The notes beneath the pieces were generated by a model that was given only the letters and a program-made list of their open reading frames with translations, did not search any database and was not told the DNA's origin. A stretch of 64,000 nucleotides of DNA from Gemmatimonadaceae bacterium. GTDB lineage: Bacteria; Gemmatimonadota; Gemmatimonadetes; Gemmatimonadales; Gemmatimonadaceae. A program made the translations under genes and the position numbers. This document shows, piece after piece, positions 1 through 64,000 of this stretch. The stretch is taken from contig JACVCD010000009.1 in the NCBI GenBank assembly GCA_016742275.1, positions 62,001 to 126,000 on the forward strand, in the 5' to 3' direction. The stretch's first letter is position 1. Every line of letters starts with the position of its first letter.

Positions 1-1
1 A

Positions 2-1063
2 CTCGATGATCGCTTCTACTCCGACTTCACGAACGTGCCAGGTCTCGCGGCACCGGCGCTCACGCAGTACGGCCAACGTGCAGACGCGGCGGCCGTGTTT
101 GCGCAAGCTGGTTATGCGTTCACACCGGAGTGGCGTGTGGTGGGCGGACTCCGTCTCGAGTACGAATCACGCAAGCTCGAAGGGCTGACCACGGGATTCA
201 TCGATCCGGTGGTGGTGTTTGTACCGCCGACCGATGGTGCATTCACCACGCGTTTGCCATCGGGTAAGCTGGCACTCGAGTATCGACCGACGGCTACGGC
301 GCTCACGTATCTGTCGTTTGATCGTGGCATCAAGTCGGGTGGTTTCACCGCCTACAACACCACCAATCCGGCGCAGCTCGCGAATTTCGCGCCGGAGATC
401 GTGAACGCGGTGGAGCTGGGCGCCAAGGTCGACGTGGGTACGCGCATGCGCGTCAACGCAGCGCTCTATCACTACGACTACCGCGACCAGCAGGTGTTGT
501 CGACGGTGTACGATCAGGTGTCGCGTGGTCCGATTGGTCGTATCGCCAACGCTCCCCGCTCACGCATTCACGGTGCGGAAGTGGAGTGGTTGTGGCAGAT
601 CACGCCGCAACTCGATGTGCAGCAGTACTGGGCTGTCCGTGCGGGACGCTATCAGGAGTTCACCACGGTGGACGCGCAGGCGTCGATTGCAGCCGGCCGT
701 GAAGTCACGCGTGATTTTGCCGGCACGTGGCTCAACATCCCGCGGCACAGCCTCGGTGGCGCGGCCACCTACGCCTTCAACGCTGCGCGATTGAGCTGGC
801 GGGCGCAGGCCAGCTACAGCTATCGGGATCAGCAGGAAGCATCACGCCTCATCTTCTCCCCGGAGTACGATGTGGCGCCGTACGCGCTGGTGAACGGATC
901 CATCACCGCGCAGCGTGCAGGATCGCCGTGGTCCGTTCAGTTGTTCGGGCGGAACCTGGCTGATCGTCGTTATGAACTCACGCGCAATTTCTTCATCAAC
1001 GCGCGCGTGACCGCCATTGGTCAGCCGGCAACCGCCGGCATTCGCGTGCGCTACGAGCGATGA
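2..1063 (+). CDS. TonB-dependent receptor, C-terminal part (5' end outside window)
   Basis: This is the last 353 residues of an outer-membrane beta-barrel receptor; the reading frame is open from base 2, so the plug domain and TonB box lie upstream of the window. The segment shows alternating aromatic/polar strands and the motif order SFDRGIKSGGF, then a YHYDYRDQQ strand, seen in FecA-like TonB receptors for siderophores or other large nutrients. It ends with a short barrel-closing segment (IRVRYER) rather than a canonical terminal Phe. Its stop overlaps the 3' end of the opposing TetR gene by 13 bp. The substrate cannot be told from this part. Family assignment is firm; specificity is unknown. 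Confidence 0.88.
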   Translation, partial: LDDRFYSDFTNVPGLAAPALTQYGQRADAAAVFAQAGYAFTPEWRVVGGLRLEYESRKLEGLTTGFIDPVVVFVPPTDGAFTTRLPSGKLALEYRPTATALTYLSFDRGIKSGGFTAYNTTNPAQLANFAPEIVNAVELGAKVDVGTRMRVNAALYHYDYRDQQVLSTVYDQVSRGPIGRIANAPRSRIHGAEVEWLWQITPQLDVQQYWAVRAGRYQEFTTVDAQASIAAGREVTRDFAGTWLNIPRHSLGGAATYAFNAARLSWRAQASYSYRDQQEASRLIFSPEYDVAPYALVNGSITAQRAGSPWSVQLFGRNLADRRYELTRNFFINARVTAIGQPATAGIRVRYER

Positions 1064-1659
1064 ACGCGTGATGATGCTCGTGGACCGGTGCGCTTCTCGA
1101 GGCGCCGGTCCACACCATCCAGCAACAGGGTAACGGCGCGCCGCGTGGATTGTTCGGCGGCCGATTGATCGTCCACGGGAGCCAATGCCGCCCCGTGCAC
1201 CAAGTCCGCCAATGCATGGGCCACTTCCCGGCGATCTGACGCTGTGGCGCGCGTGTCGCTGAGTGCGTCGTTTACTCGCGCCTCCCAGTCGCGCGACAAC
1301 TCGGCTGACGCCGCCACACGCGCCGTCAATGCACGAACCAATTCCGGTTGCCCGGCCACGCCGCGCCAATACGAGAGCGCCAATTGCATGAGACGCGTGC
1401 GCCAGCGCGAATGCCTCTGGATTCGCAGGCGACTGCGCGCCACCACCGAATCAGACATGAGCGCGGGTGCCACCCGTTCGGCCGCAAGCGCTGCCACGAC
1501 CGCATCGCGTGAGGGCAGGTGGTAGTACACCGCCATGGGGTCCACGCCAAGTCGAGCTGCGAGTGCGCGCATCGTGAGTCCCGCAAAGCCGTGGCGCCTG
1601 AGCAAGGCATCGGCGGCGGACAGAATCCGATTGCGATCAAGTGATGCGGGACGGGGCAT
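1051..1659 (-). CDS. TetR-family transcriptional repressor
   Basis: A 202-residue regulator. The N-terminal helix-turn-helix (about residues 9-50) carries the TetR signature: LTMRALAARLGVDPMAVYYH followed by a ligand-binding helical domain. I chose the ATG at 1659 (MPRPASLDRN) because an upstream extension would run through the operator and promoter. No Shine-Dalgarno is present; the -10 box is only 7 bp from the ATG, so the mRNA is probably leaderless. A perfect dyad overlaps the promoter, which suggests autorepression. The gene is divergent from the ion channel and converges on the TonB receptor. Which of these it controls is inference. Confidence 0.9.
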   Translation of the reverse strand: MPRPASLDRNRILSAADALLRRHGFAGLTMRALAARLGVDPMAVYYHLPSRDAVVAALAAERVAPALMSDSVVARSRLRIQRHSRWRTRLMQLALSYWRGVAGQPELVRALTARVAASAELSRDWEARVNDALSDTRATASDRREVAHALADLVHGAALAPVDDQSAAEQSTRRAVTLLLDGVDRRLEKRTGPRASSRVHRS

Positions 1660-1664
1660 GTGAG

Positions 1665-1685
1665 TAATTCTACAGTGTAGAATTA
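1665..1685. promoter_or_regulatory. TetR operator: perfect 10-1-10 inverted repeat
   Basis: TAATTCTACA, one G, then TGTAGAATTA form a perfect dyad of 10-bp arms. The CTACA-n-TGTAG core is the form commonly bound by TetR repressors. It sits 6 bp upstream of the tetR ATG and covers its -10 box, and also lies between tetR and the divergent channel gene. Confidence 0.8.
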
Positions 1686-1695
1686 CGTTTGTCAC
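1667..1695 (-). promoter_or_regulatory. tetR promoter, probably giving a leaderless transcript
   Basis: Reading the minus strand, GTGACA (1695-1690) and TAGAAT (1672-1667) are separated by exactly 17 bp, each 5/6 to the sigma-70 consensus. The ATG begins 7 bp after the -10, which places the expected start of transcription at or next to the start codon. Confidence 0.65.
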
Positions 1696-1791
1696 GGGCC
1701 GCTTTTTAGATCGCACCAGGGTGTGTTCGCGAGTTGGCGCCCAGCGTGCCATTTTGGACACCATGAATTGTCTTTCCCACGTGCGGACCTC

Positions 1792-2637
1792 ATGACGCAT
1801 CCCCGCTCCGAAGATCCCGCCGATACGCCCTGGCGTCGGCGGTTGCACACCATCGTGTTTGAGGCGGATACGCCGGCCGGACGTGCCTTCGACATGGCGC
1901 TTTTGGCGCTGATCGTGCTCAGCCTGTTGGTGGTGTCGCTGGAAACGATTCCGAGTCTTTCCGAACCCACACGACTCTGGCTGCGTGTGCTGGAGTGGGT
2001 GCTGACCGTCATATTCACGGCCGAGTACGTGCTGCGGCTCATGGTGGTTCGTCGTGCATTGGTGTATGCCGGCAGCTTCTACGGCGTTGTGGACTTGCTG
2101 GCCATTCTTCCCACGTGGGTCAGCTTGGTATTTCCTGGGGCGCAGGCGCTGCTGGCCATTCGTGTGCTGCGGTTGCTGCGCATTTTCCGCGTCTTCAAGT
2201 TGGCGCGTTATTTGAGCGAGGCGCGTCTCATTGGTGATGCGCTGCGCGCGAGTTCGCGCAAGATCGCGGTGTTCATGTTTACCGTATCGACCATTGTGGT
2301 GGTGGTCGGTGCCCTCATGTATCTCATCGAAGGGCCGTCGAACGGTTTCACCAGCATTCCCGTGAGCATGTACTGGGCTGTGGTCACACTCACCACGGTG
2401 GGCTATGGTGACATCTCGCCTAAGACGGGACTTGGTCAGGCGGTGGCATCACTGGTGATGATTCTGGGTTACGGCATCATTGCCGTGCCCACGGGTATTG
2501 TGACGGCAGAATTCGCCAACGCCGGACGCAAGCTCGAAGACCATCACATCAACACGCAGGTTTGTGCGCACTGCGGCGCCGATGACCATCGCAGTGATTC
2601 GCATTTCTGTCGTCATTGCGGAACGGCGCTACACTGA
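1792..2637 (+). CDS. Voltage-gated-type potassium channel with C-terminal zinc ribbon
   Basis: A 281-residue six-helix ion channel of the inner membrane. Hydrophobic helices begin near residue 35; S4 is visible as RVLRLLRIFRVFKLARY (about 125-141), and the pore filter TLTTVGYGD (about 198-206) is the K+ signature, followed by S6. The C-terminus is unusual: after a short linker it ends in CAHCG-N11-CRHCG, a CxxC...CxxC zinc ribbon, with no RCK/TrkA-N domain. Start chosen at ATG 1792 (MTHPRSED); an upstream in-frame start would add 23 residues lacking channel features. Divergent from tetR and possibly under the same operator. K+ selectivity is inferred from the filter. Confidence 0.88.
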   Translation: MTHPRSEDPADTPWRRRLHTIVFEADTPAGRAFDMALLALIVLSLLVVSLETIPSLSEPTRLWLRVLEWVLTVIFTAEYVLRLMVVRRALVYAGSFYGVVDLLAILPTWVSLVFPGAQALLAIRVLRLLRIFRVFKLARYLSEARLIGDALRASSRKIAVFMFTVSTIVVVVGALMYLIEGPSNGFTSIPVSMYWAVVTLTTVGYGDISPKTGLGQAVASLVMILGYGIIAVPTGIVTAEFANAGRKLEDHHINTQVCAHCGADDHRSDSHFCRHCGTALH

Positions 2638-2667
2638 CGGTTGAAGGCACGCCTGTGCTGAGGCGCG

Positions 2668-2943
2668 CTAGGCGCGAAGGAATCGGCGCGCCAATTGCTC
2701 GAGACGATCATCACCCGAACGTTCGGCATCGGCGAGCAAGCGCTCGACATGGGGCTTGAGGCGTTCTTCACCCCACGTGTAGCCCGTGGCATCTTCGGCG
2801 CTGACGGTGAAGCCCGCCCGCGCTCCCTCGAGCAGTGCGCGAGCCGCGGCCGCATCAAAGTCCGGGTGGTCGCGTTCCGGTAGATCAAAGTCGGGGATGC
2901 GATCCGGCGGACCGGCATCTTCGTTTACAAAGGCACGGGACAT
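2668..2943 (-). CDS. Small conserved-looking acidic protein
   Basis: A 91-residue cytosolic protein beginning MSRAFVNED. No catalytic motif is visible. The N-terminus resembles that of some GreA/GreB-like proteins (MSRAFVKE), and the rest is helical and charged: TGYTWGEERLKPHVERLL, then GDDRLEQLARRFL. It lacks the Gre coiled-coil and C-terminal fold, so I do not assign that function. An in-frame TTG at 2955 would add four residues; the first ATG was preferred. It stands alone, converging on the channel gene. Confidence 0.6.
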   Translation of the reverse strand: MSRAFVNEDAGPPDRIPDFDLPERDHPDFDAAAARALLEGARAGFTVSAEDATGYTWGEERLKPHVERLLADAERSGDDRLEQLARRFLRA

Positions 2944-3115
2944 TCCCGAAATCAAATCGTTGTGACGGGTGTGCGCATCGCCGGGTAGAGCGGTCTCTCG
3001 TGAGAGCCGTTCCTCCGAATCCGCGGTCTACCGAACTCGACCGCGAGTGGCTGAAACACTCTTCACGGGTTTTTCGCTGTGAAACGTGCGCGCTTGTCGT
3101 GCGCGTTGGACCCGC

Positions 3116-3135
3116 GTGCGCCAATATTGGCGCAC
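3116..3135. promoter_or_regulatory. Perfect 20-bp palindrome upstream of the cupredoxin gene
   Basis: GTGCGCCAATATTGGCGCAC reads identically on both strands. It lies 56 bp before the ATG at 3191. A second hairpin, TGTCCG-gat-CGGACA, lies at 3150-3164. The palindrome could be an operator or a transcript hairpin; no cognate regulator is adjacent. Confidence 0.45.
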
Positions 3136-3190
3136 CACGGAATCGCTGTTGTCCGGATCGGACAGCCGACAACTATCCCAGAGGCTCACT

Positions 3191-4111
3191 ATGAAATATT
3201 CGATGCTCCGCGCTGTGGCGGGGCTCGGCGCCGTTCTCGCAGCGGCGACGCCTGCCACGGCTCCCCTCGCCGCGCAGGTCAAGGCCGCGCAGCCGGCACA
3301 GGCCAAGACGATGAAGGCTGCCGTACCGGCCGCTGCACCGGCCACCGCCGCCGCGCTGCCCACGACGGCCATTCCGGGTTCGAATGTCGTGGACGTGGTT
3401 GCACTCGACTACGCGTTCGAGATGCCGGCCAGCATCCCTGCTGGTCTCACCACGCTCCGTCTCACCAACAAGGGCAAGGAACTGCACCACGTCTACCTCG
3501 TGAAGGTGGATGCGGGCAAGACGGCCAATGATGTGGTGGGCTGGTTCAAGGCGGGTGGTCCGCCGCCGGCGTGGATGAAGCCGGTGGGTGGTCCGAATGC
3601 CGCAGTTGGTGCATCGCTGTTCACGACCAATCTCGAAGCTGGCAAGTACGTAGCGCTTTGCGTGATTCCGAGCCCCGGTGGTCCGCCGCACGTGATGAAG
3701 GGCATGGTGAAGGAGTTCACGGTCGCGCCGAGCAATCGCAAGGCGGTTACGCCGACGGCTGACATCACGCTCACGTTGAGCGACTACGCGCTCGAGTTCA
3801 ACAAGCCGCTTACCGCTGGCAAGCACATCGTGGCGGTCAAGAACAACGGTCAGCAGCCGCACGAGTTCTTCTTCGCCAAGCTCAACCCGGGCAAGACGCC
3901 GATGCAGATGGCGATGTTTGCCGAGAAGCCGGAAGGCGCACCGCCGGGCATGCCGATGGGCGGCATCACCGACATTCTCCCGGGTGCGACGGTCTACATC
4001 GAGATTGACGTGCAGAAGGGCGAGTACGGCTTCATGTGCTTCACGCCGGATAAGAAGGACGGGAAGCCGCACCTCGCGCATGGGATGATCAAGCAGATTT
4101 CGGTGAAGTAA
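3191..4111 (+). CDS. Exported protein with two cupredoxin-like domains
   Basis: A 306-residue protein with a signal peptide (first ~27 residues, ending PLAAQ) and an Ala/Pro-rich linker. Two similar beta-sandwich repeats follow: LDYAFEMPASIPAG...GKELHHVYLVK (about 75-115) and LSDYALEFNKPLTAG...GQQPHEFFFAK (about 200-235). Each has the N..G..HH/PHE..F arrangement of cupredoxin-type folds. The GKYVALCVIPSP and GEYGFMCFTPD segments supply a Cys per domain, as in blue-copper-like loops, but a full His-Cys-His-Met ligand set is not certain. Start at ATG 3191, preceded by GAGG. Copper binding is plausible, not shown. The gene ends at the first base of a long inverted repeat. Confidence 0.75.
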   Translation: MKYSMLRAVAGLGAVLAAATPATAPLAAQVKAAQPAQAKTMKAAVPAAAPATAAALPTTAIPGSNVVDVVALDYAFEMPASIPAGLTTLRLTNKGKELHHVYLVKVDAGKTANDVVGWFKAGGPPPAWMKPVGGPNAAVGASLFTTNLEAGKYVALCVIPSPGGPPHVMKGMVKEFTVAPSNRKAVTPTADITLTLSDYALEFNKPLTAGKHIVAVKNNGQQPHEFFFAKLNPGKTPMQMAMFAEKPEGAPPGMPMGGITDILPGATVYIEIDVQKGEYGFMCFTPDKKDGKPHLAHGMIKQISVK

Positions 4112-4246
4112 CAGTAAACAGCGGAAGCAAAAGCACGGAAGCAAACTTCCGGAAGCGAAAGGGCGGAAGCGAGGAGTCGATCCTTCGCTTCCGCCCGTTT
4201 GCATCCGAGACTTCGCTTCCGCGCTATTGCTTCCGCTGTCTACAGT
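4111..4246. repeat. Long intergenic inverted repeat, family A copy 1 (GGAAGC-rich)
   Basis: A ~136-bp imperfect hairpin between two convergent genes. The left arm opens ACAGTAAACAGCGGAAGC and contains four GCGGAAGC-like units every ~13-17 bp; the right arm carries the complementary CGCTTCCGC units and ends GCTTCCGCTGTCTACAGT. It fills the whole gap, starting at the stop codon of the cupredoxin gene and ending at that of the TauE gene. Copies 2 and 3 lie at 14726-14873 and 21290-21401. Confidence 0.8.
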
Positions 4247-5029
4247 TCATCGCGATAGGAACAGCCACACCGCACTTCCCAACCCGATCACCGTCACTGC
4301 TCCTCGCACCCACGCCTGCGGCACACGCTGCGCGAGACCGGACATGGCGTAGCCGCCAACGCTTGAGCCAATCGCCATCACGAGAGCAATCGGCCAGTCC
4401 ACGAGTCCCTTGATGGCAAAGGTGGCAGCGGCGATGCCGTTGAAGCAGATGCCATTGAAATTCTTGAGACCATTCATGCGGTGAATGTTGGTCATGCCGA
4501 TGAGACCAAACACCGCCAGCATCACGATGCCGGCGCCGGCACCGAAGTATCCGCCGTAGATCGACACGAAGAACTGCGCGATAAGCAGACCACGTGTTGG
4601 TTTGATCGGGCCCGCGTCGTTTGACGCCTGTTGCACATGACCACGCAGCCATTGCATGAGACGTCCCTGCACGGCGAACAACAGGGTCGCGCAGAATACG
4701 AGCCAGGGCACGATGCTGCGGAACTGATCATCGGTCGTGGCCAACAACAGACCGGCGCCAAGCAGTCCGCCAAGAATGCTGGGGATGGCGAGTCGCACCG
4801 CCCATTGCTCGGCGCCCACCAATTCACGGCGATAACCCAACATGCTGGCCAATGAACCGGGCCACAGTGCCACCGTGCTTGTGGCATTGGCGGATACGGG
4901 TGGCACACCAAGCCCAAGCAACGCGGGAAAGGTGAGTAGTGTCCCACCACCGGCAATGGAGTTCACGGCACCGCTCACTGCAGAGACGGCCGCGATTGCC
5001 CCCAATTGCGCCATGGAGGCTGAACTCAC
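4247..5029 (-). CDS. TauE/SafE (TSUP) family anion permease
   Basis: A 260-residue integral inner-membrane protein with about eight hydrophobic helices. The family's two internal repeats are visible: AVSGAVNSIAGGGTLLTFPALL near the N-terminus and FFVSIYGGYFGAGAGIVML near residue 150. TSUP proteins export sulfite, organosulfur compounds or other organic anions; the substrate cannot be read from the sequence. The frame opens with GTG at 5029; ATG at 5014 (MAQLGAIAAV) is an equally good start. It lies 39 bp downstream of the DUF423 gene on the same strand, perhaps co-transcribed. Confidence 0.88.
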   Translation of the reverse strand: MSSASMAQLGAIAAVSAVSGAVNSIAGGGTLLTFPALLGLGVPPVSANATSTVALWPGSLASMLGYRRELVGAEQWAVRLAIPSILGGLLGAGLLLATTDDQFRSIVPWLVFCATLLFAVQGRLMQWLRGHVQQASNDAGPIKPTRGLLIAQFFVSIYGGYFGAGAGIVMLAVFGLIGMTNIHRMNGLKNFNGICFNGIAAATFAIKGLVDWPIALVMAIGSSVGGYAMSGLAQRVPQAWVRGAVTVIGLGSAVWLFLSR

Positions 5030-5068
5030 ATTGCGTCCGGGACGATGCCTGGCAGACTCAACAACTGC

Positions 5069-5437
5069 TCAGGTGTTTCGGGCGGCGAGCGCCAGGCACA
5101 CCCAGCCGGCGATGAAGCACACGCCACCGATGGGCGTGATCGCACCAAGCCAGCGGATGCCGGTGAATGTCATGACGTAGAGTGAGCCGCTGAACACAGC
5201 GATACCGGCAACAAACAGCCAGCCGGCCGCGCTGGCGAAAGAGCTCGGCGCGCGGGAGATGACCCATGCCACCGCAAACAGCGCGAGTGCATGATACATC
5301 TGGTAGCGCACGGCAGTCTCGAACACTTCAAGCAGGCGCGCTTCGACGCGCGCCTTGAGGGCGTGGGCGCCAAAGGCGCCGGCTGCAACCCCCAGTCCCC
5401 CCAAAAGGGCACCGATCGTGAGGAAGAGGCGATCCAT
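5069..5437 (-). CDS. DUF423 family small membrane protein
   Basis: A 122-residue protein with four hydrophobic helices. It shows the family hallmarks: an N-terminal GALLGGLGVAAGAFGAHAL, then a central YQMYHALALFAVAW, a FSGSLYVMTFTG segment and a final ITPIGGVCFIAGW helix. The function of DUF423 proteins is unknown. ATG 5437 is chosen; GTG 5443 two codons upstream is the alternative. Its start is divergent from the amidohydrolase gene across about 75 bp. Confidence 0.88.
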   Translation of the reverse strand: MDRLFLTIGALLGGLGVAAGAFGAHALKARVEARLLEVFETAVRYQMYHALALFAVAWVISRAPSSFASAAGWLFVAGIAVFSGSLYVMTFTGIRWLGAITPIGGVCFIAGWVCLALAARNT

Positions 5438-5511
5438 CCTCACAATCTAGCGAAATGACGGTTTGCATCGAACCGTTAAGTGGTAGAGTCCCACCCTTTT
5501 CAGGAGTTTGC

Positions 5512-8500
5512 ATGTCCCTTCGTCCTCCGACCCGCTCGCGGCGGGCCGGCCCGAGCCTCTCCGCACGGCTCGCCACAATGGGTGCCTTGGCGGTCCTGTC
5601 GACCGCCCTGGTGGCACCAGAAGCCCTCGCGCAGGCACCTGCCGCCCCAGGCGGCCCCAATGCCGGCCTCCCGCTCAAAGTGGCCCGTACGCACACGTTC
5701 ACGACCAGCAAGGGCACGTGGATGAGTGTGGACGTCTCTCCGGACGGCCAGACCCTCGTATTCGACCTGCTGGGCGATCTGTACACCATGCCGGTTGCCG
5801 GCGGAAAGGCGACGCCGCTCACGCAGGGCATGGCCTATGACGTCGCACCGCGATTCTCGCCCGATGGCAAGAAGGTGGTGTTTGTGTCCGACCGCTCGGG
5901 TGGCGACAACGTGTGGATCATGTCCCTCGACAAGAAGGACACCACGCAGCTCACCAAGGGCAACAACAACCTGTACGTCTCGCCGGAATGGACGCCCGAT
6001 GGCAAGTACGTCGTGGCGTCGCGTTCGGGTGGACTGGGCGGCACGTCCAAGCTGTGGATGTATCACGTGGACGGTGGCGCGGGCGTACCGCTCTCCACGC
6101 AGCCGGCCACGCCGGCTACGCAGAAGCAACTGGGTGCGGCCTTCGGCAAGGATCCGCGCTATATGTGGTTTGCGCGTCGCACGGGCGACTGGCAGTACAA
6201 CGCCATTGGACCGCAGTACCAGCTGGCGGTGTGGGATCGCGACAATGGTCGTGTCTCGCAGATGACCACGCGCTTTGGTTCGGGGGCACGTCCCGCGCTC
6301 TCGCCTGACGGGAAGTGGCTGGTGTACGTGACGCGTTTCGAAACCAAGACCGGTCTCATCCTGCGCAATCTCGAGACGCAGCAGGAAGAGTGGTTGGCGT
6401 TCCCGGTGCAGCGTGATGACATGGAGTCGCGTGCGCCGATGGACGCGTACCCGGGTTACACATTCGCGCCCGACTCGCGTACGGTGATCGTGTCGTACGG
6501 CGGCGAGATCTGGCGTGTGCCGGTGGACAAGTCGGCGCCGACCAAGATTCCGTTTGAAGCGGAAGTGAAGCTCGAGATGGGGCCGGAAGTGAAGTTCGCG
6601 TACGCCATCGATACGGCGGCCACATTCACGGCGCGTCAGATCCGCGATGTGCAGCCGTCGCCTGATGGCAAGTCGCTCGCGTTTGTGGCACTCGCGCGCG
6701 TGTACGTGATGAACTTTGCCGACATGAAGCCGGTGCGTGTCACCACCGCCAACACCGGTGAGTTCAATCCGGTGTGGTCGCCGGATGGTAAATCGCTGGC
6801 GTATGTCACGTGGGAAGACGCACGTGGTGGACAGATCATGCGTGCCGATCGTGATACACGTGGTGCGTGGCGTTCGCGTGCGCTCACGGGCATGTCGGGT
6901 CTCTACACCGATCTGGTGTGGGCGCCGACAGGAACGCGCATCGTTGCGTCGCGTGCGGCTGCGCGTGAAATGCAGGAAGCGGGTGGCGCGTTCTTTGGAC
7001 CGGCTGCCTCGGAACTCATCTGGATTCCGTCAGCGGGTGGCGTGCCCACCATGATCATGCCGGCTGGTGGCATGACGGCGCCGCACTTCACGAAGGACAC
7101 GTCGCGTATCTACGCCTACAGTTTTGGCGGCGGACTGCAGTCGTTCCGTTGGGATGGCACGGACATCCAGACGCATTTGCGTGTGACGGGCCCGATGCCG
7201 CCAAACGCCGGCAATCTCGATGGTGCGTTGGTGGCCAAGGAAGCACAGTTCAACTTTGGTGGGCGCGCCGCACGTCCGTCCAGCCAGGGTATGCACCTCG
7301 ACGACGGTCATGACATGGAGCCCACGCCGTCGGCTCCGCCGGCGAGTCTGATCGTGATGTCACCCACTGGCGATCAGGCGCTCGCCACGGTGGGCATGGA
7401 TCTCTACGTGGTAACCGTACCGGTGGTTGGTGCCAGTGCGGCCACGGTGAGTGTGGCCAGCCCGGCGAATGCTGCCGTGCCGGTGAAGAAGCTCAATACC
7501 GTGGGCGGCGAGTTCGGCACGTGGAGTGGCGATGGTCGCAAGATTCATTGGGGCCTGGGCAACGCCCTCTTCACTTACGATCTCGATCGGGCGAAGGTGG
7601 TGGAGGATTCGCTCAAGGCCGAAGACAAGCGCAAGGCGACGCTGCGTGCCGACACCACGAAGGCGGTGAAGGACAGCATCACACGCGCCGACAGCATCGC
7701 CAAGGCCGACACCACGAAGAAGGAACCGCCCGGATACAAGGCGCAGGAAACGCGCATTGCCGTGAGCGGTACGCGTGATCAGTCCAAGGGTGTGGTGGTG
7801 TTCCGTGGCGCGAAGACCATCACGATGAAGGGCAAGGAAATCATCGAGAACGCCGATATCGTGGTGCGGGATCAGAAGATCGTGGCCATTGGTCCGCGGG
7901 GCAGTGTGACGATTCCCGAAGGCGCGCGCACATTCGATGTGGCGGGCAAGGTGATCATGCCGGGTATGGTGGATACACACTATCACCCACAGTGGCTCAC
8001 ACCGAACATTCACAACACGCAGACGTGGCAGTATCTCGCCACACTCGCGTACGGCACGACGACCACGCGTGACCCGCAAACGGCCACGACGGACTTCCTG
8101 ACGTACAGCGATCGTGTGGAGAGTGGCGACATGATCGGGCCGCGCATCTACACCACCGGTCCCGGTGTCTTCTCGGCCGAGCCGGTGCGCGATCTGGCAC
8201 ATGCGCGTGAAATTCTTACGCGATACGCCAAGTACTACGACACGAAGACGCTCAAGATGTACATGAGTGGCAATCGTCAGCAGCGGCAGTGGATCATCAT
8301 GGCCGCGAAGGAGTTGGGGATCATGCCCACCACGGAAGGTGGCCTCGATCAGAAGCTCAATCTGACGCATGGCATCGACGGCTATCCGGGCATCGAGCAC
8401 ACACTGCCGATCACGCCCAAGTTCGATGACATCTTCGAGTGGTACAAGGCCACACAGGTCGTGAACTCGCCCACGTTGATCGTGGAGTACGGTGGTCCGT

Positions 8501-9069
8501 TCGGCGAAGGCTGGTTCTACCAGAGCGAGGATCTGCTGGGTGATACCAAGCTGCGTCGCTTCACACATCCGGTGGATTTTGACACCAAAGTGCGGCGTCG
8601 TGGTACAGGCAACGCGCCTGGACCGGCCGGCTTTGCGGTGAAGGAGGAGTACGCGATGTGGGCGCACGCCGAAGACCTGGCCAAGACGGTGGCCAAGGGT
8701 GGACGCGTCGGCGTCGGCAGCCACGGCCAGTTGCAGGGACTCGGCATGCACTGGGAGTTGTGGCTCATTCAGTCGGGCGGCATGAGTCAGCACGATGCAC
8801 TGCGCGCGGCCACGATCGTGGGCGCCGAAGCCATCGGGCTCGACAAGGAAGTGGGCTCGCTTGAAGTGGGCAAGTACGCTGACTTGCTGGTGCTCGATCA
8901 GGATCCGCTTGTGAACATCCGCAACAGCAACACCATTCGCATGGTGATGGTGGGCGGCAAGCTGTATGACGGCAACACGCTGGATGAGTTGCACCCGCGT
9001 CAGCGGCCGCTTGCGCGACAGCCGTGGAGCTACACGGTTCCGGTTGCGGGGGCGGGTATTCGCAACTAG
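5512..9069 (+). CDS. Exported TolB-type propeller fused to amidohydrolase
   Basis: A 1185-residue exported enzyme. The N-terminus is a signal peptide (ending near VAPEALAQ). Residues ~60-690 hold repeated TolB/WD40-like blades with the SPDGK motif (for example FSPDGKKVVFVSDRSG and WSPDGKSLAYV). A Lys/Asp/Thr-rich charged linker (~698-745) leads to an amidohydrolase domain; the GKVIMPGMVDTHYHPQ motif at ~815-825 supplies the HxH metal ligands of the superfamily. The C-terminus has the usual GSLEVGKYADLLVLDQDP signature. Start set by CAGGAG seven bases before ATG 5512. Such fusions are common in Gemmatimonadota and other soil bacteria; the substrate is unknown (cyclic amides or dipeptide-type substrates are typical). 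Stands alone, ending before a family B repeat. Confidence 0.93.
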   Translation: MSLRPPTRSRRAGPSLSARLATMGALAVLSTALVAPEALAQAPAAPGGPNAGLPLKVARTHTFTTSKGTWMSVDVSPDGQTLVFDLLGDLYTMPVAGGKATPLTQGMAYDVAPRFSPDGKKVVFVSDRSGGDNVWIMSLDKKDTTQLTKGNNNLYVSPEWTPDGKYVVASRSGGLGGTSKLWMYHVDGGAGVPLSTQPATPATQKQLGAAFGKDPRYMWFARRTGDWQYNAIGPQYQLAVWDRDNGRVSQMTTRFGSGARPALSPDGKWLVYVTRFETKTGLILRNLETQQEEWLAFPVQRDDMESRAPMDAYPGYTFAPDSRTVIVSYGGEIWRVPVDKSAPTKIPFEAEVKLEMGPEVKFAYAIDTAATFTARQIRDVQPSPDGKSLAFVALARVYVMNFADMKPVRVTTANTGEFNPVWSPDGKSLAYVTWEDARGGQIMRADRDTRGAWRSRALTGMSGLYTDLVWAPTGTRIVASRAAAREMQEAGGAFFGPAASELIWIPSAGGVPTMIMPAGGMTAPHFTKDTSRIYAYSFGGGLQSFRWDGTDIQTHLRVTGPMPPNAGNLDGALVAKEAQFNFGGRAARPSSQGMHLDDGHDMEPTPSAPPASLIVMSPTGDQALATVGMDLYVVTVPVVGASAATVSVASPANAAVPVKKLNTVGGEFGTWSGDGRKIHWGLGNALFTYDLDRAKVVEDSLKAEDKRKATLRADTTKAVKDSITRADSIAKADTTKKEPPGYKAQETRIAVSGTRDQSKGVVVFRGAKTITMKGKEIIENADIVVRDQKIVAIGPRGSVTIPEGARTFDVAGKVIMPGMVDTHYHPQWLTPNIHNTQTWQYLATLAYGTTTTRDPQTATTDFLTYSDRVESGDMIGPRIYTTGPGVFSAEPVRDLAHAREILTRYAKYYDTKTLKMYMSGNRQQRQWIIMAAKELGIMPTTEGGLDQKLNLTHGIDGYPGIEHTLPITPKFDDIFEWYKATQVVNSPTLIVEYGGPFGEGWFYQSEDLLGDTKLRRFTHPVDFDTKVRRRGTGNAPGPAGFAVKEEYAMWAHAEDLAKTVAKGGRVGVGSHGQLQGLGMHWELWLIQSGGMSQHDALRAATIVGAEAIGLDKEVGSLEVGKYADLLVLDQDPLVNIRNSNTIRMVMVGGKLYDGNTLDELHPRQRPLARQPWSYTVPVAGAGIRN

Positions 9070-9087
9070 TTGCCAAGTCGTACTTAC

Positions 9088-9167
9088 AACTCAAGACCGT
9101 AAACTCAAAGCTCAGAACTTACCGGACTATCGGTCGGTTCTGAGCTTTGAGTTTCAAGTCTTGAGTT
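9088..9167. repeat. Long intergenic inverted repeat, family B copy 1
   Basis: An ~80-bp near-perfect hairpin between convergent genes. Left arm AACTCAAGACCGTAAACTCA continues AAGCTCAGAAC; the right arm is its complement, CTGAGCTTTGAGTTT...CTTGAGTT. The loop region ACCGGACTATCGGTC is itself a small dyad. Copy 2 is at 31416-31503 with the same core. Confidence 0.8.
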
Positions 9168-9172
9168 CGGAG

Positions 9173-9715
9173 TCAGGGAACGATCACGCCGGTTTCGTCG
9201 ACCATGAAACGTCCACCGGGTTCAATCAGCTGTCGGTAGAGAATTGACGGTCTGCTCGCTCGGAGTTGCTTGGCAATCGCCAGGTCGGTGATGTCCAGCT
9301 CGATGTGGTCGCGCATGCGTCGCACGGAGGAGCGTACCGGTGTGGTGCAATCGAGCATCGGTTGTTCGCTATCACGGCATAAGTAGAGCGCGGTAGCGCG
9401 AAGCACGCTGCGATCATCTTTGGCCGTGAGCGCAGTGTCTGAACGCAATACGAGTGTGATGGATGTGCGACCATTGAAGGTCATCTTCCAAGCATAGAAT
9501 CCATGTTCTGATGGATCGGGCCGCTTCACATGTATGTAGGTTGGCGGTAGCACCACGAGGGTGTGGTCGATGAAGACCTTGGTCTCCCGATCACGGTCAG
9601 CGACCGGTACAGACTGGTTCCAGTACACTCCCTCCTTTCGCAGACCCTGAGCGTGGGCCACGGTGCCAAGACTGAGCCATGCGCACAGTGTCGCAGCTGC
9701 AAGTGTGCGACTCAT
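9173..9715 (-). CDS. Exported protein of unknown function, coupled to the upstream 669-residue gene
   Basis: A 180-residue protein with a clear signal peptide (MSRTLAAATLCAWLSLGTVA, cleavage near AHAQ). The mature part is predicted beta-rich at first and then helical; it contains a Cys pair (YLCRDSEQPMLDC) that could form a disulfide. I recognise no family. Its ATG overlaps the stop of the 669-residue exported protein in an ATGA tetranucleotide (9712-9715), so the two are translationally coupled and probably act together. Confidence 0.7.
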   Translation of the reverse strand: MSRTLAAATLCAWLSLGTVAHAQGLRKEGVYWNQSVPVADRDRETKVFIDHTLVVLPPTYIHVKRPDPSEHGFYAWKMTFNGRTSITLVLRSDTALTAKDDRSVLRATALYLCRDSEQPMLDCTTPVRSSVRRMRDHIELDITDLAIAKQLRASRPSILYRQLIEPGGRFMVDETGVIVP

Positions 9716-11721
9716 TGGAGCAACTCAACCGTAGTTTGCTTGATCGCAGTGCGACCGTCGCGCGTTTGCATGCTGATATCGATGGTATACTGGCCGGGTC
9801 TGAGCGGGCCAAGGTCAAGAGTGATCGCACGCATTTGCGCGGGCACAGGACCCTGCAGTGTCGTCAATCCGCCTCGCCCTTCGTGATCGCGCCAACGTAC
9901 CTCAATCCCTTGGGTGGGATCGCTCAATACTCCTGCCGCTATTCCGAGGCGCCGCAAGAGGCCAGCGCTCGCCGTGGGAACGATGCGCAGCATGATTTGC
10001 GCGCTATCGCCAGGGCGCGTGTTGTAGCTCTCCCAGTAGAGCGTCACGCGGCGATTGACGGAGCCCAATGCGCGGGATGGCTGCAGCCACTGCAGCAGAG
10101 TGTCGGTGGGAACTGCCACCTGCTCGGCGCTCAGTGGAGTGAGGATCGCCACATCGGATAGTGCCAGTTCGTTGGGGGCAAGGACCGCGAGTGGGGCCGG
10201 CGGTGCGTATCCGAATCGTGCGCGTGCATCCAGCCCGCTTGGTGTTGCGCCAATGGCTTCAATTGCGAGTATTACCGGCGCGCCCGACAGCTGGCCACGC
10301 AGGCGAACCGCATCACCGCTCCGTTTCGTCTGCTGGTCGAGTGACTCGACATGTTCGGGGCCTGTCGAGGCGAGCAACATGATGTCGAAATCGTCTGGTC
10401 GGCGGCGCAGAGTCGGATGTGAAAGATTGAGAGCAGATATCACCTCCACATGCGACTGTCGCCGAACGCTCACGGTTTGGCCGTCAGGTAGTTGCACCAA
10501 ACGACGAGCTGGTCGAAAGTGTTCCTGAGGCCACCAAACGGCAGCTGGAGCGCCGGTGGAATCTTCGCGGGCCAGCTGCCAGTCCAACGCGGATGCGCTG
10601 AACGGCGCCAAGGTCGCACGCCAAGTGGGAAGCGTGTGCAGTCGATCCAGTGCATACTCGAGTGTGGAGTAGGGCGGGGATGGTGGGGCGCGACGGAAGT
10701 CCATGAGATATCGCGCGTGTTCACGCTCCGAAGCCATTCCAAGCCAAGCCCGATACGTGGGCCAGCCATAACGCACAAGCACTTCTGCGACAGCTGCACC
10801 GCCGCGTTGAACGTCGAATGGCAGGCGTTCGTCTTGCGTAATTGCCTGCCTCAATGCGATCTCGGTCCGTCGCGCATCCTGCTCAACCCGCCGAGCATTG
10901 CCTGGCTGTCGCCATAGCGGATCGGAGAGCCACCAGAGCTGCGCATTCAAAGAATCGCGCTTGGCACAGTCGAATGCGCGATAGAGTCCTTGCTCTGCTG
11001 GCTGGAGCAATGCGCTGGCGTCTTCCCAGGCGCACCGTGTGCTGTCAGGCATCGTGCGTCTCATACGCGCAAAGCTCGAGTCCGCGCCGAGCACAGCACC
11101 TGTGCGAGCTTGCACCAGTCCCACGAGCGCCGCGCACCACCATGCTTCTGCTCTGCAGCGTACGGCTGCGCCAAGTGCTCCGGTCGTGTCACGCGCATCG
11201 AGGGAGAAGCGAACCACTTGTCCCGCGAGCCAAGAGTGAGAGGGTGCCGCTTCGTACGCCGTTACAAGTGCGGTCAACAACTGCGCGCGCCTGGCAGCGA
11301 TTGCGGGCCGAAAGGATTGACGCAATGCACTGTCCTTCCAGACACTCTCGTCTTCGCCCTCGTCAGGCGGTGAGGCGAGCAGCCAAGTCGGGCACCATAG
11401 ATGAGAAGTAATGCCACCAATTGGCGCGTAGAGTCGTCCGGGGAACGGCCACACAGACGGCCATCGCAGGTACTCGACTTCATCGAAGTACTCAAGATGG
11501 CAATGTAGAAGCGGGTGGCGCTGTACGAAATGCTCATAGGGAATGCGCATTCGCCGATACTCTTCGCTGTCGCGCCACGCACGCTGCCACGAGGCCTGGA
11601 ATTCGCTCACCATGAACATGAGGCGCGGATCGGGCGATGTCTCATGCGCCTGTGCAGGCAGGTCCGATATTGGAAGCCACAGCACAGACAATAGAGCGTA
11701 CAGGAGAGTCTGAATTCGCAT
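9712..11721 (-). CDS. Exported protein of an unrecognised two-copy family (copy 1)
   Basis: A 669-residue protein with an N-terminal signal peptide (MRIQTLLYALLSVLWLPISD, cleavage near AQAH). Start at ATG 11721, preceded by GAGG. The middle is helical and repeat-like (TPR-like by eye); the C-terminal ~200 residues are beta-rich. It is a clear paralogue of the protein at 41778-43694. Shared landmarks are C(4)WWC, RCxW, a further Cys before an Asp/Asn-rich helix, PLWxxPGN, RYGWP, and a C-terminal xYWExY followed by LRRLG/MQRLG. The conserved Cys residues suggest disulfides in the periplasm. No enzyme motif is visible. Coupled to the 180-residue gene downstream. Confidence 0.75.
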   Translation of the reverse strand: MRIQTLLYALLSVLWLPISDLPAQAHETSPDPRLMFMVSEFQASWQRAWRDSEEYRRMRIPYEHFVQRHPLLHCHLEYFDEVEYLRWPSVWPFPGRLYAPIGGITSHLWCPTWLLASPPDEGEDESVWKDSALRQSFRPAIAARRAQLLTALVTAYEAAPSHSWLAGQVVRFSLDARDTTGALGAAVRCRAEAWWCAALVGLVQARTGAVLGADSSFARMRRTMPDSTRCAWEDASALLQPAEQGLYRAFDCAKRDSLNAQLWWLSDPLWRQPGNARRVEQDARRTEIALRQAITQDERLPFDVQRGGAAVAEVLVRYGWPTYRAWLGMASEREHARYLMDFRRAPPSPPYSTLEYALDRLHTLPTWRATLAPFSASALDWQLAREDSTGAPAAVWWPQEHFRPARRLVQLPDGQTVSVRRQSHVEVISALNLSHPTLRRRPDDFDIMLLASTGPEHVESLDQQTKRSGDAVRLRGQLSGAPVILAIEAIGATPSGLDARARFGYAPPAPLAVLAPNELALSDVAILTPLSAEQVAVPTDTLLQWLQPSRALGSVNRRVTLYWESYNTRPGDSAQIMLRIVPTASAGLLRRLGIAAGVLSDPTQGIEVRWRDHEGRGGLTTLQGPVPAQMRAITLDLGPLRPGQYTIDISMQTRDGRTAIKQTTVELLQ

Positions 11722-11767
11722 GAATGCCTCGACTGGCTTATGGCACGACACTGCATTCTGTACTCAG

Positions 11768-11826
11768 AACCCAAAACTCAAACCCACAACCCGGAACCGA
11801 TCACTCCCGGGTTGTAGGTTCAAGTT
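11768..11826. repeat. Intergenic inverted repeat related to family B
   Basis: A ~59-bp hairpin with arms CTCAAACCCACAACCCGG and CCGGGTTGTAGGTTCAAG around an ~11-base loop. It has the same placement (gene 3' end) and an AACTCAAA-like flank as family B but a different core, so I list it as a relative, not a copy. It lies just downstream of the DPP-IV-like gene. Confidence 0.55.
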
Positions 11827-11861
11827 GATAGCACTGCATCACTACGGTTTTTTCCGAGGAA

Positions 11862-14069
11862 TTACTTCGGCCCGATCAAGTACTCCTTCGGCGGCGTGGC
11901 GCCCATGAGGTGCAGCACGAAGTAGTCCCAGCGACGGCGCATCATGTAGTTCGACGCAGCACCGAAACCATGCGCGGCGTTCGGAATCATCAGCAGGTCG
12001 AAATCCTTGCCGGCCTTGATCAGTGCGTCGACGACGAGGTACGTGTTGTCGGGCGGCACATTGTCGTCGAGCGTACCATGCGCGAGCATCAGCTTGCCCT
12101 TGAGATTCTTGGCCAGCGTCTGGTTGGCTTCGGCGTCGTAGTTGTCGCTGTTGCCCTGCTTTGTCAGCAAGCCGTGATAGCGCTCGCCCCAGTCATCTTC
12201 GTAGTTGCGATTGTCGTGATTGCCCGACTCGGCGATGCCGACCTTGAAGAAGTCCGGGTAACGGAACATCGCACCGGCCGTGGCAAAGCCGCCGCCCGAG
12301 TGCCCCCAGATGCCGACCTTGTCGAGATCGATGAACTTGTAGCGACCAGCCAGTTCCTTCATCGCCGCGATCTGATCGGGCAGCGTGTTGTCACCCATGC
12401 GGCCGTAGTAGGCATCATGGAATGTCTTGGAGCGCGACGGATTGCCGGTGCCATCAATGGCCACGACAATGAATCCGAGTTCGGCCAGCGCTTGATTGTC
12501 GCGCGTGGCAGCGGTGAACTGACGGCCACCAACCGAACCGCCCTGCGGGCCCGGGTAGATGTAGTTGATGATCGGATACTTCTTCGTGGAGTCGAGATTG
12601 ATCGGCGTCCACATGAGACCATGCAGGTCCCACTTGCCATCGCGATCCTTGGTCACGATGCGCGTGGGGGGCTTCCAGCCGGTCGCGGTGAGCTTGCTGA
12701 TGTCGCCTTCTTCGAGTGAGGCAATGAGCTTGCCCGTTTTGGCATCGCGCAGCACCGCTACCTGCGGCTTGTCAGGACGCGACCAGCTATCCACGAAGCG
12801 CAGGCCATCGGGCGAAAGCGACGTGTTGTGATCACCGTCTTCCGGCGTGAGCAGCGTGAGCTTCTTGCCGTCCATGCCGATGCTGTAGAGGTGACGGAAG
12901 TAGGGATCGCGTCCCTTCTCCTTGCCAGCGGCCACGAACCAGATGGTGCGCGTCTTGGCATCGATGCGCTCCACATTCAGCACCGTGCCTTCGCCGGTTG
13001 TGATCTGATTCTTGAGCTGACCGGTGGTGAGGTCGTACAGATAGAGCTGGCCCCAGTCATCACGCTCGGAGAACCACAGCACTTCATTGCTGGCCGGCAA
13101 CACACGCCAGTTCTGTTCGCCGTCGCCGCTTTCAAACTGCGTCTTCACCTCTTCGCGCAGCACCTGACGCACATCACCAGTGTTGGCGTCGGCCACACGC
13201 AGCGTGGCAATCTTGTGGTCGCGTGAATTGGAGAGGAACGCGACCTTGCTGCCGTCGGGGAACCACTCGGTGTCCGAGAGACGACCACCACAGGCGATGT
13301 GATCGCAGACGGAGCTGCGATGATCATCCTGCGGCATCTTGAAGCGCACGACACGCGGCGCAGTTCCGGAGAGATCGACCACGACACGCTCGATCATGGT
13401 GATCGCACTGTCGCCGGGCAGGGGATACTTCCACTGCATCAATTCCGGATGGCCGACCTTGTAGCGCACGAGGTACATCTCACCCGTCTTGCGCTGATCC
13501 TGCTGGAAGGTGGCGATCTTCTTCGAGTCGGGTGACCAGAGCAGGATGGCGCGATCCGAATGCACCCAACCGGCGTTGTCCGTGGCGTAGCCAAAATCCT
13601 TCACGCCGTCGGTGGTCACCTGCGTTTCGGTATTCGTGGCGACATCGCGCACCCACAAATTCCAGTCCCGCACGAAGGCGGCCTTGGTGCCGTCGGGCGA
13701 AAGGACTTCGGGACGACGTCCACCACGCGCGGCGCCCGGTGGGCCACCAGCCGGTGCTGCAGGAGCAGGCGGGCAGGCCGCCGGAGTGGTCACGCAATTG
13801 GTCTTCTGACCGCGCGCGTCCACGAGGATCAACGGCGATGAACCGTCGGGCTGACGGACGCGATAGGTGAACTTGCCGTCGGGCAACCACGAGGGCGCCA
13901 CACCCGTGTTGGACACGAGATTCTGCGTGTTAAAGCCGAGGAATTTCTCGGCTTTTGCATAGTCGGCGGCGGTTACCACGCGCGCCTGTGCGGCGAGCGT
14001 GGATGTGGCAAGAAGGGAGGCGGCGACAGCGAGCGTCGCCCGGACGGCAGGAACAGAATGTCGATGCAT
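11862..14069 (-). CDS. Exported dipeptidyl-peptidase IV-like serine peptidase (S9)
   Basis: A 735-residue exported prolyl-oligopeptidase-family enzyme. A signal peptide (to about ATSTLAAQA) is followed by a DPP-IV N-terminal propeller (SPDGTKAAFVRDWNLWVRD; LWSPDSKKIATFQQD) and a C-terminal alpha/beta-hydrolase. The triad is visible: Ser in GIWGHSGGGFAT (~590), Asp in GTLDDNVPPDNT (~668) and His in NAAHGFG (~700). These enzymes release N-terminal dipeptides, typically X-Pro. A Pro/Ala/Gly-rich stretch (~100-120) interrupts the first blades. Start ATG 14069; alone, divergent from the OsmC gene. Confidence 0.94.
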   Translation of the reverse strand: MHRHSVPAVRATLAVAASLLATSTLAAQARVVTAADYAKAEKFLGFNTQNLVSNTGVAPSWLPDGKFTYRVRQPDGSSPLILVDARGQKTNCVTTPAACPPAPAAPAGGPPGAARGGRRPEVLSPDGTKAAFVRDWNLWVRDVATNTETQVTTDGVKDFGYATDNAGWVHSDRAILLWSPDSKKIATFQQDQRKTGEMYLVRYKVGHPELMQWKYPLPGDSAITMIERVVVDLSGTAPRVVRFKMPQDDHRSSVCDHIACGGRLSDTEWFPDGSKVAFLSNSRDHKIATLRVADANTGDVRQVLREEVKTQFESGDGEQNWRVLPASNEVLWFSERDDWGQLYLYDLTTGQLKNQITTGEGTVLNVERIDAKTRTIWFVAAGKEKGRDPYFRHLYSIGMDGKKLTLLTPEDGDHNTSLSPDGLRFVDSWSRPDKPQVAVLRDAKTGKLIASLEEGDISKLTATGWKPPTRIVTKDRDGKWDLHGLMWTPINLDSTKKYPIINYIYPGPQGGSVGGRQFTAATRDNQALAELGFIVVAIDGTGNPSRSKTFHDAYYGRMGDNTLPDQIAAMKELAGRYKFIDLDKVGIWGHSGGGFATAGAMFRYPDFFKVGIAESGNHDNRNYEDDWGERYHGLLTKQGNSDNYDAEANQTLAKNLKGKLMLAHGTLDDNVPPDNTYLVVDALIKAGKDFDLLMIPNAAHGFGAASNYMMRRRWDYFVLHLMGATPPKEYLIGPK

Positions 14070-14285
14070 CAGCGGTTGGGCTGTGGGGTGGGAACCGCTG
14101 AAAACTGGGGCCGTGCCGCGTCGATGGGAACGGTTGAGCGCGTTCGGGACAGGACGTCACGGAACTTCCGACGCCGCTTGCCATGGGCGGGTCCGGTGGC
14201 GAGCATGCAGGACTTCCCGTCGCGCGCCATGAATTTCTAGCGTGCGCATCGACGCGGCTTATCCCGATTTCCTGCTGAGGACCTC

Positions 14286-14717
14286 ATGATTCGCACTGGA
14301 TCCGCCGTCTGGAACGGCTCACTCAAGGACGGCAGTGGCACGGTGTCGGCGCCGAGCGGCGTCCTGAACAACACCCCCTACTCGTTCAAGCTGCGTTTTG
14401 AAGACGAGTCGGGCCAGAACGGCACCAATCCCGAAGAGCTCATTGCCGCTGCGCACGCGGGCTGCTTCAGCATGGCCCTCTCCGGTCAGCTTACCAAGAA
14501 CGGCTTCACGGCAGACGAGCTCCGCACGTCGGCGGCGCTGACGCTCGAGCAGAAGGATGGCGGGTTTGCCATCACGAAGGTGCATCTCACGCTCGAAGCC
14601 AAGATCCCCGGCATCACCGAAGCGCAGTTCCAGGAACTCGCCGGCAACGCGAAGGCGGGATGCCCGGTGTCGAAGGTGCTGAATGCGGAGATCACGTTGG
14701 CGGCGACGCTCGCGTAG
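14286..14717 (+). CDS. OsmC/Ohr-family peroxide reductase
   Basis: A 143-residue cytosolic thiol peroxidase of the OsmC type. Both redox Cys are present: AAHAGCFSMALS (~60) and AKAGCPVSKVL (~124), the paired positions used to reduce organic hydroperoxides. The N-terminal SAVWNGSLKDGSG strand and NPEELIAAAHAGC helix match the OsmC subfamily more than Ohr. RBS GAGG lies eight bases before ATG 14286. A family A inverted repeat follows the gene. Confidence 0.93.
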   Translation: MIRTGSAVWNGSLKDGSGTVSAPSGVLNNTPYSFKLRFEDESGQNGTNPEELIAAAHAGCFSMALSGQLTKNGFTADELRTSAALTLEQKDGGFAITKVHLTLEAKIPGITEAQFQELAGNAKAGCPVSKVLNAEITLAATLA

Positions 14718-14725
14718 CAGCTGGG

Positions 14726-14873
14726 AACAGTAAACAGCGGAAGCACAAACGGGCGGAAGCGAAAGCCCGGAAGCCAAACGACGGAAGCCATGAAGCGGAA
14801 CTCCGCCTCATGGCTTCTGCATCTTCGCTTCCGCGCGTTGGCTTCCGCCGTCTCGCTTCCGCTGTTCACTGTT
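14726..14873. repeat. Long intergenic inverted repeat, family A copy 2
   Basis: A ~148-bp hairpin opening AACAGTAAACAGCGGAAGC and closing GCTTCCGCTGTTCACTGTT. The arms contain several GGAAGC/GCTTCC units. Its core, GCCATGAAGCGG-aa-CTCCGCCTCATGGC, matches copy 3 apart from the two central bases. It sits between co-directional genes (OsmC and ArsR), and its right end abuts the likely ArsR -10 box. Confidence 0.8.
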
Positions 14874-14878
14874 ATATT
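14873..14878 (+). promoter_or_regulatory. Possible -10 box of the arsR-type gene
   Basis: TATATT directly follows the family A repeat and lies 42 bp before the chosen GTG start. No convincing -35 is visible, because that position falls inside the repeat's right arm. Confidence 0.35.
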
Positions 14879-14919
14879 CAAATGTGCGCATGCCTGTATG
14901 TCTCTCACCTGGAGTGTCT

Positions 14920-15252
14920 GTGGCTGCAAAGCATATGAGTCCCGAATTGCTGGAGATGGTCGCGGAGCGATTCAAGGCGCTCTCCGATCGGGCGCGCCTG
15001 AGCTTGTTGCAGGCGCTGCGTGGCGGACCGCTCACGGTGAATGAACTGGTCGAGGCCACGGGCATGGGGCAGGCGAATGTCTCGCGACATCTGGCGCTGC
15101 TTTTCACCAATGGTCTCGTCTCACGCGAACGTGACGGCGTCTACGTGCGCTACGCCCTGGCAGACAAGGATGTCATCAAGCTCTGTGAACTCGTCTGCGG
15201 TCGGCTGGAAAACGAGCTGAGCGACCGGCGCAAGGTGATTGCCGGTCGCTGA
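14920..15252 (+). CDS. ArsR/SmtB-family repressor
   Basis: A ~110-residue winged-helix regulator. The recognition region GPLTVNELVEATGMGQANVSRH followed by LALLFTNGLVSRERDGVYVRYAL is diagnostic of ArsR. The only Cys are near the C-terminus (KLCELVCGRL), a possible metal or thiol-sensing pair at alpha-5. GTG 14920 is favoured because GGAG lies seven bases upstream; ATG 14890 and ATG 14935 are alternatives. It converges with the DUF2892-RND-adaptor-TolC operon 23 bp away; its likely target is that operon's promoter at 21.2 kb, which carries an ArsR-like dyad. The target is inferred. Confidence 0.87.
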   Translation: MAAKHMSPELLEMVAERFKALSDRARLSLLQALRGGPLTVNELVEATGMGQANVSRHLALLFTNGLVSRERDGVYVRYALADKDVIKLCELVCGRLENELSDRRKVIAGR

Positions 15253-15275
15253 GGTCTCTGGTCAGGTGTTGTGAC

Positions 15276-15476
15276 TCAGGTGCGGCGACACCCGAACCAC
15301 CCGAGGCGCGCCAACAGCTTCTCCGGCAGGCAGAAATTCGTGAAGCTCGATTGCAGGAGATTGAATCCGACAAATGCCGTGAGCCAGAAGAACTTGTCCG
15401 ACACCATGAAGCCGAGGGTCACGGAAAGCAGCACCATGATGCCGGCCATGCGGCGAATGATCTTGTCGTTGCACAT
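15276..15476 (-). CDS. DUF2892 small membrane protein
   Basis: A 66-residue protein with two hydrophobic helices: MAGIMVLLSVTLGFMV, then FFWLTAFVGFNLLQSSFTNFC. The closing NFCLPEKLLARLG is characteristic of DUF2892 (YgaP-type membrane anchor). Its start overlaps the RND stop by one base (TGATG), making it the last gene of the efflux operon. Function unknown; relatives are often found with sulfur- or metal-responsive ArsR genes. Confidence 0.82.
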   Translation of the reverse strand: MCNDKIIRRMAGIMVLLSVTLGFMVSDKFFWLTAFVGFNLLQSSFTNFCLPEKLLARLGWFGCRRT

Positions 15477-18400
15477 CAGTCGTGCTCCGTATGCAGAGGG
15501 GAATCGATCGTGGGTGGCGCGTTCTTGCGCAACTCCCAGTACAGCAGCGGTACCACAACCATCGTGAGCAGCGTGGCCACGACGGCTCCACTCATGAGGG
15601 CCACCGCGAGGCCCTGAAAAATCGGATCGAGCACCATCACCAGTCCGCCAACCACGACGGCCGCTGCCGTGAGTGCGATGGGGCGAAAGCGCACCGCGCC
15701 GGCTTCCAGTACGGCCTCGACGAGATGGCGGCCACGCGCTTCCTCGAGCTGAATGAAGTCCACCAGCAGGATGGAGTTGCGCACGATGATGCCGGCCAGC
15801 GCGATCATGCCGATCATGCTCGTTGCCGTGAAGAACGCGCCGCTGATGGCATGACCCGGCAGGATGCCGATGAGTGTGAGCGGGATGGGCGCCATGATCA
15901 CCAGTGGAATGGTGAAACTCTGGAACCAGCCCACCACCAGCACGTAGATGAGCAGCAACACGATGGCGAACGCGAGACCAAGATCGCGGAACACCTCAAT
16001 GGTCACCTGCCATTCACCGTCCCACTTGATGGCGGTTTCCGTGAGTGACTCGGGTGGCACGGCATTGTAGACGCCCACCGACGCACCATTGATCGTCAAC
16101 GCCTCGATCGCCCGGTTCATCTCGATGATGGCGTATACCGGTGCTTCGATTTCCCGTGCCACGTCGCCTGTCACGTAGATCGCGGGTCGCAAATCCTTGC
16201 GCACGCGCGCGCCTTCACGCACACCGTCCACCACCGTCACGAAGCGACCCAACGGCTGCGGTCCCGTGGATGTGGCCACCGGCAGCGCCAGAAGTGCTTC
16301 CACGCTCGAACGCTGCGCCTCCGGCAGCTGCGGTACGATGGGTACAGCTTCGCGTGCCGTGGCCGATGCCATGAGACTGCTTGTCTGGCCGGACAGAGCC
16401 AGATACAGTGTTTGCGTGAGTTGCTCCACACTGGCACCACTTTCGGCCGCACGTACCCGATCCACGCGGAACATCTTCTTCTGCTGCGGCGTTTCGACGG
16501 TCCAGTCCACGTCCACCACACCCGGTGTGCGTTCGAAGATGGCCTTCACCTTCGTGGCCGCTTCCAGACGCGATGTATCGTTGGCCGCATACACCTCGGC
16601 TACCAACGTGGACAACACGGGCGGACCGGGTGGGATCTCGGCCACTTTCGCCGAGGCGCCGTATCGCTGCGCAATGGAGTCGATCGTCGGGCGAACGGCC
16701 ACCGCAATGGCGTGGCTCTGACGATCGCGTTCGTGCTTGGGTGCGAGGTTGACCTGCACATCGGCCACGTTGGGACCACTGCGCATGAAGTAGTGGCGCA
16801 CGAGCCCGTTGAAGTTGAACGGGGCCGCGGTGCCGGCGTATACCTGCGTGCTCGTCACTTCATCGACGGTGCCGAGATAGGTCGCGATTTCCGAGGCCGC
16901 ACGATTGGTGGTCTCGAGTGACGTGCCCTCGGGCAGATCGAGCACCACCTGGAACTCACTCTTGTTGTCGAACGGCAGCATCTTGACCTGCACGGCCTTC
17001 AGGCCCACGAGCGCCATGCTGCCCAGTAGCAGCACACCCACCACGCCATAGAATCCCGTGCGCGTGCTCCGGCTGGTGATGAGAGGCCACATGATGCGCC
17101 GGTAGAGTCGGCCCGCACGGGTCTCCGTTTCGACCGGATTGGCGATCGAACCATGTCCCGCATCGACATGGCCCCGGAGCAACCGATAGGCCATGTATGG
17201 CGTGACAATGAACGCCACGGCCAGCGACGCCAGCATGGCCACCGACGCGCCCACCGGAATGGGACGCATATAGGGACCCATCATGCCACTCACAAAGGCC
17301 ATGGGCACGATGGCCGCAATGACAGTGAACGTGGCGAGAATGGTGGGGTTGCCCACTTCATCGACGGCATCGATGGCCGCCACGTCCGCCGGGCGATTGC
17401 CCATGGCCAGGTGGCGGTAGATGTTCTCGACCACGACGATGGCATCGTCCACCAGAATGCCGATGGAGAAGATCAGCGCGAACAGCGTGATGCGATTGAG
17501 CGTGTAGCCCAACGCGTAGTACACAAACAGCGTGAGGGCGAGCGTGACCGGCACGGCGACCAGCACCACCAGCGCCTCGCGCCAGCCCAAAAAGAGCCAG
17601 ATCAGCGCAGTCACGGAGAGTGTGGCGATGATGAGGTGCAGAATGAGTTCCTGCGCTTTCTCGCCGGCCGTCTCACCGTAGTCGCGTGTCACGTCGAGCT
17701 GCACGTTGGCAGGAAGCAGTCGCCCCTTGGCCTGATTGACGCGCTCGAGTACGGCGTGTGTGACCTGGGTGGCGTTGGCACCCTGTCGCTTGGCTACGGC
17801 AATGGTGACGGCCGCTTCCGATGGCGTGCTGCCCGCGCGATGCGACACATAGGATGTCACGTCGCCAAAATCGTCACGCACGTCGGCCACACTGCGGAGG
17901 TACACCGGCCTTCCGCCCCGTGTGGCGACCACGACACTGCCTGCTTCGCGTGCATCGGTCATAGGCGCGCCCACGGCGATCTGCGTCACGTGATCCCCCG
18001 CGGTGAAGCTTCCGGCATCAAGGCGCGCGTTGGCGCTGCGCAGCGCCATGGCCACCTCACCGGGTGAAACACCGGCGGCAGCGAGACGCGCCGCATCGAG
18101 CATGACGGAGATCTGTCGTGGTGAACCGCCGGTCACGAACGTCTCCGACACATCAGGCACCGTGCGGATTTCATCTTCGAGATGCACCGCCACCTGACGC
18201 AACGTATTGGCATCCACACTGTTGCCATGCAGTGTGAGCGCCAGCACGGGCACGTCATCGATGGAGTGTGACTTGACGATGGGCGGCAGGGCACCAGCCG
18301 GCGCGCGGTCGGCGCTGCCCGCCAGCTTGGCCTGTACCCTGGTGAAACTGCGTTCCTGATCTTCGCCCACCTTGAAGCGCACGGTGACCATGGCATAACC

Positions 18401-18679
18401 ATCGCCCGACATGGTGTACACGTGGTCGACGCCGGGAATTTCCAGCATGCGCTGTTCGACTGGACGTGCCAGCAGATTCTCCGCCTCGGATGGCGTGGCG
18501 CCGGGCATGGCCGTTATCACATCGATCATCGGCACGGAGATCTGCGGCTCTTCTTCACGCGGTGTGGCCAGGATGCCAAGCACACCAACCGCAAGCGATG
18601 CAATGGTCACCAGCGGTGTCAGGCGCGAGTTCAGAAACGCCTTCGCCACACGACCGGAAATGCCCCACGAAGCGCTCAT
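15476..18679 (-). CDS. RND-family efflux permease (AcrB type)
   Basis: A 1067-residue inner-membrane proton-driven exporter. The N-terminal helix is followed by a REEEPQISVPMIDVIT strand and porter domain; TM4 reads FSIGILVDDAIVVVENIYRH, with the paired Asp used in proton relay. A second large periplasmic loop and a mirrored TM half complete the usual duplicated RND architecture at normal length. The REEEPQ motif places it with HAE1-like pumps rather than CzcA. Start is coupled to the adaptor's stop (ATGA at 18676-18679). Substrate unknown; an ArsR-type regulator next to the operon hints at a metal or reactive-sulfur cue. Confidence 0.94.
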   Translation of the reverse strand: MSASWGISGRVAKAFLNSRLTPLVTIASLAVGVLGILATPREEEPQISVPMIDVITAMPGATPSEAENLLARPVEQRMLEIPGVDHVYTMSGDGYAMVTVRFKVGEDQERSFTRVQAKLAGSADRAPAGALPPIVKSHSIDDVPVLALTLHGNSVDANTLRQVAVHLEDEIRTVPDVSETFVTGGSPRQISVMLDAARLAAAGVSPGEVAMALRSANARLDAGSFTAGDHVTQIAVGAPMTDAREAGSVVVATRGGRPVYLRSVADVRDDFGDVTSYVSHRAGSTPSEAAVTIAVAKRQGANATQVTHAVLERVNQAKGRLLPANVQLDVTRDYGETAGEKAQELILHLIIATLSVTALIWLFLGWREALVVLVAVPVTLALTLFVYYALGYTLNRITLFALIFSIGILVDDAIVVVENIYRHLAMGNRPADVAAIDAVDEVGNPTILATFTVIAAIVPMAFVSGMMGPYMRPIPVGASVAMLASLAVAFIVTPYMAYRLLRGHVDAGHGSIANPVETETRAGRLYRRIMWPLITSRSTRTGFYGVVGVLLLGSMALVGLKAVQVKMLPFDNKSEFQVVLDLPEGTSLETTNRAASEIATYLGTVDEVTSTQVYAGTAAPFNFNGLVRHYFMRSGPNVADVQVNLAPKHERDRQSHAIAVAVRPTIDSIAQRYGASAKVAEIPPGPPVLSTLVAEVYAANDTSRLEAATKVKAIFERTPGVVDVDWTVETPQQKKMFRVDRVRAAESGASVEQLTQTLYLALSGQTSSLMASATAREAVPIVPQLPEAQRSSVEALLALPVATSTGPQPLGRFVTVVDGVREGARVRKDLRPAIYVTGDVAREIEAPVYAIIEMNRAIEALTINGASVGVYNAVPPESLTETAIKWDGEWQVTIEVFRDLGLAFAIVLLLIYVLVVGWFQSFTIPLVIMAPIPLTLIGILPGHAISGAFFTATSMIGMIALAGIIVRNSILLVDFIQLEEARGRHLVEAVLEAGAVRFRPIALTAAAVVVGGLVMVLDPIFQGLAVALMSGAVVATLLTMVVVPLLYWELRKNAPPTIDSPLHTEHD

Positions 18680-19758
18680 GATCCGGACTCACGCAACGGC
18701 ACGAGAATCGTGTCGCCGGCCACGAGACCACTCGTGATCTCGACCTGCCCGCCTTGCGTGAGCCCCACTCGGACCCAGCGACGATCGGTTGCGCCACCGG
18801 CGCGCACCGTGACGCCCACCAAATCGCCATCGCGCACCAGCGCTTGTTGGGGAATGACAATAGCGCGCCGCGTGCCATGTGGCAGATGCAGTGTGGCGGC
18901 ACTGCCGGCGCGATACGCCAGTTGGCCATTGCTCAACGGGCGGTTTGCGAGACGTGCATTCACGGTGAACAGGCCGCCGGGACCCGCTGGCACAATGCCT
19001 TCAATCGTAGCCGTGGCGGAGTCGCCATCAATAGACGCGGATACGCGCTGTCCCGCGCGCAGCAGGCGAGTCACGTCAGACGGGACCTGCGCGCTGAGGC
19101 GCAGTGCCGAAATGTCCTGCAGCATGAGCAGCGGCGCACCAGGCGCCGCAAACGTGCCAACGTCGGCCATGCGTACGGTGACCATGCCGGCAAACGGCGC
19201 CCGCACCGTGGCGTAACCGCGCACGGCCTTCAATTCCTCGGCACCGGCGCGTGCCGTTCGCACGCCGGACTCGGCGCGCGCCAATGCGGTGCGCGCCGCG
19301 TCATACTGCGCTCGCGTCGCGGCGCTGTCGTTGTAGAGGGCAGTGAAGCGCGCCGCATTGGTGGCCGCCTCGGCGTGCATGGCTTCGGCGTCCGCAATGG
19401 CCGCGTCGACTTGAAGACCCTTAGCCGCGAGGTCACGTGCGTCAATCGTGACCAACACGGCGCCTGCACCAACCATCTGGCCTTCCTGCGCAAGCACGGC
19501 GGTGACATTGCCCATGACCTTGGTGCTGAGCGTGGCCACCTGCAGCGGTTCTGCCACGCCGGCGGCGTCGAACATCGACGTCAGTGTGGTATCGGCAATG
19601 ACCAACGGCGTTCCGCTTGCGGACCGAGGCGTTGCGTTCGGACCTGTGTCATGGGTGGCGTCAGCACTGCCGGCGCAGGCGCCGACGATTGTTGCCAACA
19701 GGAGTGCGCTGCCAGTGGCGCGAAGCGCGCGGGAGTTGCGGGACACAAGCATCGTCAT
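18676..19758 (-). CDS. RND efflux periplasmic adaptor lipoprotein (MFP)
   Basis: A 360-residue membrane-fusion protein. The signal sequence ends in a lipobox (ATIVGAC), so it should be lipid-anchored. A biotinyl-lipoyl-like half motif (STKVMGNVTAVLAQEGQMV GAG) is followed by an alanine-rich alpha-hairpin (~110-180), the second half motif (VRAPFAGMVTVRMADVGTF) and a beta-barrel domain. It links the RND pump to the TolC protein. Overlaps the RND gene by four bases and follows the TolC gene by 14 bp. Confidence 0.93.
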   Translation of the reverse strand: MTMLVSRNSRALRATGSALLLATIVGACAGSADATHDTGPNATPRSASGTPLVIADTTLTSMFDAAGVAEPLQVATLSTKVMGNVTAVLAQEGQMVGAGAVLVTIDARDLAAKGLQVDAAIADAEAMHAEAATNAARFTALYNDSAATRAQYDAARTALARAESGVRTARAGAEELKAVRGYATVRAPFAGMVTVRMADVGTFAAPGAPLLMLQDISALRLSAQVPSDVTRLLRAGQRVSASIDGDSATATIEGIVPAGPGGLFTVNARLANRPLSNGQLAYRAGSAATLHLPHGTRRAIVIPQQALVRDGDLVGVTVRAGGATDRRWVRVGLTQGGQVEITSGLVAGDTILVPLRESGS

Positions 19759-19772
19759 CGAATCAGTCCAGG

Positions 19773-21230
19773 TCAGTTGAAGTCGGTGGATGCCGGCGAT
19801 GGTGCAGCCTCACTGCCGTCAGCAAGGCGCGTCAGCATGCCGGGGTCGGCGCCTGTGGCGCGCAGGAATGCCGCGAGGGCGATGATGAGGTCGTGGCGTG
19901 CGGCTGTCTGCTGGAGATCCGCCGCAGTCGCGGACGTTTCCGCACCCAACAGCTCGGTCACGGTGGCGAGTCCACCGGCGTAGCGCTTGTCGATCAGGCG
20001 ACGGGCCTCAGCGCTTTGTGTGGCAGCCAGCGTCGTCAGCGCGAGACGTTCTCGGGCGACCTGCACGCCGCGCCACGTCTGATCGGCCTCGATCCGCGCC
20101 TGCGCCGCAGCGGCATCACGGCCGGCCACGGCCATGCGCGATCGCGCCGTGGCGCCGGCCACATCGGCCAGCTCACTGCCACCGCCAAAGAGCGACCACG
20201 AGGCCATCACGCCCACAGTCCAATTGGGGCGTCCGGCATACAGCGACGACGCGGAGTTCCAGTCGTAGCGCGCAAAGCTGTTGACGCGGGGCAGCAAGGA
20301 CGCCGCTGCGCGACGTGCATCGAGTCGGGCCGCATCAATTCCCAGCTGCGCCGCGCGCACGTCGTCACGCACTGCGCTTCGGACATCGTTACTGGTGAAC
20401 GGCACGCTGCTGGTGACAGTGGAGTCCACCGAACCGAAGCAACATTCGCGCAAGAACGCCCGCACCGTCGTGTCGGACGGAAGGGACTGGGGCAGGGCGA
20501 TGGGCGTCATCGTCCGTGTGTTGCTGGTGCGGCCGAGCAGGAGTGCGAGCTGGGCCTGCGCGGTGAGGGCGTCGTTACGCGCACTGGCGAGTTGTGCCGC
20601 AACATCTGCAGCGCGCACGCTGGCCTGAAGCGCGTCGGCGCGCGTGACCAGCCCCTGCTGCACCATGCGCTCCACCTGACGCACGGCACTCTGCGCGGTA
20701 CGCTGCGCGCTGAGCAGCAGGTCCACCTTGCTGGCGGCGAGTATGGCGCCGTAGTAGCCGCGCACGACGTTGAAGCGCACATCGTGGAGGGTCCAGTCGG
20801 CCATGGCTTCGCTGGCGCGGGCCGCGGTACGGGCGGCCTGCCAACCGATCAGGGCATCAGCGTTGAACACCGGCATCTCGAGCACGACGCCGCCCTGGAT
20901 GTTGTCGACAGGCGCAGGATAGTTGAGTCGGGCCGGGTCGAACGCCGTGAGCGTGACGGCCCGCTGCCGCAGCAGCGTGCCAAAGGCCCCGATCGGGTCC
21001 GTGGTCCGGACGAAGCCGGCCTCCACGCGGGCGGAGGGAAGGACACCCTTGAGGGGCAGCGCTGCGCGGGCGCGCTCTGCATCGGTATCGGCGATGGCCT
21101 GTCGATTGGCAAAGGCGTGCCGGTCGGCTTCGGCAATGGCGTCAGCGAGCCGGAAGGGAGCCGGTGGCTGCGCCAGGGCATTGTGGCCGGCGAGCAGCAG
21201 GCTGCCAACAAGGAGTGTAGATGTTCGCAT
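19773..21230 (-). CDS. TolC-family outer-membrane efflux protein
   Basis: A 485-residue protein with a signal peptide (to HNALAQ) and the duplicated OEP repeat structure: long Ala-rich helices with RLADAIAEADRHAFAN at the start, MADWTLHDVRFNVVRGYYGA midway and the GVMASWSLFGGGSELADV turn in the second half. It forms the outer-membrane exit duct. It contains an unusual adjacent Cys pair (RECCFGS). First gene of the TolC-adaptor-RND-DUF2892 operon, probably translated from a leaderless mRNA since the -10 box lies six bases before the ATG. Confidence 0.93.
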   Translation of the reverse strand: MRTSTLLVGSLLLAGHNALAQPPAPFRLADAIAEADRHAFANRQAIADTDAERARAALPLKGVLPSARVEAGFVRTTDPIGAFGTLLRQRAVTLTAFDPARLNYPAPVDNIQGGVVLEMPVFNADALIGWQAARTAARASEAMADWTLHDVRFNVVRGYYGAILAASKVDLLLSAQRTAQSAVRQVERMVQQGLVTRADALQASVRAADVAAQLASARNDALTAQAQLALLLGRTSNTRTMTPIALPQSLPSDTTVRAFLRECCFGSVDSTVTSSVPFTSNDVRSAVRDDVRAAQLGIDAARLDARRAAASLLPRVNSFARYDWNSASSLYAGRPNWTVGVMASWSLFGGGSELADVAGATARSRMAVAGRDAAAAQARIEADQTWRGVQVARERLALTTLAATQSAEARRLIDKRYAGGLATVTELLGAETSATAADLQQTAARHDLIIALAAFLRATGADPGMLTRLADGSEAAPSPASTDFN

Positions 21231-21236
21231 ACGTAG

Positions 21237-21265
21237 ATATTACTATATGCGTATATATTGGTCAA
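21237..21265 (-). promoter_or_regulatory. Efflux operon promoter with AT-rich dyad in the spacer
   Basis: On the minus strand TTGACC (21265-21260) and TAATAT (21242-21237) are 17 bp apart, and the ATG follows six bases after the -10. The spacer holds ATATGCGTATAT (21245-21256), an almost perfect dyad of the kind bound by ArsR repressors. Repression by occupying the spacer is the expected mechanism. Confidence 0.6.
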
Positions 21266-21289
21266 TAGGCGACCAGTCGACGGCGGGTG

Positions 21290-21401
21290 GCGGGCGGCGG
21301 AAGCGAAAACACGGAAGCCATGAAGCGGGTCTCCGCCTCATGGCTTCTGTCTTCTGGCTTCCGCGTTTTCGCTTCCGCCCGCTAATGCTTCCGCTGTTTA
21401 C
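21290..21401. repeat. Long intergenic inverted repeat, family A copy 3
   Basis: A ~112-bp hairpin. Left arm GCGGGCGGCGGAAGCGAAAA, right arm ending TTTTCGCTTCCGCCCGC. Core GAAGCCATGAAGCGG-gt-CTCCGCCTCATGGCTTC as in copy 2. An extra right-hand TGCTTCCGCTGTTTAC matches the outer end of the other copies, but the matching left end is missing, so this copy is asymmetric. It abuts the stop codon of the S9 hydrolase gene. Confidence 0.8.
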
Positions 21402-22502
21402 CTAGTTCTTCCCGAGATTCTTCTCGATAAACGCCCAGGTAAGGTTCCACGACTCGATCTGCTCGGGCGAATCATCACGCTCGAGGGTCTGACGATTCAC
21501 TCGGCGATTGAACGTATGACCCGCGCTGGTCGGCCCTGGCGTCGGATTCCAGTAGATTTTGGTTTCCGCGAGCTTGGGCTGACGGGCGACCAAAGCGTCG
21601 ATGAGCGGACGCGCTTCTTCGAAGTTCACATCGGTGTCGTTCGTCGCCACGTGCACGAGCAGCGGCGACTTGAGGCTGTCGACCCAGTAGTACGGCGAAC
21701 GACGGATGTACTCGTCCTTCTTCTCGAACGGCAGACCACGTACGGCGGCCTGCGTGCTGAACGAGCGCTGGTACGACGGGCCCTTGTACGACAGACGGAA
21801 GAACAGATTGGTGACCGGCACCATGGCCACGCCGCTCTTGAACGGTGAGCCCTTTGCTTCACGCGTCAGCAGCAGCGCGGTGATGTATCCGCCGTGGCTC
21901 CATCCCATCACACCGATGCGATCGGGATTCACGTACGGGAGACCCTTGAGCACCGAGACGGCCGACTCAACGTCATCCACTTCCATGCCGCCGTAGTCGA
22001 TGGCGTTGTGATGTTCCTTGCCGAAGCCCGTGCTGCCGCGATAGTCGGGCGTGATGATGACGTAGCCCTTCGCGACAGCTTCCTTGATGAACGGCAAATA
22101 ATTCTGATCCATGTTGCCGTGCACGCCGCCGTGCACCCACACCATGGCACCATGTGCGCGCGCGCCCTTCGGCGTCAGCGGTTCGAACAGGTACGCGGGG
22201 ATGGTCATACCATCGGCACTGCTCTTGTAGGTCACCTTGGAGAACTTCATGTGACCCTTGCTGCGCGCTTCGAAGATGCTGTCCGTCGCCTTCTTGGCCT
22301 TCATCGCGCCTTCATAGTCTGACCACGGATGGTCTTCAGGCTTGTTGCTCACATAGAGCGCGGAGTCGCGGCCGGGTTCAAACGGAACGACCTGGCGCTG
22401 GCGACCGGCGTTCTGAGCTTCAGCGCTCGATGCACCGAGAGCGAGCAGGGCCGCGCTCGCGCCAAACAGCGCGACGTGCCACGAGGGGCGGGAGACGTTC
22501 AT
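21402..22502 (-). CDS. Exported S9-like alpha/beta hydrolase
   Basis: A 366-residue exported hydrolase with a signal peptide (to SSAEAQ) and no propeller. The catalytic domain shows VWVHGGVHGN (oxyanion region), the nucleophile in GVMGWSHGGYITALL (~200), Asp in NDTDVNFEE and His in SAGHTFNRR. This is the prolyl-oligopeptidase/dienelactone-hydrolase fold. Without the N-terminal propeller it may accept esters or small peptides; the substrate is unknown. A family A repeat directly follows its stop. Confidence 0.87.
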   Translation of the reverse strand: MNVSRPSWHVALFGASAALLALGASSAEAQNAGRQRQVVPFEPGRDSALYVSNKPEDHPWSDYEGAMKAKKATDSIFEARSKGHMKFSKVTYKSSADGMTIPAYLFEPLTPKGARAHGAMVWVHGGVHGNMDQNYLPFIKEAVAKGYVIITPDYRGSTGFGKEHHNAIDYGGMEVDDVESAVSVLKGLPYVNPDRIGVMGWSHGGYITALLLTREAKGSPFKSGVAMVPVTNLFFRLSYKGPSYQRSFSTQAAVRGLPFEKKDEYIRRSPYYWVDSLKSPLLVHVATNDTDVNFEEARPLIDALVARQPKLAETKIYWNPTPGPTSAGHTFNRRVNRQTLERDDSPEQIESWNLTWAFIEKNLGKN

Positions 22503-22658
22503 AAAAGAGGCGGGGATAGCGGTGGATCACGGGCGGCCCCGAGATCGAGGCCGCCACCTCAAAGAAAACGCATCACTTCGTGGTTCGCTGAGATCTCCTG
22601 TCTATCCCTGCGCCTGCCAATGTCTGTTGAGCCGAGTACCGTCGAGTACTGCCCAGTG

Positions 22659-23615
22659 CTAGCGGGCGATCCACCGGGGACTTTGCTGCCGATGCGTGTC
22701 GTCTGTCAATCGCGTGAGCTGTGTACCGTCAGGGCGCACGGTGTACAGCTCGAGATCCTGATTGTCGGTCATGTTGGACACAAACGCGATGCGCTGCCCA
22801 TCGGGCGACCACGCGGGCTGCCGGTTGCGCCACGCGAATCCAAAACTGCGCTCAGCACCAGTGGTCAGATGACGGATCATTAATTGGGACTGTGACAGCG
22901 ATGTGGTGCGCACAAAGGCCACGGTCTGACCATCGGGCGACCAGGTGCCGTCGATGTCACTCACCGTTGTATCCGTGAGCTGACGCAGCCCGGTGCCGTT
23001 GGCGTTGATGATATGGAGATGCTGTCGTCCCGGATCACCGGCGGAGAACAGGAGACGCGAGCCATCCGGTGACCATGCGGGCGTGTTGTATCCGTAGGTG
23101 AGACTGGGAGCGAGTGCCAGCATTACCGCCATCTCATTCCGGCCATCGATGTCGGCGAGATAGAGCTGGGTATTGCCCGTCTCGGTGAGCCTGATGAATG
23201 CAATGCGCTGCCCATTCGGCGAGATCGCAGGTGCGAACTCCGGACCATCGGTCAGCGTGATGCGGCGCGGCGATGCGTTGCGCGTCACAAAGAAGATGTC
23301 CTGATAGTCGTAGGCGTCCGGTGTTGTTGACGCGGCAACAAACACCACGCGCTGCCCATCAGCGGACACACTGGGCTGGCCACCGGGGGTCAGCCGGTCG
23401 AAGAGATCGCGAATCTGTCCGGAGTCTTCGTCGCGTACGACCAGCTTTGGCGTACTGCTGTTGGCCGGCATCTGCTCATACAGCAGATCGTACGTGGTCT
23501 CGGTGGACGGGTGCGGCGATGGTTCGGTCGGACTGTCGTATGCACAAGCGGAAACACTGATCGCAAACCCCAGCGCCAGTACGGGCGCGATGCGACGAAG
23601 CGTGGTGATGATCAT
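22659..23615 (-). CDS. TolB-like beta-propeller lipoprotein
   Basis: A 318-residue lipoprotein. Start ATG 23615 follows GGAG at a good distance. The signal peptide ends in a lipobox-like SVSAC near residue 24. The rest is a six-bladed propeller of WD40/PD40 repeats, each with a (S/W)PDG or PNG motif (VSADGQRVVFVAAS, ISPNGQRIAFIRL, WSPDGSRLLFSAG, WSPDGQTVAFVRT, WSPDGQRIAFVSN). No catalytic domain. Probably a periplasmic binding or scaffold protein. Divergent from the VPS10-type gene. Confidence 0.85.
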   Translation of the reverse strand: MIITTLRRIAPVLALGFAISVSACAYDSPTEPSPHPSTETTYDLLYEQMPANSSTPKLVVRDEDSGQIRDLFDRLTPGGQPSVSADGQRVVFVAASTTPDAYDYQDIFFVTRNASPRRITLTDGPEFAPAISPNGQRIAFIRLTETGNTQLYLADIDGRNEMAVMLALAPSLTYGYNTPAWSPDGSRLLFSAGDPGRQHLHIINANGTGLRQLTDTTVSDIDGTWSPDGQTVAFVRTTSLSQSQLMIRHLTTGAERSFGFAWRNRQPAWSPDGQRIAFVSNMTDNQDLELYTVRPDGTQLTRLTDDTHRQQSPRWIAR

Positions 23616-23704
23616 GGTTGCTCCACAAAAGGGACACCACGCCATACCGGGGTTTGGGGGGCCGTGTCACCCGTGGCGGGAGGCTAGGGGAGAGGCGCCG
23701 GGCC

Positions 23705-23710
23705 TATAAT
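23705..23710 (+). promoter_or_regulatory. Possible -10 box for the VPS10-type gene
   Basis: A perfect TATAAT lies 82 bp before the ATG at 23793 in an otherwise GC-rich gap. No good -35 is seen at 16-18 bp upstream. Confidence 0.4.
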
Positions 23711-23792
23711 CAGCGTACCTTGCGTGCGCATTAATGAAGGTCCGACCCCTGCCATTTGGTGGGGGTCGGCGGTCTTCGCCCTCCCTCTCCCC

Positions 23793-26700
23793 ATGACTCG
23801 CCTGACCCCCCTCGCGCGCGCTGTCGCGCGTCATCCCCTGGCCGCGCTGCTCCTGGCGACCACGTGGGCCGCTCCCTCTGGCCTCACGGCTCAAGGAGCC
23901 GCAGCCGATTCCACGCTCGTGCGCGCCTTGGTCGCGCGTAATATCGGCCCCGTGAGCATGAGCGGCCGCATCATCGACATCGCTGTGGCCGAAGCGCCGC
24001 GTGCGGTTCGCGGTGGCCGACTTGGCGCCACCATGTACGTGGCGGTGGCCACCGGTGGCATCTGGAAGACCACCAACGGGGGGCTCAACTGGTCCCCGAT
24101 CACCGATGGTATCGGTGTTGGGTCCATTGGCGCCGTGGCCGCCGCGCCTTCCGACGGCAATGTGGTGTGGGTGGGCAGCGGCGAGTCCAACAACATGCGC
24201 AGCTCGTCATGGGGCATCGGTGTGTTCAAGTCCACGGACGGTGGACGCACCTGGTCGCAGCCCATGCTGCCCAAGTCGCAGCACATTGGCCGCATCGTGA
24301 TAGATCCGCGTGACCCGAACGTGGTGTACGTGGCCGCCAATGGCCCGCTGTGGGGCCCGGGCGGTGAGCGAGGTCTCTACAAGACCACCGATGGTGGTAA
24401 GACGTGGACCAACACCAAGAGTCTGTCGGAGTTCACCGGCTTCACTGAAGTCGTGATGGATCCGGCGAACCCCGATGTGCTGTATGCCGCATCGCAGCAA
24501 CGCGAACGTCGCGCGTACGGATTTCTTCCGGCCGGTCCGGAAGCGGCCATCTGGAAGACCACCGATGGCGCGAAGACGTGGACCAAGCTCGCGAGCGGTC
24601 TTCCCACGGGAGACCTGGGCCGCATTGGTCTGTCCGTATGTCGCTCGCGCCCAAATACAGTGTACGCGCTCATTCACGCCAAGGCGGCGGCGAATGGTCT
24701 CTATCGCACGGATGACGCGGGTTCGACGTGGCGTCAGGTGAACAACAGCAATGGCACCGCCTGGTTCTATGGTCAGGTGCGTTGTGATCCCACTGACGCC
24801 GAGCATGTCATCAAACTCAATGTGGGCAGCACCGAGTCGTATGACGGTGGTCGCACCTGGCGTCCGTACGCGCAGGGCGGTGGTGTGCATGCCGACCATC
24901 ATGCGCTGTGGATCAATCCGGAAGACGGTGATCATCAGGTGATGGGCAACGATGGTGGCCTCGATATCACACAGGATCGTGGTCGCACGTGGTACAACGT
25001 GGAGAACATTGTCGGTGCGCAGTTCTACGCGATCTCCACCGATGATCGCTGGCCGTTCTATCACGTGTACGGTGGTCTGCAGGACAATCAGACCTGGGGT
25101 GGTCCCAATCGTACGCGCAATGCATTCGGACCCACCAACGCGGACTGGTATCGCATGGCGGGCGGCGACGGTTTCTTCAATGTGACCGATCGCTTCGATC
25201 CGGATATCGTGTACGCCGAGTCGCAGAATGGTGGCATTCAGCGCTACAACGCACGCACGGGGCAGCTCAAGGGTATCAAGCCGCCGGCTGGCAGCGGTGA
25301 GAAGCATCGCTACAACTGGAGTGCGCCGATTGTGCCGTCGCGGCACACCAAGGGCACGGTGTACTTCGCAGCGAATCACCTGTTCAAGAGTCAGGACATG
25401 GGTGATTCGTGGAAGACAGTGAGCCCCGATCTCACGCGCAATCTCGATCGCGATCAACTGCCCATGCGCGGCAGTGCGCCGGCCAAGGATGCCTTGGGTG
25501 TGCATGAAGGTACGGCGGCATTTGGCAACATCAGTGCGGTGTCGGAATCACCGCGTCGCGCGGGTGTACTTGCCGTTGGCACTGATGATGGCGTGGTGCA
25601 GACCACGCGTGACGATGGTCGCACCTGGCACAAGTCCACAGCCTTCCCCGGTGTGCCCGACACGACGTACGTGAGCGGTGTGCAGTTGTCGCGGCACGCA
25701 GAGGGTACGGTGTACGCGTCGTTCGATGGTCATCGCAGTAATGACTTCAAGCCGTACGTGGCGCGCAGTACCGACTATGGCCGCACGTGGACCAACATCA
25801 GCGGCAATCTGCCGCCGATGGCCACGGTGCAGGCGGTGCGCGAACATCATCGGCAGCCCAATCTGCTGTTTGTCGGCACCGAGTTCGGTGTGTTCTTCAC
25901 GGTTGATGGCGGCACCACGTGGACGCCGCTCAAGGGCGGCATGCCCACGGTGCCAGTGTGGGACCTGCAGATCCAGGAGCGCTGGAACGATCTCGTGATC
26001 GGCACGCATGGACGCGGTGTGTACATCGTGGATGATCTGTCGCCGCTCGAGCATCTGGCTGAGGCCAAGCGTGCGTCGGTGGCGTATCTGTTCCCGGCGC
26101 GCAACGAGTTGGTGTATGCGCCGAATACCAGCCGCAATTCGGGCATGGGATCTACGGGCTACACGGGGCAGAACCCCGAGCATGGTGTGCGTCTCGCGTA
26201 TCTGCTGAATGGCGTACAGGCCAGCGACTCCGCGAAGCTCGAGATCGTGGATGGTCGTGGGCGTGTCATTCGCGAATTGCCGGTCACGAGTCGCGCTGGT
26301 TTGTATCGTCCGGTGTGGGATATGCGGGTGGGTGCGCCGCTTACGGGTGACGTGCCACGTGGTGGTGCGCCTGCAGCCGGCGGACCTGGTGGCGGTGGTG
26401 GATTTGGCGGATTCAATCGCGGGGCGCCCACGTATCTCGCGGCGCCGGGCAACTACACGGCGCGTCTCACGGTGAAGCCGGCCAGTGGTGCGGCAACGGT
26501 TGTGACCAGCAAGTTCACCTTGTTGCCCGATCCCGAGCAGCAGATGGCGCAGGGTGCGCTCGAGTCACTCGACGCATTCCGTCTCGATGTCGTGCGCTTC
26601 CAGAAGTCGGTTACGGCCGCACAGTCGCGCGCGGATAGTGTGATTCGTCGCTATGCGGCCGCACGCAAGGCAGTAGAAGGCGCCAAGGACAAGATCACGC

Positions 26701-27068
26701 CCGCACTCAATGAACAGTTCTCGGCCATCGAACGCGATCTCAATGCATTCGTGCGCGAGGTCGGCGCATCGGCGGCATCGCGTACGGCGCTCGCGCCGCG
26801 TGCTGGTGCGGTACAGGCCGAAGATGGCGAAGAAGAGGAGAATCGTGGCTCATCGGGTGCGCCGGACATGTCATTCAACGGACGTGCGGGGACGCTGAAC
26901 GGAGTGCTCAATAGCACGTTCCCCGTTGCTGGTGCACAGCGTTCGCTGTTGACGCAGTTGCGCAAGCAATTGGCAGACGAAGAGGCGAAACTGGCGAAAA
27001 TCTCGACCGGTTCGCTTCCCACATTCATCAAGTCACTCGAAACCGTTGGTGTGACCGTCTCTCAATAA
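23793..27068 (+). CDS. Large exported sortilin/VPS10-type BNR-repeat protein
   Basis: A 1091-residue exported protein. A signal peptide (to about SGLTAQG) precedes repeated BNR/Asp-box blades, each with the SxDxGxTW motif: KTTNGGLNW, KSTDGGRTW, KTTDGGKTW, RTDDAGSTW, STDYGRTW, TVDGGTTW. These make a VPS10/glycosyl-hydrolase-like ten-bladed propeller (~40-760). A FlgD/Ig-like beta domain follows, with a Gly-rich insert (GGPGGGGGFGGFNRG, ~870), then a C-terminal coiled region. Such proteins are abundant in Gemmatimonadota; a hydrolytic role is unproven. ATG 23793 starts the signal peptide and lacks a clear Shine-Dalgarno. A strong terminator follows. Confidence 0.9.
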   Translation: MTRLTPLARAVARHPLAALLLATTWAAPSGLTAQGAAADSTLVRALVARNIGPVSMSGRIIDIAVAEAPRAVRGGRLGATMYVAVATGGIWKTTNGGLNWSPITDGIGVGSIGAVAAAPSDGNVVWVGSGESNNMRSSSWGIGVFKSTDGGRTWSQPMLPKSQHIGRIVIDPRDPNVVYVAANGPLWGPGGERGLYKTTDGGKTWTNTKSLSEFTGFTEVVMDPANPDVLYAASQQRERRAYGFLPAGPEAAIWKTTDGAKTWTKLASGLPTGDLGRIGLSVCRSRPNTVYALIHAKAAANGLYRTDDAGSTWRQVNNSNGTAWFYGQVRCDPTDAEHVIKLNVGSTESYDGGRTWRPYAQGGGVHADHHALWINPEDGDHQVMGNDGGLDITQDRGRTWYNVENIVGAQFYAISTDDRWPFYHVYGGLQDNQTWGGPNRTRNAFGPTNADWYRMAGGDGFFNVTDRFDPDIVYAESQNGGIQRYNARTGQLKGIKPPAGSGEKHRYNWSAPIVPSRHTKGTVYFAANHLFKSQDMGDSWKTVSPDLTRNLDRDQLPMRGSAPAKDALGVHEGTAAFGNISAVSESPRRAGVLAVGTDDGVVQTTRDDGRTWHKSTAFPGVPDTTYVSGVQLSRHAEGTVYASFDGHRSNDFKPYVARSTDYGRTWTNISGNLPPMATVQAVREHHRQPNLLFVGTEFGVFFTVDGGTTWTPLKGGMPTVPVWDLQIQERWNDLVIGTHGRGVYIVDDLSPLEHLAEAKRASVAYLFPARNELVYAPNTSRNSGMGSTGYTGQNPEHGVRLAYLLNGVQASDSAKLEIVDGRGRVIRELPVTSRAGLYRPVWDMRVGAPLTGDVPRGGAPAAGGPGGGGGFGGFNRGAPTYLAAPGNYTARLTVKPASGAATVVTSKFTLLPDPEQQMAQGALESLDAFRLDVVRFQKSVTAAQSRADSVIRRYAAARKAVEGAKDKITPALNEQFSAIERDLNAFVREVGASAASRTALAPRAGAVQAEDGEEEENRGSSGAPDMSFNGRAGTLNGVLNSTFPVAGAQRSLLTQLRKQLADEEAKLAKISTGSLPTFIKSLETVGVTVSQ

Positions 27069-27086
27069 GTTCGAGTAACACGGATC

Positions 27087-27130
27087 AACAGCGGGCACGA
27101 TTCGGCGTTTGTCGGATCGTGCCCGCTGTT
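27087..27130 (+). terminator. Rho-independent-type terminator
   Basis: Perfect 15-bp arms, AACAGCGGGCACGAT (27087-27101) and ATCGTGCCCGCTGTT (27116-27130), with a 14-base loop. CTTTGTT follows on the plus strand. It ends the VPS10-type gene and can also serve the opposing small lipoprotein gene. Confidence 0.85.
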
Positions 27131-27136
27131 CTTTGT

Positions 27137-27508
27137 TCAGTTTGTGGTGACGTCGATTCTCAGGGAATCCGCCAAGCCGCCGGGTCCCGTTGTTTCACGT
27201 CGGTACCTGGCCACCGCGAAGGCGGTGCCGACGGCAATCGCGCGCGCCTCACCGGTGATTGAGTCTACCTGTACAATTGCTGCGTTCGTTGAATGCCAAA
27301 CACCGACGAACGGTGTGCTCTCTGTTCCACCGCAGATGCGTGCGGCGGCGGTTGGACGAAAGCTTGAGCCAATCCGAAGTGTGTGCGCTTGCGGAGATAC
27401 CGACACTCGTGGGGGATCGGTAGGACAAACCGCCGTCGAATCTGCACCGCAGGCGCCAAGTACAAGTGCGAGAAACGCTGCGTGTACTCTTTTCTTAGAG
27501 CTTCTCAC
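27137..27508 (-). CDS. Small lipoprotein with Ig-like fold
   Basis: A 123-residue predicted lipoprotein: positively charged start, hydrophobic helix and lipobox LGACG. The mature part looks like one bacterial Ig-like (BID_2-type) domain: VSVSPQAHTLRIGSSFRPTA, WHSTNAAIVQVDSITGEARA, IAVGTAFAVARY. Translation begins with GTG at 27508. The first codons (AGA AGC TCT AAG AAA AGA GTA) are unusually AT-rich for this window. It lies 23 bp downstream of the DUF1028 gene, so the two are likely co-transcribed. Function unknown. Confidence 0.65.
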   Translation of the reverse strand: MRSSKKRVHAAFLALVLGACGADSTAVCPTDPPRVSVSPQAHTLRIGSSFRPTAAARICGGTESTPFVGVWHSTNAAIVQVDSITGEARAIAVGTAFAVARYRRETTGPGGLADSLRIDVTTN

Positions 27509-27531
27509 AAGGTCTTGATTGAGCGTGAAGT

Positions 27532-28341
27532 CTACCGCCGCACCGGCCGACGCATCGTCGCCGCCTTCTCCACCAATCGCCGCAACTCGGCGATCGGTTG
27601 CGGATTATCATCAACCTGCAGACGCATCACGACATCGTTGTTGAGCCACACGCCGCCGTCCTTCTTCACGATGAGGATGGCGGCGCTTTGCATGCCGCGA
27701 GTATCACCACCAGCACGCTGACCAGCCTCGAGCGCGGCAACGAGCCTGAGCGACAAATGGCCTTCAGTCGACTCGAATGCCTTCACCATGTCTTCCACCA
27801 CTGCGGGGCCAGCGAGGATGTTGCCCTGCGCTGAGCAATACGCGCCTTGCTTGTCTCCAGCCCACGTGGAGGCCTTCGGGCCGGTGAACGCGGCAACGCG
27901 TCCCTGCGCGTCCATCACGGCAAACTGTCGTCCCTGCTTGGTCCAGTTGTCGGGACGCGGATCGGGATCGCGGTCCCACACCGTCTTCACGACCGCAGCC
28001 GGTGCCATGCCACCCTTGAGCAGACTCAGCGCCTGCGGGCCATAGCTCACATCGACAATGGCCTGCGTCGCCACGACTCCCACACCTGCCTCCGCCCACA
28101 GCACACCGTTGCCAACGGAGAACACGCGCGACTGCACCGCGCCGCCCACTTCACCCGTGGCTGGGTCGTAGCCGAGGATGGAAAAGGTGGCCACCGGTGG
28201 CCAGGGCAACGAACCCTGATTGTTAATCTGGGATTGAGGTTGCTGCGCCGACGCATCGCGCGCGGAGATAATCAGGGCCGACGAGAGCACGGCGAGCGCG
28301 ACCAAACGGGCCGAGACGCGGAAGGAATTGGATATGTGCAT
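27532..28341 (-). CDS. Exported DUF1028 protein (Ntn-hydrolase-like)
   Basis: A 269-residue exported protein; signal peptide to about ARDASAQ. The family pattern is clear: TFSILGYDPATGEVGGAVQSR at the mature N-terminus, VGNGVLWAEAGVGVVATQA, then the YCSAQGNILAG segment and a C-terminal DVVMRLQVDDNPQPIAELRRL. DUF1028 has an Ntn-hydrolase-type fold; its substrate is not established. Start ATG 28341 begins the signal peptide. Divergent from the M14 peptidase gene across 97 bp. Confidence 0.88.
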   Translation of the reverse strand: MHISNSFRVSARLVALAVLSSALIISARDASAQQPQSQINNQGSLPWPPVATFSILGYDPATGEVGGAVQSRVFSVGNGVLWAEAGVGVVATQAIVDVSYGPQALSLLKGGMAPAAVVKTVWDRDPDPRPDNWTKQGRQFAVMDAQGRVAAFTGPKASTWAGDKQGAYCSAQGNILAGPAVVEDMVKAFESTEGHLSLRLVAALEAGQRAGGDTRGMQSAAILIVKKDGGVWLNNDVVMRLQVDDNPQPIAELRRLVEKAATMRRPVRR

Positions 28342-28437
28342 GTCCGAAAGAGGCGCCGGAAACCGCCGTCGAGCAACCCCGGGCATCTCTGCGTATCATG
28401 CTACAGATCCCCTTTCCCCTCTCCACGGAGTTGCCCG

Positions 28438-31398
28438 ATGTTGCGATGGCGCCCAATCGCCAGGACGTTGACCACAACGTTCGCTTCGACGATTGCGATG
28501 TTGGCTGTACCCACTCTGCTCAGCGCCCAGGCAGCACAGGCGAACGATCCGGAGTACACGGCCAAGATCAAGGAATTTCTGCAGGACCCGCGCATCACCA
28601 CCGAACTCGTGGATCACCTGCCGGCGTCCAGCACCGTGCCGACGCCGCTCAAGTTCCATGGTCGCATCGTTGGTACGCCGGGTGAGCTGACGTACGCGAA
28701 GGACATCCATCGCTACTTCGAAGCGCTCGCCAAGGCAGCACCGGCACGTGCGAAGTACTGGACCATCGGCAAGACGGAAGAAGGGCGCGACATGGTCGTG
28801 CTTGCGATTGGTGACGAACAGGCCATCGCAAATCTCGACAAGTACAAGGGCGATCTCGCCGCGCTGACCGATCCGCGCAAAACCACGGAAGCGCAGGCGC
28901 AGCAGCTGATCAAGACCACGAAGCCGATCTACTGGCTCACCAGCGGTATGCACTCGCCTGAAACCGGTGGTCCGGAAGTGCTGCAGGAACTGGCCTACCG
29001 TCTCATCGTGCAGGAGACGCCGTACATCCAGGCCATTCGGAACAACATCATCACCTTCATCACGCCCGTCATCGAAGTGGATGGCCGTGAGAAGCAGGTG
29101 GATACGTACTACTTCAACAAGAAGTTGCCCGCCGGTGCGCCGCGTCTCCCGCTGATGTACTGGGGCAAGTACGTCGCGCACGACAACAATCGCGACGGCA
29201 TGGGTCAGTTCCTCTCGCTCACCAAGAACGTCAACGACTTCTTCCTGCAGTGGAAGCCGCAGGTCATGCATGACCTGCACGAGTCGGTGACGTACTTGTA
29301 CAGCAGCACGGGTACGGGTCCGTACAATGACGCCATCGATCCCATCACGGTGACCGAATGGTGGACGATGGCGCAGGAAGACGTACGCGAACTCACCAAG
29401 CGTGGTGTGCCGGGTGTGTGGACGTATGGCTTCTACGATGGCTGGACGCCCAACTACATGTTCTTCGTGGCGCACACGAAGAATGCCATTGGTCGCTTCT
29501 ACGAAGTGCAGAGCTACGGCCCTGACAACTACGAAGTGCGTCCGCCGGCGACGACCACCAGCAAGGAGTGGTTCCGTCCGAATCCGCCGCTGTCGTACAT
29601 CAAGTGGGGCCCGCGAAACAATGCCAACATCCAGCAGTCGGGTGTACTGGTGTCGCTCAAGCATTTCGCGGACAACAAGACCACGTACCTCGAGAACTAC
29701 TGGATCAAGAACAAGCGCGCGGTGGAAAAGGGCACGACCGGCGCTGGTCCGTACGCGTGGGTGATTCCTGCGGCGCAGAAGCGTAAGGCCGATGCGGCCG
29801 ACGCGGTGAACGAACTGCGCAAGCAGGGGCTCGAGATTCACACGGCCAACAGCGCGTTCAGCGTTGGTGGCGTGAGTGTGAAGGCCGGCGACTGGATCGT
29901 GCGTGGCGACCAGCCGTACCGCACGCTCGCCGACATGTATCTCAGCATTCAGCGCTACTCGCCGTCGAATCCGCGTCCGTATGACGACACGGGTTGGACG
30001 TTCCAGTACATGCGCAACGTGGCCATCCTGTCCATCGGTGAGAAGTCGATTCTGTCGCAGCCGATGACGATGGTGAACGCCAAGGTGAAGGCCGCTGGTG
30101 GTGTGGAAGGCACGGGTCCCGTGCTCATCGTGGAACACACCAGTGACAACAACCTGATGAAGTTCCGCACGCAGTTCGCCACGACCAAGATGCACGCGGC
30201 GGAAGCGGACTTCGATGCGGCAGGCCGCAAGTTCAAGGCGGGTGCGTTCCTCATCCCCGCAGGCGATCGTGCCAAGATCTCGGCGGCGCTCGTCGAGCTG
30301 GGTCTTACGGCGCATGCTGTTGCGGCGATGCCGAGTGTGAAGACGCATGAACTCGACCTGCCGCGCATTGGCTATGCGCATGCCTGGCAGCGTACGCAGG
30401 ATGAAGGCTGGGTGCGTGCGGCGCTCGATACCTACGGCGTGCCGTACACCTACTTCGGTGACATCGAACTTCGGAAAGGAAATCTCCGCGCGAAGTACGA
30501 TGTGATCATCTATCCGCACGTCGGTGGCAGCGCGCAGTCGCACATCGCCGGCATCATCAAGTCGGGCGACACACCGCTTCCGTACACCAAGACGGCCGCC
30601 ACGCCGAACCTTGGCGCCAACGACTTCGCCGCGGACATTCGCGGTGGTGTGGGCATCGATGGTCTGTCGGAACTGCACAAGTTCGTGCAGGCGGGTGGCA
30701 CGCTCATCGTGGAAGGCAGCACGTCGGCGATTTTCCCGGCGTACAACCTCACCAGCGGTATCACGATCGAATCACCGCGTGATCTGTTCGCCCGTGGCTC
30801 GGTGATGCGCGGTGTGGTGGCCGACAAGGCCAGCCCGCTCGCGTATGGTTTTGATGCGCAGGTGCCGGTGTACTTCAATCAGGATCCGGTCATCAATGTG
30901 GGTGGATCGGCCGGTCTGTTCGCTGGCGGCGGCAGTGGTGCCGGCGCGGCGGCGCTCCAGCAGAACACCACGCCCAATGCCGTGCAGCAGCAGGTGTCGA
31001 ACTGGAGCTGGGGCATGGGTGGTGACAGCACTGGCACACCGACTCCGCGTCCGGGTGCCGCAGGCGCTGCGGGTCGTGGTGGCGCAGGCGCCGGTGGTTT
31101 TGGTGGTGGCGGCTTCGGCGGTGGTGCGGGTGCCTTTGGTGGTGCCACGAGCATCGACGGCACGCGTCCGCGCGTGATCCTGCAGTTCCCGAGCAACGTG
31201 AACGACATGCTGCTCTCGGGTACACTCGCCGGCGGCGAAGCACTGTCCAACCGCGCGCAGCTCGTTGATGCGCCGATCGGTCAGGGCCACGTGGTCATGT
31301 TCGCCATCCGTCCGTTCTGGCGCTGGCAGACACAGGGCACGTACTTCCTCGGCTTCAACGCGATCTTGAACTGGAACGATCTCGACGCAGGCAAGTAA
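28438..31398 (+). CDS. Exported M14-family zinc carboxypeptidase, large form
   Basis: A 986-residue exported metallopeptidase. ATG 28438 follows GGAG at nine bases and starts a signal peptide (to LLSAQAA). The M14 zinc site is visible as SGMHSPETGGPE (H-x-x-E, ~171) and the third ligand in VMHDLHESVTY (~278). A long C-terminal extension beyond ~400 includes a GATase1-like beta-alpha region and a very Gly-rich insert (~877-902, GAGGFGGGGFGGGAGAFGG). Related large M14 proteins are typical of Gemmatimonadota and Bacteroidota. The catalytic Glu near the end of the M14 domain could not be assigned by eye. A family B repeat follows. Confidence 0.9.
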   Translation: MLRWRPIARTLTTTFASTIAMLAVPTLLSAQAAQANDPEYTAKIKEFLQDPRITTELVDHLPASSTVPTPLKFHGRIVGTPGELTYAKDIHRYFEALAKAAPARAKYWTIGKTEEGRDMVVLAIGDEQAIANLDKYKGDLAALTDPRKTTEAQAQQLIKTTKPIYWLTSGMHSPETGGPEVLQELAYRLIVQETPYIQAIRNNIITFITPVIEVDGREKQVDTYYFNKKLPAGAPRLPLMYWGKYVAHDNNRDGMGQFLSLTKNVNDFFLQWKPQVMHDLHESVTYLYSSTGTGPYNDAIDPITVTEWWTMAQEDVRELTKRGVPGVWTYGFYDGWTPNYMFFVAHTKNAIGRFYEVQSYGPDNYEVRPPATTTSKEWFRPNPPLSYIKWGPRNNANIQQSGVLVSLKHFADNKTTYLENYWIKNKRAVEKGTTGAGPYAWVIPAAQKRKADAADAVNELRKQGLEIHTANSAFSVGGVSVKAGDWIVRGDQPYRTLADMYLSIQRYSPSNPRPYDDTGWTFQYMRNVAILSIGEKSILSQPMTMVNAKVKAAGGVEGTGPVLIVEHTSDNNLMKFRTQFATTKMHAAEADFDAAGRKFKAGAFLIPAGDRAKISAALVELGLTAHAVAAMPSVKTHELDLPRIGYAHAWQRTQDEGWVRAALDTYGVPYTYFGDIELRKGNLRAKYDVIIYPHVGGSAQSHIAGIIKSGDTPLPYTKTAATPNLGANDFAADIRGGVGIDGLSELHKFVQAGGTLIVEGSTSAIFPAYNLTSGITIESPRDLFARGSVMRGVVADKASPLAYGFDAQVPVYFNQDPVINVGGSAGLFAGGGSGAGAAALQQNTTPNAVQQQVSNWSWGMGGDSTGTPTPRPGAAGAAGRGGAGAGGFGGGGFGGGAGAFGGATSIDGTRPRVILQFPSNVNDMLLSGTLAGGEALSNRAQLVDAPIGQGHVVMFAIRPFWRWQTQGTYFLGFNAILNWNDLDAGK

Positions 31399-31415
31399 GT
31401 CCGGCGTAGTGCACT

Positions 31416-31503
31416 GAAAACTCAAAACTTTCACTCAAAGCTCAGTGCTCACCGGACTTTCGGTCAGCTCTGAGCTTTGAGTGAAAGTTTTTGAGTTTTG
31501 AGT
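31416..31503. repeat. Long intergenic inverted repeat, family B copy 2
   Basis: An ~88-bp hairpin between convergent genes. Left arm AAAACTCAAAACTTTCACTC then AAAGCTCAG; right arm CTGAGCTTTGAGTGAAAG then TTTTTGAGTTTT. The core ACTCAAAGCTCAG...ACCGGACTTTCGGTC...CTGAGCTTTGAGT is shared with copy 1, while the outer arms differ but are self-complementary in each copy. Confidence 0.8.
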
Positions 31504-31508
31504 GGATG

Positions 31509-32981
31509 CTACTTCGGCGGAATCGTCGTGTCCCGTCGCGCTGACGTATCCACCGCTGCTGTGGTGGCCGTATCGATCGGCTTCTTCGCCGCTGCCGTAT
31601 CCGCCCGGCGACGTGGACGACGCGGTGCGGTCGATACGGCGGGCTTCTCCGCATCACTGGAATCGGCTGCGGCGGTCGAGTCCGACTTGGCGACAAAGCC
31701 GCTCACCCACGTTTTGAACGACGACGCGTTGGCCTCGATGACGTCGGCCGCATTGCGGGCCGCGCCCGAAGGCTGCTGCGAGCCATACCACCACACGCCA
31801 TAGGTGATCGCTGCAGTCATCACGACATACGGAAACACCGAACGACGACGACCAAGTGCTGCCGGATCCTTGCGACGTGAGGGCGCCGGCTTCTGCGCCT
31901 TCGTCTTCTGCGTGACATGTGCCGTGGCAGGCGTGCGCACGCCCGGATTTTCGATGGGCGTGCGACTCCCCACATTTGACATGCGCTGACCAAGCGCGTG
32001 TCGGTACATCTCCGCCGTCTGTGACGGCGTCATCTCGGATACGGCGTTGGCCAGTGTGTTGCCGAACTCCGCCACCGAGGGAAAACGATCGGCCGGATCA
32101 GGCGCGAGCGCCTGATCGAACACTTCCTGAATCGACTCCGGCCACTCGAGATCACTGCGCACTTCGTCCAGTCGACGCGGACGACTGGTGAGTCGCGCGA
32201 TCAGTGATTCCTTGCTGGACGAATTCGCAAACGCATCGTGCCCGGTGAGGGCAATGAACGCGACCAGCGCGAGCGAGTACTGATCGGAGCGCGCGTCGAG
32301 CACATCGCCGGACAATTGCTCGGGCGACATGAACTCAGGTGTGCCAACTGCAAAACCGGTGCGCGTGACCTGTTGCGATCCGCGCTCCATAGTGCGGGCA
32401 ATGCCGAAGTCCACGAGCTTCACGACGAATGTGCCGTCGCTGCGCTGCGACACCATGACATTGTCCGGCTTGATGTCACGGTGCAGGATGCCAAGATCGT
32501 GCGCGGCCTGCAGCGCATCGGACGCCTGCGCGATGATATCGGCCGCAACCACCGGATGCATCGCGACTTCACGCTTGAGCGTGGCCGACAGCGACTCACC
32601 ATCGATGAACTCCATGGCGAGGTACACGAGACCCTCGTCGGTTTCACCGAAGTCAAAAATGCCGGCCACATTCGGGTGCGAAATCTTGCTGGCGTTCTCC
32701 GCTTCACGCGTGAAGCGCTGCAACGCCTCCGGCTCATGGACCAACGCCGCTCGCATGATCTTGATGGCGCTCTTGCGCTTCATGCGGACGTGTTCGGCCA
32801 GGTACACCTGACCCATGCCGCCTTCGCCGAGCAGCTTGTGAATCTGGTAGCGGCCGCCGACAAGCTTGCCGATCAGGTTGGCCTCGGAGGACGGTACCAG
32901 AGGGGTACCGTCCTTGGCGCAAAACCCAACGGTTGCGTCGTAGTCCTCCCCGCACTGGGGGCACACCTTGCGGTTGCTCAC
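31509..32981 (-). CDS. Membrane-anchored Ser/Thr protein kinase with N-terminal zinc ribbon
   Basis: A ~490-residue Hanks-type kinase. It opens with a zinc ribbon (CPQCGEDYDATVGFCAKDG, ~7-25). The kinase domain has GEGGMG (52-57), the VAIK-equivalent SAIKIMR, HRDIKPDN (~157) and DFG, then GTPEFMSPEQ, so it should be active. A helix (VFPYVVMTAAITYGVWWYG, ~395-413) anchors a C-terminal Ala/Asp/Thr-rich tail of low complexity. GTG 32981 is preferred (AGG upstream, ribbon begins at once); TTG 33017 would add 12 residues. Divergent from the MetX-like gene. No substrates are visible nearby. Confidence 0.92.
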   Translation of the reverse strand: MSNRKVCPQCGEDYDATVGFCAKDGTPLVPSSEANLIGKLVGGRYQIHKLLGEGGMGQVYLAEHVRMKRKSAIKIMRAALVHEPEALQRFTREAENASKISHPNVAGIFDFGETDEGLVYLAMEFIDGESLSATLKREVAMHPVVAADIIAQASDALQAAHDLGILHRDIKPDNVMVSQRSDGTFVVKLVDFGIARTMERGSQQVTRTGFAVGTPEFMSPEQLSGDVLDARSDQYSLALVAFIALTGHDAFANSSSKESLIARLTSRPRRLDEVRSDLEWPESIQEVFDQALAPDPADRFPSVAEFGNTLANAVSEMTPSQTAEMYRHALGQRMSNVGSRTPIENPGVRTPATAHVTQKTKAQKPAPSRRKDPAALGRRRSVFPYVVMTAAITYGVWWYGSQQPSGAARNAADVIEANASSFKTWVSGFVAKSDSTAAADSSDAEKPAVSTAPRRPRRRADTAAAKKPIDTATTAAVDTSARRDTTIPPK

Positions 32982-33082
32982 AACCTGCCAAGCTACGACG
33001 AGCGCGAGTGTTGGCAAGCGGGAGGGGCATAGGGAGGCTTGTAACGGTGCCGTTCGCCCGGTCCCCCTGGATATCTTTCGGG

Positions 33083-34219
33083 ATGAACCTCCGGATGGCG
33101 TTTCCCCGAGCCCCTCGAGCCGCGGGTGTCGTCGCGCTCATGATGGGTGCTGTTCTTCTTTCCGGCTCCGCCCCAACTGAGGCCGGCGCCCAGTCCCCGA
33201 ATCGCTCCTGGGCCAATGCTGGCACGCAGGGGGACGTGACCTGGAAAGACGTACGGTTTGCCAACGGCGAAGTGCTGCCGGAACTCCGTGTCCACTACAC
33301 CACGCTGGGCACTCCGCGCCGCGATGCGGCGGGCAAGGTGCGCAACGCGGTCATGATCTTGCACGGGACAGGCGGCAGCGGACGGAGCTTTCTGTCAGCC
33401 ACCTACGCCGGTGAGCTGTTCGGGCCGGGGCAGCTGCTCGATAGCAGCAAGTACTACATCATCCTGCCCGATGGCGTGGGACACGGCGGGTCCAGCAAGC
33501 CCAGTGACGGGCTGCGGGCAAAATTCCCGCACTACGGCTATCGCGACATGGTTTCGGCGCAGCATCGTCTGCTGACCGAACACCTCAAGGTCAATCACCT
33601 GCGCCTCATCATGGGCACGTCCATGGGCTGCATGCAGGCCTGGATGTGGGGCGCTCAGTATCCCGATTTCATGGACGGGTTGGCGCCGCTGGCGTGTGTG
33701 CCAACCCAGATCGCTGGTCGCAACCGCATGATCCGGACGATGGCCATGGACGCCATCCGTCTCGATCCGGGCTACGACAACGGCAACTACCGCACGCAGC
33801 CGCTTGGTCTGCGTTCCGCGCTGGGCCTGTTATACATGATGGGCAGTGCGCCGCTGCTGCAGCAGACGCAGGCACCGACCCGTGATCAGGCCGACTCCGT
33901 CATTCGTGCGTACCTCGATGGCCGCATGCAGGCGACGGACGCGAATGACTTCATCTACCAGTTCGATGCTTCGCGAGACTACGACCCTTCGTCGCAGCTC
34001 TCGCGCATCGTGGCGCCGGCGTTGTTCATCAACTCCGCCGACGACCAGGTCAACCCGCCGGAATTGGGGTTGGCCGAGCAGTACGCGGCGCAAATGCCGA
34101 AGACCAAGTTCGTACTGCTGCCTATCACGCGCGAAACGCGCGGACACGGAACACACTCACAGCCGCGCATTTGGGGCGGATTGTTGCGTGAGTTCCTCGC
34201 CTCATTACCTGAACGATGA
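33083..34219 (+). CDS. Exported MetX-like alpha/beta hydrolase
   Basis: A 378-residue protein of the homoserine O-acetyltransferase-like hydrolase group, with a signal peptide (to APTEAGAQ), which cytosolic MetX lacks. Motifs: MILHGTGGSGRSFL, the nucleophile in RLIMGTSMGCMQAW (~180), acid in INSADDQVNPPE and His in RGHGTHSQP near the C-terminus. Because it is exported and stands apart from methionine genes, esterase or other hydrolase activity is more likely than homoserine acetylation. It overlaps the next gene in ATGA (34216-34219). Confidence 0.85.
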   Translation: MNLRMAFPRAPRAAGVVALMMGAVLLSGSAPTEAGAQSPNRSWANAGTQGDVTWKDVRFANGEVLPELRVHYTTLGTPRRDAAGKVRNAVMILHGTGGSGRSFLSATYAGELFGPGQLLDSSKYYIILPDGVGHGGSSKPSDGLRAKFPHYGYRDMVSAQHRLLTEHLKVNHLRLIMGTSMGCMQAWMWGAQYPDFMDGLAPLACVPTQIAGRNRMIRTMAMDAIRLDPGYDNGNYRTQPLGLRSALGLLYMMGSAPLLQQTQAPTRDQADSVIRAYLDGRMQATDANDFIYQFDASRDYDPSSQLSRIVAPALFINSADDQVNPPELGLAEQYAAQMPKTKFVLLPITRETRGHGTHSQPRIWGGLLREFLASLPER

Positions 34220-34674
34220 CAGCACTTTCGGCGGCGATTCCCGTCGCACAGAAGTCCAGTGTATCGCAGTTGATCATGCGAGCACTCCGTCTGCGCTGCC
34301 CGCACTGTGGTGGCAAGGGCATTTTTGCCTCCTTCTTCGCGCTCAAGTCCAACTGCCCCAGCTGCGGTCTCCGTTTGGAGCGTGGTGAAGGCGACTACTT
34401 CGTCGGCGCGTATCTGTTCAACCTGATGGCCGTCGAACTCATTCTGTTCGTCTGCGTGTGTGGCTTTGTGGCTTTCACCTGGCCCAATCCGCCCTGGGAT
34501 TTGATCACGTACGTCACGGCCTTTCTGATGCTCGCGGGTTGTGTGCTGTGCTACCCGTTTGCCAAGACCACGTGGCTGGCGGTAGATCTGGCCATTCGTC
34601 CGATTTCGAGTGAAGAACTCGAGTGGCACCGTGAAGGTGGCGACATGGGGGATCGCGAGTTGCCGCACATCTGA
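34216..34674 (+). CDS. DUF983 membrane protein
   Basis: A 152-residue protein with an N-terminal zinc-finger pair (CPHCGGKGIF...NCPSCG, ~28-51) followed by two or more hydrophobic helices (NLMAVELILFVCVCGFVAF and ITYVTAFLMLAGCVLCYPF). The spacing and the GEGDYFVGAYLFN motif between them define DUF983. Function unknown. Translationally coupled to the MetX-like hydrolase and closed by a strong hairpin. Confidence 0.88.
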   Translation: MTALSAAIPVAQKSSVSQLIMRALRLRCPHCGGKGIFASFFALKSNCPSCGLRLERGEGDYFVGAYLFNLMAVELILFVCVCGFVAFTWPNPPWDLITYVTAFLMLAGCVLCYPFAKTTWLAVDLAIRPISSEELEWHREGGDMGDRELPHI

Positions 34675-34707
34675 ACAGCTGTTCCGCTTCAGGTCGTAGA
34701 AAGAAAA

Positions 34708-34740
34708 CGCGCGGTCATCGAGTGATTCGATGACCGCGCG
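34708..34740. terminator. Bidirectional hairpin terminator
   Basis: Perfect 14-bp arms CGCGCGGTCATCGA and TCGATGACCGCGCG around a GTGAT loop. T-rich tails follow on both strands (TCTGTTT on plus, TTTTCTTTC on minus), and it sits between convergent genes. Confidence 0.9.
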
Positions 34741-34763
34741 TCTGTTTCCAGCAGAACCGATTC

Positions 34764-35714
34764 TTACTTCTCAGCGATGATCAGATAGCGCGAGACCGCC
34801 CAGAACTTCGCCGGATCGGTGATGCGGATGTTTTCGCCACGGAACGAACCATCCTTTTCCTTCTTCGCCACTTCGATCATGCCGACGTCGTGACGCGACA
34901 CGATGCGATACGCGCGGTCATTGCGCGGCAGCGGAATGGTGAGCGTTTCGCGGCGATCAGCACGGGTGAAGCGTGCCTCGTCGAGTGTGCGCGCCGGCAC
35001 GAGTGTCTTGCCAAGCTTCACGATGAGCAACCCGCGTGAGCCGCCTTCTTCAGTCACGACACCATCAGCCAGCAACTGGCGACGCGCGCCCACAGTGTAG
35101 AACACCATATTTTCGCGCACGTCCATGGCCTTGACCGTATCGGTCAGCACGGCCTTTTCGGCCACGAGTGTTTCGTTCGCCTGACGGAGCTGACGGACCT
35201 CATCCTGGAAGGCCACGATCTCCTTGTCACGCTGCGACAAGCGCGCATTGAGATCGGCAAGCAGCGTTGCCGCCGCCGTGGAATCCTCACGCAGCGCCTT
35301 CATCTCTTCCAGCTGCTTCTGCACCTGCGCCTGACGCGCGGCCAGACGCTGACGCATCTGCTTCAGTCGATCGAGGATGTCCTTCTGCGCCGCGGCCGCT
35401 TCGGTCTTGCCCGACTCGTCGCTGGTGTTCACACCAACCTTGGAGGAGAGACCGCGCACCTGACGCAGTTCCTTGTCGACTTCGTCGGCAAACTTCGACG
35501 CTTCCACGACCTGCGCGAGAGCACGATCCCGGTCGGCCGTGTTGCCACCGACGATACCCTGCAGTGAGTCGCGCTCCGCGGCAGTGGACGCCAGTGCAGC
35601 CGCCAGGGAGTCAGCGCGGGCGCGCGAGGCGGTATCGGTGCAGGCACCAGTGGCAAAGGCCGCCAGCACGAGGGCCAGGGCTGTTCCACGGGAGCGAAAA
35701 AGGTGACGACGCAT
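34764..35714 (-). CDS. Coiled-coil lipoprotein of unknown function
   Basis: A 316-residue protein. ATG 35714 begins a signal sequence (MRRHLFRSRGTALALVLAAF) with lipobox TGAC. Residues ~30-200 are one long coiled coil (RADSLAAALASTAAERDSL... RLKQMRQRLAARQAQVQKQL ... REDSTAAATLLADLNARL). The C-terminal ~110 residues form a compact domain with FYTVGARRQLLADGVVTEEGG and a closing AKFWAVSRYLIIAEK. No family recognised. Its leader contains a strong hairpin at 35785-35821. A role at the cell envelope is likely from the anchor and coil only. Confidence 0.7.
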   Translation of the reverse strand: MRRHLFRSRGTALALVLAAFATGACTDTASRARADSLAAALASTAAERDSLQGIVGGNTADRDRALAQVVEASKFADEVDKELRQVRGLSSKVGVNTSDESGKTEAAAAQKDILDRLKQMRQRLAARQAQVQKQLEEMKALREDSTAAATLLADLNARLSQRDKEIVAFQDEVRQLRQANETLVAEKAVLTDTVKAMDVRENMVFYTVGARRQLLADGVVTEEGGSRGLLIVKLGKTLVPARTLDEARFTRADRRETLTIPLPRNDRAYRIVSRHDVGMIEVAKKEKDGSFRGENIRITDPAKFWAVSRYLIIAEK

Positions 35715-35784
35715 GGGATGCGGGTGAAAGGGGAAGGGGGCAACGCGAAGGAACGTACCGGTCTCGGCGGTCCGGAGAAAGTGC

Positions 35785-35821
35785 CGTGGGTCACCATCCG
35801 TCATACGGACAGTGACCCACG
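35785..35821. terminator. Nested perfect hairpin between S9 and lipoprotein genes
   Basis: Arms CGTGGGTCAC and GTGACCCACG (10 bp, perfect) enclose a second stem CCGT-cat-ACGG. It follows the stop of the S9 peptidase gene and precedes the lipoprotein gene on the minus strand. The minus-strand tail GCACTTTCTCC is only weakly T-rich, so it may be a terminator or an attenuator. Confidence 0.5.
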
Positions 35822-35850
35822 TCACCTCATCTGACACCCCATCCCTCCCT

Positions 35851-37926
35851 TCAGTTGTCCTGCGTAATCCGGCTGTTGGGAGGCTGCTGATACTTGTCGA
35901 ACCAACTGCGCAGATAGAGCTGTGTACGCAGGAAGTTGGACGGGGTGCTGCTGGTGCCGTGCCACTCGTTGTTGAAGCGCACCATGGCCGTGGGGACCTT
36001 CATCATCTTCAGTGCTTCGTAGTACTCCTCGGTCTGCCCCATCGGCGTGCGCAGGTCGTTCACGCCGGTCATGAGCATGGTGGGCGTCTTCACATTGCCC
36101 ACGTACATGATTGGGGAGCGACGCAGGTGCTCGCTTGGGTCATCCCAGGGATACTTCTCGAAGTTGTGATACCAGCTGTTGCCGTCCGTTGTGCCAACGA
36201 AACTGAGCCAGTTGGTGACGGGGCAGTTGGCGCTGGCTGCGGCAAAGCGATTGGTGTGACCGACGATCCAGCTGGTCAGCACACCGCCACCTGAGCAACC
36301 GAACACATACATGCGATTGCTGTCGATGTAGCCACGATTGATCAGTGTATCGACACCCGCCATGAGATCATCGTAGTCTTTGCCGGGATACGCGTTCTTG
36401 ATGGCGTTACCGAAGGCGCTGCCGTAGCCCGTGGAGCCACGCGGGTTGGTATACAGGATGACGTATCCGTTGGCGGCATGATCCTGGCGCGCAAAGTTGA
36501 AGCCCAGGTTGTACATGCTGTGCGGACCACCATGAATTTCGAGCATCATGGGGTACTTCTTCTTCGGATCGAAGTCGGCCGGCTTGACGATCCAGCCCTG
36601 AATCTTGAGACCGTCCACGCTCGTGTACCACACTTCTTCGGTGGTCGCGAGCTTCTTGCCGGCGAGCACATCACCATTCACATCGGTCAGCTGCTTGATG
36701 GTCGGTGTGCGAACGTCGAAGGCCACGATGTCCGTGGGCTTGCTCGACGTGCTCATCGTGCCGACGGCGAGGAAGGTCTTGCCGAGATCACTGACGGAAA
36801 GCAGTTGCTGACCCTTCGTTACCTGGCGGACATCACCGCGCAGCGGCGCAAAGTACAGATGACGCGCGCCTTCACTTTCCGCGTTGAAGTAGATGCCCGT
36901 GCCATCGGGCGACCACATCATGCCGCTTGGGCTGCGATCAAGCTTTTCCGTCAGTGCACGCGGGTTTGCACCGTTGGCATCCATCACGTACAGGATGGCA
37001 TCCTTCCATGTGGCATCGGTGCTGTCGTAGCCCGTGTAGGCAATGAAACGACCATCGGGGCTTGGCACCGGATTGTTGTCCGGACCATTGCGCTTGGTGA
37101 GCTGCGTAATGGCGCTACTCGCCACATCCACCTTGTATACGTCGCTCTGACGCCACGAGTACTCCGAGTCTGCCACACGATTGCTCGTAAACAGCAGCGA
37201 CTTGCCGTCTGGCGTCCACGTATTGCCGTTGGCTGGCCACTCACCATTGGTCACCTGACGCGGCGTGCCGCCGTCGGCAGGAACGGTGAACAACTGACGC
37301 AATCCATTCTCAAGGAAACCCTGACGATCGGAGCGATAGCGCACCTTGGTCACGACACGCGGTGGCTCCACCCACTTGGCACCGCGCGGTGCTGCAGGCA
37401 TGGCAATGCGCCAGTTGTCCGTTTCGCGCACGAGCATGCCGAACGCCAACGTCTGTCCATCAGGACTCCACTCCACATCACTCGGCGATTCGTTCAGTCG
37501 CGTGATCTGAGTCGTGGCACCTTCGGCATCCATGTAGCGCGTCCAGATCTGTGAACCGCCAGGTTCACCCGGAGCAACGAACACGATGCGCGAACCATCG
37601 GGACTCCATCGTGCGTTGGAACCTTTCACGAGAAAACGATTGCGCGTGCCGTCGGCGTTCATGATCCACACCGACGATTCGCGGCGATCATTTAGCTGAT
37701 CGATCCACGTGCGCGTGTACAGGATCTGACGTCCATCGGGCGCCAGTGCGGGAGCGGAGACGTCTTCCCAGTTGAAGTAGTCCGCAATCGTGAGACGATC
37801 GCGAAGGGCGCCGGATGCCTGTGCCGCTGCTTGTGCAGAGGCAGACGAGAATGCGGCGGGGGTGAGGAGGGTAGCGACAAGGAGAGAGTGTCGCCACGAG
37901 ATGCGAGTGCGCATCGCATGCTGCAT
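35851..37926 (-). CDS. Exported S9 peptidase (TolB propeller plus prolyl-oligopeptidase domain)
   Basis: A 691-residue exported peptidase. ATG 37926 is set by TGGAGA upstream; a signal peptide ends near SSASAQ. The N-terminal propeller has PD40 repeats (LAPDGRQILYTRT, WSPDGSRIVFVAP, WSPDGQTLAFGML, WTPDGKSLLFTSN). The C-terminal catalytic domain shows LEIHGGPHSMYN, the nucleophile in VFGCSGGGVLTSW (~550), Asp in TGVNDLRTP and His in NNEWHGTS. The architecture matches acylaminoacyl-peptidase/oligopeptidase S9C types. It is the third S9-type exported enzyme in the window. Confidence 0.93.
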   Translation of the reverse strand: MQHAMRTRISWRHSLLVATLLTPAAFSSASAQAAAQASGALRDRLTIADYFNWEDVSAPALAPDGRQILYTRTWIDQLNDRRESSVWIMNADGTRNRFLVKGSNARWSPDGSRIVFVAPGEPGGSQIWTRYMDAEGATTQITRLNESPSDVEWSPDGQTLAFGMLVRETDNWRIAMPAAPRGAKWVEPPRVVTKVRYRSDRQGFLENGLRQLFTVPADGGTPRQVTNGEWPANGNTWTPDGKSLLFTSNRVADSEYSWRQSDVYKVDVASSAITQLTKRNGPDNNPVPSPDGRFIAYTGYDSTDATWKDAILYVMDANGANPRALTEKLDRSPSGMMWSPDGTGIYFNAESEGARHLYFAPLRGDVRQVTKGQQLLSVSDLGKTFLAVGTMSTSSKPTDIVAFDVRTPTIKQLTDVNGDVLAGKKLATTEEVWYTSVDGLKIQGWIVKPADFDPKKKYPMMLEIHGGPHSMYNLGFNFARQDHAANGYVILYTNPRGSTGYGSAFGNAIKNAYPGKDYDDLMAGVDTLINRGYIDSNRMYVFGCSGGGVLTSWIVGHTNRFAAASANCPVTNWLSFVGTTDGNSWYHNFEKYPWDDPSEHLRRSPIMYVGNVKTPTMLMTGVNDLRTPMGQTEEYYEALKMMKVPTAMVRFNNEWHGTSSTPSNFLRTQLYLRSWFDKYQQPPNSRITQDN

Positions 37927-37992
37927 CGAGTTCTCCAGGAGAGAGGGGGAACCCATTCAGCATACAGTCCGTACGCAGTTGACGCGACCGTC

Positions 37993-38024
37993 AAAAAAAG
38001 AGCCCCGTGCTGATGCACGAGGCT
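37993..38024 (-). terminator. Terminator of the NlpC/P60 gene
   Basis: On the minus strand the stem AGCC-t-CGTGC / GCACG-g-GGCT with loop ATCA (one mismatch) is followed by seven T residues. It lies 25 bp past the NlpC/P60 stop codon. Confidence 0.85.
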
Positions 38025-38048
38025 GCGGGATCACACGCGAATTGTTGC

Positions 38049-38648
38049 TTAGCGCAGCGAATCCGCCATGGCGAGCAGACTGTCGCGCAGCGCGTAGGTG
38101 GAGCTGTCCACCAACCGGCGCACACCCTTCCACTGACGGATGAGCGGGTTGCGCTTGTTCAGCGCAGTTTCGATGACGCGGCGCTGTGACGTGCTCGCGT
38201 GGATCATCTTGCCATCGCCGACGTAAATGCCCACGTGCGAGATGCGGGCTCCACGACCGAAGGTCAGCACATCACCTGGCTTGAGCGCCGCGACATCCTT
38301 GGGGATTTCAGAGCCGATCTTGGACTGACCCTGTGCCGTGCGGGGCATGACCATGTCGAGCATGCTCATGGCGTAACGCACGAGGCCACTGCAATCGAGT
38401 CCGATACCGGGCTTGGTACCACCCAGTTTGTAGCGGGTGCCGAGTGAGCTGCGCGCCTTTGAGACGATGCTGTCGCGCATACGTTCGGCCGATTCGCTGA
38501 ATGCAGCAAACGGCTTGCGTGATTCGAGCTTGAGCTCGGGCTTTGTGTCATGCTTCGCATCCTGTGCCGACGCCGGAACAGCCACCGCGACGGACGCGGC
38601 GACAAGCACGGGCATGATTAGGCGACGGAATGCAGGCACGAGGGGCAA
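38049..38648 (-). CDS. Exported NlpC/P60 cell-wall peptidase
   Basis: A ~199-residue exported Cys peptidase. The NlpC/P60 triad is present: Cys in GLDCSGLVRYAM, His in RISHVGIYVGDG and the third polar position at MIHASTSQ. It should cleave peptidoglycan stem peptides between D-Glu and the diamino acid. The start is uncertain: TTG 38648 (given), GTG 38639 or ATG 38615. The first two supply a basic n-region (FRR) for the signal peptide that the ATG lacks, but none has a clear Shine-Dalgarno. Single gene with its own terminator. Confidence 0.87.
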   Translation of the reverse strand: MPLVPAFRRLIMPVLVAASVAVAVPASAQDAKHDTKPELKLESRKPFAAFSESAERMRDSIVSKARSSLGTRYKLGGTKPGIGLDCSGLVRYAMSMLDMVMPRTAQGQSKIGSEIPKDVAALKPGDVLTFGRGARISHVGIYVGDGKMIHASTSQRRVIETALNKRNPLIRQWKGVRRLVDSSTYALRDSLLAMADSLR

Positions 38649-38788
38649 AGCGGGCGCGAGGGGAACGTCCGGACTTCGGGAGACGGGAAACTACCCCCTG
38701 GTTCCGGATCGCACCAGCCACAGCTGTCACGTTCCGGGAAACGTTCGGTTCAGAACCGGAATCCCTGCAGAACTGGCTGCCGAACGTG

Positions 38789-39427
38789 CTACCGAATCCC
38801 TACGACCTTGTGGGTCTGAACGGACAGCCGCCACTGCGGGTGGGCCAGGCAGTACGCGAGCGCGGCCTGGGTATTGGCCACCTGATCGGGGCCATCCATC
38901 GGCTGCAACAGAAAGTGACGGAAGTCGAGGTCGGCAAAACGCTCGGGGCGGGCCAGCTCCTGTGGGTAGACCAGCTTGAGCTCATCGCCCGACGTGAGTG
39001 TCAGCGGCGCGTTGGCCTTGGGGCTCACGCAGATCCAATCGAGCCCCGGTGGCGCAGGCTGCGTGCCGTTGGTCTCCACTGCGACCTCGAACCCCTCGGC
39101 GTGCAAGGCCTCAATGGCTGCCGCATCGAGCTGCAGCAGTGGTTCTCCGCCGGTGCACACGACCAGTGGTCGGACCGTGTCGGGTGCGTCCTTGGGCCAG
39201 CGTGAGCGGACGAATGCCGCCAGGGCTTCAGGCGTTGTGAACTTGCCGCCATCGGGGCCTACCCCGACAAAGTCCGTGTCGCAGAATGTGCACACGGCCT
39301 TTGCTCGATCACTCTCGCGACCCGTCCACAGATTGCATCCGGCAAATCGACAGAACACCGCCGCGCGGCCGGCGTTGAGTCCCTCACCCTGGAGCGTGTA
39401 GAAACATTCCTTGACCGTGTACGCCAT
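38789..39427 (-). CDS. queE: 7-carboxy-7-deazaguanine synthase
   Basis: A 212-residue radical-SAM enzyme of queuosine and 7-deazapurine biosynthesis, converting carboxytetrahydropterin to CDG. The N-terminus KECFYTLQGEGLNAGR leads to the cluster-binding Cys set FCRFAGCNLW then VCTFCDTDF, the long-spaced version (C-x14-C-x2-C) found in some proteobacterial QueE. TGGEPLLQ is the SAM-binding GGE motif, and ETNGT follows. Start ATG 39427 (MAYTVKECF). Five bases separate it from queC, so they form an operon. QueD and the later pathway steps are not in the window. Confidence 0.94.
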   Translation of the reverse strand: MAYTVKECFYTLQGEGLNAGRAAVFCRFAGCNLWTGRESDRAKAVCTFCDTDFVGVGPDGGKFTTPEALAAFVRSRWPKDAPDTVRPLVVCTGGEPLLQLDAAAIEALHAEGFEVAVETNGTQPAPPGLDWICVSPKANAPLTLTSGDELKLVYPQELARPERFADLDFRHFLLQPMDGPDQVANTQAALAYCLAHPQWRLSVQTHKVVGIR

Positions 39428-39432
39428 ACGAC

Positions 39433-40170
39433 TCAGTTGCTGGCGTAGGCGATGGGGTCGGCCGATCCCGCTTCGGCGAAGCCACGCAGGCGTAGCTGGC
39501 AGGCATCGCAGTGTCCGCAAGCCGTGCCATCCGGCGCCGGGTCATAGCAGCTCGTGGTGAGGCTGTAGTCCACACCGAGTTCACACCCCAGGGCCACGAT
39601 CTGCGCCTTGGTGAGATGCTGCAGCGGCGCGTGGATGCGCAAACGCTGCGTGCCCTGCACACCGGCGGCTGTGGCGAGGTTGGCCATGGCTTCAAAGGCC
39701 GCGACATACTCGGGACGGCAATCGGGATAGCCCGAGTAATCCAGCGCGTTCACGCCAATGAAAATGGCGTCGGCGCCGAGGACTTCGGCCCAAGCCAGGG
39801 CGAACGATAGGAAGATCGTGTTGCGCGCCGGCACATAGGTGATGGGCACGCTGTCGTCGGCATGATCGACATCGCGATCCTTGGGCACTTCCATGTCGGC
39901 GGTAAGCGCCGAACCGCCCCACTGCCGCAGATCAATGTCCACGACGACATGGCGGGAAACGCCCTGAGCGGCGGCCACGCGGCGCGCGGCGTCGATCTCC
40001 ACCATGTGGCGCTGCCCATAGCGAAAAGTCATGGCGCAGGGCGTATAGCCGTCGCGGCGGGCCACGGCGAGGGCGGTGGCCGAATCGAGACCACCCGACA
40101 GCAGGACCACGGCAGGGCGAACCAGCGCTCCAGAATCGTGGCCAGAAGAAGACGTATTCAGTGATGACAT
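39433..40170 (-). CDS. queC: 7-cyano-7-deazaguanine (preQ0) synthase
   Basis: A 245-residue ATP-dependent enzyme turning CDG and ammonia into preQ0. The PP-loop is [14 protein letters not shown] (~21-34); the C-terminal zinc site is [18 protein letters not shown] (~213-230). The intermediate [18 protein letters not shown] and [14 protein letters not shown] motifs are typical QueC. First gene of queC-queE, divergent from the TerC gene with only 27 bp between the start codons. No preQ1-type riboswitch fits in that gap. Confidence 0.96.
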
Positions 40171-40197
40171 GCGCCGTCAAAGATATCAGCTTTAGGC

Positions 40198-40911
40198 ATG
40201 TTCGATTGGATTGCCGATCCGCAGGCGTGGATTTCCCTGCTCACCCTCTCGGTGCTCGAGATCGTTCTCGGCATCGACAACATCATTTTCATCTCGATTC
40301 TGGCCGGGAAGCTGCCGGCGGCCGATCAGCCGCGGGCGCGTTCCCTCGGTCTCGCCGGTGCGTTCGTTTCGCGTATCCTGCTGCTGCTCTCCATCACCTG
40401 GGTCATGCAGCTCACGACGCCGCTGTTTGGCGTGATGGGCCGCGACATCTCAGGTCGTGATCTCATTCTGCTGCTCGGTGGACTCTTCCTGATCGGCAAG
40501 GCCACGCTCGAAATCCATCACAAGCTCGAGGGGCCGGACGCCGAAGCGCAGCAGGCGGCTCGGGCCGTCTCCACGCTATGGGCGACGGTGGCGCAGATCA
40601 TGGTGCTGGATATCGTGTTTTCGCTCGACTCGGTCATCACTGCGGTGGGTATGGCCGACGACGTGTCGATCATGATTCTGGCCAATGTGGTGGCGCTGGC
40701 CGTGATGCTCTTTGCGGCGGGTCCGATCAGTGCGTTCGTGGACCGTCACCCTACGGTGAAGATGCTGGCGCTGGCGTTCCTGGTTCTCATCGGCACCAAC
40801 CTGGTGGCGGAAGGACTGGGGCAGCACATCCCCAAGGGCTACACCTACTTCGCCATGGCGTTTTCGGTGGTGGTGGAGATGCTGAACATCCGGACTCGCG
40901 GAAAAGGCTGA
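40198..40911 (+). CDS. TerC-family integral membrane protein
   Basis: A 237-residue protein with about seven hydrophobic helices. The duplicated acidic membrane motif is clear: LSVLEIVLGIDNIIFISILAG near residue 20 and IMVLDIVFSLDSVITAVGM near 140, whose Asp/Asn residues bind metal in this family. TerC proteins are linked to manganese export and metalation of exported proteins as well as tellurite resistance in plasmid operons; no other ter genes are present, so manganese handling is the better guess. Confidence 0.92.
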   Translation: MFDWIADPQAWISLLTLSVLEIVLGIDNIIFISILAGKLPAADQPRARSLGLAGAFVSRILLLLSITWVMQLTTPLFGVMGRDISGRDLILLLGGLFLIGKATLEIHHKLEGPDAEAQQAARAVSTLWATVAQIMVLDIVFSLDSVITAVGMADDVSIMILANVVALAVMLFAAGPISAFVDRHPTVKMLALAFLVLIGTNLVAEGLGQHIPKGYTYFAMAFSVVVEMLNIRTRGKG

Positions 40912-41136
40912 CCCGCGATCTCAGACCGAGTCAGTGGCCGGCCGCTGTCACACAGCGACACGTCCACTCAAGAGGACAGCGTTTTCGCAGGCGTGGTTTG
41001 CCCGCAATTCCGTATTCGGAGCTAAGTTGTTTGCGGGTTGTCGGTTATGCAGAAATCACCGGAGGCGGGGCCGACGTGGTCCACGTGGCCCGTCCCCTGC
41101 CTTTCTTGGGTGGTGACCCACTACAGGAGTGTTTCG

Positions 41137-41772
41137 ATGTCCCGTGCCTTTGTTCGTGCTTTTGCGTTTTCGGCGGCCACCATGCTGTCCTCGTCGGCTT
41201 TGCTCGCCCAGACTGGCGGAACCGGTACCGGTGTTGGTGCGACCCTCACGCCCTATGCGGGGTATCTGATTACCGGCAACTGGTATGACGGACCGATCGG
41301 AACGAGCATTTCCACCACCAATTCGGCGACGGTTGGCGTGCAGGGAAGCATGCCGCTCGCCAAGGGCATCGCGCTGGTCGGCAATCTGGCCTATGCGTCG
41401 GGAGATCTGCGCATCGGGTTGCCTCTCATCAGCGGTGTCAATGTGGGTGACGCTAAGACCTGGATGTACGACGCCGGTATCGAATTGGGTGGTTTGGCCG
41501 GCAAGACGACCGGTCTCGCGCCGTTCGTGTCGGGTGGCATTGGTGGCATGACCAACGACATCAAAGTCAGCGTGTTCGAGACCCGGGCTACCAGTGTGGC
41601 GTATACGCTGGGTGCTGGTGTTGATATGGGTATCAACGAAAACTTTGCGCTGCGTCTGCAGGCCAAGGACTACATCAGTCGTTTCAATTCCGAGGATGCC
41701 GTTGGCTTCCGGGCTGAAGGCAATCTCGCGCACAACCTCGCACTCACTGCGGGTATCCGTTTCGTGTTCTGA
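41137..41772 (+). CDS. Small outer-membrane beta-barrel protein
   Basis: A 211-residue protein with a signal peptide (to SSALLAQ). ATG 41137 follows CAGGAG. The mature chain alternates short strands and Gly-rich turns (TPYAGYLITGNWYDGP, FVSGGIGGMTNDIKVS, YTLGAGVDMGINENFALRLQ) and ends in a terminal Phe after GIRFVF, the BAM-recognition signature. It resembles the OmpW/OmpA-like eight-strand barrel class. Ligand unknown. The 638-residue exported gene starts five bases after its stop, so the two are an operon. Confidence 0.8.
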   Translation: MSRAFVRAFAFSAATMLSSSALLAQTGGTGTGVGATLTPYAGYLITGNWYDGPIGTSISTTNSATVGVQGSMPLAKGIALVGNLAYASGDLRIGLPLISGVNVGDAKTWMYDAGIELGGLAGKTTGLAPFVSGGIGGMTNDIKVSVFETRATSVAYTLGAGVDMGINENFALRLQAKDYISRFNSEDAVGFRAEGNLAHNLALTAGIRFVF

Positions 41773-41777
41773 GGCGC

Positions 41778-43694
41778 ATGACGCTTTGGCGTTGGTCGCC
41801 GTCTGTTTCTTCAGCTGAATCCGCCGTGCCAATTTCGCGTTCTTTGTTCTCTCGTTGCGCGTTGCGCGTGATTGCGCCGATGAGCGTGGCCGTTCGTTTC
41901 GTACGAACCGCCGCGCTCATCGGCGTCGCACTTGCCGCGTATCCATTGATCACGGGATCGCTTGCCGCGCAGGCAACAGGTCAGGGGACCGGTCAGGGTG
42001 TTCTGTCTGACACGGCCAAGACGACACAGGTGCAAACAGCACCGTCAGCGGATCCGTTGCGTGGCAATCTGTCCACGCTGGGTGCGTTGAGTGCGCAGGC
42101 GCGTTCACAGCAGGACGCGTTCGAACGCAATCATCGTCAGGGGCTGCGCTTCTACAACGGCGGAGCGGACGCCACCTGCGAAGTGCCGCTTGGTCGCATC
42201 TGCTACTGGAACAACAACGGCGATGTGCCGCCGCCAGCAGAACGGAGCGACGCCAAGATCGAGCGTGAACAGTTGCTCGACATGCTCGCGCGCGCGCAGA
42301 GCGCCGATCCCAAGGATGATTGGGTGAGTGGCATGCGGGTGCGTTACGCGATTGAAGGTCAGCAGCCCGACGTGGCGGTGCAGGCGGCGCGTGCTTGCGG
42401 CGGAACCACGTGGTGGTGTCACGCACTGCAGGGTCTTGCACTGCAGAACGCGAATCAGTTTGCCGCTTCAGAAGCGGCGTTTGCGCGGGCGCTCGAAACC
42501 ATGCCGGCGGCACAGCGTTGCGAATGGACCGACCTGACCATGTGGCTCGAGCCGTCGACACAGGGCGCGTACAAGGGGCTGGGCTGCGACAATCGTGCGG
42601 CGTTCAACAAGAAGGTGCTGCGTCTGGCGCAGCCGCTCTGGATGCTGCCGGGCAATGATGTCGCGAACGAATTCTATGCGCGTCACACGATGTCGCGTGT
42701 GCATTCACTGGCGCGCATTCCGTACGATCTGCAGTGGGGCAATGATCTGCTGGAATCGCAGATCCGCTACGGGTGGCCCATGTCCTGGTCGGTGCAGAAT
42801 GGCGGTGTGGCCGATCCGCGTCCGCCTCAGGTGATTGGTCACGAGCCTACACCGAGCTACGACTTCATGCCGACCCCGAGCGCGATCGAAAATCCGATTG
42901 GTGCTGGTGCCGATGCATGGGATCCCAGGCGCAAGAAGGCGCGCATGCGCTACGCGACGCGTTATGCGGCCGGCTTTGGTGCGTTGCCGCATCAGTTCGC
43001 GCGGTTCAAGCGTGGCGACACGACGCTGGTGGCGGGCGGCTTCCGTCTCATGCGAGAGCTCGAGATGGGACGTGCACCATACAACGCGGCGCTCACGCTC
43101 GATGCGCTCACCACCAACGCACCGGTGCAGGTGACCAAGGACGATGCGGGTGCCAATCGCGCGCTCCTCGCTCCAATTACGGCTCCGATGTTGGCCAGTC
43201 TCGAGGTGCTCGCGCCGACCGGCAAGCGTGCGGCGCGTGTTCGCGCTGCCGTACAGCCACTTCCGGCAGACACACGATTGTCGGACTTCCTGCTGCTGCA
43301 GCGTGGTGATCCATCGCCGACGCCAGCACTCGAACGTAATGCGGAACAGGCGTACGGCTCACTGGATATCGTGGGCGGCACACAGATCGGCATCTACTGG
43401 GAGATGTACCGCCCGGCCTCGCCGTCGTCGCCGCTGCAGGTTTCGCTTCGCGCCACTCGACTTGGGGCGAGTTTCATGCAGAGGCTGGGCAGCAGCGTTG
43501 GTTTGTCCAAGGCACTCACACCCGTCTCCATTCGCTACAACGATAACGGACGGCCTGATGGTGGATCGGGACGGAGTCTGACGCTCAACTTCCCCAGTGT
43601 TCCGGCTGGAGATTACCGACTGACGCTGGTGGTGTCGGGCTCCGGTATCACCGACAGCACGACGCAAACCATCCGCGTGCGCAGCGAGCGATAG
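41778..43694 (+). CDS. Exported protein of an unrecognised two-copy family (copy 2)
   Basis: A paralogue of the protein at 9712-11721. The ATG at 41778 follows GAGG closely and would give 638 residues with a 35-residue tail before the signal peptide; ATG 41880 (604 residues, signal peptide to GSLAAQ) is more usual but has no Shine-Dalgarno. Shared features: CGGTTWWCHAL, RCEWTDL, LGCDN, QPLWMLPGN, RYGWP and a C-terminal YWEMYRP then MQRLGSS, and the final beta-rich GDYRLTLVVSG. The central part is helical. No catalytic motif. Coupled to an outer-membrane protein, consistent with an envelope role. Confidence 0.78.
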   Translation: MTLWRWSPSVSSAESAVPISRSLFSRCALRVIAPMSVAVRFVRTAALIGVALAAYPLITGSLAAQATGQGTGQGVLSDTAKTTQVQTAPSADPLRGNLSTLGALSAQARSQQDAFERNHRQGLRFYNGGADATCEVPLGRICYWNNNGDVPPPAERSDAKIEREQLLDMLARAQSADPKDDWVSGMRVRYAIEGQQPDVAVQAARACGGTTWWCHALQGLALQNANQFAASEAAFARALETMPAAQRCEWTDLTMWLEPSTQGAYKGLGCDNRAAFNKKVLRLAQPLWMLPGNDVANEFYARHTMSRVHSLARIPYDLQWGNDLLESQIRYGWPMSWSVQNGGVADPRPPQVIGHEPTPSYDFMPTPSAIENPIGAGADAWDPRRKKARMRYATRYAAGFGALPHQFARFKRGDTTLVAGGFRLMRELEMGRAPYNAALTLDALTTNAPVQVTKDDAGANRALLAPITAPMLASLEVLAPTGKRAARVRAAVQPLPADTRLSDFLLLQRGDPSPTPALERNAEQAYGSLDIVGGTQIGIYWEMYRPASPSSPLQVSLRATRLGASFMQRLGSSVGLSKALTPVSIRYNDNGRPDGGSGRSLTLNFPSVPAGDYRLTLVVSGSGITDSTTQTIRVRSER

Positions 43695-43753
43695 ACCGCC
43701 GCCTGCCCGGGGAGCGTTTCCGGTCGCACGCCACGCGTGTCGGACACAAACGA

Positions 43754-43783
43754 AGCGGGGCACCTCTTAAGAGGTGCCCCGCT
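43754..43783. terminator. Bidirectional terminator, perfect 30-bp palindrome
   Basis: AGCGGGGCACCTCTT and its exact complement AAGAGGTGCCCCGCT abut with no spacer and are followed by TTT. It lies between convergent operons and ends both the exported-family gene and the sigma-factor operon. Confidence 0.88.
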
Positions 43784-43817
43784 TTTCGCATGTCGTGTTC
43801 GCTGATCTATCGCGGAC

Positions 43818-45314
43818 TTACCGTTTGACGATCACGATACCGACTGGTGATCCGTATTCGTCGCTGCCCTGCGGCAGTCCCGGTGGTGCCATCCACTGAC
43901 CACCGTCGGCGCGTACGATGATGCGATGTGTGCCGGGAGCGAGCTTGAGCTCGGCGCGCCAACGACCGTTGGAGTGCCGCTTCATCTGCGTGATGGACCA
44001 CGACGTGGCGTCGCCCATGAGCTCCACACTTTCGGCGCGCGGCGCATCGATGAGCAGCACAACGCGCATGGTGTCGCGCTCAACATCGATTGTCGGCGTG
44101 GCCGCCGATTCAGCCGTCACCGTGGTGGTGGCGCCGGCACTGAACGATGCCGCGTCAACGCGTCCCAATGTTCTGGCTTCGAAAGCCAGGATGCCACTTG
44201 GCGCACCGGCATGATCGTCACGCCAGGGCAGGCGTGAGATGCGCACACCCAGACCAACTACCGGTGAGAACCGGCCGCGTGATCGACTGCTGATGTCGTC
44301 GCGGAGTGTGGTGCCACCAACTGTTGCAGCGTTGGATGCCGCCGAACCCACCAGTGAAAGCCAGCCATTGACCGGCTGAACGACAGCCAGAGAGGCCACC
44401 GTCGGGACTTCCTGTGGCTTTGGCGCCAGCGCGTCCTGACTGATCCATGTGGCCATCGGAGCCGTGACCGACACCAGCCAGGTTGTGGGACCCGTATGGA
44501 AGCCTACAGACGCCATACCGCTGGCCAGATCGCGACGCTGCAACGTGCGCAATGTCCGATTGCTGACCATGCGACCTGCCGACGACGGCAGGTTGGCCAC
44601 CATGTCCGGTTCGTCGACCGTAATGGTTTGTGTGGTGACACGGCTGGCGCGCTCAAGCGACATGCCAAGCGAAAGCTCCACACCGGCATAGCGGGTAATG
44701 AGGCCCGCTTCTGCACGACCAACACGTCCAACATCGATGCGGCGCGAAATCGTGGTGTCTGTTCCGCGATTGTCGATGCCACCCGATGCCTGCGGCGACT
44801 GCAGGCCAGCGAGTCGCGCGGGAGTTCCATCGAGCGAACCGTGTCCGTAGCTGATCGCGCTCCACACCCGCTGTTCACCAAATCGCGCACGCGCGCGCAA
44901 CGCGAGCGTGCCCTGCATGGCTTCGTGACTGCTTACCGCATCACGAAGACTGAAGTTGCCGTTGCCGAGTGCAGAGAAGCGCACACGACCGAGGCGACCG
45001 ATGGGCTGCGTGGCACCAAACCAAACGTCGTTGCGCTGTGCGAGTGAATTGCCGCTGCCGTCGGGCAGCATGGCTACACCCAGCACCGAGAACGTGGCGG
45101 CATCGGTGACCGTGCCGATGGTAGCCGAGGGCGCGATGGGCGCTTCACCTCGTGCCTGCGCTTCCAGTGCGCGACCACCCGCGAGCGAAGCCAACGCTGC
45201 CGATAGCGCGCATGGCACGGCCCAGCGGTGACCCCGATGAGCGCGGCTCGAATCCGAGCTGCTCCCGGGCCACGGACGGTGCGTGCCGCGGTGGGTTCGG
45301 CGGGCGATCGTCAC
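43818..45314 (-). CDS. Large exported protein with C-terminal CBM48-like domain, sigma operon gene 4
   Basis: A 498-residue protein, last of the ECF sigma operon. A hydrophobic segment (~32-52, ending ALEAQA) preceded by Arg/His-rich residues suggests a signal peptide or anchor. Residues ~60-410 are Ser/Thr/Gly-rich and strand-like (SLRDAVSSHEAMQGTLALRA, ELSLGMSLERASRV), compatible with an outer-membrane barrel or beta-helix. The last ~85 residues read as an E-set/AMPK-beta glycogen-binding fold: VVLLIDAPRAESVELMGDAT, then WRAELKLAPGTHRIIVRADG. ATGA overlap with gene 3 (45311-45314). No family recognised for the barrel-like part. Confidence 0.7.
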   Translation of the reverse strand: MTIARRTHRGTHRPWPGSSSDSSRAHRGHRWAVPCALSAALASLAGGRALEAQARGEAPIAPSATIGTVTDAATFSVLGVAMLPDGSGNSLAQRNDVWFGATQPIGRLGRVRFSALGNGNFSLRDAVSSHEAMQGTLALRARARFGEQRVWSAISYGHGSLDGTPARLAGLQSPQASGGIDNRGTDTTISRRIDVGRVGRAEAGLITRYAGVELSLGMSLERASRVTTQTITVDEPDMVANLPSSAGRMVSNRTLRTLQRRDLASGMASVGFHTGPTTWLVSVTAPMATWISQDALAPKPQEVPTVASLAVVQPVNGWLSLVGSAASNAATVGGTTLRDDISSRSRGRFSPVVGLGVRISRLPWRDDHAGAPSGILAFEARTLGRVDAASFSAGATTTVTAESAATPTIDVERDTMRVVLLIDAPRAESVELMGDATSWSITQMKRHSNGRWRAELKLAPGTHRIIVRADGGQWMAPPGLPQGSDEYGSPVGIVIVKR

Positions 45315-46015
45315 GGGTCTGGAGGTCGAACCGGCTTTCGTTCCGTCGTCGCCGGTGTGGACGGCGAAACTCCGGCCGGGATCGTAGTCCGAACATAGCG
45401 ATTGAGGGCGTCGAGGGCCATACCGGGGCCACGCTGCGCATTCTTGGCGACGAGGACTTGGAGGCCCTGCAGCGCGTCATCACTCTGCGGGAGGCGGGAC
45501 AAGGTGTTGACGGCGTCCCGGGCATTGGGGCGGGGAACGCCGCGTCCGGCGATATCGGTTAGGACGACCAGCGCTGTGGCGGCCGATCCGGCGGGTCGAT
45601 TCCGTCTCACCGACTGCAGGGTCGCCTCGTCGAAGCCAACGCGGATGGCCTCGGCACCCGCCACCAGTTCGTCGACCGTACTTCCAGGGCCCAGGGCTTC
45701 CTTGGCGCTGTTGAGGGCGGCAGCCAGCTCACGAACCGTGCGAACGATGCGTTCACTGCTGATGCGTCGCGCGGCGCCCTCGAGCGCCCGGTTGATGAGC
45801 GGTCGTGTGGGCAGGCCCATACTCTGCGCATCTTCGAATAATCCGCGCAGCGTATTGGCAGTCACCGAATCGAAGCGACTCTCGTCGAAGCGAATCTGAT
45901 CACGCAGTGCGGTCGCCGGCGATACAGGCTGTGCCTGCTGACGCAGGGTGTCCGGCTGAACCGGCGACCCTGCGAGATGGGCAAGCAACAACCACACCGC
46001 CGGTGCTGCATTCAC
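45311..46015 (-). CDS. Exported helical protein, sigma operon gene 3
   Basis: A 234-residue protein with a short signal peptide (MNAAPAVWLLLAHLAGSP). The mature part is almost wholly alpha-helical: LRGLFEDAQSMGLPTRPLIN, RALEGAARRISSERIV, VRELAAALNSAKEALG, ALVVLTDIAGRG, LQGLQVLVAKNAQRGPGMAL. The pattern looks like a helical-repeat solenoid. Proline-rich C-terminus. Overlaps both neighbours by ATGA, so production is stoichiometrically tied to them. No known family recognised. Confidence 0.68.
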   Translation of the reverse strand: MNAAPAVWLLLAHLAGSPVQPDTLRQQAQPVSPATALRDQIRFDESRFDSVTANTLRGLFEDAQSMGLPTRPLINRALEGAARRISSERIVRTVRELAAALNSAKEALGPGSTVDELVAGAEAIRVGFDEATLQSVRRNRPAGSAATALVVLTDIAGRGVPRPNARDAVNTLSRLPQSDDALQGLQVLVAKNAQRGPGMALDALNRYVRTTIPAGVSPSTPATTERKPVRPPDP

Positions 46016-46632
46016 GGCGATGTCCCTTCCACGATCACGGCGTTGGTGGGGCCAAAGCCGGCATCAGGTACCTGCGGCGCCAGAGGATCGACCAGCCACT
46101 GCTGGCCATCGACCACAAACGCGTACGTGTGTCGTCCCGGAGAGAGTGGCACGCGGGCGGACCAGGTGCCGTCGGCCGAACGACGTATCATCGGCGTGGC
46201 GTTTTCATCCCAGCCGTTGAAGTCACCGACCAACGACACTTCACGCGCTGATTCGGGCAACGTCAGATCGAAACGAATGGCACCATCGCTTTCTTCTCTC
46301 GTCACGCCGACCGGTTGTGCTGCACCAATCGCGCCGGTGAACACACTGTCGGCGTGCCGCTGACTTTCTCCGGGTCGCCATGGGCGAGCAACGGTCACGA
46401 CGAGTACAGCAGCAGCAGCGGCGCCCCACCACCACTGTGGGCGCGGGAAACGGCGGGTGGCGGCCGTGTCAGCGGCCGTCAGCACGCTCTGCGTCGCGAA
46501 CGCGATGGTTTCCGCGGACGTGGGCGCCATGGCCGCATACGACGTGCGCAACCGGGACTCGATGGCCGCAGCGAGAATCGGCGCGACTTCGAGATCGTCG
46601 TCCGACGGGAATGGGAGGTCGTGGTCAGCCAC
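46012..46632 (-). CDS. Membrane protein with CBM48/AMPK-beta-type domain, probable anti-sigma factor, gene 2
   Basis: A 206-residue protein in the anti-sigma position. The N-terminal ~60 residues are cytosolic and helical (LRTSYAAMAPTSAETIAFAT); one membrane helix follows (WWWGAAAAAVLVVTVARPW, ~67-86). The exported part is a single glycogen-binding-like E-set domain: RFDLTLPESAREVSLVGDFN, GWDENATPMIRRSADGTW, VPLSPGRHTYAFVVDGQQW. This matches the CBM48/AMPK-beta pattern with conserved Trp and Asn-Gly-Trp. Anti-sigma role is inferred from topology and gene order; there is no ZAS zinc motif (HxxxCxxC). Overlaps gene 3 by four bases and lies 30 bp after the sigma gene. Confidence 0.78.
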   Translation of the reverse strand: MADHDLPFPSDDDLEVAPILAAAIESRLRTSYAAMAPTSAETIAFATQSVLTAADTAATRRFPRPQWWWGAAAAAVLVVTVARPWRPGESQRHADSVFTGAIGAAQPVGVTREESDGAIRFDLTLPESAREVSLVGDFNGWDENATPMIRRSADGTWSARVPLSPGRHTYAFVVDGQQWLVDPLAPQVPDAGFGPTNAVIVEGTSP

Positions 46633-46662
46633 AACGCCCCCGGGAATGCGATATGACGGCGC

Positions 46663-47208
46663 TCACTCGGGATCTCCGAAAGAACGACCGAGCAGCGCCC
46701 GCAGCCGTTCGCTGCCGCGCTTCACCCGCATCTTGAGGGCCGATTCGCCCGCACCCGTCATGGCCGACATTTCCGTGTACTCCAGCCCCTCGGCGTACTT
46801 GAGCAACAACGCTTCCCGCTGCAACGGATCGAGCTGCGAGAGCGCCCGCAGCAACGCCACGTCTTCGACTCCCGCGGGAGCCCCAGGCGGTGGCGCCGGC
46901 GCCGTATCGAGTGCGGCGTCGTCCTGAACAAACCGACGGGTTCGCCGGCCACGGGAGGTGAGATAGTTGCGGCACTGATTGGTCAGGATACGGAACAGCC
47001 ATCCACGGAACTGATCGCGTTCGTCATACCGCCCGATCGCGAGATACGCCCGCAGGAATGACTCCTGAACCACGTCCTCCGCATCCGCCCGCTCTCCCAG
47101 CATGTGGTATGCGAACCGCCAGCACGCGTCGTAGTAGCGCGAGACCAGCATGCCGAAGGCCTCGCCGTCGCCGCCGCGTGTTCGGACGACCAGTTCCGCG
47201 TCCGTCAT
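46663..47208 (-). CDS. ECF-type RNA polymerase sigma factor, gene 1
   Basis: A 181-residue sigma-70 family protein of the extracytoplasmic-function class. Region 2 reads FAYHMLGERADAEDVVQESF then LRAYLAIGRYD with RGWLFRILTNQCRNYL; region 4 reads LSQLDPLQREALLLKYAEGL then YTEMSAMTGAGESALKMRVK. Region 3 is absent as expected. ATG 47208 is preferred over GTG 47211. It is first of a four-gene minus-strand operon with two ATGA overlaps and the terminator at 43754, so it probably drives expression of envelope proteins that sense or bind glycans. Confidence 0.93.
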   Translation of the reverse strand: MTDAELVVRTRGGDGEAFGMLVSRYYDACWRFAYHMLGERADAEDVVQESFLRAYLAIGRYDERDQFRGWLFRILTNQCRNYLTSRGRRTRRFVQDDAALDTAPAPPPGAPAGVEDVALLRALSQLDPLQREALLLKYAEGLEYTEMSAMTGAGESALKMRVKRGSERLRALLGRSFGDPE

Positions 47209-47287
47209 CACAGAATCAACATCATACGTGCGCGGCTCGTCACAGTCGAACCGTGGGGCAAGCGCCGCCCACGGCCCCCGGACGCGC

Positions 47288-47330
47288 CGGATGACACCTT
47301 GTACCCCGGGCGTGACGCCAGGGTCATCCG
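47288..47330 (-). terminator. Possible terminator after the DUF2628 gene
   Basis: Arms CGGATGAC (47288-47295) and GTCATCCG (47323-47330) enclose an inner GGCG-tga-CGCC stem. The right arm overlaps the DUF2628 stop codon and there is no strong T-run, so confidence is limited. Confidence 0.35.
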
Positions 47331-47935
47331 CGCATCGAGGCCAGTGCCTGCACAGCCATCATGGCCAGCACGATGCCCATTCCCGTGCGGTTCACTCCGC
47401 CAAGGCGTCGCATGACGGCCAGTGAATCCAGGCCATCCACATCCTGCGTTTCAGCAAAGCGGCGGGCCGCACGGGCTCGGCGGAACAAGAACCAATTGGC
47501 CGTGCCACCGGCCGCCAATGACAACGACACACGCACGGCGGCAATGAGATTGACGATGTACTGATTCTCGGGCTTGAGCATCTCTTCCATCGTTTGCGGA
47601 ATCACCGCGTCCGCAGCGAGCAAACGAAAGGCGACCAGAGGCGCGAGGAAGAACACCGCAAACTGCAGATACAGCTTGCGGTAGATGAACCAGAGCGGAC
47701 CGAACAATGCCGCGCTCCAGTTCCACGTGGGAACGAACGACGGGTCTTCAAAGAACGGCTGCAGCTTGCGGCGATACACGCTCTCCCAGCGCGGACCTAC
47801 ATACGCGGCGAAGAATGCTTCATCGCGCGATGCACTCGTTGCCGATTGCTGCGCCCAACGCGGCAACTCCGGCGGAGTCGGCGGTGAACCGGACGTGTCA
47901 TCCGGCAACGACTGCTGATCGTGTGACTCACTCAT
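47324..47935 (-). CDS. DUF2628 membrane protein
   Basis: A 203-residue protein. A hydrophilic Pro/Ser-rich N-terminus (~1-45) precedes the DUF2628 core: a FFEDPSFVPTWNWSAALFGP motif followed by WFIYRKLYLQFAVFF and further hydrophobic helices (ANWFLFRRARAA near the end). The function of the family is unknown. It starts 13 bp after aguA and is probably the last gene of the aguB-aguA operon. Confidence 0.8.
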   Translation of the reverse strand: MSESHDQQSLPDDTSGSPPTPPELPRWAQQSATSASRDEAFFAAYVGPRWESVYRRKLQPFFEDPSFVPTWNWSAALFGPLWFIYRKLYLQFAVFFLAPLVAFRLLAADAVIPQTMEEMLKPENQYIVNLIAAVRVSLSLAAGGTANWFLFRRARAARRFAETQDVDGLDSLAVMRRLGGVNRTGMGIVLAMMAVQALASMRG

Positions 47936-47948
47936 GCGGACGTACTCA

Positions 47949-49046
47949 TCAAACGCCAGCGGGCAGCACGTGGCGCACCGATGGCTGCTGTTGCGACAGG
48001 CAGTGTAGCGTGCCGAGCCCCCATACGAGGTCCACGGCGTGGATGCCGATCACATCGTGATTGGGCAGCAACGATGCCAGTGTGTTGAGCGCCACGCGAT
48101 CATTGCGATCGTTGAATGTGGGCACGAGACACACGCCGTTGCCGAGATAGAAGTTGGCGTAGCTTGCCGGCAAACGGGTGCCGTCCATGATGACCGCACG
48201 CGGATAGGGCAGCGTCACCACGCGAATGGCGTCACCGCGAGCATCTGTTGCGCCCTTGAGACGCTCGAGATTGTCGAGTGAACGCGCGTGGTTCTCGTCG
48301 CGCGGATCCTCTTCGTGTGCCAACACCATCACACCCGGTGCCACAAAGCGTGCGATGTCATCGACATGTCCATGTGTGTCGTCGCCAACGCAGCCTTCGC
48401 CCAGCCAGATCGTTTTCGAAATGCCGAGGTAGTCAGCAAATGCACGTTCGTAGTCAGCGCGGGTGTAGCCCGGATTCCGCACCTGCACATCGCTCAGCAA
48501 CCACTCTTCGGTCACCAGCATCGTGCCGCGGCCATCGGTTTCGATGCCGCCACCTTCGAGCACCAGCGGTGCACCGGTGTCATGACGAACGGCCGTGATG
48601 ACCGGGAGTTGCGACACCTCGGCCATGCGCAGCGGCACCTGCTGATCGAGCGCGAAGTTGTCGTACTTGGCCCACGCGTTGAAATCCCAGCGTACCCACG
48701 ACACGCTGCCGTCGGCCTGATGTATGGCCGTTGCACCCGAATCGCGCAGCCACACACGATCGGTGGACTGCACGTGCAGACGATACTGCGACGCATCCAC
48801 GTCGTGCATGGAAAGGCACGCGCGCGCTTCCTCAGCCACATCTTCGCTGTGGCAGAGAATCTCCACGCGCTCGTATGGTGCGAGCGCGCGCACGATTTCC
48901 GCGTATACCCACGGAATGGGACCGAACTTGCCAGGCCAATCGGGCTCGTGATGCGGCCAGCCAATCCACGTGGCATCGTGCCGTTCCCACTCCGCCGGCA
49001 TGCGGCGAGCTGGGACGCCGGGCAGCGTACTCACTTCGCGAGCCAC
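47949..49046 (-). CDS. aguA: Agmatine deiminase
   Basis: A 365-residue enzyme of the PPAD (guanidino-group-modifying) superfamily. It hydrolyses agmatine to N-carbamoylputrescine and ammonia. Conserved motifs: AEWERHDATWIGWPH (N-terminus), DRVWLRDSGATAIH (~103), LVLEGGGIETDG (~165), DTHGHVDDIARFV (~223) and the nucleophilic Cys in LGTLHCLSQQQPS (~353). Length is normal. It overlaps the end of aguB by 16 bp, so the two pathway enzymes are produced together. Confidence 0.95.
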   Translation of the reverse strand: MAREVSTLPGVPARRMPAEWERHDATWIGWPHHEPDWPGKFGPIPWVYAEIVRALAPYERVEILCHSEDVAEEARACLSMHDVDASQYRLHVQSTDRVWLRDSGATAIHQADGSVSWVRWDFNAWAKYDNFALDQQVPLRMAEVSQLPVITAVRHDTGAPLVLEGGGIETDGRGTMLVTEEWLLSDVQVRNPGYTRADYERAFADYLGISKTIWLGEGCVGDDTHGHVDDIARFVAPGVMVLAHEEDPRDENHARSLDNLERLKGATDARGDAIRVVTLPYPRAVIMDGTRLPASYANFYLGNGVCLVPTFNDRNDRVALNTLASLLPNHDVIGIHAVDLVWGLGTLHCLSQQQPSVRHVLPAGV

Positions 49047-49951
49047 CGATTGAGGATCGGGCCGTAGGCGTCGATGCGACGATCACGCAGGAACGGCCAG
49101 TTACGCCGGGTCTCTTCGATGAGCGCGAGATCGCACTCCGCAATGAGAATGGCCGGCTCGGTACCTGCCTGCGCGAGATAGCGGCCAAACGGATCGCTGA
49201 TGAACGACTGACCGAAAAACTCGAGACCTTCGGTGCCAGGCTCCGGTTCAAAACCCACACGATTGGGCGAGGCGACGAACACACCGTTGGCGATGGCGTG
49301 CGCGCGCTGCGCAGTGCGCCACGCGTCCACCTGCGCGTCGCCAAAGGTGGCCTTTTCGGCTGGATGCCAGCCGATGGCCGTGGGATAGAACAGGACCTGC
49401 GCGCCGAGCAGCGCGGTGATGCGCGCGCCTTCGGGATACCACTGATCCCAGCAAATCAGCACGCCGATATCGGCGTACTTGGTACGCCACACGCGGAATC
49501 CGTTGTAGCCGGGATGCGTGTCGGTGCGCTGATCGCCGGTCACGTCACCGGGCGCGAAGTAGTACTTCTCTTCGAAGAGGGGATCGTGCGGGATGTGCAT
49601 CTTGCGATACGTACCCAGCACACTGCCGTCGGCGTCAATGACCGTGGCCGAATTGCGATACAGCCCTGGCGCCTCGCGCTCGTAGTAGGGCACGACAATG
49701 ACAATGTCGAGCTCCTTGGCGAGTGCCTGGAATGTGTGCACGATGGGGCCGTCGGCCGATTCCGCTATATCAAAGCGCTCGGGCTTGACCGTCTTGCAGA
49801 AGTAGGGCGCGTTGAAGAGCTCCTGCAGACACACGATCTGCGCACCCTTGGCAGCCGCTTCGCGCACGCGCGTGACGGCCTTGGACACATTGGCGGCGAG
49901 GTCGTCGGACGCCGTGTCCTGAACGATCCCGATGGTGACGATGTTGGACAT
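49031..49951 (-). CDS. aguB: N-carbamoylputrescine amidase
   Basis: A 306-residue nitrilase-superfamily hydrolase completing agmatine breakdown to putrescine, CO2 and ammonia. Catalytic Glu-Lys-Cys: CLQELFNAPYFC (~48), YRKMHIPHDPLFEEKYYF (~125), and VLICWDQWYPEGAR (~163). The FNAPYFC and DPLFEEKYYFAPGD signatures are specific to AguB. Start ATG 49951 (MSNIVTIGIV) follows CAGG; an upstream TTG-like start would add seven residues. First gene of aguB-aguA-DUF2628. Confidence 0.95.
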   Translation of the reverse strand: MSNIVTIGIVQDTASDDLAANVSKAVTRVREAAAKGAQIVCLQELFNAPYFCKTVKPERFDIAESADGPIVHTFQALAKELDIVIVVPYYEREAPGLYRNSATVIDADGSVLGTYRKMHIPHDPLFEEKYYFAPGDVTGDQRTDTHPGYNGFRVWRTKYADIGVLICWDQWYPEGARITALLGAQVLFYPTAIGWHPAEKATFGDAQVDAWRTAQRAHAIANGVFVASPNRVGFEPEPGTEGLEFFGQSFISDPFGRYLAQAGTEPAILIAECDLALIEETRRNWPFLRDRRIDAYGPILNRWLAK

Positions 49952-50001
49952 GCCTGAAAGATAGCAGAACACGCGGTCTGGAACCCGGTTCTGCTCTCGT
50001 T

Positions 50002-50805
50002 CTACTTCTTGCGGCGAGCGGGCTTGGGTGGCTCGGGCTCAAGCAGCGGCTGGAGGTAGGCCAGCAGTGCGCGCCGCAGATCGTCGAGCATGGCCTTGCG
50101 ATCGACGGCAATGGTTGAGCGTCCACGCTGCGCCAGGATGGCCTGGCCGATGGTGGCGGTGATGAGCGCGGCACGCCGTCGATCCCGTGCCGGGAGGCGG
50201 GGATTCCGTGTGGCGAAGAGCACATCCAGTCTGTCCACGAACGACTCGAAAAGCTGAGAACGCAATCGCGCCGGTGCCGAACCGGTGTCGTCGGTGGGGG
50301 CGTCGTGAATGGAAAAGACGCGACGAAATGCTGGCGTGCGGTCGTGGAAATCGGCGAGCGGTCGCACCACGCGATCGATCAATCGATCCAGCGGCAATTC
50401 GAGTGGGTCGAGCGGCAATGCCCGCTCATGGATGGCGCGCAGTTCGTCGGCGTACCGGAGCGCAAGGGCGGCCAGCACGGCGTCGCGATTGGGGAAGAAC
50501 TGGTAGAGCGAGCCCTTGGCCGTGCGGGCTTCGGCCGCGATGGCCTCGGCTGTGGCCGCCTCGATGCCGTCCCGGGCAATGACCGTAGCGGCCGCCTCCA
50601 GCAGCAGTTCCACCCGCTTTTGACCGCGCGACTGCCTGGGACGTCGCCGGAAGGCGTCGTCGAGTGGTGGCTGCGCAGGTGTCGGTTCCGGCTCGGGCAA
50701 ATCCGCCTCGATTGCAGGCTCAGCCAGTGAATCAGCTGTTGACTCTGCCGCGGACGAGGGGGTGGAGGCCGCGAGGGGAGGGGTGGAGCGTCGCTTGGCG
50801 GGCAT
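50002..50805 (-). CDS. TetR-family regulator with long acidic N-terminal tail
   Basis: A 267-residue regulator. The HTH domain is at ~62-110: RVELLLEAAATVIARDGIEA, then AIAAEARTAKGSLYQFFPNR. Before it lie ~55 residues rich in Pro, Glu, Ser and Ala, unusual for TetR and probably disordered. The ligand domain ends in a basic KPARRKK. It follows the glycerate kinase gene by 89 bp on the same strand. A small dyad, CTGCCA-ttgcca-TGGCAG (50857-50874), lies upstream and could be its operator. Target unknown. Confidence 0.86.
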   Translation of the reverse strand: MPAKRRSTPPLAASTPSSAAESTADSLAEPAIEADLPEPEPTPAQPPLDDAFRRRPRQSRGQKRVELLLEAAATVIARDGIEAATAEAIAAEARTAKGSLYQFFPNRDAVLAALALRYADELRAIHERALPLDPLELPLDRLIDRVVRPLADFHDRTPAFRRVFSIHDAPTDDTGSAPARLRSQLFESFVDRLDVLFATRNPRLPARDRRRAALITATIGQAILAQRGRSTIAVDRKAMLDDLRRALLAYLQPLLEPEPPKPARRKK

Positions 50806-50894
50806 GCGTGAGGATACGCGCCGGGGTGTACGTTGACAACGCGAACTCAGCGATAGCTGCCATTGCCATGGCAGGGTAATGAGAGGGCTATGCC

Positions 50895-52397
50895 CTAGCC
50901 CGTGATGAGCACGGCCACCACGTCCATGACGTTGGTGCCCGTCGGACCCGTGCGAAGCAAGGCGTCGGATGCGTCGAGTGGATAGTACGAACGACCGGTC
51001 TCGATGTCGCTTTCGGGTGTGCGGCCGTGTCGTCTGGCCAGCGCCGGGGTCGCAGCATCGATGATGGCGCCTGCGGCGTCGGTCGGACCATCACGACCAT
51101 CGGTGCCGGCGGCGAGCAACTGAATGCGCCAGGCGTCGGCGTTCCCGCGTGCAGCCGCTGCATCGAGTGAAAGCGCGGCGCTCATGGCCAACAATTGCAT
51201 GCGGCCACCCTTCATGGGTTCGTCGGCCGCAGATGCGCGCAACTCGAGGGGCGCACCCGTTTCCCCATATTCTTCGAGTCGGGCATCGTCGTCTTCACCA
51301 AACTGCATCGCGCGTGCTGTCGTGGTCTGCAGATTGACCACCGGTTCGCCGCCGCACACGAGGAGTGCGGTGTGATTGCGCGGGGTGCGCGTCGCCAGCG
51401 CCAATGCTCGTCGAGCGAGTGTGTCGCCGAGTTGTGCGGCTTCTCCCTCGAGCGGCACGTCGTCGATGAACACATTGGCAACACCGTGTGCGTGTGCCGC
51501 ATCGGCCAACGATTGCACGGCGTCTGCGTTACGCGCTACGATGGTATAGGTGCTATTGGCAAACACCGGATGCGTTGCGGCTGGTACGGCGGGCGGTTGA
51601 TGTGATCCCGCGATGCCAAGCACGGTCGATATGGCGCGCTGCAACTGACTTCGCAGATCATAGGCATCGAGCAGCGCCAGAAAAGTGGCGTCGTCGAATG
51701 GATCCGGAGTGCAGGGGCCTGATCCGATGACGGCGGGATCGTCGCCGATGACATCGCTAATGGCAAATGTGGCAATCTGCCGCGCGCCGCGCTGATGCAG
51801 TGCCACTGCCAGTCGACCAGCGCCGAAGCGCAGCACACGTCGACGGATCGCATTCATTTCGTGAATGGCGAGTCCGCCCTCCAGCAGGGTGTGCGCGAGG
51901 TTGGCCACCTGTGCCTGTGCGGCGTCCGCGTCGCCCACTGTCTGTGAGAGCGCGGCAATGGGTGCTGCGCACAATGCGGTGGTGCCGCCGGAGAGCAGCA
52001 CGAGGGCAATGTCGCCGGCCGAGATGCGCGCGATGGCGTCATCAATGGCATCTGCTGCTGCGAGCGACGCCGGACCTGGCACCGGGTGATCACCCGTGAC
52101 TCGTTCGATGGTGGGTGGCAATTGAACACCGTGCCAGGTATCGGAGTCGGGCAGGTGATGACTGACCACGATGCCACCATGCACCTGTGCACTGAGTGCA
52201 AGGCTGTGCAGTGCATCCAGCGCGCCGGCCATCATGGCGGGTGCTGCTTTGCCGAGCGCGAAGACATGTATGCCCGTATCGGGCTCGACCTGCTGGTCTT
52301 CGCACCATTGACGCACGGCATGCTGCGTGCGCGAAAACGGCGCCGCGCCCTGCACAGCCGCATCATGCAACGCGGTGAGCAGGGCGCGGGGCTGCAT
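50895..52397 (-). CDS. Glycerate 2-kinase-type protein (DUF4147/MOFRL)
   Basis: A 500-residue class II glycerate kinase. The N-terminal DUF4147 Rossmann domain is seen as HVFALGKAAPAMMAGALDAL, VVSHHLPDSD, GDHPVPGPASLAAAD and LVLLSGGTTALC; the C-terminal MOFRL domain as LLVCGGEPVVNL and LLAAGTDGRDGPTDAAGAII. These kinases make 2-phosphoglycerate from glycerate, feeding glycolysis. Starts eight bases after the peroxiredoxin gene on the same strand, so they are probably co-transcribed, although no functional link is obvious. Confidence 0.92.
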   Translation of the reverse strand: MQPRALLTALHDAAVQGAAPFSRTQHAVRQWCEDQQVEPDTGIHVFALGKAAPAMMAGALDALHSLALSAQVHGGIVVSHHLPDSDTWHGVQLPPTIERVTGDHPVPGPASLAAADAIDDAIARISAGDIALVLLSGGTTALCAAPIAALSQTVGDADAAQAQVANLAHTLLEGGLAIHEMNAIRRRVLRFGAGRLAVALHQRGARQIATFAISDVIGDDPAVIGSGPCTPDPFDDATFLALLDAYDLRSQLQRAISTVLGIAGSHQPPAVPAATHPVFANSTYTIVARNADAVQSLADAAHAHGVANVFIDDVPLEGEAAQLGDTLARRALALATRTPRNHTALLVCGGEPVVNLQTTTARAMQFGEDDDARLEEYGETGAPLELRASAADEPMKGGRMQLLAMSAALSLDAAAARGNADAWRIQLLAAGTDGRDGPTDAAGAIIDAATPALARRHGRTPESDIETGRSYYPLDASDALLRTGPTGTNVMDVVAVLITG

Positions 52398-52405
52398 CGA
52401 AGCTG

Positions 52406-52984
52406 TTACTTGGATGAGACGGCCTTGCCGACGGCAGAACCCAGTTCCGTGTACGCGTCCGCCGACATCTGATTGAACGGCGTCGTGATGTAGGAAATGC
52501 GGCCCTGCGGATCGATCACGTACAGATGGCGGCTGTGCACACCGGTTCCCTTGCTGGCGCCATATGCCACACCAACGGCACGTGCGGTGTCAGCCGCAAA
52601 ATGGAACGGGAACTTGGCATCGGTGGCCCACGATACGAGCGCGGTGTCCGCGTCGGTGCTCACACCAACAAGCGTGACCTTGCTGCCGCCCTTGAACAGT
52701 TCGGCATAACGATCGCGATAGGACTCCATCTGCACCGTGCAGCCACGGGTGCGGGCCTTCGGGAAGAACGCGAGCACCACGGTTTCACCGCGATGTTCCG
52801 ACAACTTGAAAGGCTTGGCGTCATTGCCCTTGGCCGTCACCGTCTGCACGGTGAAGTCGGGCGCCATGTCACCGACCTTGAGAGTGGTCTGTGCGTGCGT
52901 GAGCGTGGGCAGCAACGCAATCGACGCGGCAAAGGCCGTAGCCAGTGCGGCAGTACGCGAGGTGAAACGTGAATGAATGGACAT
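52406..52984 (-). CDS. Exported peroxiredoxin (BCP/AhpC-TSA type)
   Basis: A 191-residue exported thioredoxin-fold peroxidase. ATG 52984 follows TGGAG; the signal peptide ends near LTHAQ. The mature part begins KVGDMAPDFTVQ and contains the peroxidatic Cys in FFPKARTRGCTVQMESYRD (~93). In BCP-type enzymes this loop reads TPGCT; here Pro is replaced by Arg while Thr and Cys remain. VDADTALVSWATDAKFPF and LYVIDPQGRI follow normally. Probably scavenges periplasmic peroxide. Only one Cys lies in the mature chain, so it would be a 1-Cys enzyme. Confidence 0.9.
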   Translation of the reverse strand: MSIHSRFTSRTAALATAFAASIALLPTLTHAQTTLKVGDMAPDFTVQTVTAKGNDAKPFKLSEHRGETVVLAFFPKARTRGCTVQMESYRDRYAELFKGGSKVTLVGVSTDADTALVSWATDAKFPFHFAADTARAVGVAYGASKGTGVHSRHLYVIDPQGRISYITTPFNQMSADAYTELGSAVGKAVSSK

Positions 52985-53283
52985 CGACGGCTCCAGGCGG
53001 GATCGGGGGAACGTCCAAAGGCGGGGATCATGCATCGACTGCGCAGCGCGAATCGCGTGATGTACATACGGATCAAACGCGCGCGACGATGAACACGAGA
53101 ACGCTAGTGCCGCGTCCTATCTGTCGCCAACCCGGGACGCGAGGTGACACCAACTGGGGACAGTACCCCGTTGATTTTCGTGGTTCCGGGCACGAAAACG
53201 CCGAAATCGTGGTGGCACGGGCCGTGCACTTTGACATGGCGTCGACGGAGCACATCGCCCCGTTCAAGCCACCGGAGGTTCTC
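52985..53283. other. Divergent intergenic region
   Basis: About 300 bp between the peroxiredoxin and the glycine-zipper lipoprotein genes. It must hold both promoters. I see a 6-1-6 dyad GCACGG-g-CCGTGC (53215-53227) directly followed by TTTGACA (53230-53236), a possible -35 element for the plus-strand gene, but no convincing -10. No small gene is supported. Confidence 0.4.
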
Positions 53284-53838
53284 ATGACCGCGTTTGTCAG
53301 CCGTATGCGTCACGCATCGATTCCCGTGCTTGCCCCGCTCGCCTTTGGTGTGCTGACGGCGTGCGGTAACGATCGCGACTCACGTCTGGATGATCAGATG
53401 CGGGCAGATCTTCAGGCGGCGTCCCAGGCCATGCCGATGCGCGGACAGTTTGCTTCGCCAGCGGAGTTGGGCTACCCGCAGGGTTATGCCCCGATGCCTG
53501 GTTATCAGGGATACGCGCAGTATCCGGGCACGTATCCAGCCAACTATCCACAGCCATATGGCTATCCACAGCCGGCTCAGCAGCGCGTCGTATACGCGCC
53601 AGCCCCGGCACCGGCTCCAGTTCGCCGCAGCGGCACCGTGGGTACGTCCACGGGGAGCGGTCGCGTCGTGGTGCAGGAGCAGCGTAACACACAGAAGGGC
53701 GCCATCATTGGCGCGGCCACCGGCGCAGCCATTGGCGTGGCTACGTCGCGAGATCGGGTGAAGGGTGCGGCAATAGGAGCACTGGGGGGTGCTGTCCTTG
53801 GTGGCGTGATCGGTCATCAAGTGAAGACGCCGCGCTGA
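53284..53838 (+). CDS. Glycine-zipper lipoprotein
   Basis: A 184-residue lipoprotein. ATG 53284 follows GGAGG; the lipobox is LTAC near residue 20. The middle (~55-115) is a Tyr/Pro/Gly/Gln-rich low-complexity stretch (GYPQGYAPMPGYQGYAQYPG). The C-terminus is a glycine-zipper 2TM domain: KGAIIGAATGAAIGVATS then KGAAIGALGGAVLGGVIGHQ, as in the SlyB/Rickettsia 17-kDa group. Likely inserted in or stabilising the outer membrane. Followed by a distant T-rich terminator. Confidence 0.83.
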   Translation: MTAFVSRMRHASIPVLAPLAFGVLTACGNDRDSRLDDQMRADLQAASQAMPMRGQFASPAELGYPQGYAPMPGYQGYAQYPGTYPANYPQPYGYPQPAQQRVVYAPAPAPAPVRRSGTVGTSTGSGRVVVQEQRNTQKGAIIGAATGAAIGVATSRDRVKGAAIGALGGAVLGGVIGHQVKTPR

Positions 53839-53990
53839 GTTGGGTGTTTGCTCTCACGTCGCTGCAACCGTGGATGGCGTGAGCCGCAACACAAACAACA
53901 ACCGGTGACATGCAACCTTCCAAGCGGTTGTAGTGTCCGAGAGAATGAGGGGTAGGGAAGTTCTTTCGCTTCGTGGAGGGGGCGGAGGGA

Positions 53991-54055
53991 CAACACATCA
54001 CCTGCTGTTGCGGTCGGCTCAGCCTGATCGCGATGGCGGGTGATTGTGTTTTTTT
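53991..54055 (+). terminator. T-rich terminator with long loop, possibly ending a small RNA
   Basis: AACACATCACC pairs with GGTGATTGTGTT (one bulged base) across a ~35-base structured loop and is followed by TTTTTTT (54049-54055). It is ~150 bp past the lipoprotein stop. An upstream dyad ACAACCG...CGGTTGT near 53900-53935 suggests the intervening stretch may be a structured transcript. Confidence 0.55.
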
Positions 54056-54071
54056 AGATGGTGTTCCAGGT

Positions 54072-54938
54072 CTATGCAAACACTTCGAGGGCGGACGATT
54101 CACTCGTCACCTCAATGTGTTGCGATTGGGCATGATACAACTCGCCGTCAGCTTCGAAGGCTGGCGGTGACGGAAAGTCCATTGTGAAGTGTGCGGCGCG
54201 TGTTGCCGTCACCGAGCTGTGATTCAGATGGCGTCCGAAGGCGGCGGCGCCCAACACAAAAGGCCGCTGCCATACTGCGAGCGCGCCAATCTGGATACAG
54301 TCGATGAGACCATCATCGAGCGCCGCGTCTGGCGCAATACGAAAGGCACCACCGAATGCCTGGCCGTTGGCAAACACCATCATCAGGTAGCGGGCACTCG
54401 AGTGACCTTCGAGCGCGAGATCGATTCCACGATATCCCGTGAGTGCGCGAAGGGCGGTGAGCACATAGGCTGCTGTTCCGCGCAGTCGTGAAGGCCGCTG
54501 CATGCGATTCAGCACTTCCACGTCAAAGCCCAGTCCGGCGGCATTGCAGAACGGGACGCCATCGATGACGCCAATGTCCACGCGCCGCGTCGTGCCGCGA
54601 TTCACCATTGCGGCCAAGGCGTGCGCATCATGCGACGGTGTGCCAAGTGACTTCACGAAATCGTTGCCCGTACCAGCGGCGCACACAGCCAGCGGAATGG
54701 GCGATGACTCGGCCAGCATCGCCTTCACTACATGATGTACGGCTCCGTCTCCACCAACGACGACGAGTCCGGAAGCGCCATCGCTGATGGCGCGCTGTAC
54801 CTGCGTGGCTTCATCGCCGCGTGCTCGCGTCGTATAGCGTGTGACAGGGCCATACATGCGTAGCGCCGCTTCCATCGCATCCGCCCTGGTTGCGGCGCGA
54901 CCGGCACGGGCGGCGGGATTCACAAGCAAGGCGATCAT
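54072..54938 (-). CDS. Diacylglycerol-kinase-type lipid kinase
   Basis: A 288-residue soluble lipid kinase (DagK/YegS/LCB5 family). Motifs: MIALLVNPAARAGRAATRAD at the start, LVVVGGDGAVHHVVKAML (~75, GGDGT-like), VCAAGTGNDFVKSLG (~100) and AGLGFDVEVLNRM (~150), with the C-terminal FEADGELY metal-site region. It phosphorylates diacylglycerol or a related lipid in phospholipid turnover. Start ATG 54938 is chosen because it begins the catalytic domain; a longer upstream frame has no domain support and no Shine-Dalgarno is seen for either. Confidence 0.9.
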   Translation of the reverse strand: MIALLVNPAARAGRAATRADAMEAALRMYGPVTRYTTRARGDEATQVQRAISDGASGLVVVGGDGAVHHVVKAMLAESSPIPLAVCAAGTGNDFVKSLGTPSHDAHALAAMVNRGTTRRVDIGVIDGVPFCNAAGLGFDVEVLNRMQRPSRLRGTAAYVLTALRALTGYRGIDLALEGHSSARYLMMVFANGQAFGGAFRIAPDAALDDGLIDCIQIGALAVWQRPFVLGAAAFGRHLNHSSVTATRAAHFTMDFPSPPAFEADGELYHAQSQHIEVTSESSALEVFA

Positions 54939-55127
54939 CGCAGAGCGATCATGAAGAGAAGGACAGAGGAGGTCAACTGAGGTGTCGGGGATCACACGAC
55001 GAGACGATACGTGCACACTGGGTGATGAAAATGCAGCCATGGCGTGCTCGGCGTCACCGACATTCTGACAAATGCTCCGCAGATTGCCCGCATGCACTTT
55101 CTGCACTTCGGACACGGAGCAACACCC

Positions 55128-55958
55128 ATGCGAATCATACGTACGACTCTGGCGCTTACCGCCCTCGTGGCGGGAGCTACGGCTTGCGGCAGCGACAATC
55201 CCGGACCCAATCAGGCAGGTGATGTTGGAATCGGATTCCGGCTTGCCCAGTCGTCCAGTTCATCGAACCTGATGGCGGGCTTCACGGCAGAGGATGGGAC
55301 CCCGGTTACGGTGGCAGCAGCCACAGCGGAGCCTACGCCTCTTGGCTTTCTCATTTCACGAGATGACGACGAGCTGCTTGTGACAAAGGCGCAGATCGTC
55401 ATCAAGAACGTGAAGCTCAAGCGCACGTCGGCCAGCTGTGACGACGATGACGACGACGACCGTGGCAGCAATCGTCGTGACGATGGCTGCCCCACGATGC
55501 ACGTTGGCCCATACCTGGTAGATATGGCGGTGACGGGTGTTGATGGTGGTCGCCTGTCGGGGGATCTGCCGGGAGGTTCGTATTCGGCCGGGCGTTTTGA
55601 CATTCACAAGGTCACCAGCAGCCGCAGCGATGATCTCGCATTCCGTCAGGCGCATCCGGATTTCCGTGATATCAGCGTGCGACTCGAAGGTACATATAAT
55701 GGCACGCCATTCACGTTCGTGTCGGATGTGAATGCCAAGCTCGATGTGCCGTTGCCCGAGCCGCTCGCGATCGGTGGTGACATCGACAACATCACCGTGA
55801 CCATCGATGTGGGCTCGTGGTTCGTAAACACGAGTGGTGGCCTCTACTCACCCGCGCTGGCCAACACACCGGGACTCATTCGCGCCAGGGTAGACAACAA
55901 CATTCGCTTCGCGTTCAAGGCATTCCGCGACAAGAATCGCGATGGTCGGAAGGACTGA
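55128..55958 (+). CDS. Acidic lipoprotein of unknown function
   Basis: A 276-residue predicted lipoprotein. ATG 55128 lies ten bases after GGAG; the lipobox is GATAC near residue 20. A run of seven Asp (SCDDDDDDDRGSNRRDDGC, ~104-122) is flanked by two Cys and may be a disulfide-closed, cation-binding loop. The remainder is beta-rich: YLVDMAVTGVDGGRLSGDLP, GSYSAGRFDIHKV, DNITVTIDVGSWFVN. The pattern loosely recalls DUF4382-type exported domains. The final NRDGRKD is EF-hand-like in composition. Ends before a strong terminator. Confidence 0.72.
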   Translation: MRIIRTTLALTALVAGATACGSDNPGPNQAGDVGIGFRLAQSSSSSNLMAGFTAEDGTPVTVAAATAEPTPLGFLISRDDDELLVTKAQIVIKNVKLKRTSASCDDDDDDDRGSNRRDDGCPTMHVGPYLVDMAVTGVDGGRLSGDLPGGSYSAGRFDIHKVTSSRSDDLAFRQAHPDFRDISVRLEGTYNGTPFTFVSDVNAKLDVPLPEPLAIGGDIDNITVTIDVGSWFVNTSGGLYSPALANTPGLIRARVDNNIRFAFKAFRDKNRDGRKD

Positions 55959-55986
55959 ACGGTTCTCACGCGTTTGAGCTGACAAA

Positions 55987-56022
55987 AAAGGAGCCGCTCC
56001 AGTTAACCGGAGCGGCTCCTTT
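55987..56022. terminator. Bidirectional hairpin terminator
   Basis: Arms AAAGGAGCCGCTCC and GGAGCGGCTCCTTT (14 bp, perfect) with loop AGTTAACC. T-rich tails on both strands (TTCTG on plus, TTTTTTGTC on minus) suit the convergent lipoprotein and aconitase genes. Confidence 0.9.
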
Positions 56023-56044
56023 CTGTAACGACTCTCTCTAGGCG

Positions 56045-58789
<2,745 letters not shown>

Positions 58790-58980
58790 GCAGGGGAGGA
58801 TCCTGCGCGCGACGACCCCACGGGTCGCCACACGCGTCCGGAACGGAGCCACTCATCGCGCCGCAATGCCGCATTCCGCGACACCCGGTACCGACGAGGC
58901 TACACGGAATATCGGCCGGGGGACCCACATCGGCCAGCCTCGATACGGCAACATTGCGCGGTTCGGGCGGCCGAGTCGCT

Positions 58981-60123
58981 CTAGGCGGACTGCGCGAGAC
59001 GGGCGCCGGCCTCGTCCCAGGTTTCCATGGGGGCGACGGTGATGGCCGAAACCGGGCAGCAGCCGGCAAAGGCTCCGTCAGCGGGCGAGAACTCGTGTAC
59101 CGGCAGGAGCGGGAACGCCTTCTGCTCTTCGTCGAGCGCCATGAGCGAGGGTACGTGGGCAGCGCACACACCGCAGCCCGTGCAGGTGGGGCGATCGACC
59201 TCGATGCGCATGAGACGGCGCGGGAAGATGCCGCCGGGCGCGCTGAGTGCGTTGAGGAGATGGCCGAGTGCTTCTTTCGTGGCCGTGTAGCCCACGTCCA
59301 TGAGCTTCTCGATATGACGGAACGAGAACCAGCCAATGTGCGACACGGGCGGACGCACGAGCAGCATCGGCGGCCCCTTCCAGGTGTCGAGCGTGGCCTG
59401 CTGCATCTCGTGCATCATCATGGTGGCGGCGCGCATGAAGATCGTGGCAAAGCCCTGCTCGGCCACGCCTGCCGCGAGCGGGACGTTGGCAATGCCCACG
59501 TCGACGGCAATGAGCGCATCCACTTCGAGACCGGCGATTTCGACGGGAAGATTGTCGGTGGTGCCGCCGTCGATGCACACGCGGTCGCCCACCACACCGG
59601 GCGGGAAGAAGCCAGGGAGAGCACAGGACGCGTAGACCGCGTCGCGCACACGCACATTGCGAAAGCCCGGACGACCAAACACCACCGGTGTGCCGCGTTC
59701 GAGATCGACGGCGGTCACGAGGAGTCGCGATTTGAAGGTCTCGAAGGTGCCATCGCCCACGAGTTCCTCACACAGCGACCGCAGCGGTCCTTCCAGATAG
59801 ATCGAACGCGAAAGCATGCGATCCATCAGCATGCCCATGTGATTGATGCGAAAGAGATCGCGTCGACGGAAACTCAGCGCGCGTTCACGCAGCGTATCAG
59901 GGTTCTGCCCGCTCGCGGCGGCGGCGGCGATCATGGCCCCGATACTCGACCCAGCGTACAGGTGCGGCGTGATACCCGCCTCGCGGATGGCCTTGAGCGC
60001 GCCGATGTGGGCCATGCCCTTGAGCGCGCCGCCACCCAGCACCACACCAATGCGCGGCAGCGCCTGATGGATCCCGGTGCGATCCATCGGTGTGCTGTCC
60101 ACCGGTGCCTTGAATGGGCTCAC
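58981..60123 (-). CDS. Patatin-like phospholipase fused to a ferredoxin domain
   Basis: A 380-residue fusion. Residues ~24-220 form a patatin domain: GVVLGGGALKGMAHIGAL (oxyanion loop), Ser in YAGSSIGAMIAAAA (GxSxG) and catalytic Asp in CIDGGTTDNLP, as in bacterial RssA-like lipid hydrolases. The last ~75 residues are a ferredoxin domain: RPTCTGCGVCAAHVPSLM, then AFAGCCPVSAITVAP, giving the four Cys of one [4Fe-4S] cluster. GTG 60123 follows GGGAG; ATG 60087 (MDRTGIHQ) is the alternative. A patatin bearing its own cluster is unusual; redox control of lipid hydrolysis is a guess. Divergent from the two-component system. Confidence 0.9.
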   Translation of the reverse strand: MSPFKAPVDSTPMDRTGIHQALPRIGVVLGGGALKGMAHIGALKAIREAGITPHLYAGSSIGAMIAAAAASGQNPDTLRERALSFRRRDLFRINHMGMLMDRMLSRSIYLEGPLRSLCEELVGDGTFETFKSRLLVTAVDLERGTPVVFGRPGFRNVRVRDAVYASCALPGFFPPGVVGDRVCIDGGTTDNLPVEIAGLEVDALIAVDVGIANVPLAAGVAEQGFATIFMRAATMMMHEMQQATLDTWKGPPMLLVRPPVSHIGWFSFRHIEKLMDVGYTATKEALGHLLNALSAPGGIFPRRLMRIEVDRPTCTGCGVCAAHVPSLMALDEEQKAFPLLPVHEFSPADGAFAGCCPVSAITVAPMETWDEAGARLAQSA

Positions 60124-60135
60124 GTCCGTCTCCCG

Positions 60136-60176
60136 TGCCGCTTCATGCGTGTCGCTTCCGCCTGCCGCTTCATGCG
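60136..60176. promoter_or_regulatory. 14-bp direct repeat before the response regulator
   Basis: TGCCGCTTCATGCG occurs at 60136-60149 and again at 60163-60176 (27-bp period), 30-70 bp before the regulator start. Its CTTCATG core resembles the CTTTCATG repeat before the efflux gene at 62909. Candidate autoregulatory site. Confidence 0.45.
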
Positions 60177-60205
60177 CTGTTCATCCTCCGTCGTACATTA
60201 CACTC

Positions 60206-60889
60206 ATGCGCGTGTTGCTGGTGGAAGACGACGAAACCGTACGCGAGGGCGCGGCTGCCTTCCTGCGTGCAGCCGGGTTTGCCGTGGATCCGGTGGGCAC
60301 AGGGAAGATGGCGCGTGAACTCGCGGCCGTCAGCCCATATGATGCCGTGGTGCTCGATGTGCGATTGCCGGACGATGACGGATTCGCGCTGTGCACGGCG
60401 TTCCGTGCGCGGGTGCCGGCCCCTCGCATCCTCATGGCCACCGCGCGGGATGGCGTGGAAGACCGCATCGCCGGACTCGATCTCGGCGCCGACGACTATC
60501 TGGTCAAGCCGTACGCGATGCGAGAATTGGTGGCGCGTTTGCGGGCCCTGCTGCGTCGACCAGAGAGTGCAGCGCCCACGGTGCTGCGTGTTGCCGATCT
60601 GGAACTCGATCCGGCCACGCGCGAGGCGCGACGTGGCCCGCGCGCGATACCGCTCACCACCAAGGAGTTTGCCATTCTCGAGGTCCTCATGCGCGCCAAT
60701 GGCCGTGTGCTGACGCGCGAGTACATCGGCGAACACGCGTGGGACGACAACTTCGATCCGATGAGTAATGTGATCGATGTCTACATCGCGCGACTGCGTC
60801 GCAAGGTGGACATTGAAGGGGAAGCGCCGCTGCTGACTACGGTGCGTGGCGCCGGCTATCGCCTGTCGCCTCCCGAACGACGGGTGTGA
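60206..60889 (+). CDS. OmpR/PhoB-family response regulator
   Basis: A 227-residue regulator. The receiver domain has the acidic pair EDDE (~8-11), the phospho-acceptor Asp in AVVLDVRLPDDDG (~51), and Lys in DYLVKPYAMREL (~102). The C-terminal winged helix reads PLTTKEFAILEVLMRANGRV, TREYIGEHAWDDNFDP and IDVYIARLRRKVD, ending in GAGYRLSPP. The kinase gene begins in its stop codon (GTGA), so they form one operon. Likely acts on the CzcC-like gene 2 kb downstream and on its own promoter. Confidence 0.95.
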   Translation: MRVLLVEDDETVREGAAAFLRAAGFAVDPVGTGKMARELAAVSPYDAVVLDVRLPDDDGFALCTAFRARVPAPRILMATARDGVEDRIAGLDLGADDYLVKPYAMRELVARLRALLRRPESAAPTVLRVADLELDPATREARRGPRAIPLTTKEFAILEVLMRANGRVLTREYIGEHAWDDNFDPMSNVIDVYIARLRRKVDIEGEAPLLTTVRGAGYRLSPPERRV

Positions 60890-62265
60890 GCATGGAGCAC
60901 GCGCGCCCACATATCCGGCTGCGATTCACCCTGTTGTATGCCACGACGCTACTGGTGGTTCTGCTCAGCGCGGCGATCGTGACCCGGCAAGCACTGCGAG
61001 CAACGCTGCAGCGGGAATTCGATGAGTCGGTGCGGGCATCGGCCGAATTGGTCTCGCAGTTCTTTCGTACGGAGATCGTGGAGTATCGCACGATTGAGGC
61101 CACACTCACGCACATCACGGGCGAGTTGGTTTTCGAAGATCGATCCGTGCACATCCGGCGACCGGATAATTCGCACTTCGGTGATTCGATCGCCATGCCA
61201 CGCAGTGTCCGCTACACGGGACCTGCTCCCATTCGTGCGGTTCGCCTCCCGCTCGATGAAGCGCTGGCTCCCGGATGGGATATTGAAGTGCACGCCAATC
61301 TGGCGAACATGTATGAACTGCGTCGCCGCATCGATCGCTGGTTTGCGTTGGGCATTCCCGCCTTCGTGATGGTGGCGGCGGTGGCAGGGTGGTGGCTTAC
61401 GGGTCGCACCCTGCGCCCGGTTGGCGACATGGTACTTGCTGCGGAACGCATCGCGCCGGCAAGCGGTGAACGACTGCCAATCGCCAATCCGCAGGATGAA
61501 TTGGGGCGACTCGGTGAGCGATTCAATGCCTTGCTCGATCGATTGGATGGAGCGTTATCGCAACAGCGGGCGTTTCTGGCGGATGCGGCGCACGAGTTGC
61601 GTACACCCATCGCACGTATGCGGGCACGAGTGGAGGTGGCGCTGCTCGCGGTGTATGATCACTCCCCAAGTGAATCTGATCGCAGATCCACATTGGAGGC
61701 GCTCGAACAGGAGCTGTCCTCGGTGTCTCAGCATGTGGATGAATTGCTGCAACTCGCGCGGGCGGACGCCATGGGAGAAGATCAGCCGCTCCGCACGACG
61801 CCACTTTTCCTTGATGACCTCGTGAGCGACGAGGTCGCGCGCTGGCAACCACGCGCGCAACAGACTGGTGTCACGCTCAGCGTTGGTCTGCTCGAGGAAA
61901 CACCGGTACTCGGCGATGCGGTGCTGCTGCGCCGGTTGGTTGGTATTCTCACCGACAATGCGCTGCGCTATGGCGCGGCACGTGGGCAGGTTCGCCTCAG
62001 CGTGACATCGCGCAGTGCATCAGGCGGCGCGGTGGCAACACTGACGGTGGACGATGACGGGCCGGGTGTTCCGGTGGTCGATCGTCAACGAGTGTTCGAC
62101 CGGTTCTTTCGCGGAGACGCGGCGCGTCAGCGGAGAGCGGATGGCAGTGGCCTGGGACTCGCCATCGCCGCGTGGATTGCGCAGCGCCACGCCGGGCAGA
62201 TCCACATCAGTGGAAGTGATCTGGGCGGTGCGTCATTCGTGGTGACGCTGCCTCGTCAGACCTGA
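60886..62265 (+). CDS. Sensor histidine kinase
   Basis: A 459-residue inner-membrane kinase. Two helices (~16-38 and ~152-172) flank a ~110-residue periplasmic sensor; a HAMP linker (GRTLRPVGDMVLAAERIAPA) leads to HisKA with His in ADAAHELRTPIARMRARVE (~233) and an HATPase_c domain: ILTDNALRYGA (N box), VDDDGPGVP (G1) and GSGLGLAIAAWIA (G2). GTG 60886 overlaps the regulator stop; ATG 60892 two codons on is possible. The sensor region shows no His/Asp cluster that would fix the metal or ligand sensed. Confidence 0.94.
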   Translation: MSMEHARPHIRLRFTLLYATTLLVVLLSAAIVTRQALRATLQREFDESVRASAELVSQFFRTEIVEYRTIEATLTHITGELVFEDRSVHIRRPDNSHFGDSIAMPRSVRYTGPAPIRAVRLPLDEALAPGWDIEVHANLANMYELRRRIDRWFALGIPAFVMVAAVAGWWLTGRTLRPVGDMVLAAERIAPASGERLPIANPQDELGRLGERFNALLDRLDGALSQQRAFLADAAHELRTPIARMRARVEVALLAVYDHSPSESDRRSTLEALEQELSSVSQHVDELLQLARADAMGEDQPLRTTPLFLDDLVSDEVARWQPRAQQTGVTLSVGLLEETPVLGDAVLLRRLVGILTDNALRYGAARGQVRLSVTSRSASGGAVATLTVDDDGPGVPVVDRQRVFDRFFRGDAARQRRADGSGLGLAIAAWIAQRHAGQIHISGSDLGGASFVVTLPRQT

Positions 62266-62279
62266 TCGGCTGACTGATC

Positions 62280-62302
62280 ACTCGGTGCGCCGTGCACCGA
62301 GT
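62280..62302. terminator. Hairpin between convergent genes
   Basis: Perfect 9-bp arms ACTCGGTGC and GCACCGAGT with loop GCCGT, 15 bp after the kinase stop. No T-run follows on either strand, so it is a possible terminator only. Confidence 0.45.
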
Positions 62303-62317
62303 AGATGAACTACACGA

Positions 62318-62818
62318 TTAGCAAACCGGTAGATCGGCTCGCGGTTCAATGCGGCCGGGCAACTCCGGCTGGATCGCGCGCCGCCACGCATCGCGTAGCG
62401 TACGCAGACACTGCGCGGCTCCCATGAAGTCATGCTGCTCCACGGCATCTTCGCACCAGGCGTACAATGCGTCGAAACTGCGTGAAGCCGACGACTCCAG
62501 ATCCAGTGCTTCGCGCAGCAGGCCGATCGTGCGCCGTGCACCCGCGAGATCGAACGACTCGCAGGAACGGATAGCACGATCGTACGCCCGCATCAGGCGC
62601 GCGAGGGGATCGGTGGCGGCCTGGTGATCGGCGTCGATCACCGGAAATGACAAAGCAGGCGTCGGAATGGGCACGGCTCGTGGAGCTAGAGGAACAGTTC
62701 GCGCAATCGTCTGCGCTGAATTGTTGTGTCGGCTACCAGCGGCCGGGACTTGAACCCAGAATGGAAAATTGGGCAGTCGGCGTGTGATTTGACGCACTGG
62801 CTGTGACGCTGGCGTCAT
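62318..62818 (-). CDS. FliS-like helical protein
   Basis: A 166-residue protein. ATG 62818 follows GAGG at eight bases. The first ~75 residues are basic and Pro-rich; the rest is a helical bundle resembling the flagellin chaperone FliS: LMRAYDRAIRSCESFDLAGA, RRTIGLLREALDLESSASRS, FDALYAWCEDAVEQHDFMGA, LRTLRDAWRRAI. The NLDALY-like SFDALY and the closing LRDAW are FliS hallmarks. No other flagellar gene is in the window. It may be a true FliS located apart from its operon or a relative recruited elsewhere. It converges with the histidine kinase. Confidence 0.6.
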   Translation of the reverse strand: MTPASQPVRQITRRLPNFPFWVQVPAAGSRHNNSAQTIARTVPLAPRAVPIPTPALSFPVIDADHQAATDPLARLMRAYDRAIRSCESFDLAGARRTIGLLREALDLESSASRSFDALYAWCEDAVEQHDFMGAAQCLRTLRDAWRRAIQPELPGRIEPRADLPVC

Positions 62819-62869
62819 GTCCGGCCTCATCGACGGGTTCGAAAACGGCGGTCGTTCGGGTCGCCCCAC

Positions 62870-62891
62870 CTTTCATGTCCCTTTCATGGCG
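62870..62891. promoter_or_regulatory. 11-bp tandem repeat, candidate response-regulator box
   Basis: CTTTCATGTCC (62870-62880) is followed at once by CTTTCATGGCG (62881-62891). The 11-bp period is the spacing of tandem half-sites bound by OmpR/PhoB dimers, and it lies 18-39 bp before the efflux gene start. Confidence 0.55.
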
Positions 62892-62908
62892 GGGTGGTAG
62901 GGTGCGCC

Positions 62909-64000
62909 ATGCGAGCCCCTTTCCCGAAACAAAAACGGTCAGATCGACCTACTCAGTCCCCTCTATTGGCCGCTCTCAGGGCTGTTGCCCTGGCTGGCCT
63001 GACGGTCGGCGGAAGCCTCGAAGCCCAAAGCACACCCGCTGCCGATTCCCTGGATTTGCACCGTGCCCTCGCAATGGCTCGGCGGGACGGCCTGCAGCGC
63101 CAACTAGTAGATGCGCGCGCCACCATGGCCAGCGGGCAGGTGCGTGAATCCACGCAGTGGCTCAACCCCACCATCGAGTGGCGCCGCGAAAATCTGGGGA
63201 GCCCACTGCAGCCGGACATCTTTGCCACGGCCTATGTGCCGTTTGACCTGTCGGGTCGGCGATTGGCATTACGTGGGGCGGGGCAGGCCGGCCAGCAGCG
63301 AGTCGAATCAGATGCCATGGCAGAACGACGGGCGGCGGATTTGCACGTCGCCCAATCCTGGCTCGACGCCGCAGCCAACACCGAGTTGGCGGCCGTGATG
63401 CGTGGACAGGCATCGGCTCTGGCCGAACTCGCGCGGATTGACTCGGTACGGGTGCGTGAAGGACTGGTGGCCGAGGCTGTGGGGCTCCGCACATCAATAG
63501 AAGCGGATCGTGCACAACTGGCCGCCGTGCGTGCGGATCGCGACGCTGCGCAAAGTCTCGTGAGTTTGTCACGACAATTGGGCACATCGATTGTGGGTGC
63601 GATGTTGGCAGCGCTCACTACTCCTGTATTGCCAGCGGCACCCGATTCTGTATTTGCTGTGGACCATGCGCGGCGGTCGCGTCCCGAACTTCGGGCGCGA
63701 GAGGCCGCTGTGCTCGAAGCCAGACGACGTCTCGCAGCCGAGCAGCGTGGTGTGTTGGGCGAGGTGCAATTGCAGGGTGGTACCAAGGAGACGAGCGGAT
63801 TCATGACCGGCCAGCTTGGTGTGGCCATGCCGCTTCCGTTGTTCAATCGGAATGACGGTGCTCGTGCCCGCGCGACGGGTGGTTTGCGCGAAGCCACTGT
63901 GCTGCAGCGCGATGCGCTATTGGCACTGCGCGGTGAGGTGGAGCGCACCAGACAGCACTACATGAAGGTGCAATCCACCATGACGGCTGCGGTCACCTTC
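62909..64000 (+). CDS. TolC/CzcC-type outer-membrane efflux protein, 5' part (runs off window)
   Basis: An open frame from ATG 62909 to the last base gives 364 residues with no stop. A signal peptide with a long basic n-region ends near GGSLEAQ. The OEP helices follow: DSLDLHRALAMARRDGLQRQ, then NPTIEWRRENLG, LFDLSGRR-like PFDLSGRRLALRGAGQAG, and the second repeat with GQLGVAMPLPLFNRNDGARA. The PLPLFNRN turn is characteristic of CzcC-like proteins of heavy-metal RND systems, which suggests that adaptor and CzcA-type pump genes follow outside the window. Probably regulated by the two-component system upstream. Confidence 0.88.
   Translation, partial: MRAPFPKQKRSDRPTQSPLLAALRAVALAGLTVGGSLEAQSTPAADSLDLHRALAMARRDGLQRQLVDARATMASGQVRESTQWLNPTIEWRRENLGSPLQPDIFATAYVPFDLSGRRLALRGAGQAGQQRVESDAMAERRAADLHVAQSWLDAAANTELAAVMRGQASALAELARIDSVRVREGLVAEAVGLRTSIEADRAQLAAVRADRDAAQSLVSLSRQLGTSIVGAMLAALTTPVLPAAPDSVFAVDHARRSRPELRAREAAVLEARRRLAAEQRGVLGEVQLQGGTKETSGFMTGQLGVAMPLPLFNRNDGARARATGGLREATVLQRDALLALRGEVERTRQHYMKVQSTMTAAVTF

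Follow-up and report, generated by a model that had tools for sequence, protein, structure and literature searches.

A four-gene sigma factor locus

The window, by which we mean the whole analysed stretch of 64,000 nt (G000:C19:62001-126000 of a 4.57 Mb genome), carries on its minus strand a set of four genes that, together with a terminator, occupies 43753-47244. As the initial annotation had described, the open reading frames run in the order sigma factor, membrane protein with a CBM48 domain, helical exported protein, and exported protein ending in a second CBM48. The closest named record that we found, from a Gemmatimonadaceae MAG (L007), has 63% identity.

The first gene (46663..47211, minus strand) encodes a 182-aa ECF sigma factor. 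Its Pfam matches to Sigma70_r2 (9.5e-20) and r4_2 (2.4e-11) both lie above the cut-off, the NCBIfam sigma70-ECF model scores 95 bits against a cut-off of 42.9, and the presence of regions 2 and 4 in so short a protein is what defines an ECF factor. Translation may begin at ATG 47208 just as well as at 47211.

The second gene (46012..46632, minus strand) encodes a 206-aa membrane protein, a probable class I anti-sigma factor, with a predicted cytosolic N-terminal segment (residues 1-65; 46438..46632), a single transmembrane helix by hydropathy (residues ~66-86; 46375..46437) and the inner CBM48 (residues ~116-203; 46024..46287). The third (45311..46015, minus strand) encodes an exported helical protein of 234 aa that belongs to no Pfam family. 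The fourth (43818..45314, minus strand) encodes a 498-aa exported protein with predicted barrel strands at residues 96-359 (44238..45029) and the outer CBM48 at residues ~415-498 (43821..44072).

Thirty bases separate the sigma gene from the membrane-protein gene, which overlap in most relatives. The last three genes are joined by four-base overlaps at 46012-46015 and 45311-45314; these read GTGA, not ATGA as first reported. The set closes with the perfect terminator that had been claimed, a 14-bp stem at 43753..43784 on the minus strand, in a region with a folding z of -7.3.

The four genes form one conserved unit

A profile of the membrane-CBM48 protein, built from four sequences, matches 160 of 249 Gemmatimonadota genomes, with one to eight copies in each. 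From these matches we chose 40 loci in five families for diversity rather than at random, leaving out families f6, f7 and f9. All four genes occur in 39 of the 40, and the remaining locus runs off a contig edge. The four genes are thus one conserved unit, which answers the question of whether they are conserved together. The six AMPK1_CBM matches of the source genome itself resolve into three complete four-gene modules, namely that of the window (contig C19) and those on C4 (L070) and C17 (L072), and an orphan barrel-helical pair on C13 (L071).

Gene order is also largely fixed. Sigma, membrane-CBM48, helical and barrel-CBM48 genes follow one another in 34 of 42 analysed loci, usually with overlapping start and stop codons between neighbours. 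The barrel gene comes first in three loci, lies upstream on the opposite strand in one, and is swapped with the helical gene in three; one further row stems from a frameshift artefact. Pairwise correlations between the proteins' distance matrices lie at r 0.71-0.83, values for which shared descent alone would account in part. An apparent sigma-CBM fusion (L124) was dropped after its sigma end read like a frameshift, and a merged helical-barrel frame (L138), which may likewise be a frameshift, was left unused.

Equivalent sets occur in Nitrospirota. One Nitrospiraceae MAG (L008) encodes a lipoprotein with CBM48, an ECF sigma factor, a membrane protein composed of an anti-sigma N-terminus, a helix and CBM48, and a helical protein that aligns with our helical profile at an hhalign probability of 96. 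A second Nitrospirae MAG (the L012 genome, seen in L297) carries these four genes consecutively. Because in both MAGs a lipoprotein, in place of the barrel, bears the outer CBM48, we suggest that the barrel serves mainly as an outer-membrane anchor.

Structural models of the helical and barrel proteins

AlphaFold2 models the helical protein as nine helices with a mean pLDDT of 87.3, rising to ~97 in the core. A Foldseek search returned no PDB chain below E 0.001, the best structural rows being designed helical repeats, a result that falls short of proving a new fold. The model of the last protein, of moderate confidence (mean pLDDT 63.5), comprises a signal-like helix, 11-12 long strands and CBM48. 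OmpG is the best match to its barrel part (Z 12.4, rmsd 3.7 over 191 residues, in a model of the same moderate pLDDT), and the structural matches listed for the protein are AMPK beta and porin-type barrels. We predict with good confidence that this protein is an outer-membrane barrel.

CBM48 domains and a possible glycan site

Both CBM48 domains were assigned securely, the inner by sequence and the outer by its structural model. The inner domain matches Pfam CBM_48 (4.2e-10) and AMPK1_CBM (1.1e-9), along with PDB sequences of the AMPK beta CBM, and the two Pfam models match all 45 membrane proteins. The outer domain matches AMPK1_CBM at 9.5e-5, under the curated cut-off, and this model is found in 33 of 43 barrel proteins. 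In the predicted structure, however, residues 414-497 superpose on the AMPK beta CBM (4yee) with Z 12.9 and rmsd 1.4 A over 81 residues, bearing out the E-set fold that had been anticipated for the CBM48 proteins.

In AMPK, carbohydrate is contacted by W100, K126, W133, L146 and T148 (PMC2642990). The counterpart of W100 in the inner domain, W141, is present in all 45 members, that of W133 (W179) is kept in 32 and absent from 13, and an aromatic residue takes the L146 position in 44. In the outer domain, W439 occurs in 43 of 43 proteins and W474 in 39. K126 is conserved in neither domain. N150, which we take to be a further contact in AMPK, is kept in 31 of 45 inner domains and mostly lost from the outer ones.

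Glycan binding by these domains is plausible from their sequences, and the chances that at least one of them binds glycan appear to us evenly balanced. The initial annotation had read the locus as an envelope glycan-sensing or glycan-binding module. That reading holds as far as the conserved unit, the two genuine CBM48 domains and a membrane protein that is very probably an anti-sigma factor are concerned; the glycan sensing we still only infer, because the domains largely retain the AMPK tryptophans without retaining the AMPK lysine.

The membrane protein as a probable anti-sigma factor

The layout proposed for the membrane protein, a cytosolic N-terminus followed by one helix and an outer domain, is also predicted here, although the "206-residue N-terminus" of the earlier description is the entire protein and the cytosolic part amounts to ~65 residues. 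The usual zinc motif is missing, as had been noted: the window member contains no cysteine, and HxxxCxxC is absent from all 45 aligned members. Since non-zinc domains are common among class I anti-sigma domains, making up ~44% of one set (PMC7406223), this is no objection to an anti-sigma role.

Evidence for that role comes from deep-branching homologues, whose N-termini retain an LxxYLDGE-type start in alignments. A profile of these N-termini, searched against 177,635 PDB sequences, ranks RsiW first (E 0.0056) and RseA second (E 0.024), and the Nitrospirota membrane protein matches RsiW at E 0.0019. Thirteen of the 45 members also match NCBIfam's anti-sigma model NF052375, which aligns with their N-terminal and membrane part; the best match, at 1.6e-8, is below the cut-off. 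Comparison of the window member with the Pfam and NCBIfam anti-sigma models gave no significant match, and its LxxYLDGE-type signature is lost, so its role is assigned by homology. From these homologues, whose E-values are modest, we consider it very probable that the membrane protein is an anti-sigma factor, most likely one of class I that lacks the zinc motif.

A putative promoter element and its candidate regulon

Orthologous sigma genes of the genus are preceded by a conserved element, GTGACG-N14-G(A/C)TGTTG, in most cases at a distance of 7-8 bases from the ATG. Its copy in the window, TGTGACG-N14-GATGTTG (47217..47244, minus strand), ends 8 bases before the sigma ATG. The shorter genus pattern covers 47217-47243 of it and has its sole match in the window there; a sigma-70 promoter scan gave a single weak match. 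Across 30 genomes of the genus, the N14 pattern has ~64 matches against ~10 for a reversed control.

The element tracks the first gene of the operon, whichever that is: it precedes the lipoprotein gene in L072 and the barrel gene in L070, L122 and L125 (the last two read by eye). Such placement 5' of sigma, lipoprotein or barrel supports autoregulation from this putative promoter. In other families a related element, TGTGAC-N15-17-GGGT, lies at ~-40. The pattern TGTGAC-N-GGGTMTA has zero matches in the source genome, and the looser TGTGAC-N15-18-GGGTA shows no enrichment there (9 matches versus 11 for the reversed control). Two of these nine matches are exactly the promoters of the other two modules.

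We examined the regulon through sequence patterns, with sites selected for having both boxes. Fifty-four distinct N14 sites were read, 11 of which precede the operon sigma gene. Among the 43 non-sigma sites, 15 have a SusC-like domain 205-621 bases downstream on the same strand, compared with 1 of 27 sites in which the spacing was altered to N15-17 (Fisher p ~0.003, on nearly the same counts). The 15 sites represent at least five receptor loci, and several are orthologous, so the count overstates their independence. Most of these receptor genes are followed by a SusD-like or lipoprotein gene; Pfam identifies SusD_RagB neighbours in L211 and L214. With 34 TIGR04056 matches in the source genome, 10 of them above the cut-off, a random site would rarely fall near a SusC-like gene.

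The exact site in the source genome precedes C21:102975-105953, which scores 460 bits against TIGR04056 (cut-off 368) and whose lipoprotein neighbour has no Pfam match. A second SusC-like gene, on C29, has a one-mismatch site ~410 bases upstream. The related element of other families stands in front of lipoprotein, outer-membrane-type or unrelated genes rather than SusC. Taken as sequence patterns, these associations make it likely that the sigma factor controls SusC-like genes in this genus.

A model for trans-envelope control

Our best explanation of the whole, held with moderate confidence, is a trans-envelope ECF switch that feeds back on SusC/D-type importers. It builds on the gene set, its co-conservation, the folds, the anti-sigma relationship of the deep members, the promoter element and the SusC-like association, all of which have computed support. 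The sigma factor would be held by an inner-membrane anti-sigma protein consisting of a degenerate class I domain, one helix and a periplasmic CBM48. An outer-membrane barrel would bear the second CBM48, which should also be periplasmic because it follows the barrel in the protein, and the exported helical protein would act between the two. Most likely, a periplasmic oligosaccharide would engage the CBM48 pair and thereby change how firmly the anti-sigma protein holds sigma. From TGTGACG-N14-G(A/C)TGTTG, the sigma factor would drive transcription of its own operon and also, in this genus, of TonB-dependent importers of the SusC/SusD type, the receptors through which the oligosaccharide may itself have entered. 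The membrane topology, the anti-sigma role of the window member, the CBM48 relay, the ligand and the release step are what we infer.

An unlikely alternative keeps this architecture and treats the CBM48 domains as protein- or peptidoglycan-contact modules, the system sensing envelope integrity or outer-membrane load much as Dma systems might. The unconserved AMPK lysine and the 13 members without W179 would fit such modules, as would the anchoring of the outer CBM48 by barrel or lipoprotein, the coupling of barrel to sigma in Dma systems that have no sugar domain, and the lipoprotein and outer-membrane-type genes behind the sites of other families. Against this, most members have both AMPK-type tryptophans, and in the genus the candidate SusC-like targets speak for a role in nutrient uptake.

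We also find it doubtful that the SusC association belongs to a different sigma factor with a similar promoter, leaving the module in control of its own operon only. The SusC sites stand at a distance from the domain unlike that of the operon site, and the source genome has just the one exact and the one one-mismatch SusC site; yet the boxes and the 14-base spacing are identical to those of the operon element, and the association is lost among sites with other spacing. Very improbable is a membrane protein that is no anti-sigma factor, with sigma controlled otherwise and the three downstream genes as its main targets, forming an envelope glycan-binding complex: the window member's short cytosolic part and want of a direct anti-sigma match would suit it, but deep homologues match RsiW, RseA and NF052375, and in nearly all loci the membrane gene is the next one after sigma, as a rule with an overlap.

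Returning to the trans-envelope switch, we tentatively propose that it represents a new class, Gemmatimonadota-wide and present in Nitrospirota, in which the anti-sigma factor and an outer-membrane anchor, barrel or lipoprotein, each carry a CBM48, and this pair, together with the helical protein, would sense a periplasmic glycan and control SusC/D genes.

Relation to known systems

Signalling in Gemmatimonadota is, to our knowledge, little known. The module offers this phylum a widespread ECF system, often present in several copies, for which a promoter element is defined and target genes can be proposed, and makes the transfer of a signal from the outer membrane to sigma testable in a new architecture. 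In the literature we found no description of an ECF or anti-sigma factor with a CBM48, AMPK1_CBM or glycogen-binding domain; existing ECF groups lay outside this comparison.

Dma systems, reported only from Bacteroidota, unite an anti-sigma domain, a helix, a disordered tether and a barrel in one polypeptide, and the main effects of Dma2 are on its own operon and on polysaccharide utilisation loci (PMC13088901). As predicted for the module, they set an ECF sigma factor next to an anti-sigma activity that is linked to an outer-membrane barrel. Here, in contrast, the two ends are separate proteins, encoded by separate genes in the window and the sampled loci, each end with a CBM48 and accompanied by a helical partner, and a lipoprotein can replace the barrel. 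The module thus appears to resemble Dma in its working, not in membership.

FecI-FecR-FecA combines, as is predicted for the module, an ECF sigma factor, an inner-membrane regulator, an outer-membrane barrel and control of importers, but the candidate importers here are encoded away from the operon, and by Pfam none of the 45 membrane or 43 barrel proteins contains a FecR, plug or TonB-dependent receptor domain. Class I anti-sigma factors such as RseA, RskA and RsiW (PMC7406223) have the layout predicted here of cytosolic helical domain, one helix and exported C-terminal part, and a zinc motif is missing from RseA and RskA too; they differ in that the exported part here is a CBM48 and the window member has a degenerate N-terminus.

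If the model holds, an AMPK-type glycogen-binding domain would serve as a sensor in bacterial transmembrane signalling. Unlike the glycogen-binding domain of AMPK beta (PMC2642990), the window domains are exported, bacterial and sigma-linked, with K126 not conserved; they share with it the fold, both glucan-stacking tryptophans and a use that would be regulatory rather than catalytic.

The sequence TGTGAC-N16-GGGTACAG lies on another contig of the same genome (C7:396-422, locus L288) and is the same as that at the promoters of the two other modules; a serpin-like lipoprotein gene starts 66 bases after it. At four loci in other families (L247, L253, L257 and L258), a TGTGAC-N-GGGTNTA element stands a short way 5' of genes for lipoproteins or proteins of outer-membrane type, a hint that there may be other targets in the envelope.

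A lipoprotein gene is the operon's first gene at L072 (3631-4071), one of the two other complete modules, and at operon loci L108 and L110; at L072 it carries the promoter element. The leading lipoprotein may be a fifth component of the module in one lineage. On contig C13 of the window's genome, the barrel-CBM48 and helical genes form an orphan pair (L071:4559-6772) without a sigma or anti-sigma gene, near LytTR-type response regulator and histidine kinase genes identified by eye.

Immediately upstream of the operon in the window, on the same strand, lies a DUF2628 membrane-protein gene (47324-47935), whose end is kept upstream of the operon across the genus. An overlapping pair encoding agmatine deiminase-like and N-carbamoylputrescine amidase-like proteins (47949-49972) was recognized by eye only. 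Convergent with the operon, on the opposite strand, is the gene for a 638-residue exported protein (41778-43694) with no Pfam match; the two probably share the palindromic terminator.
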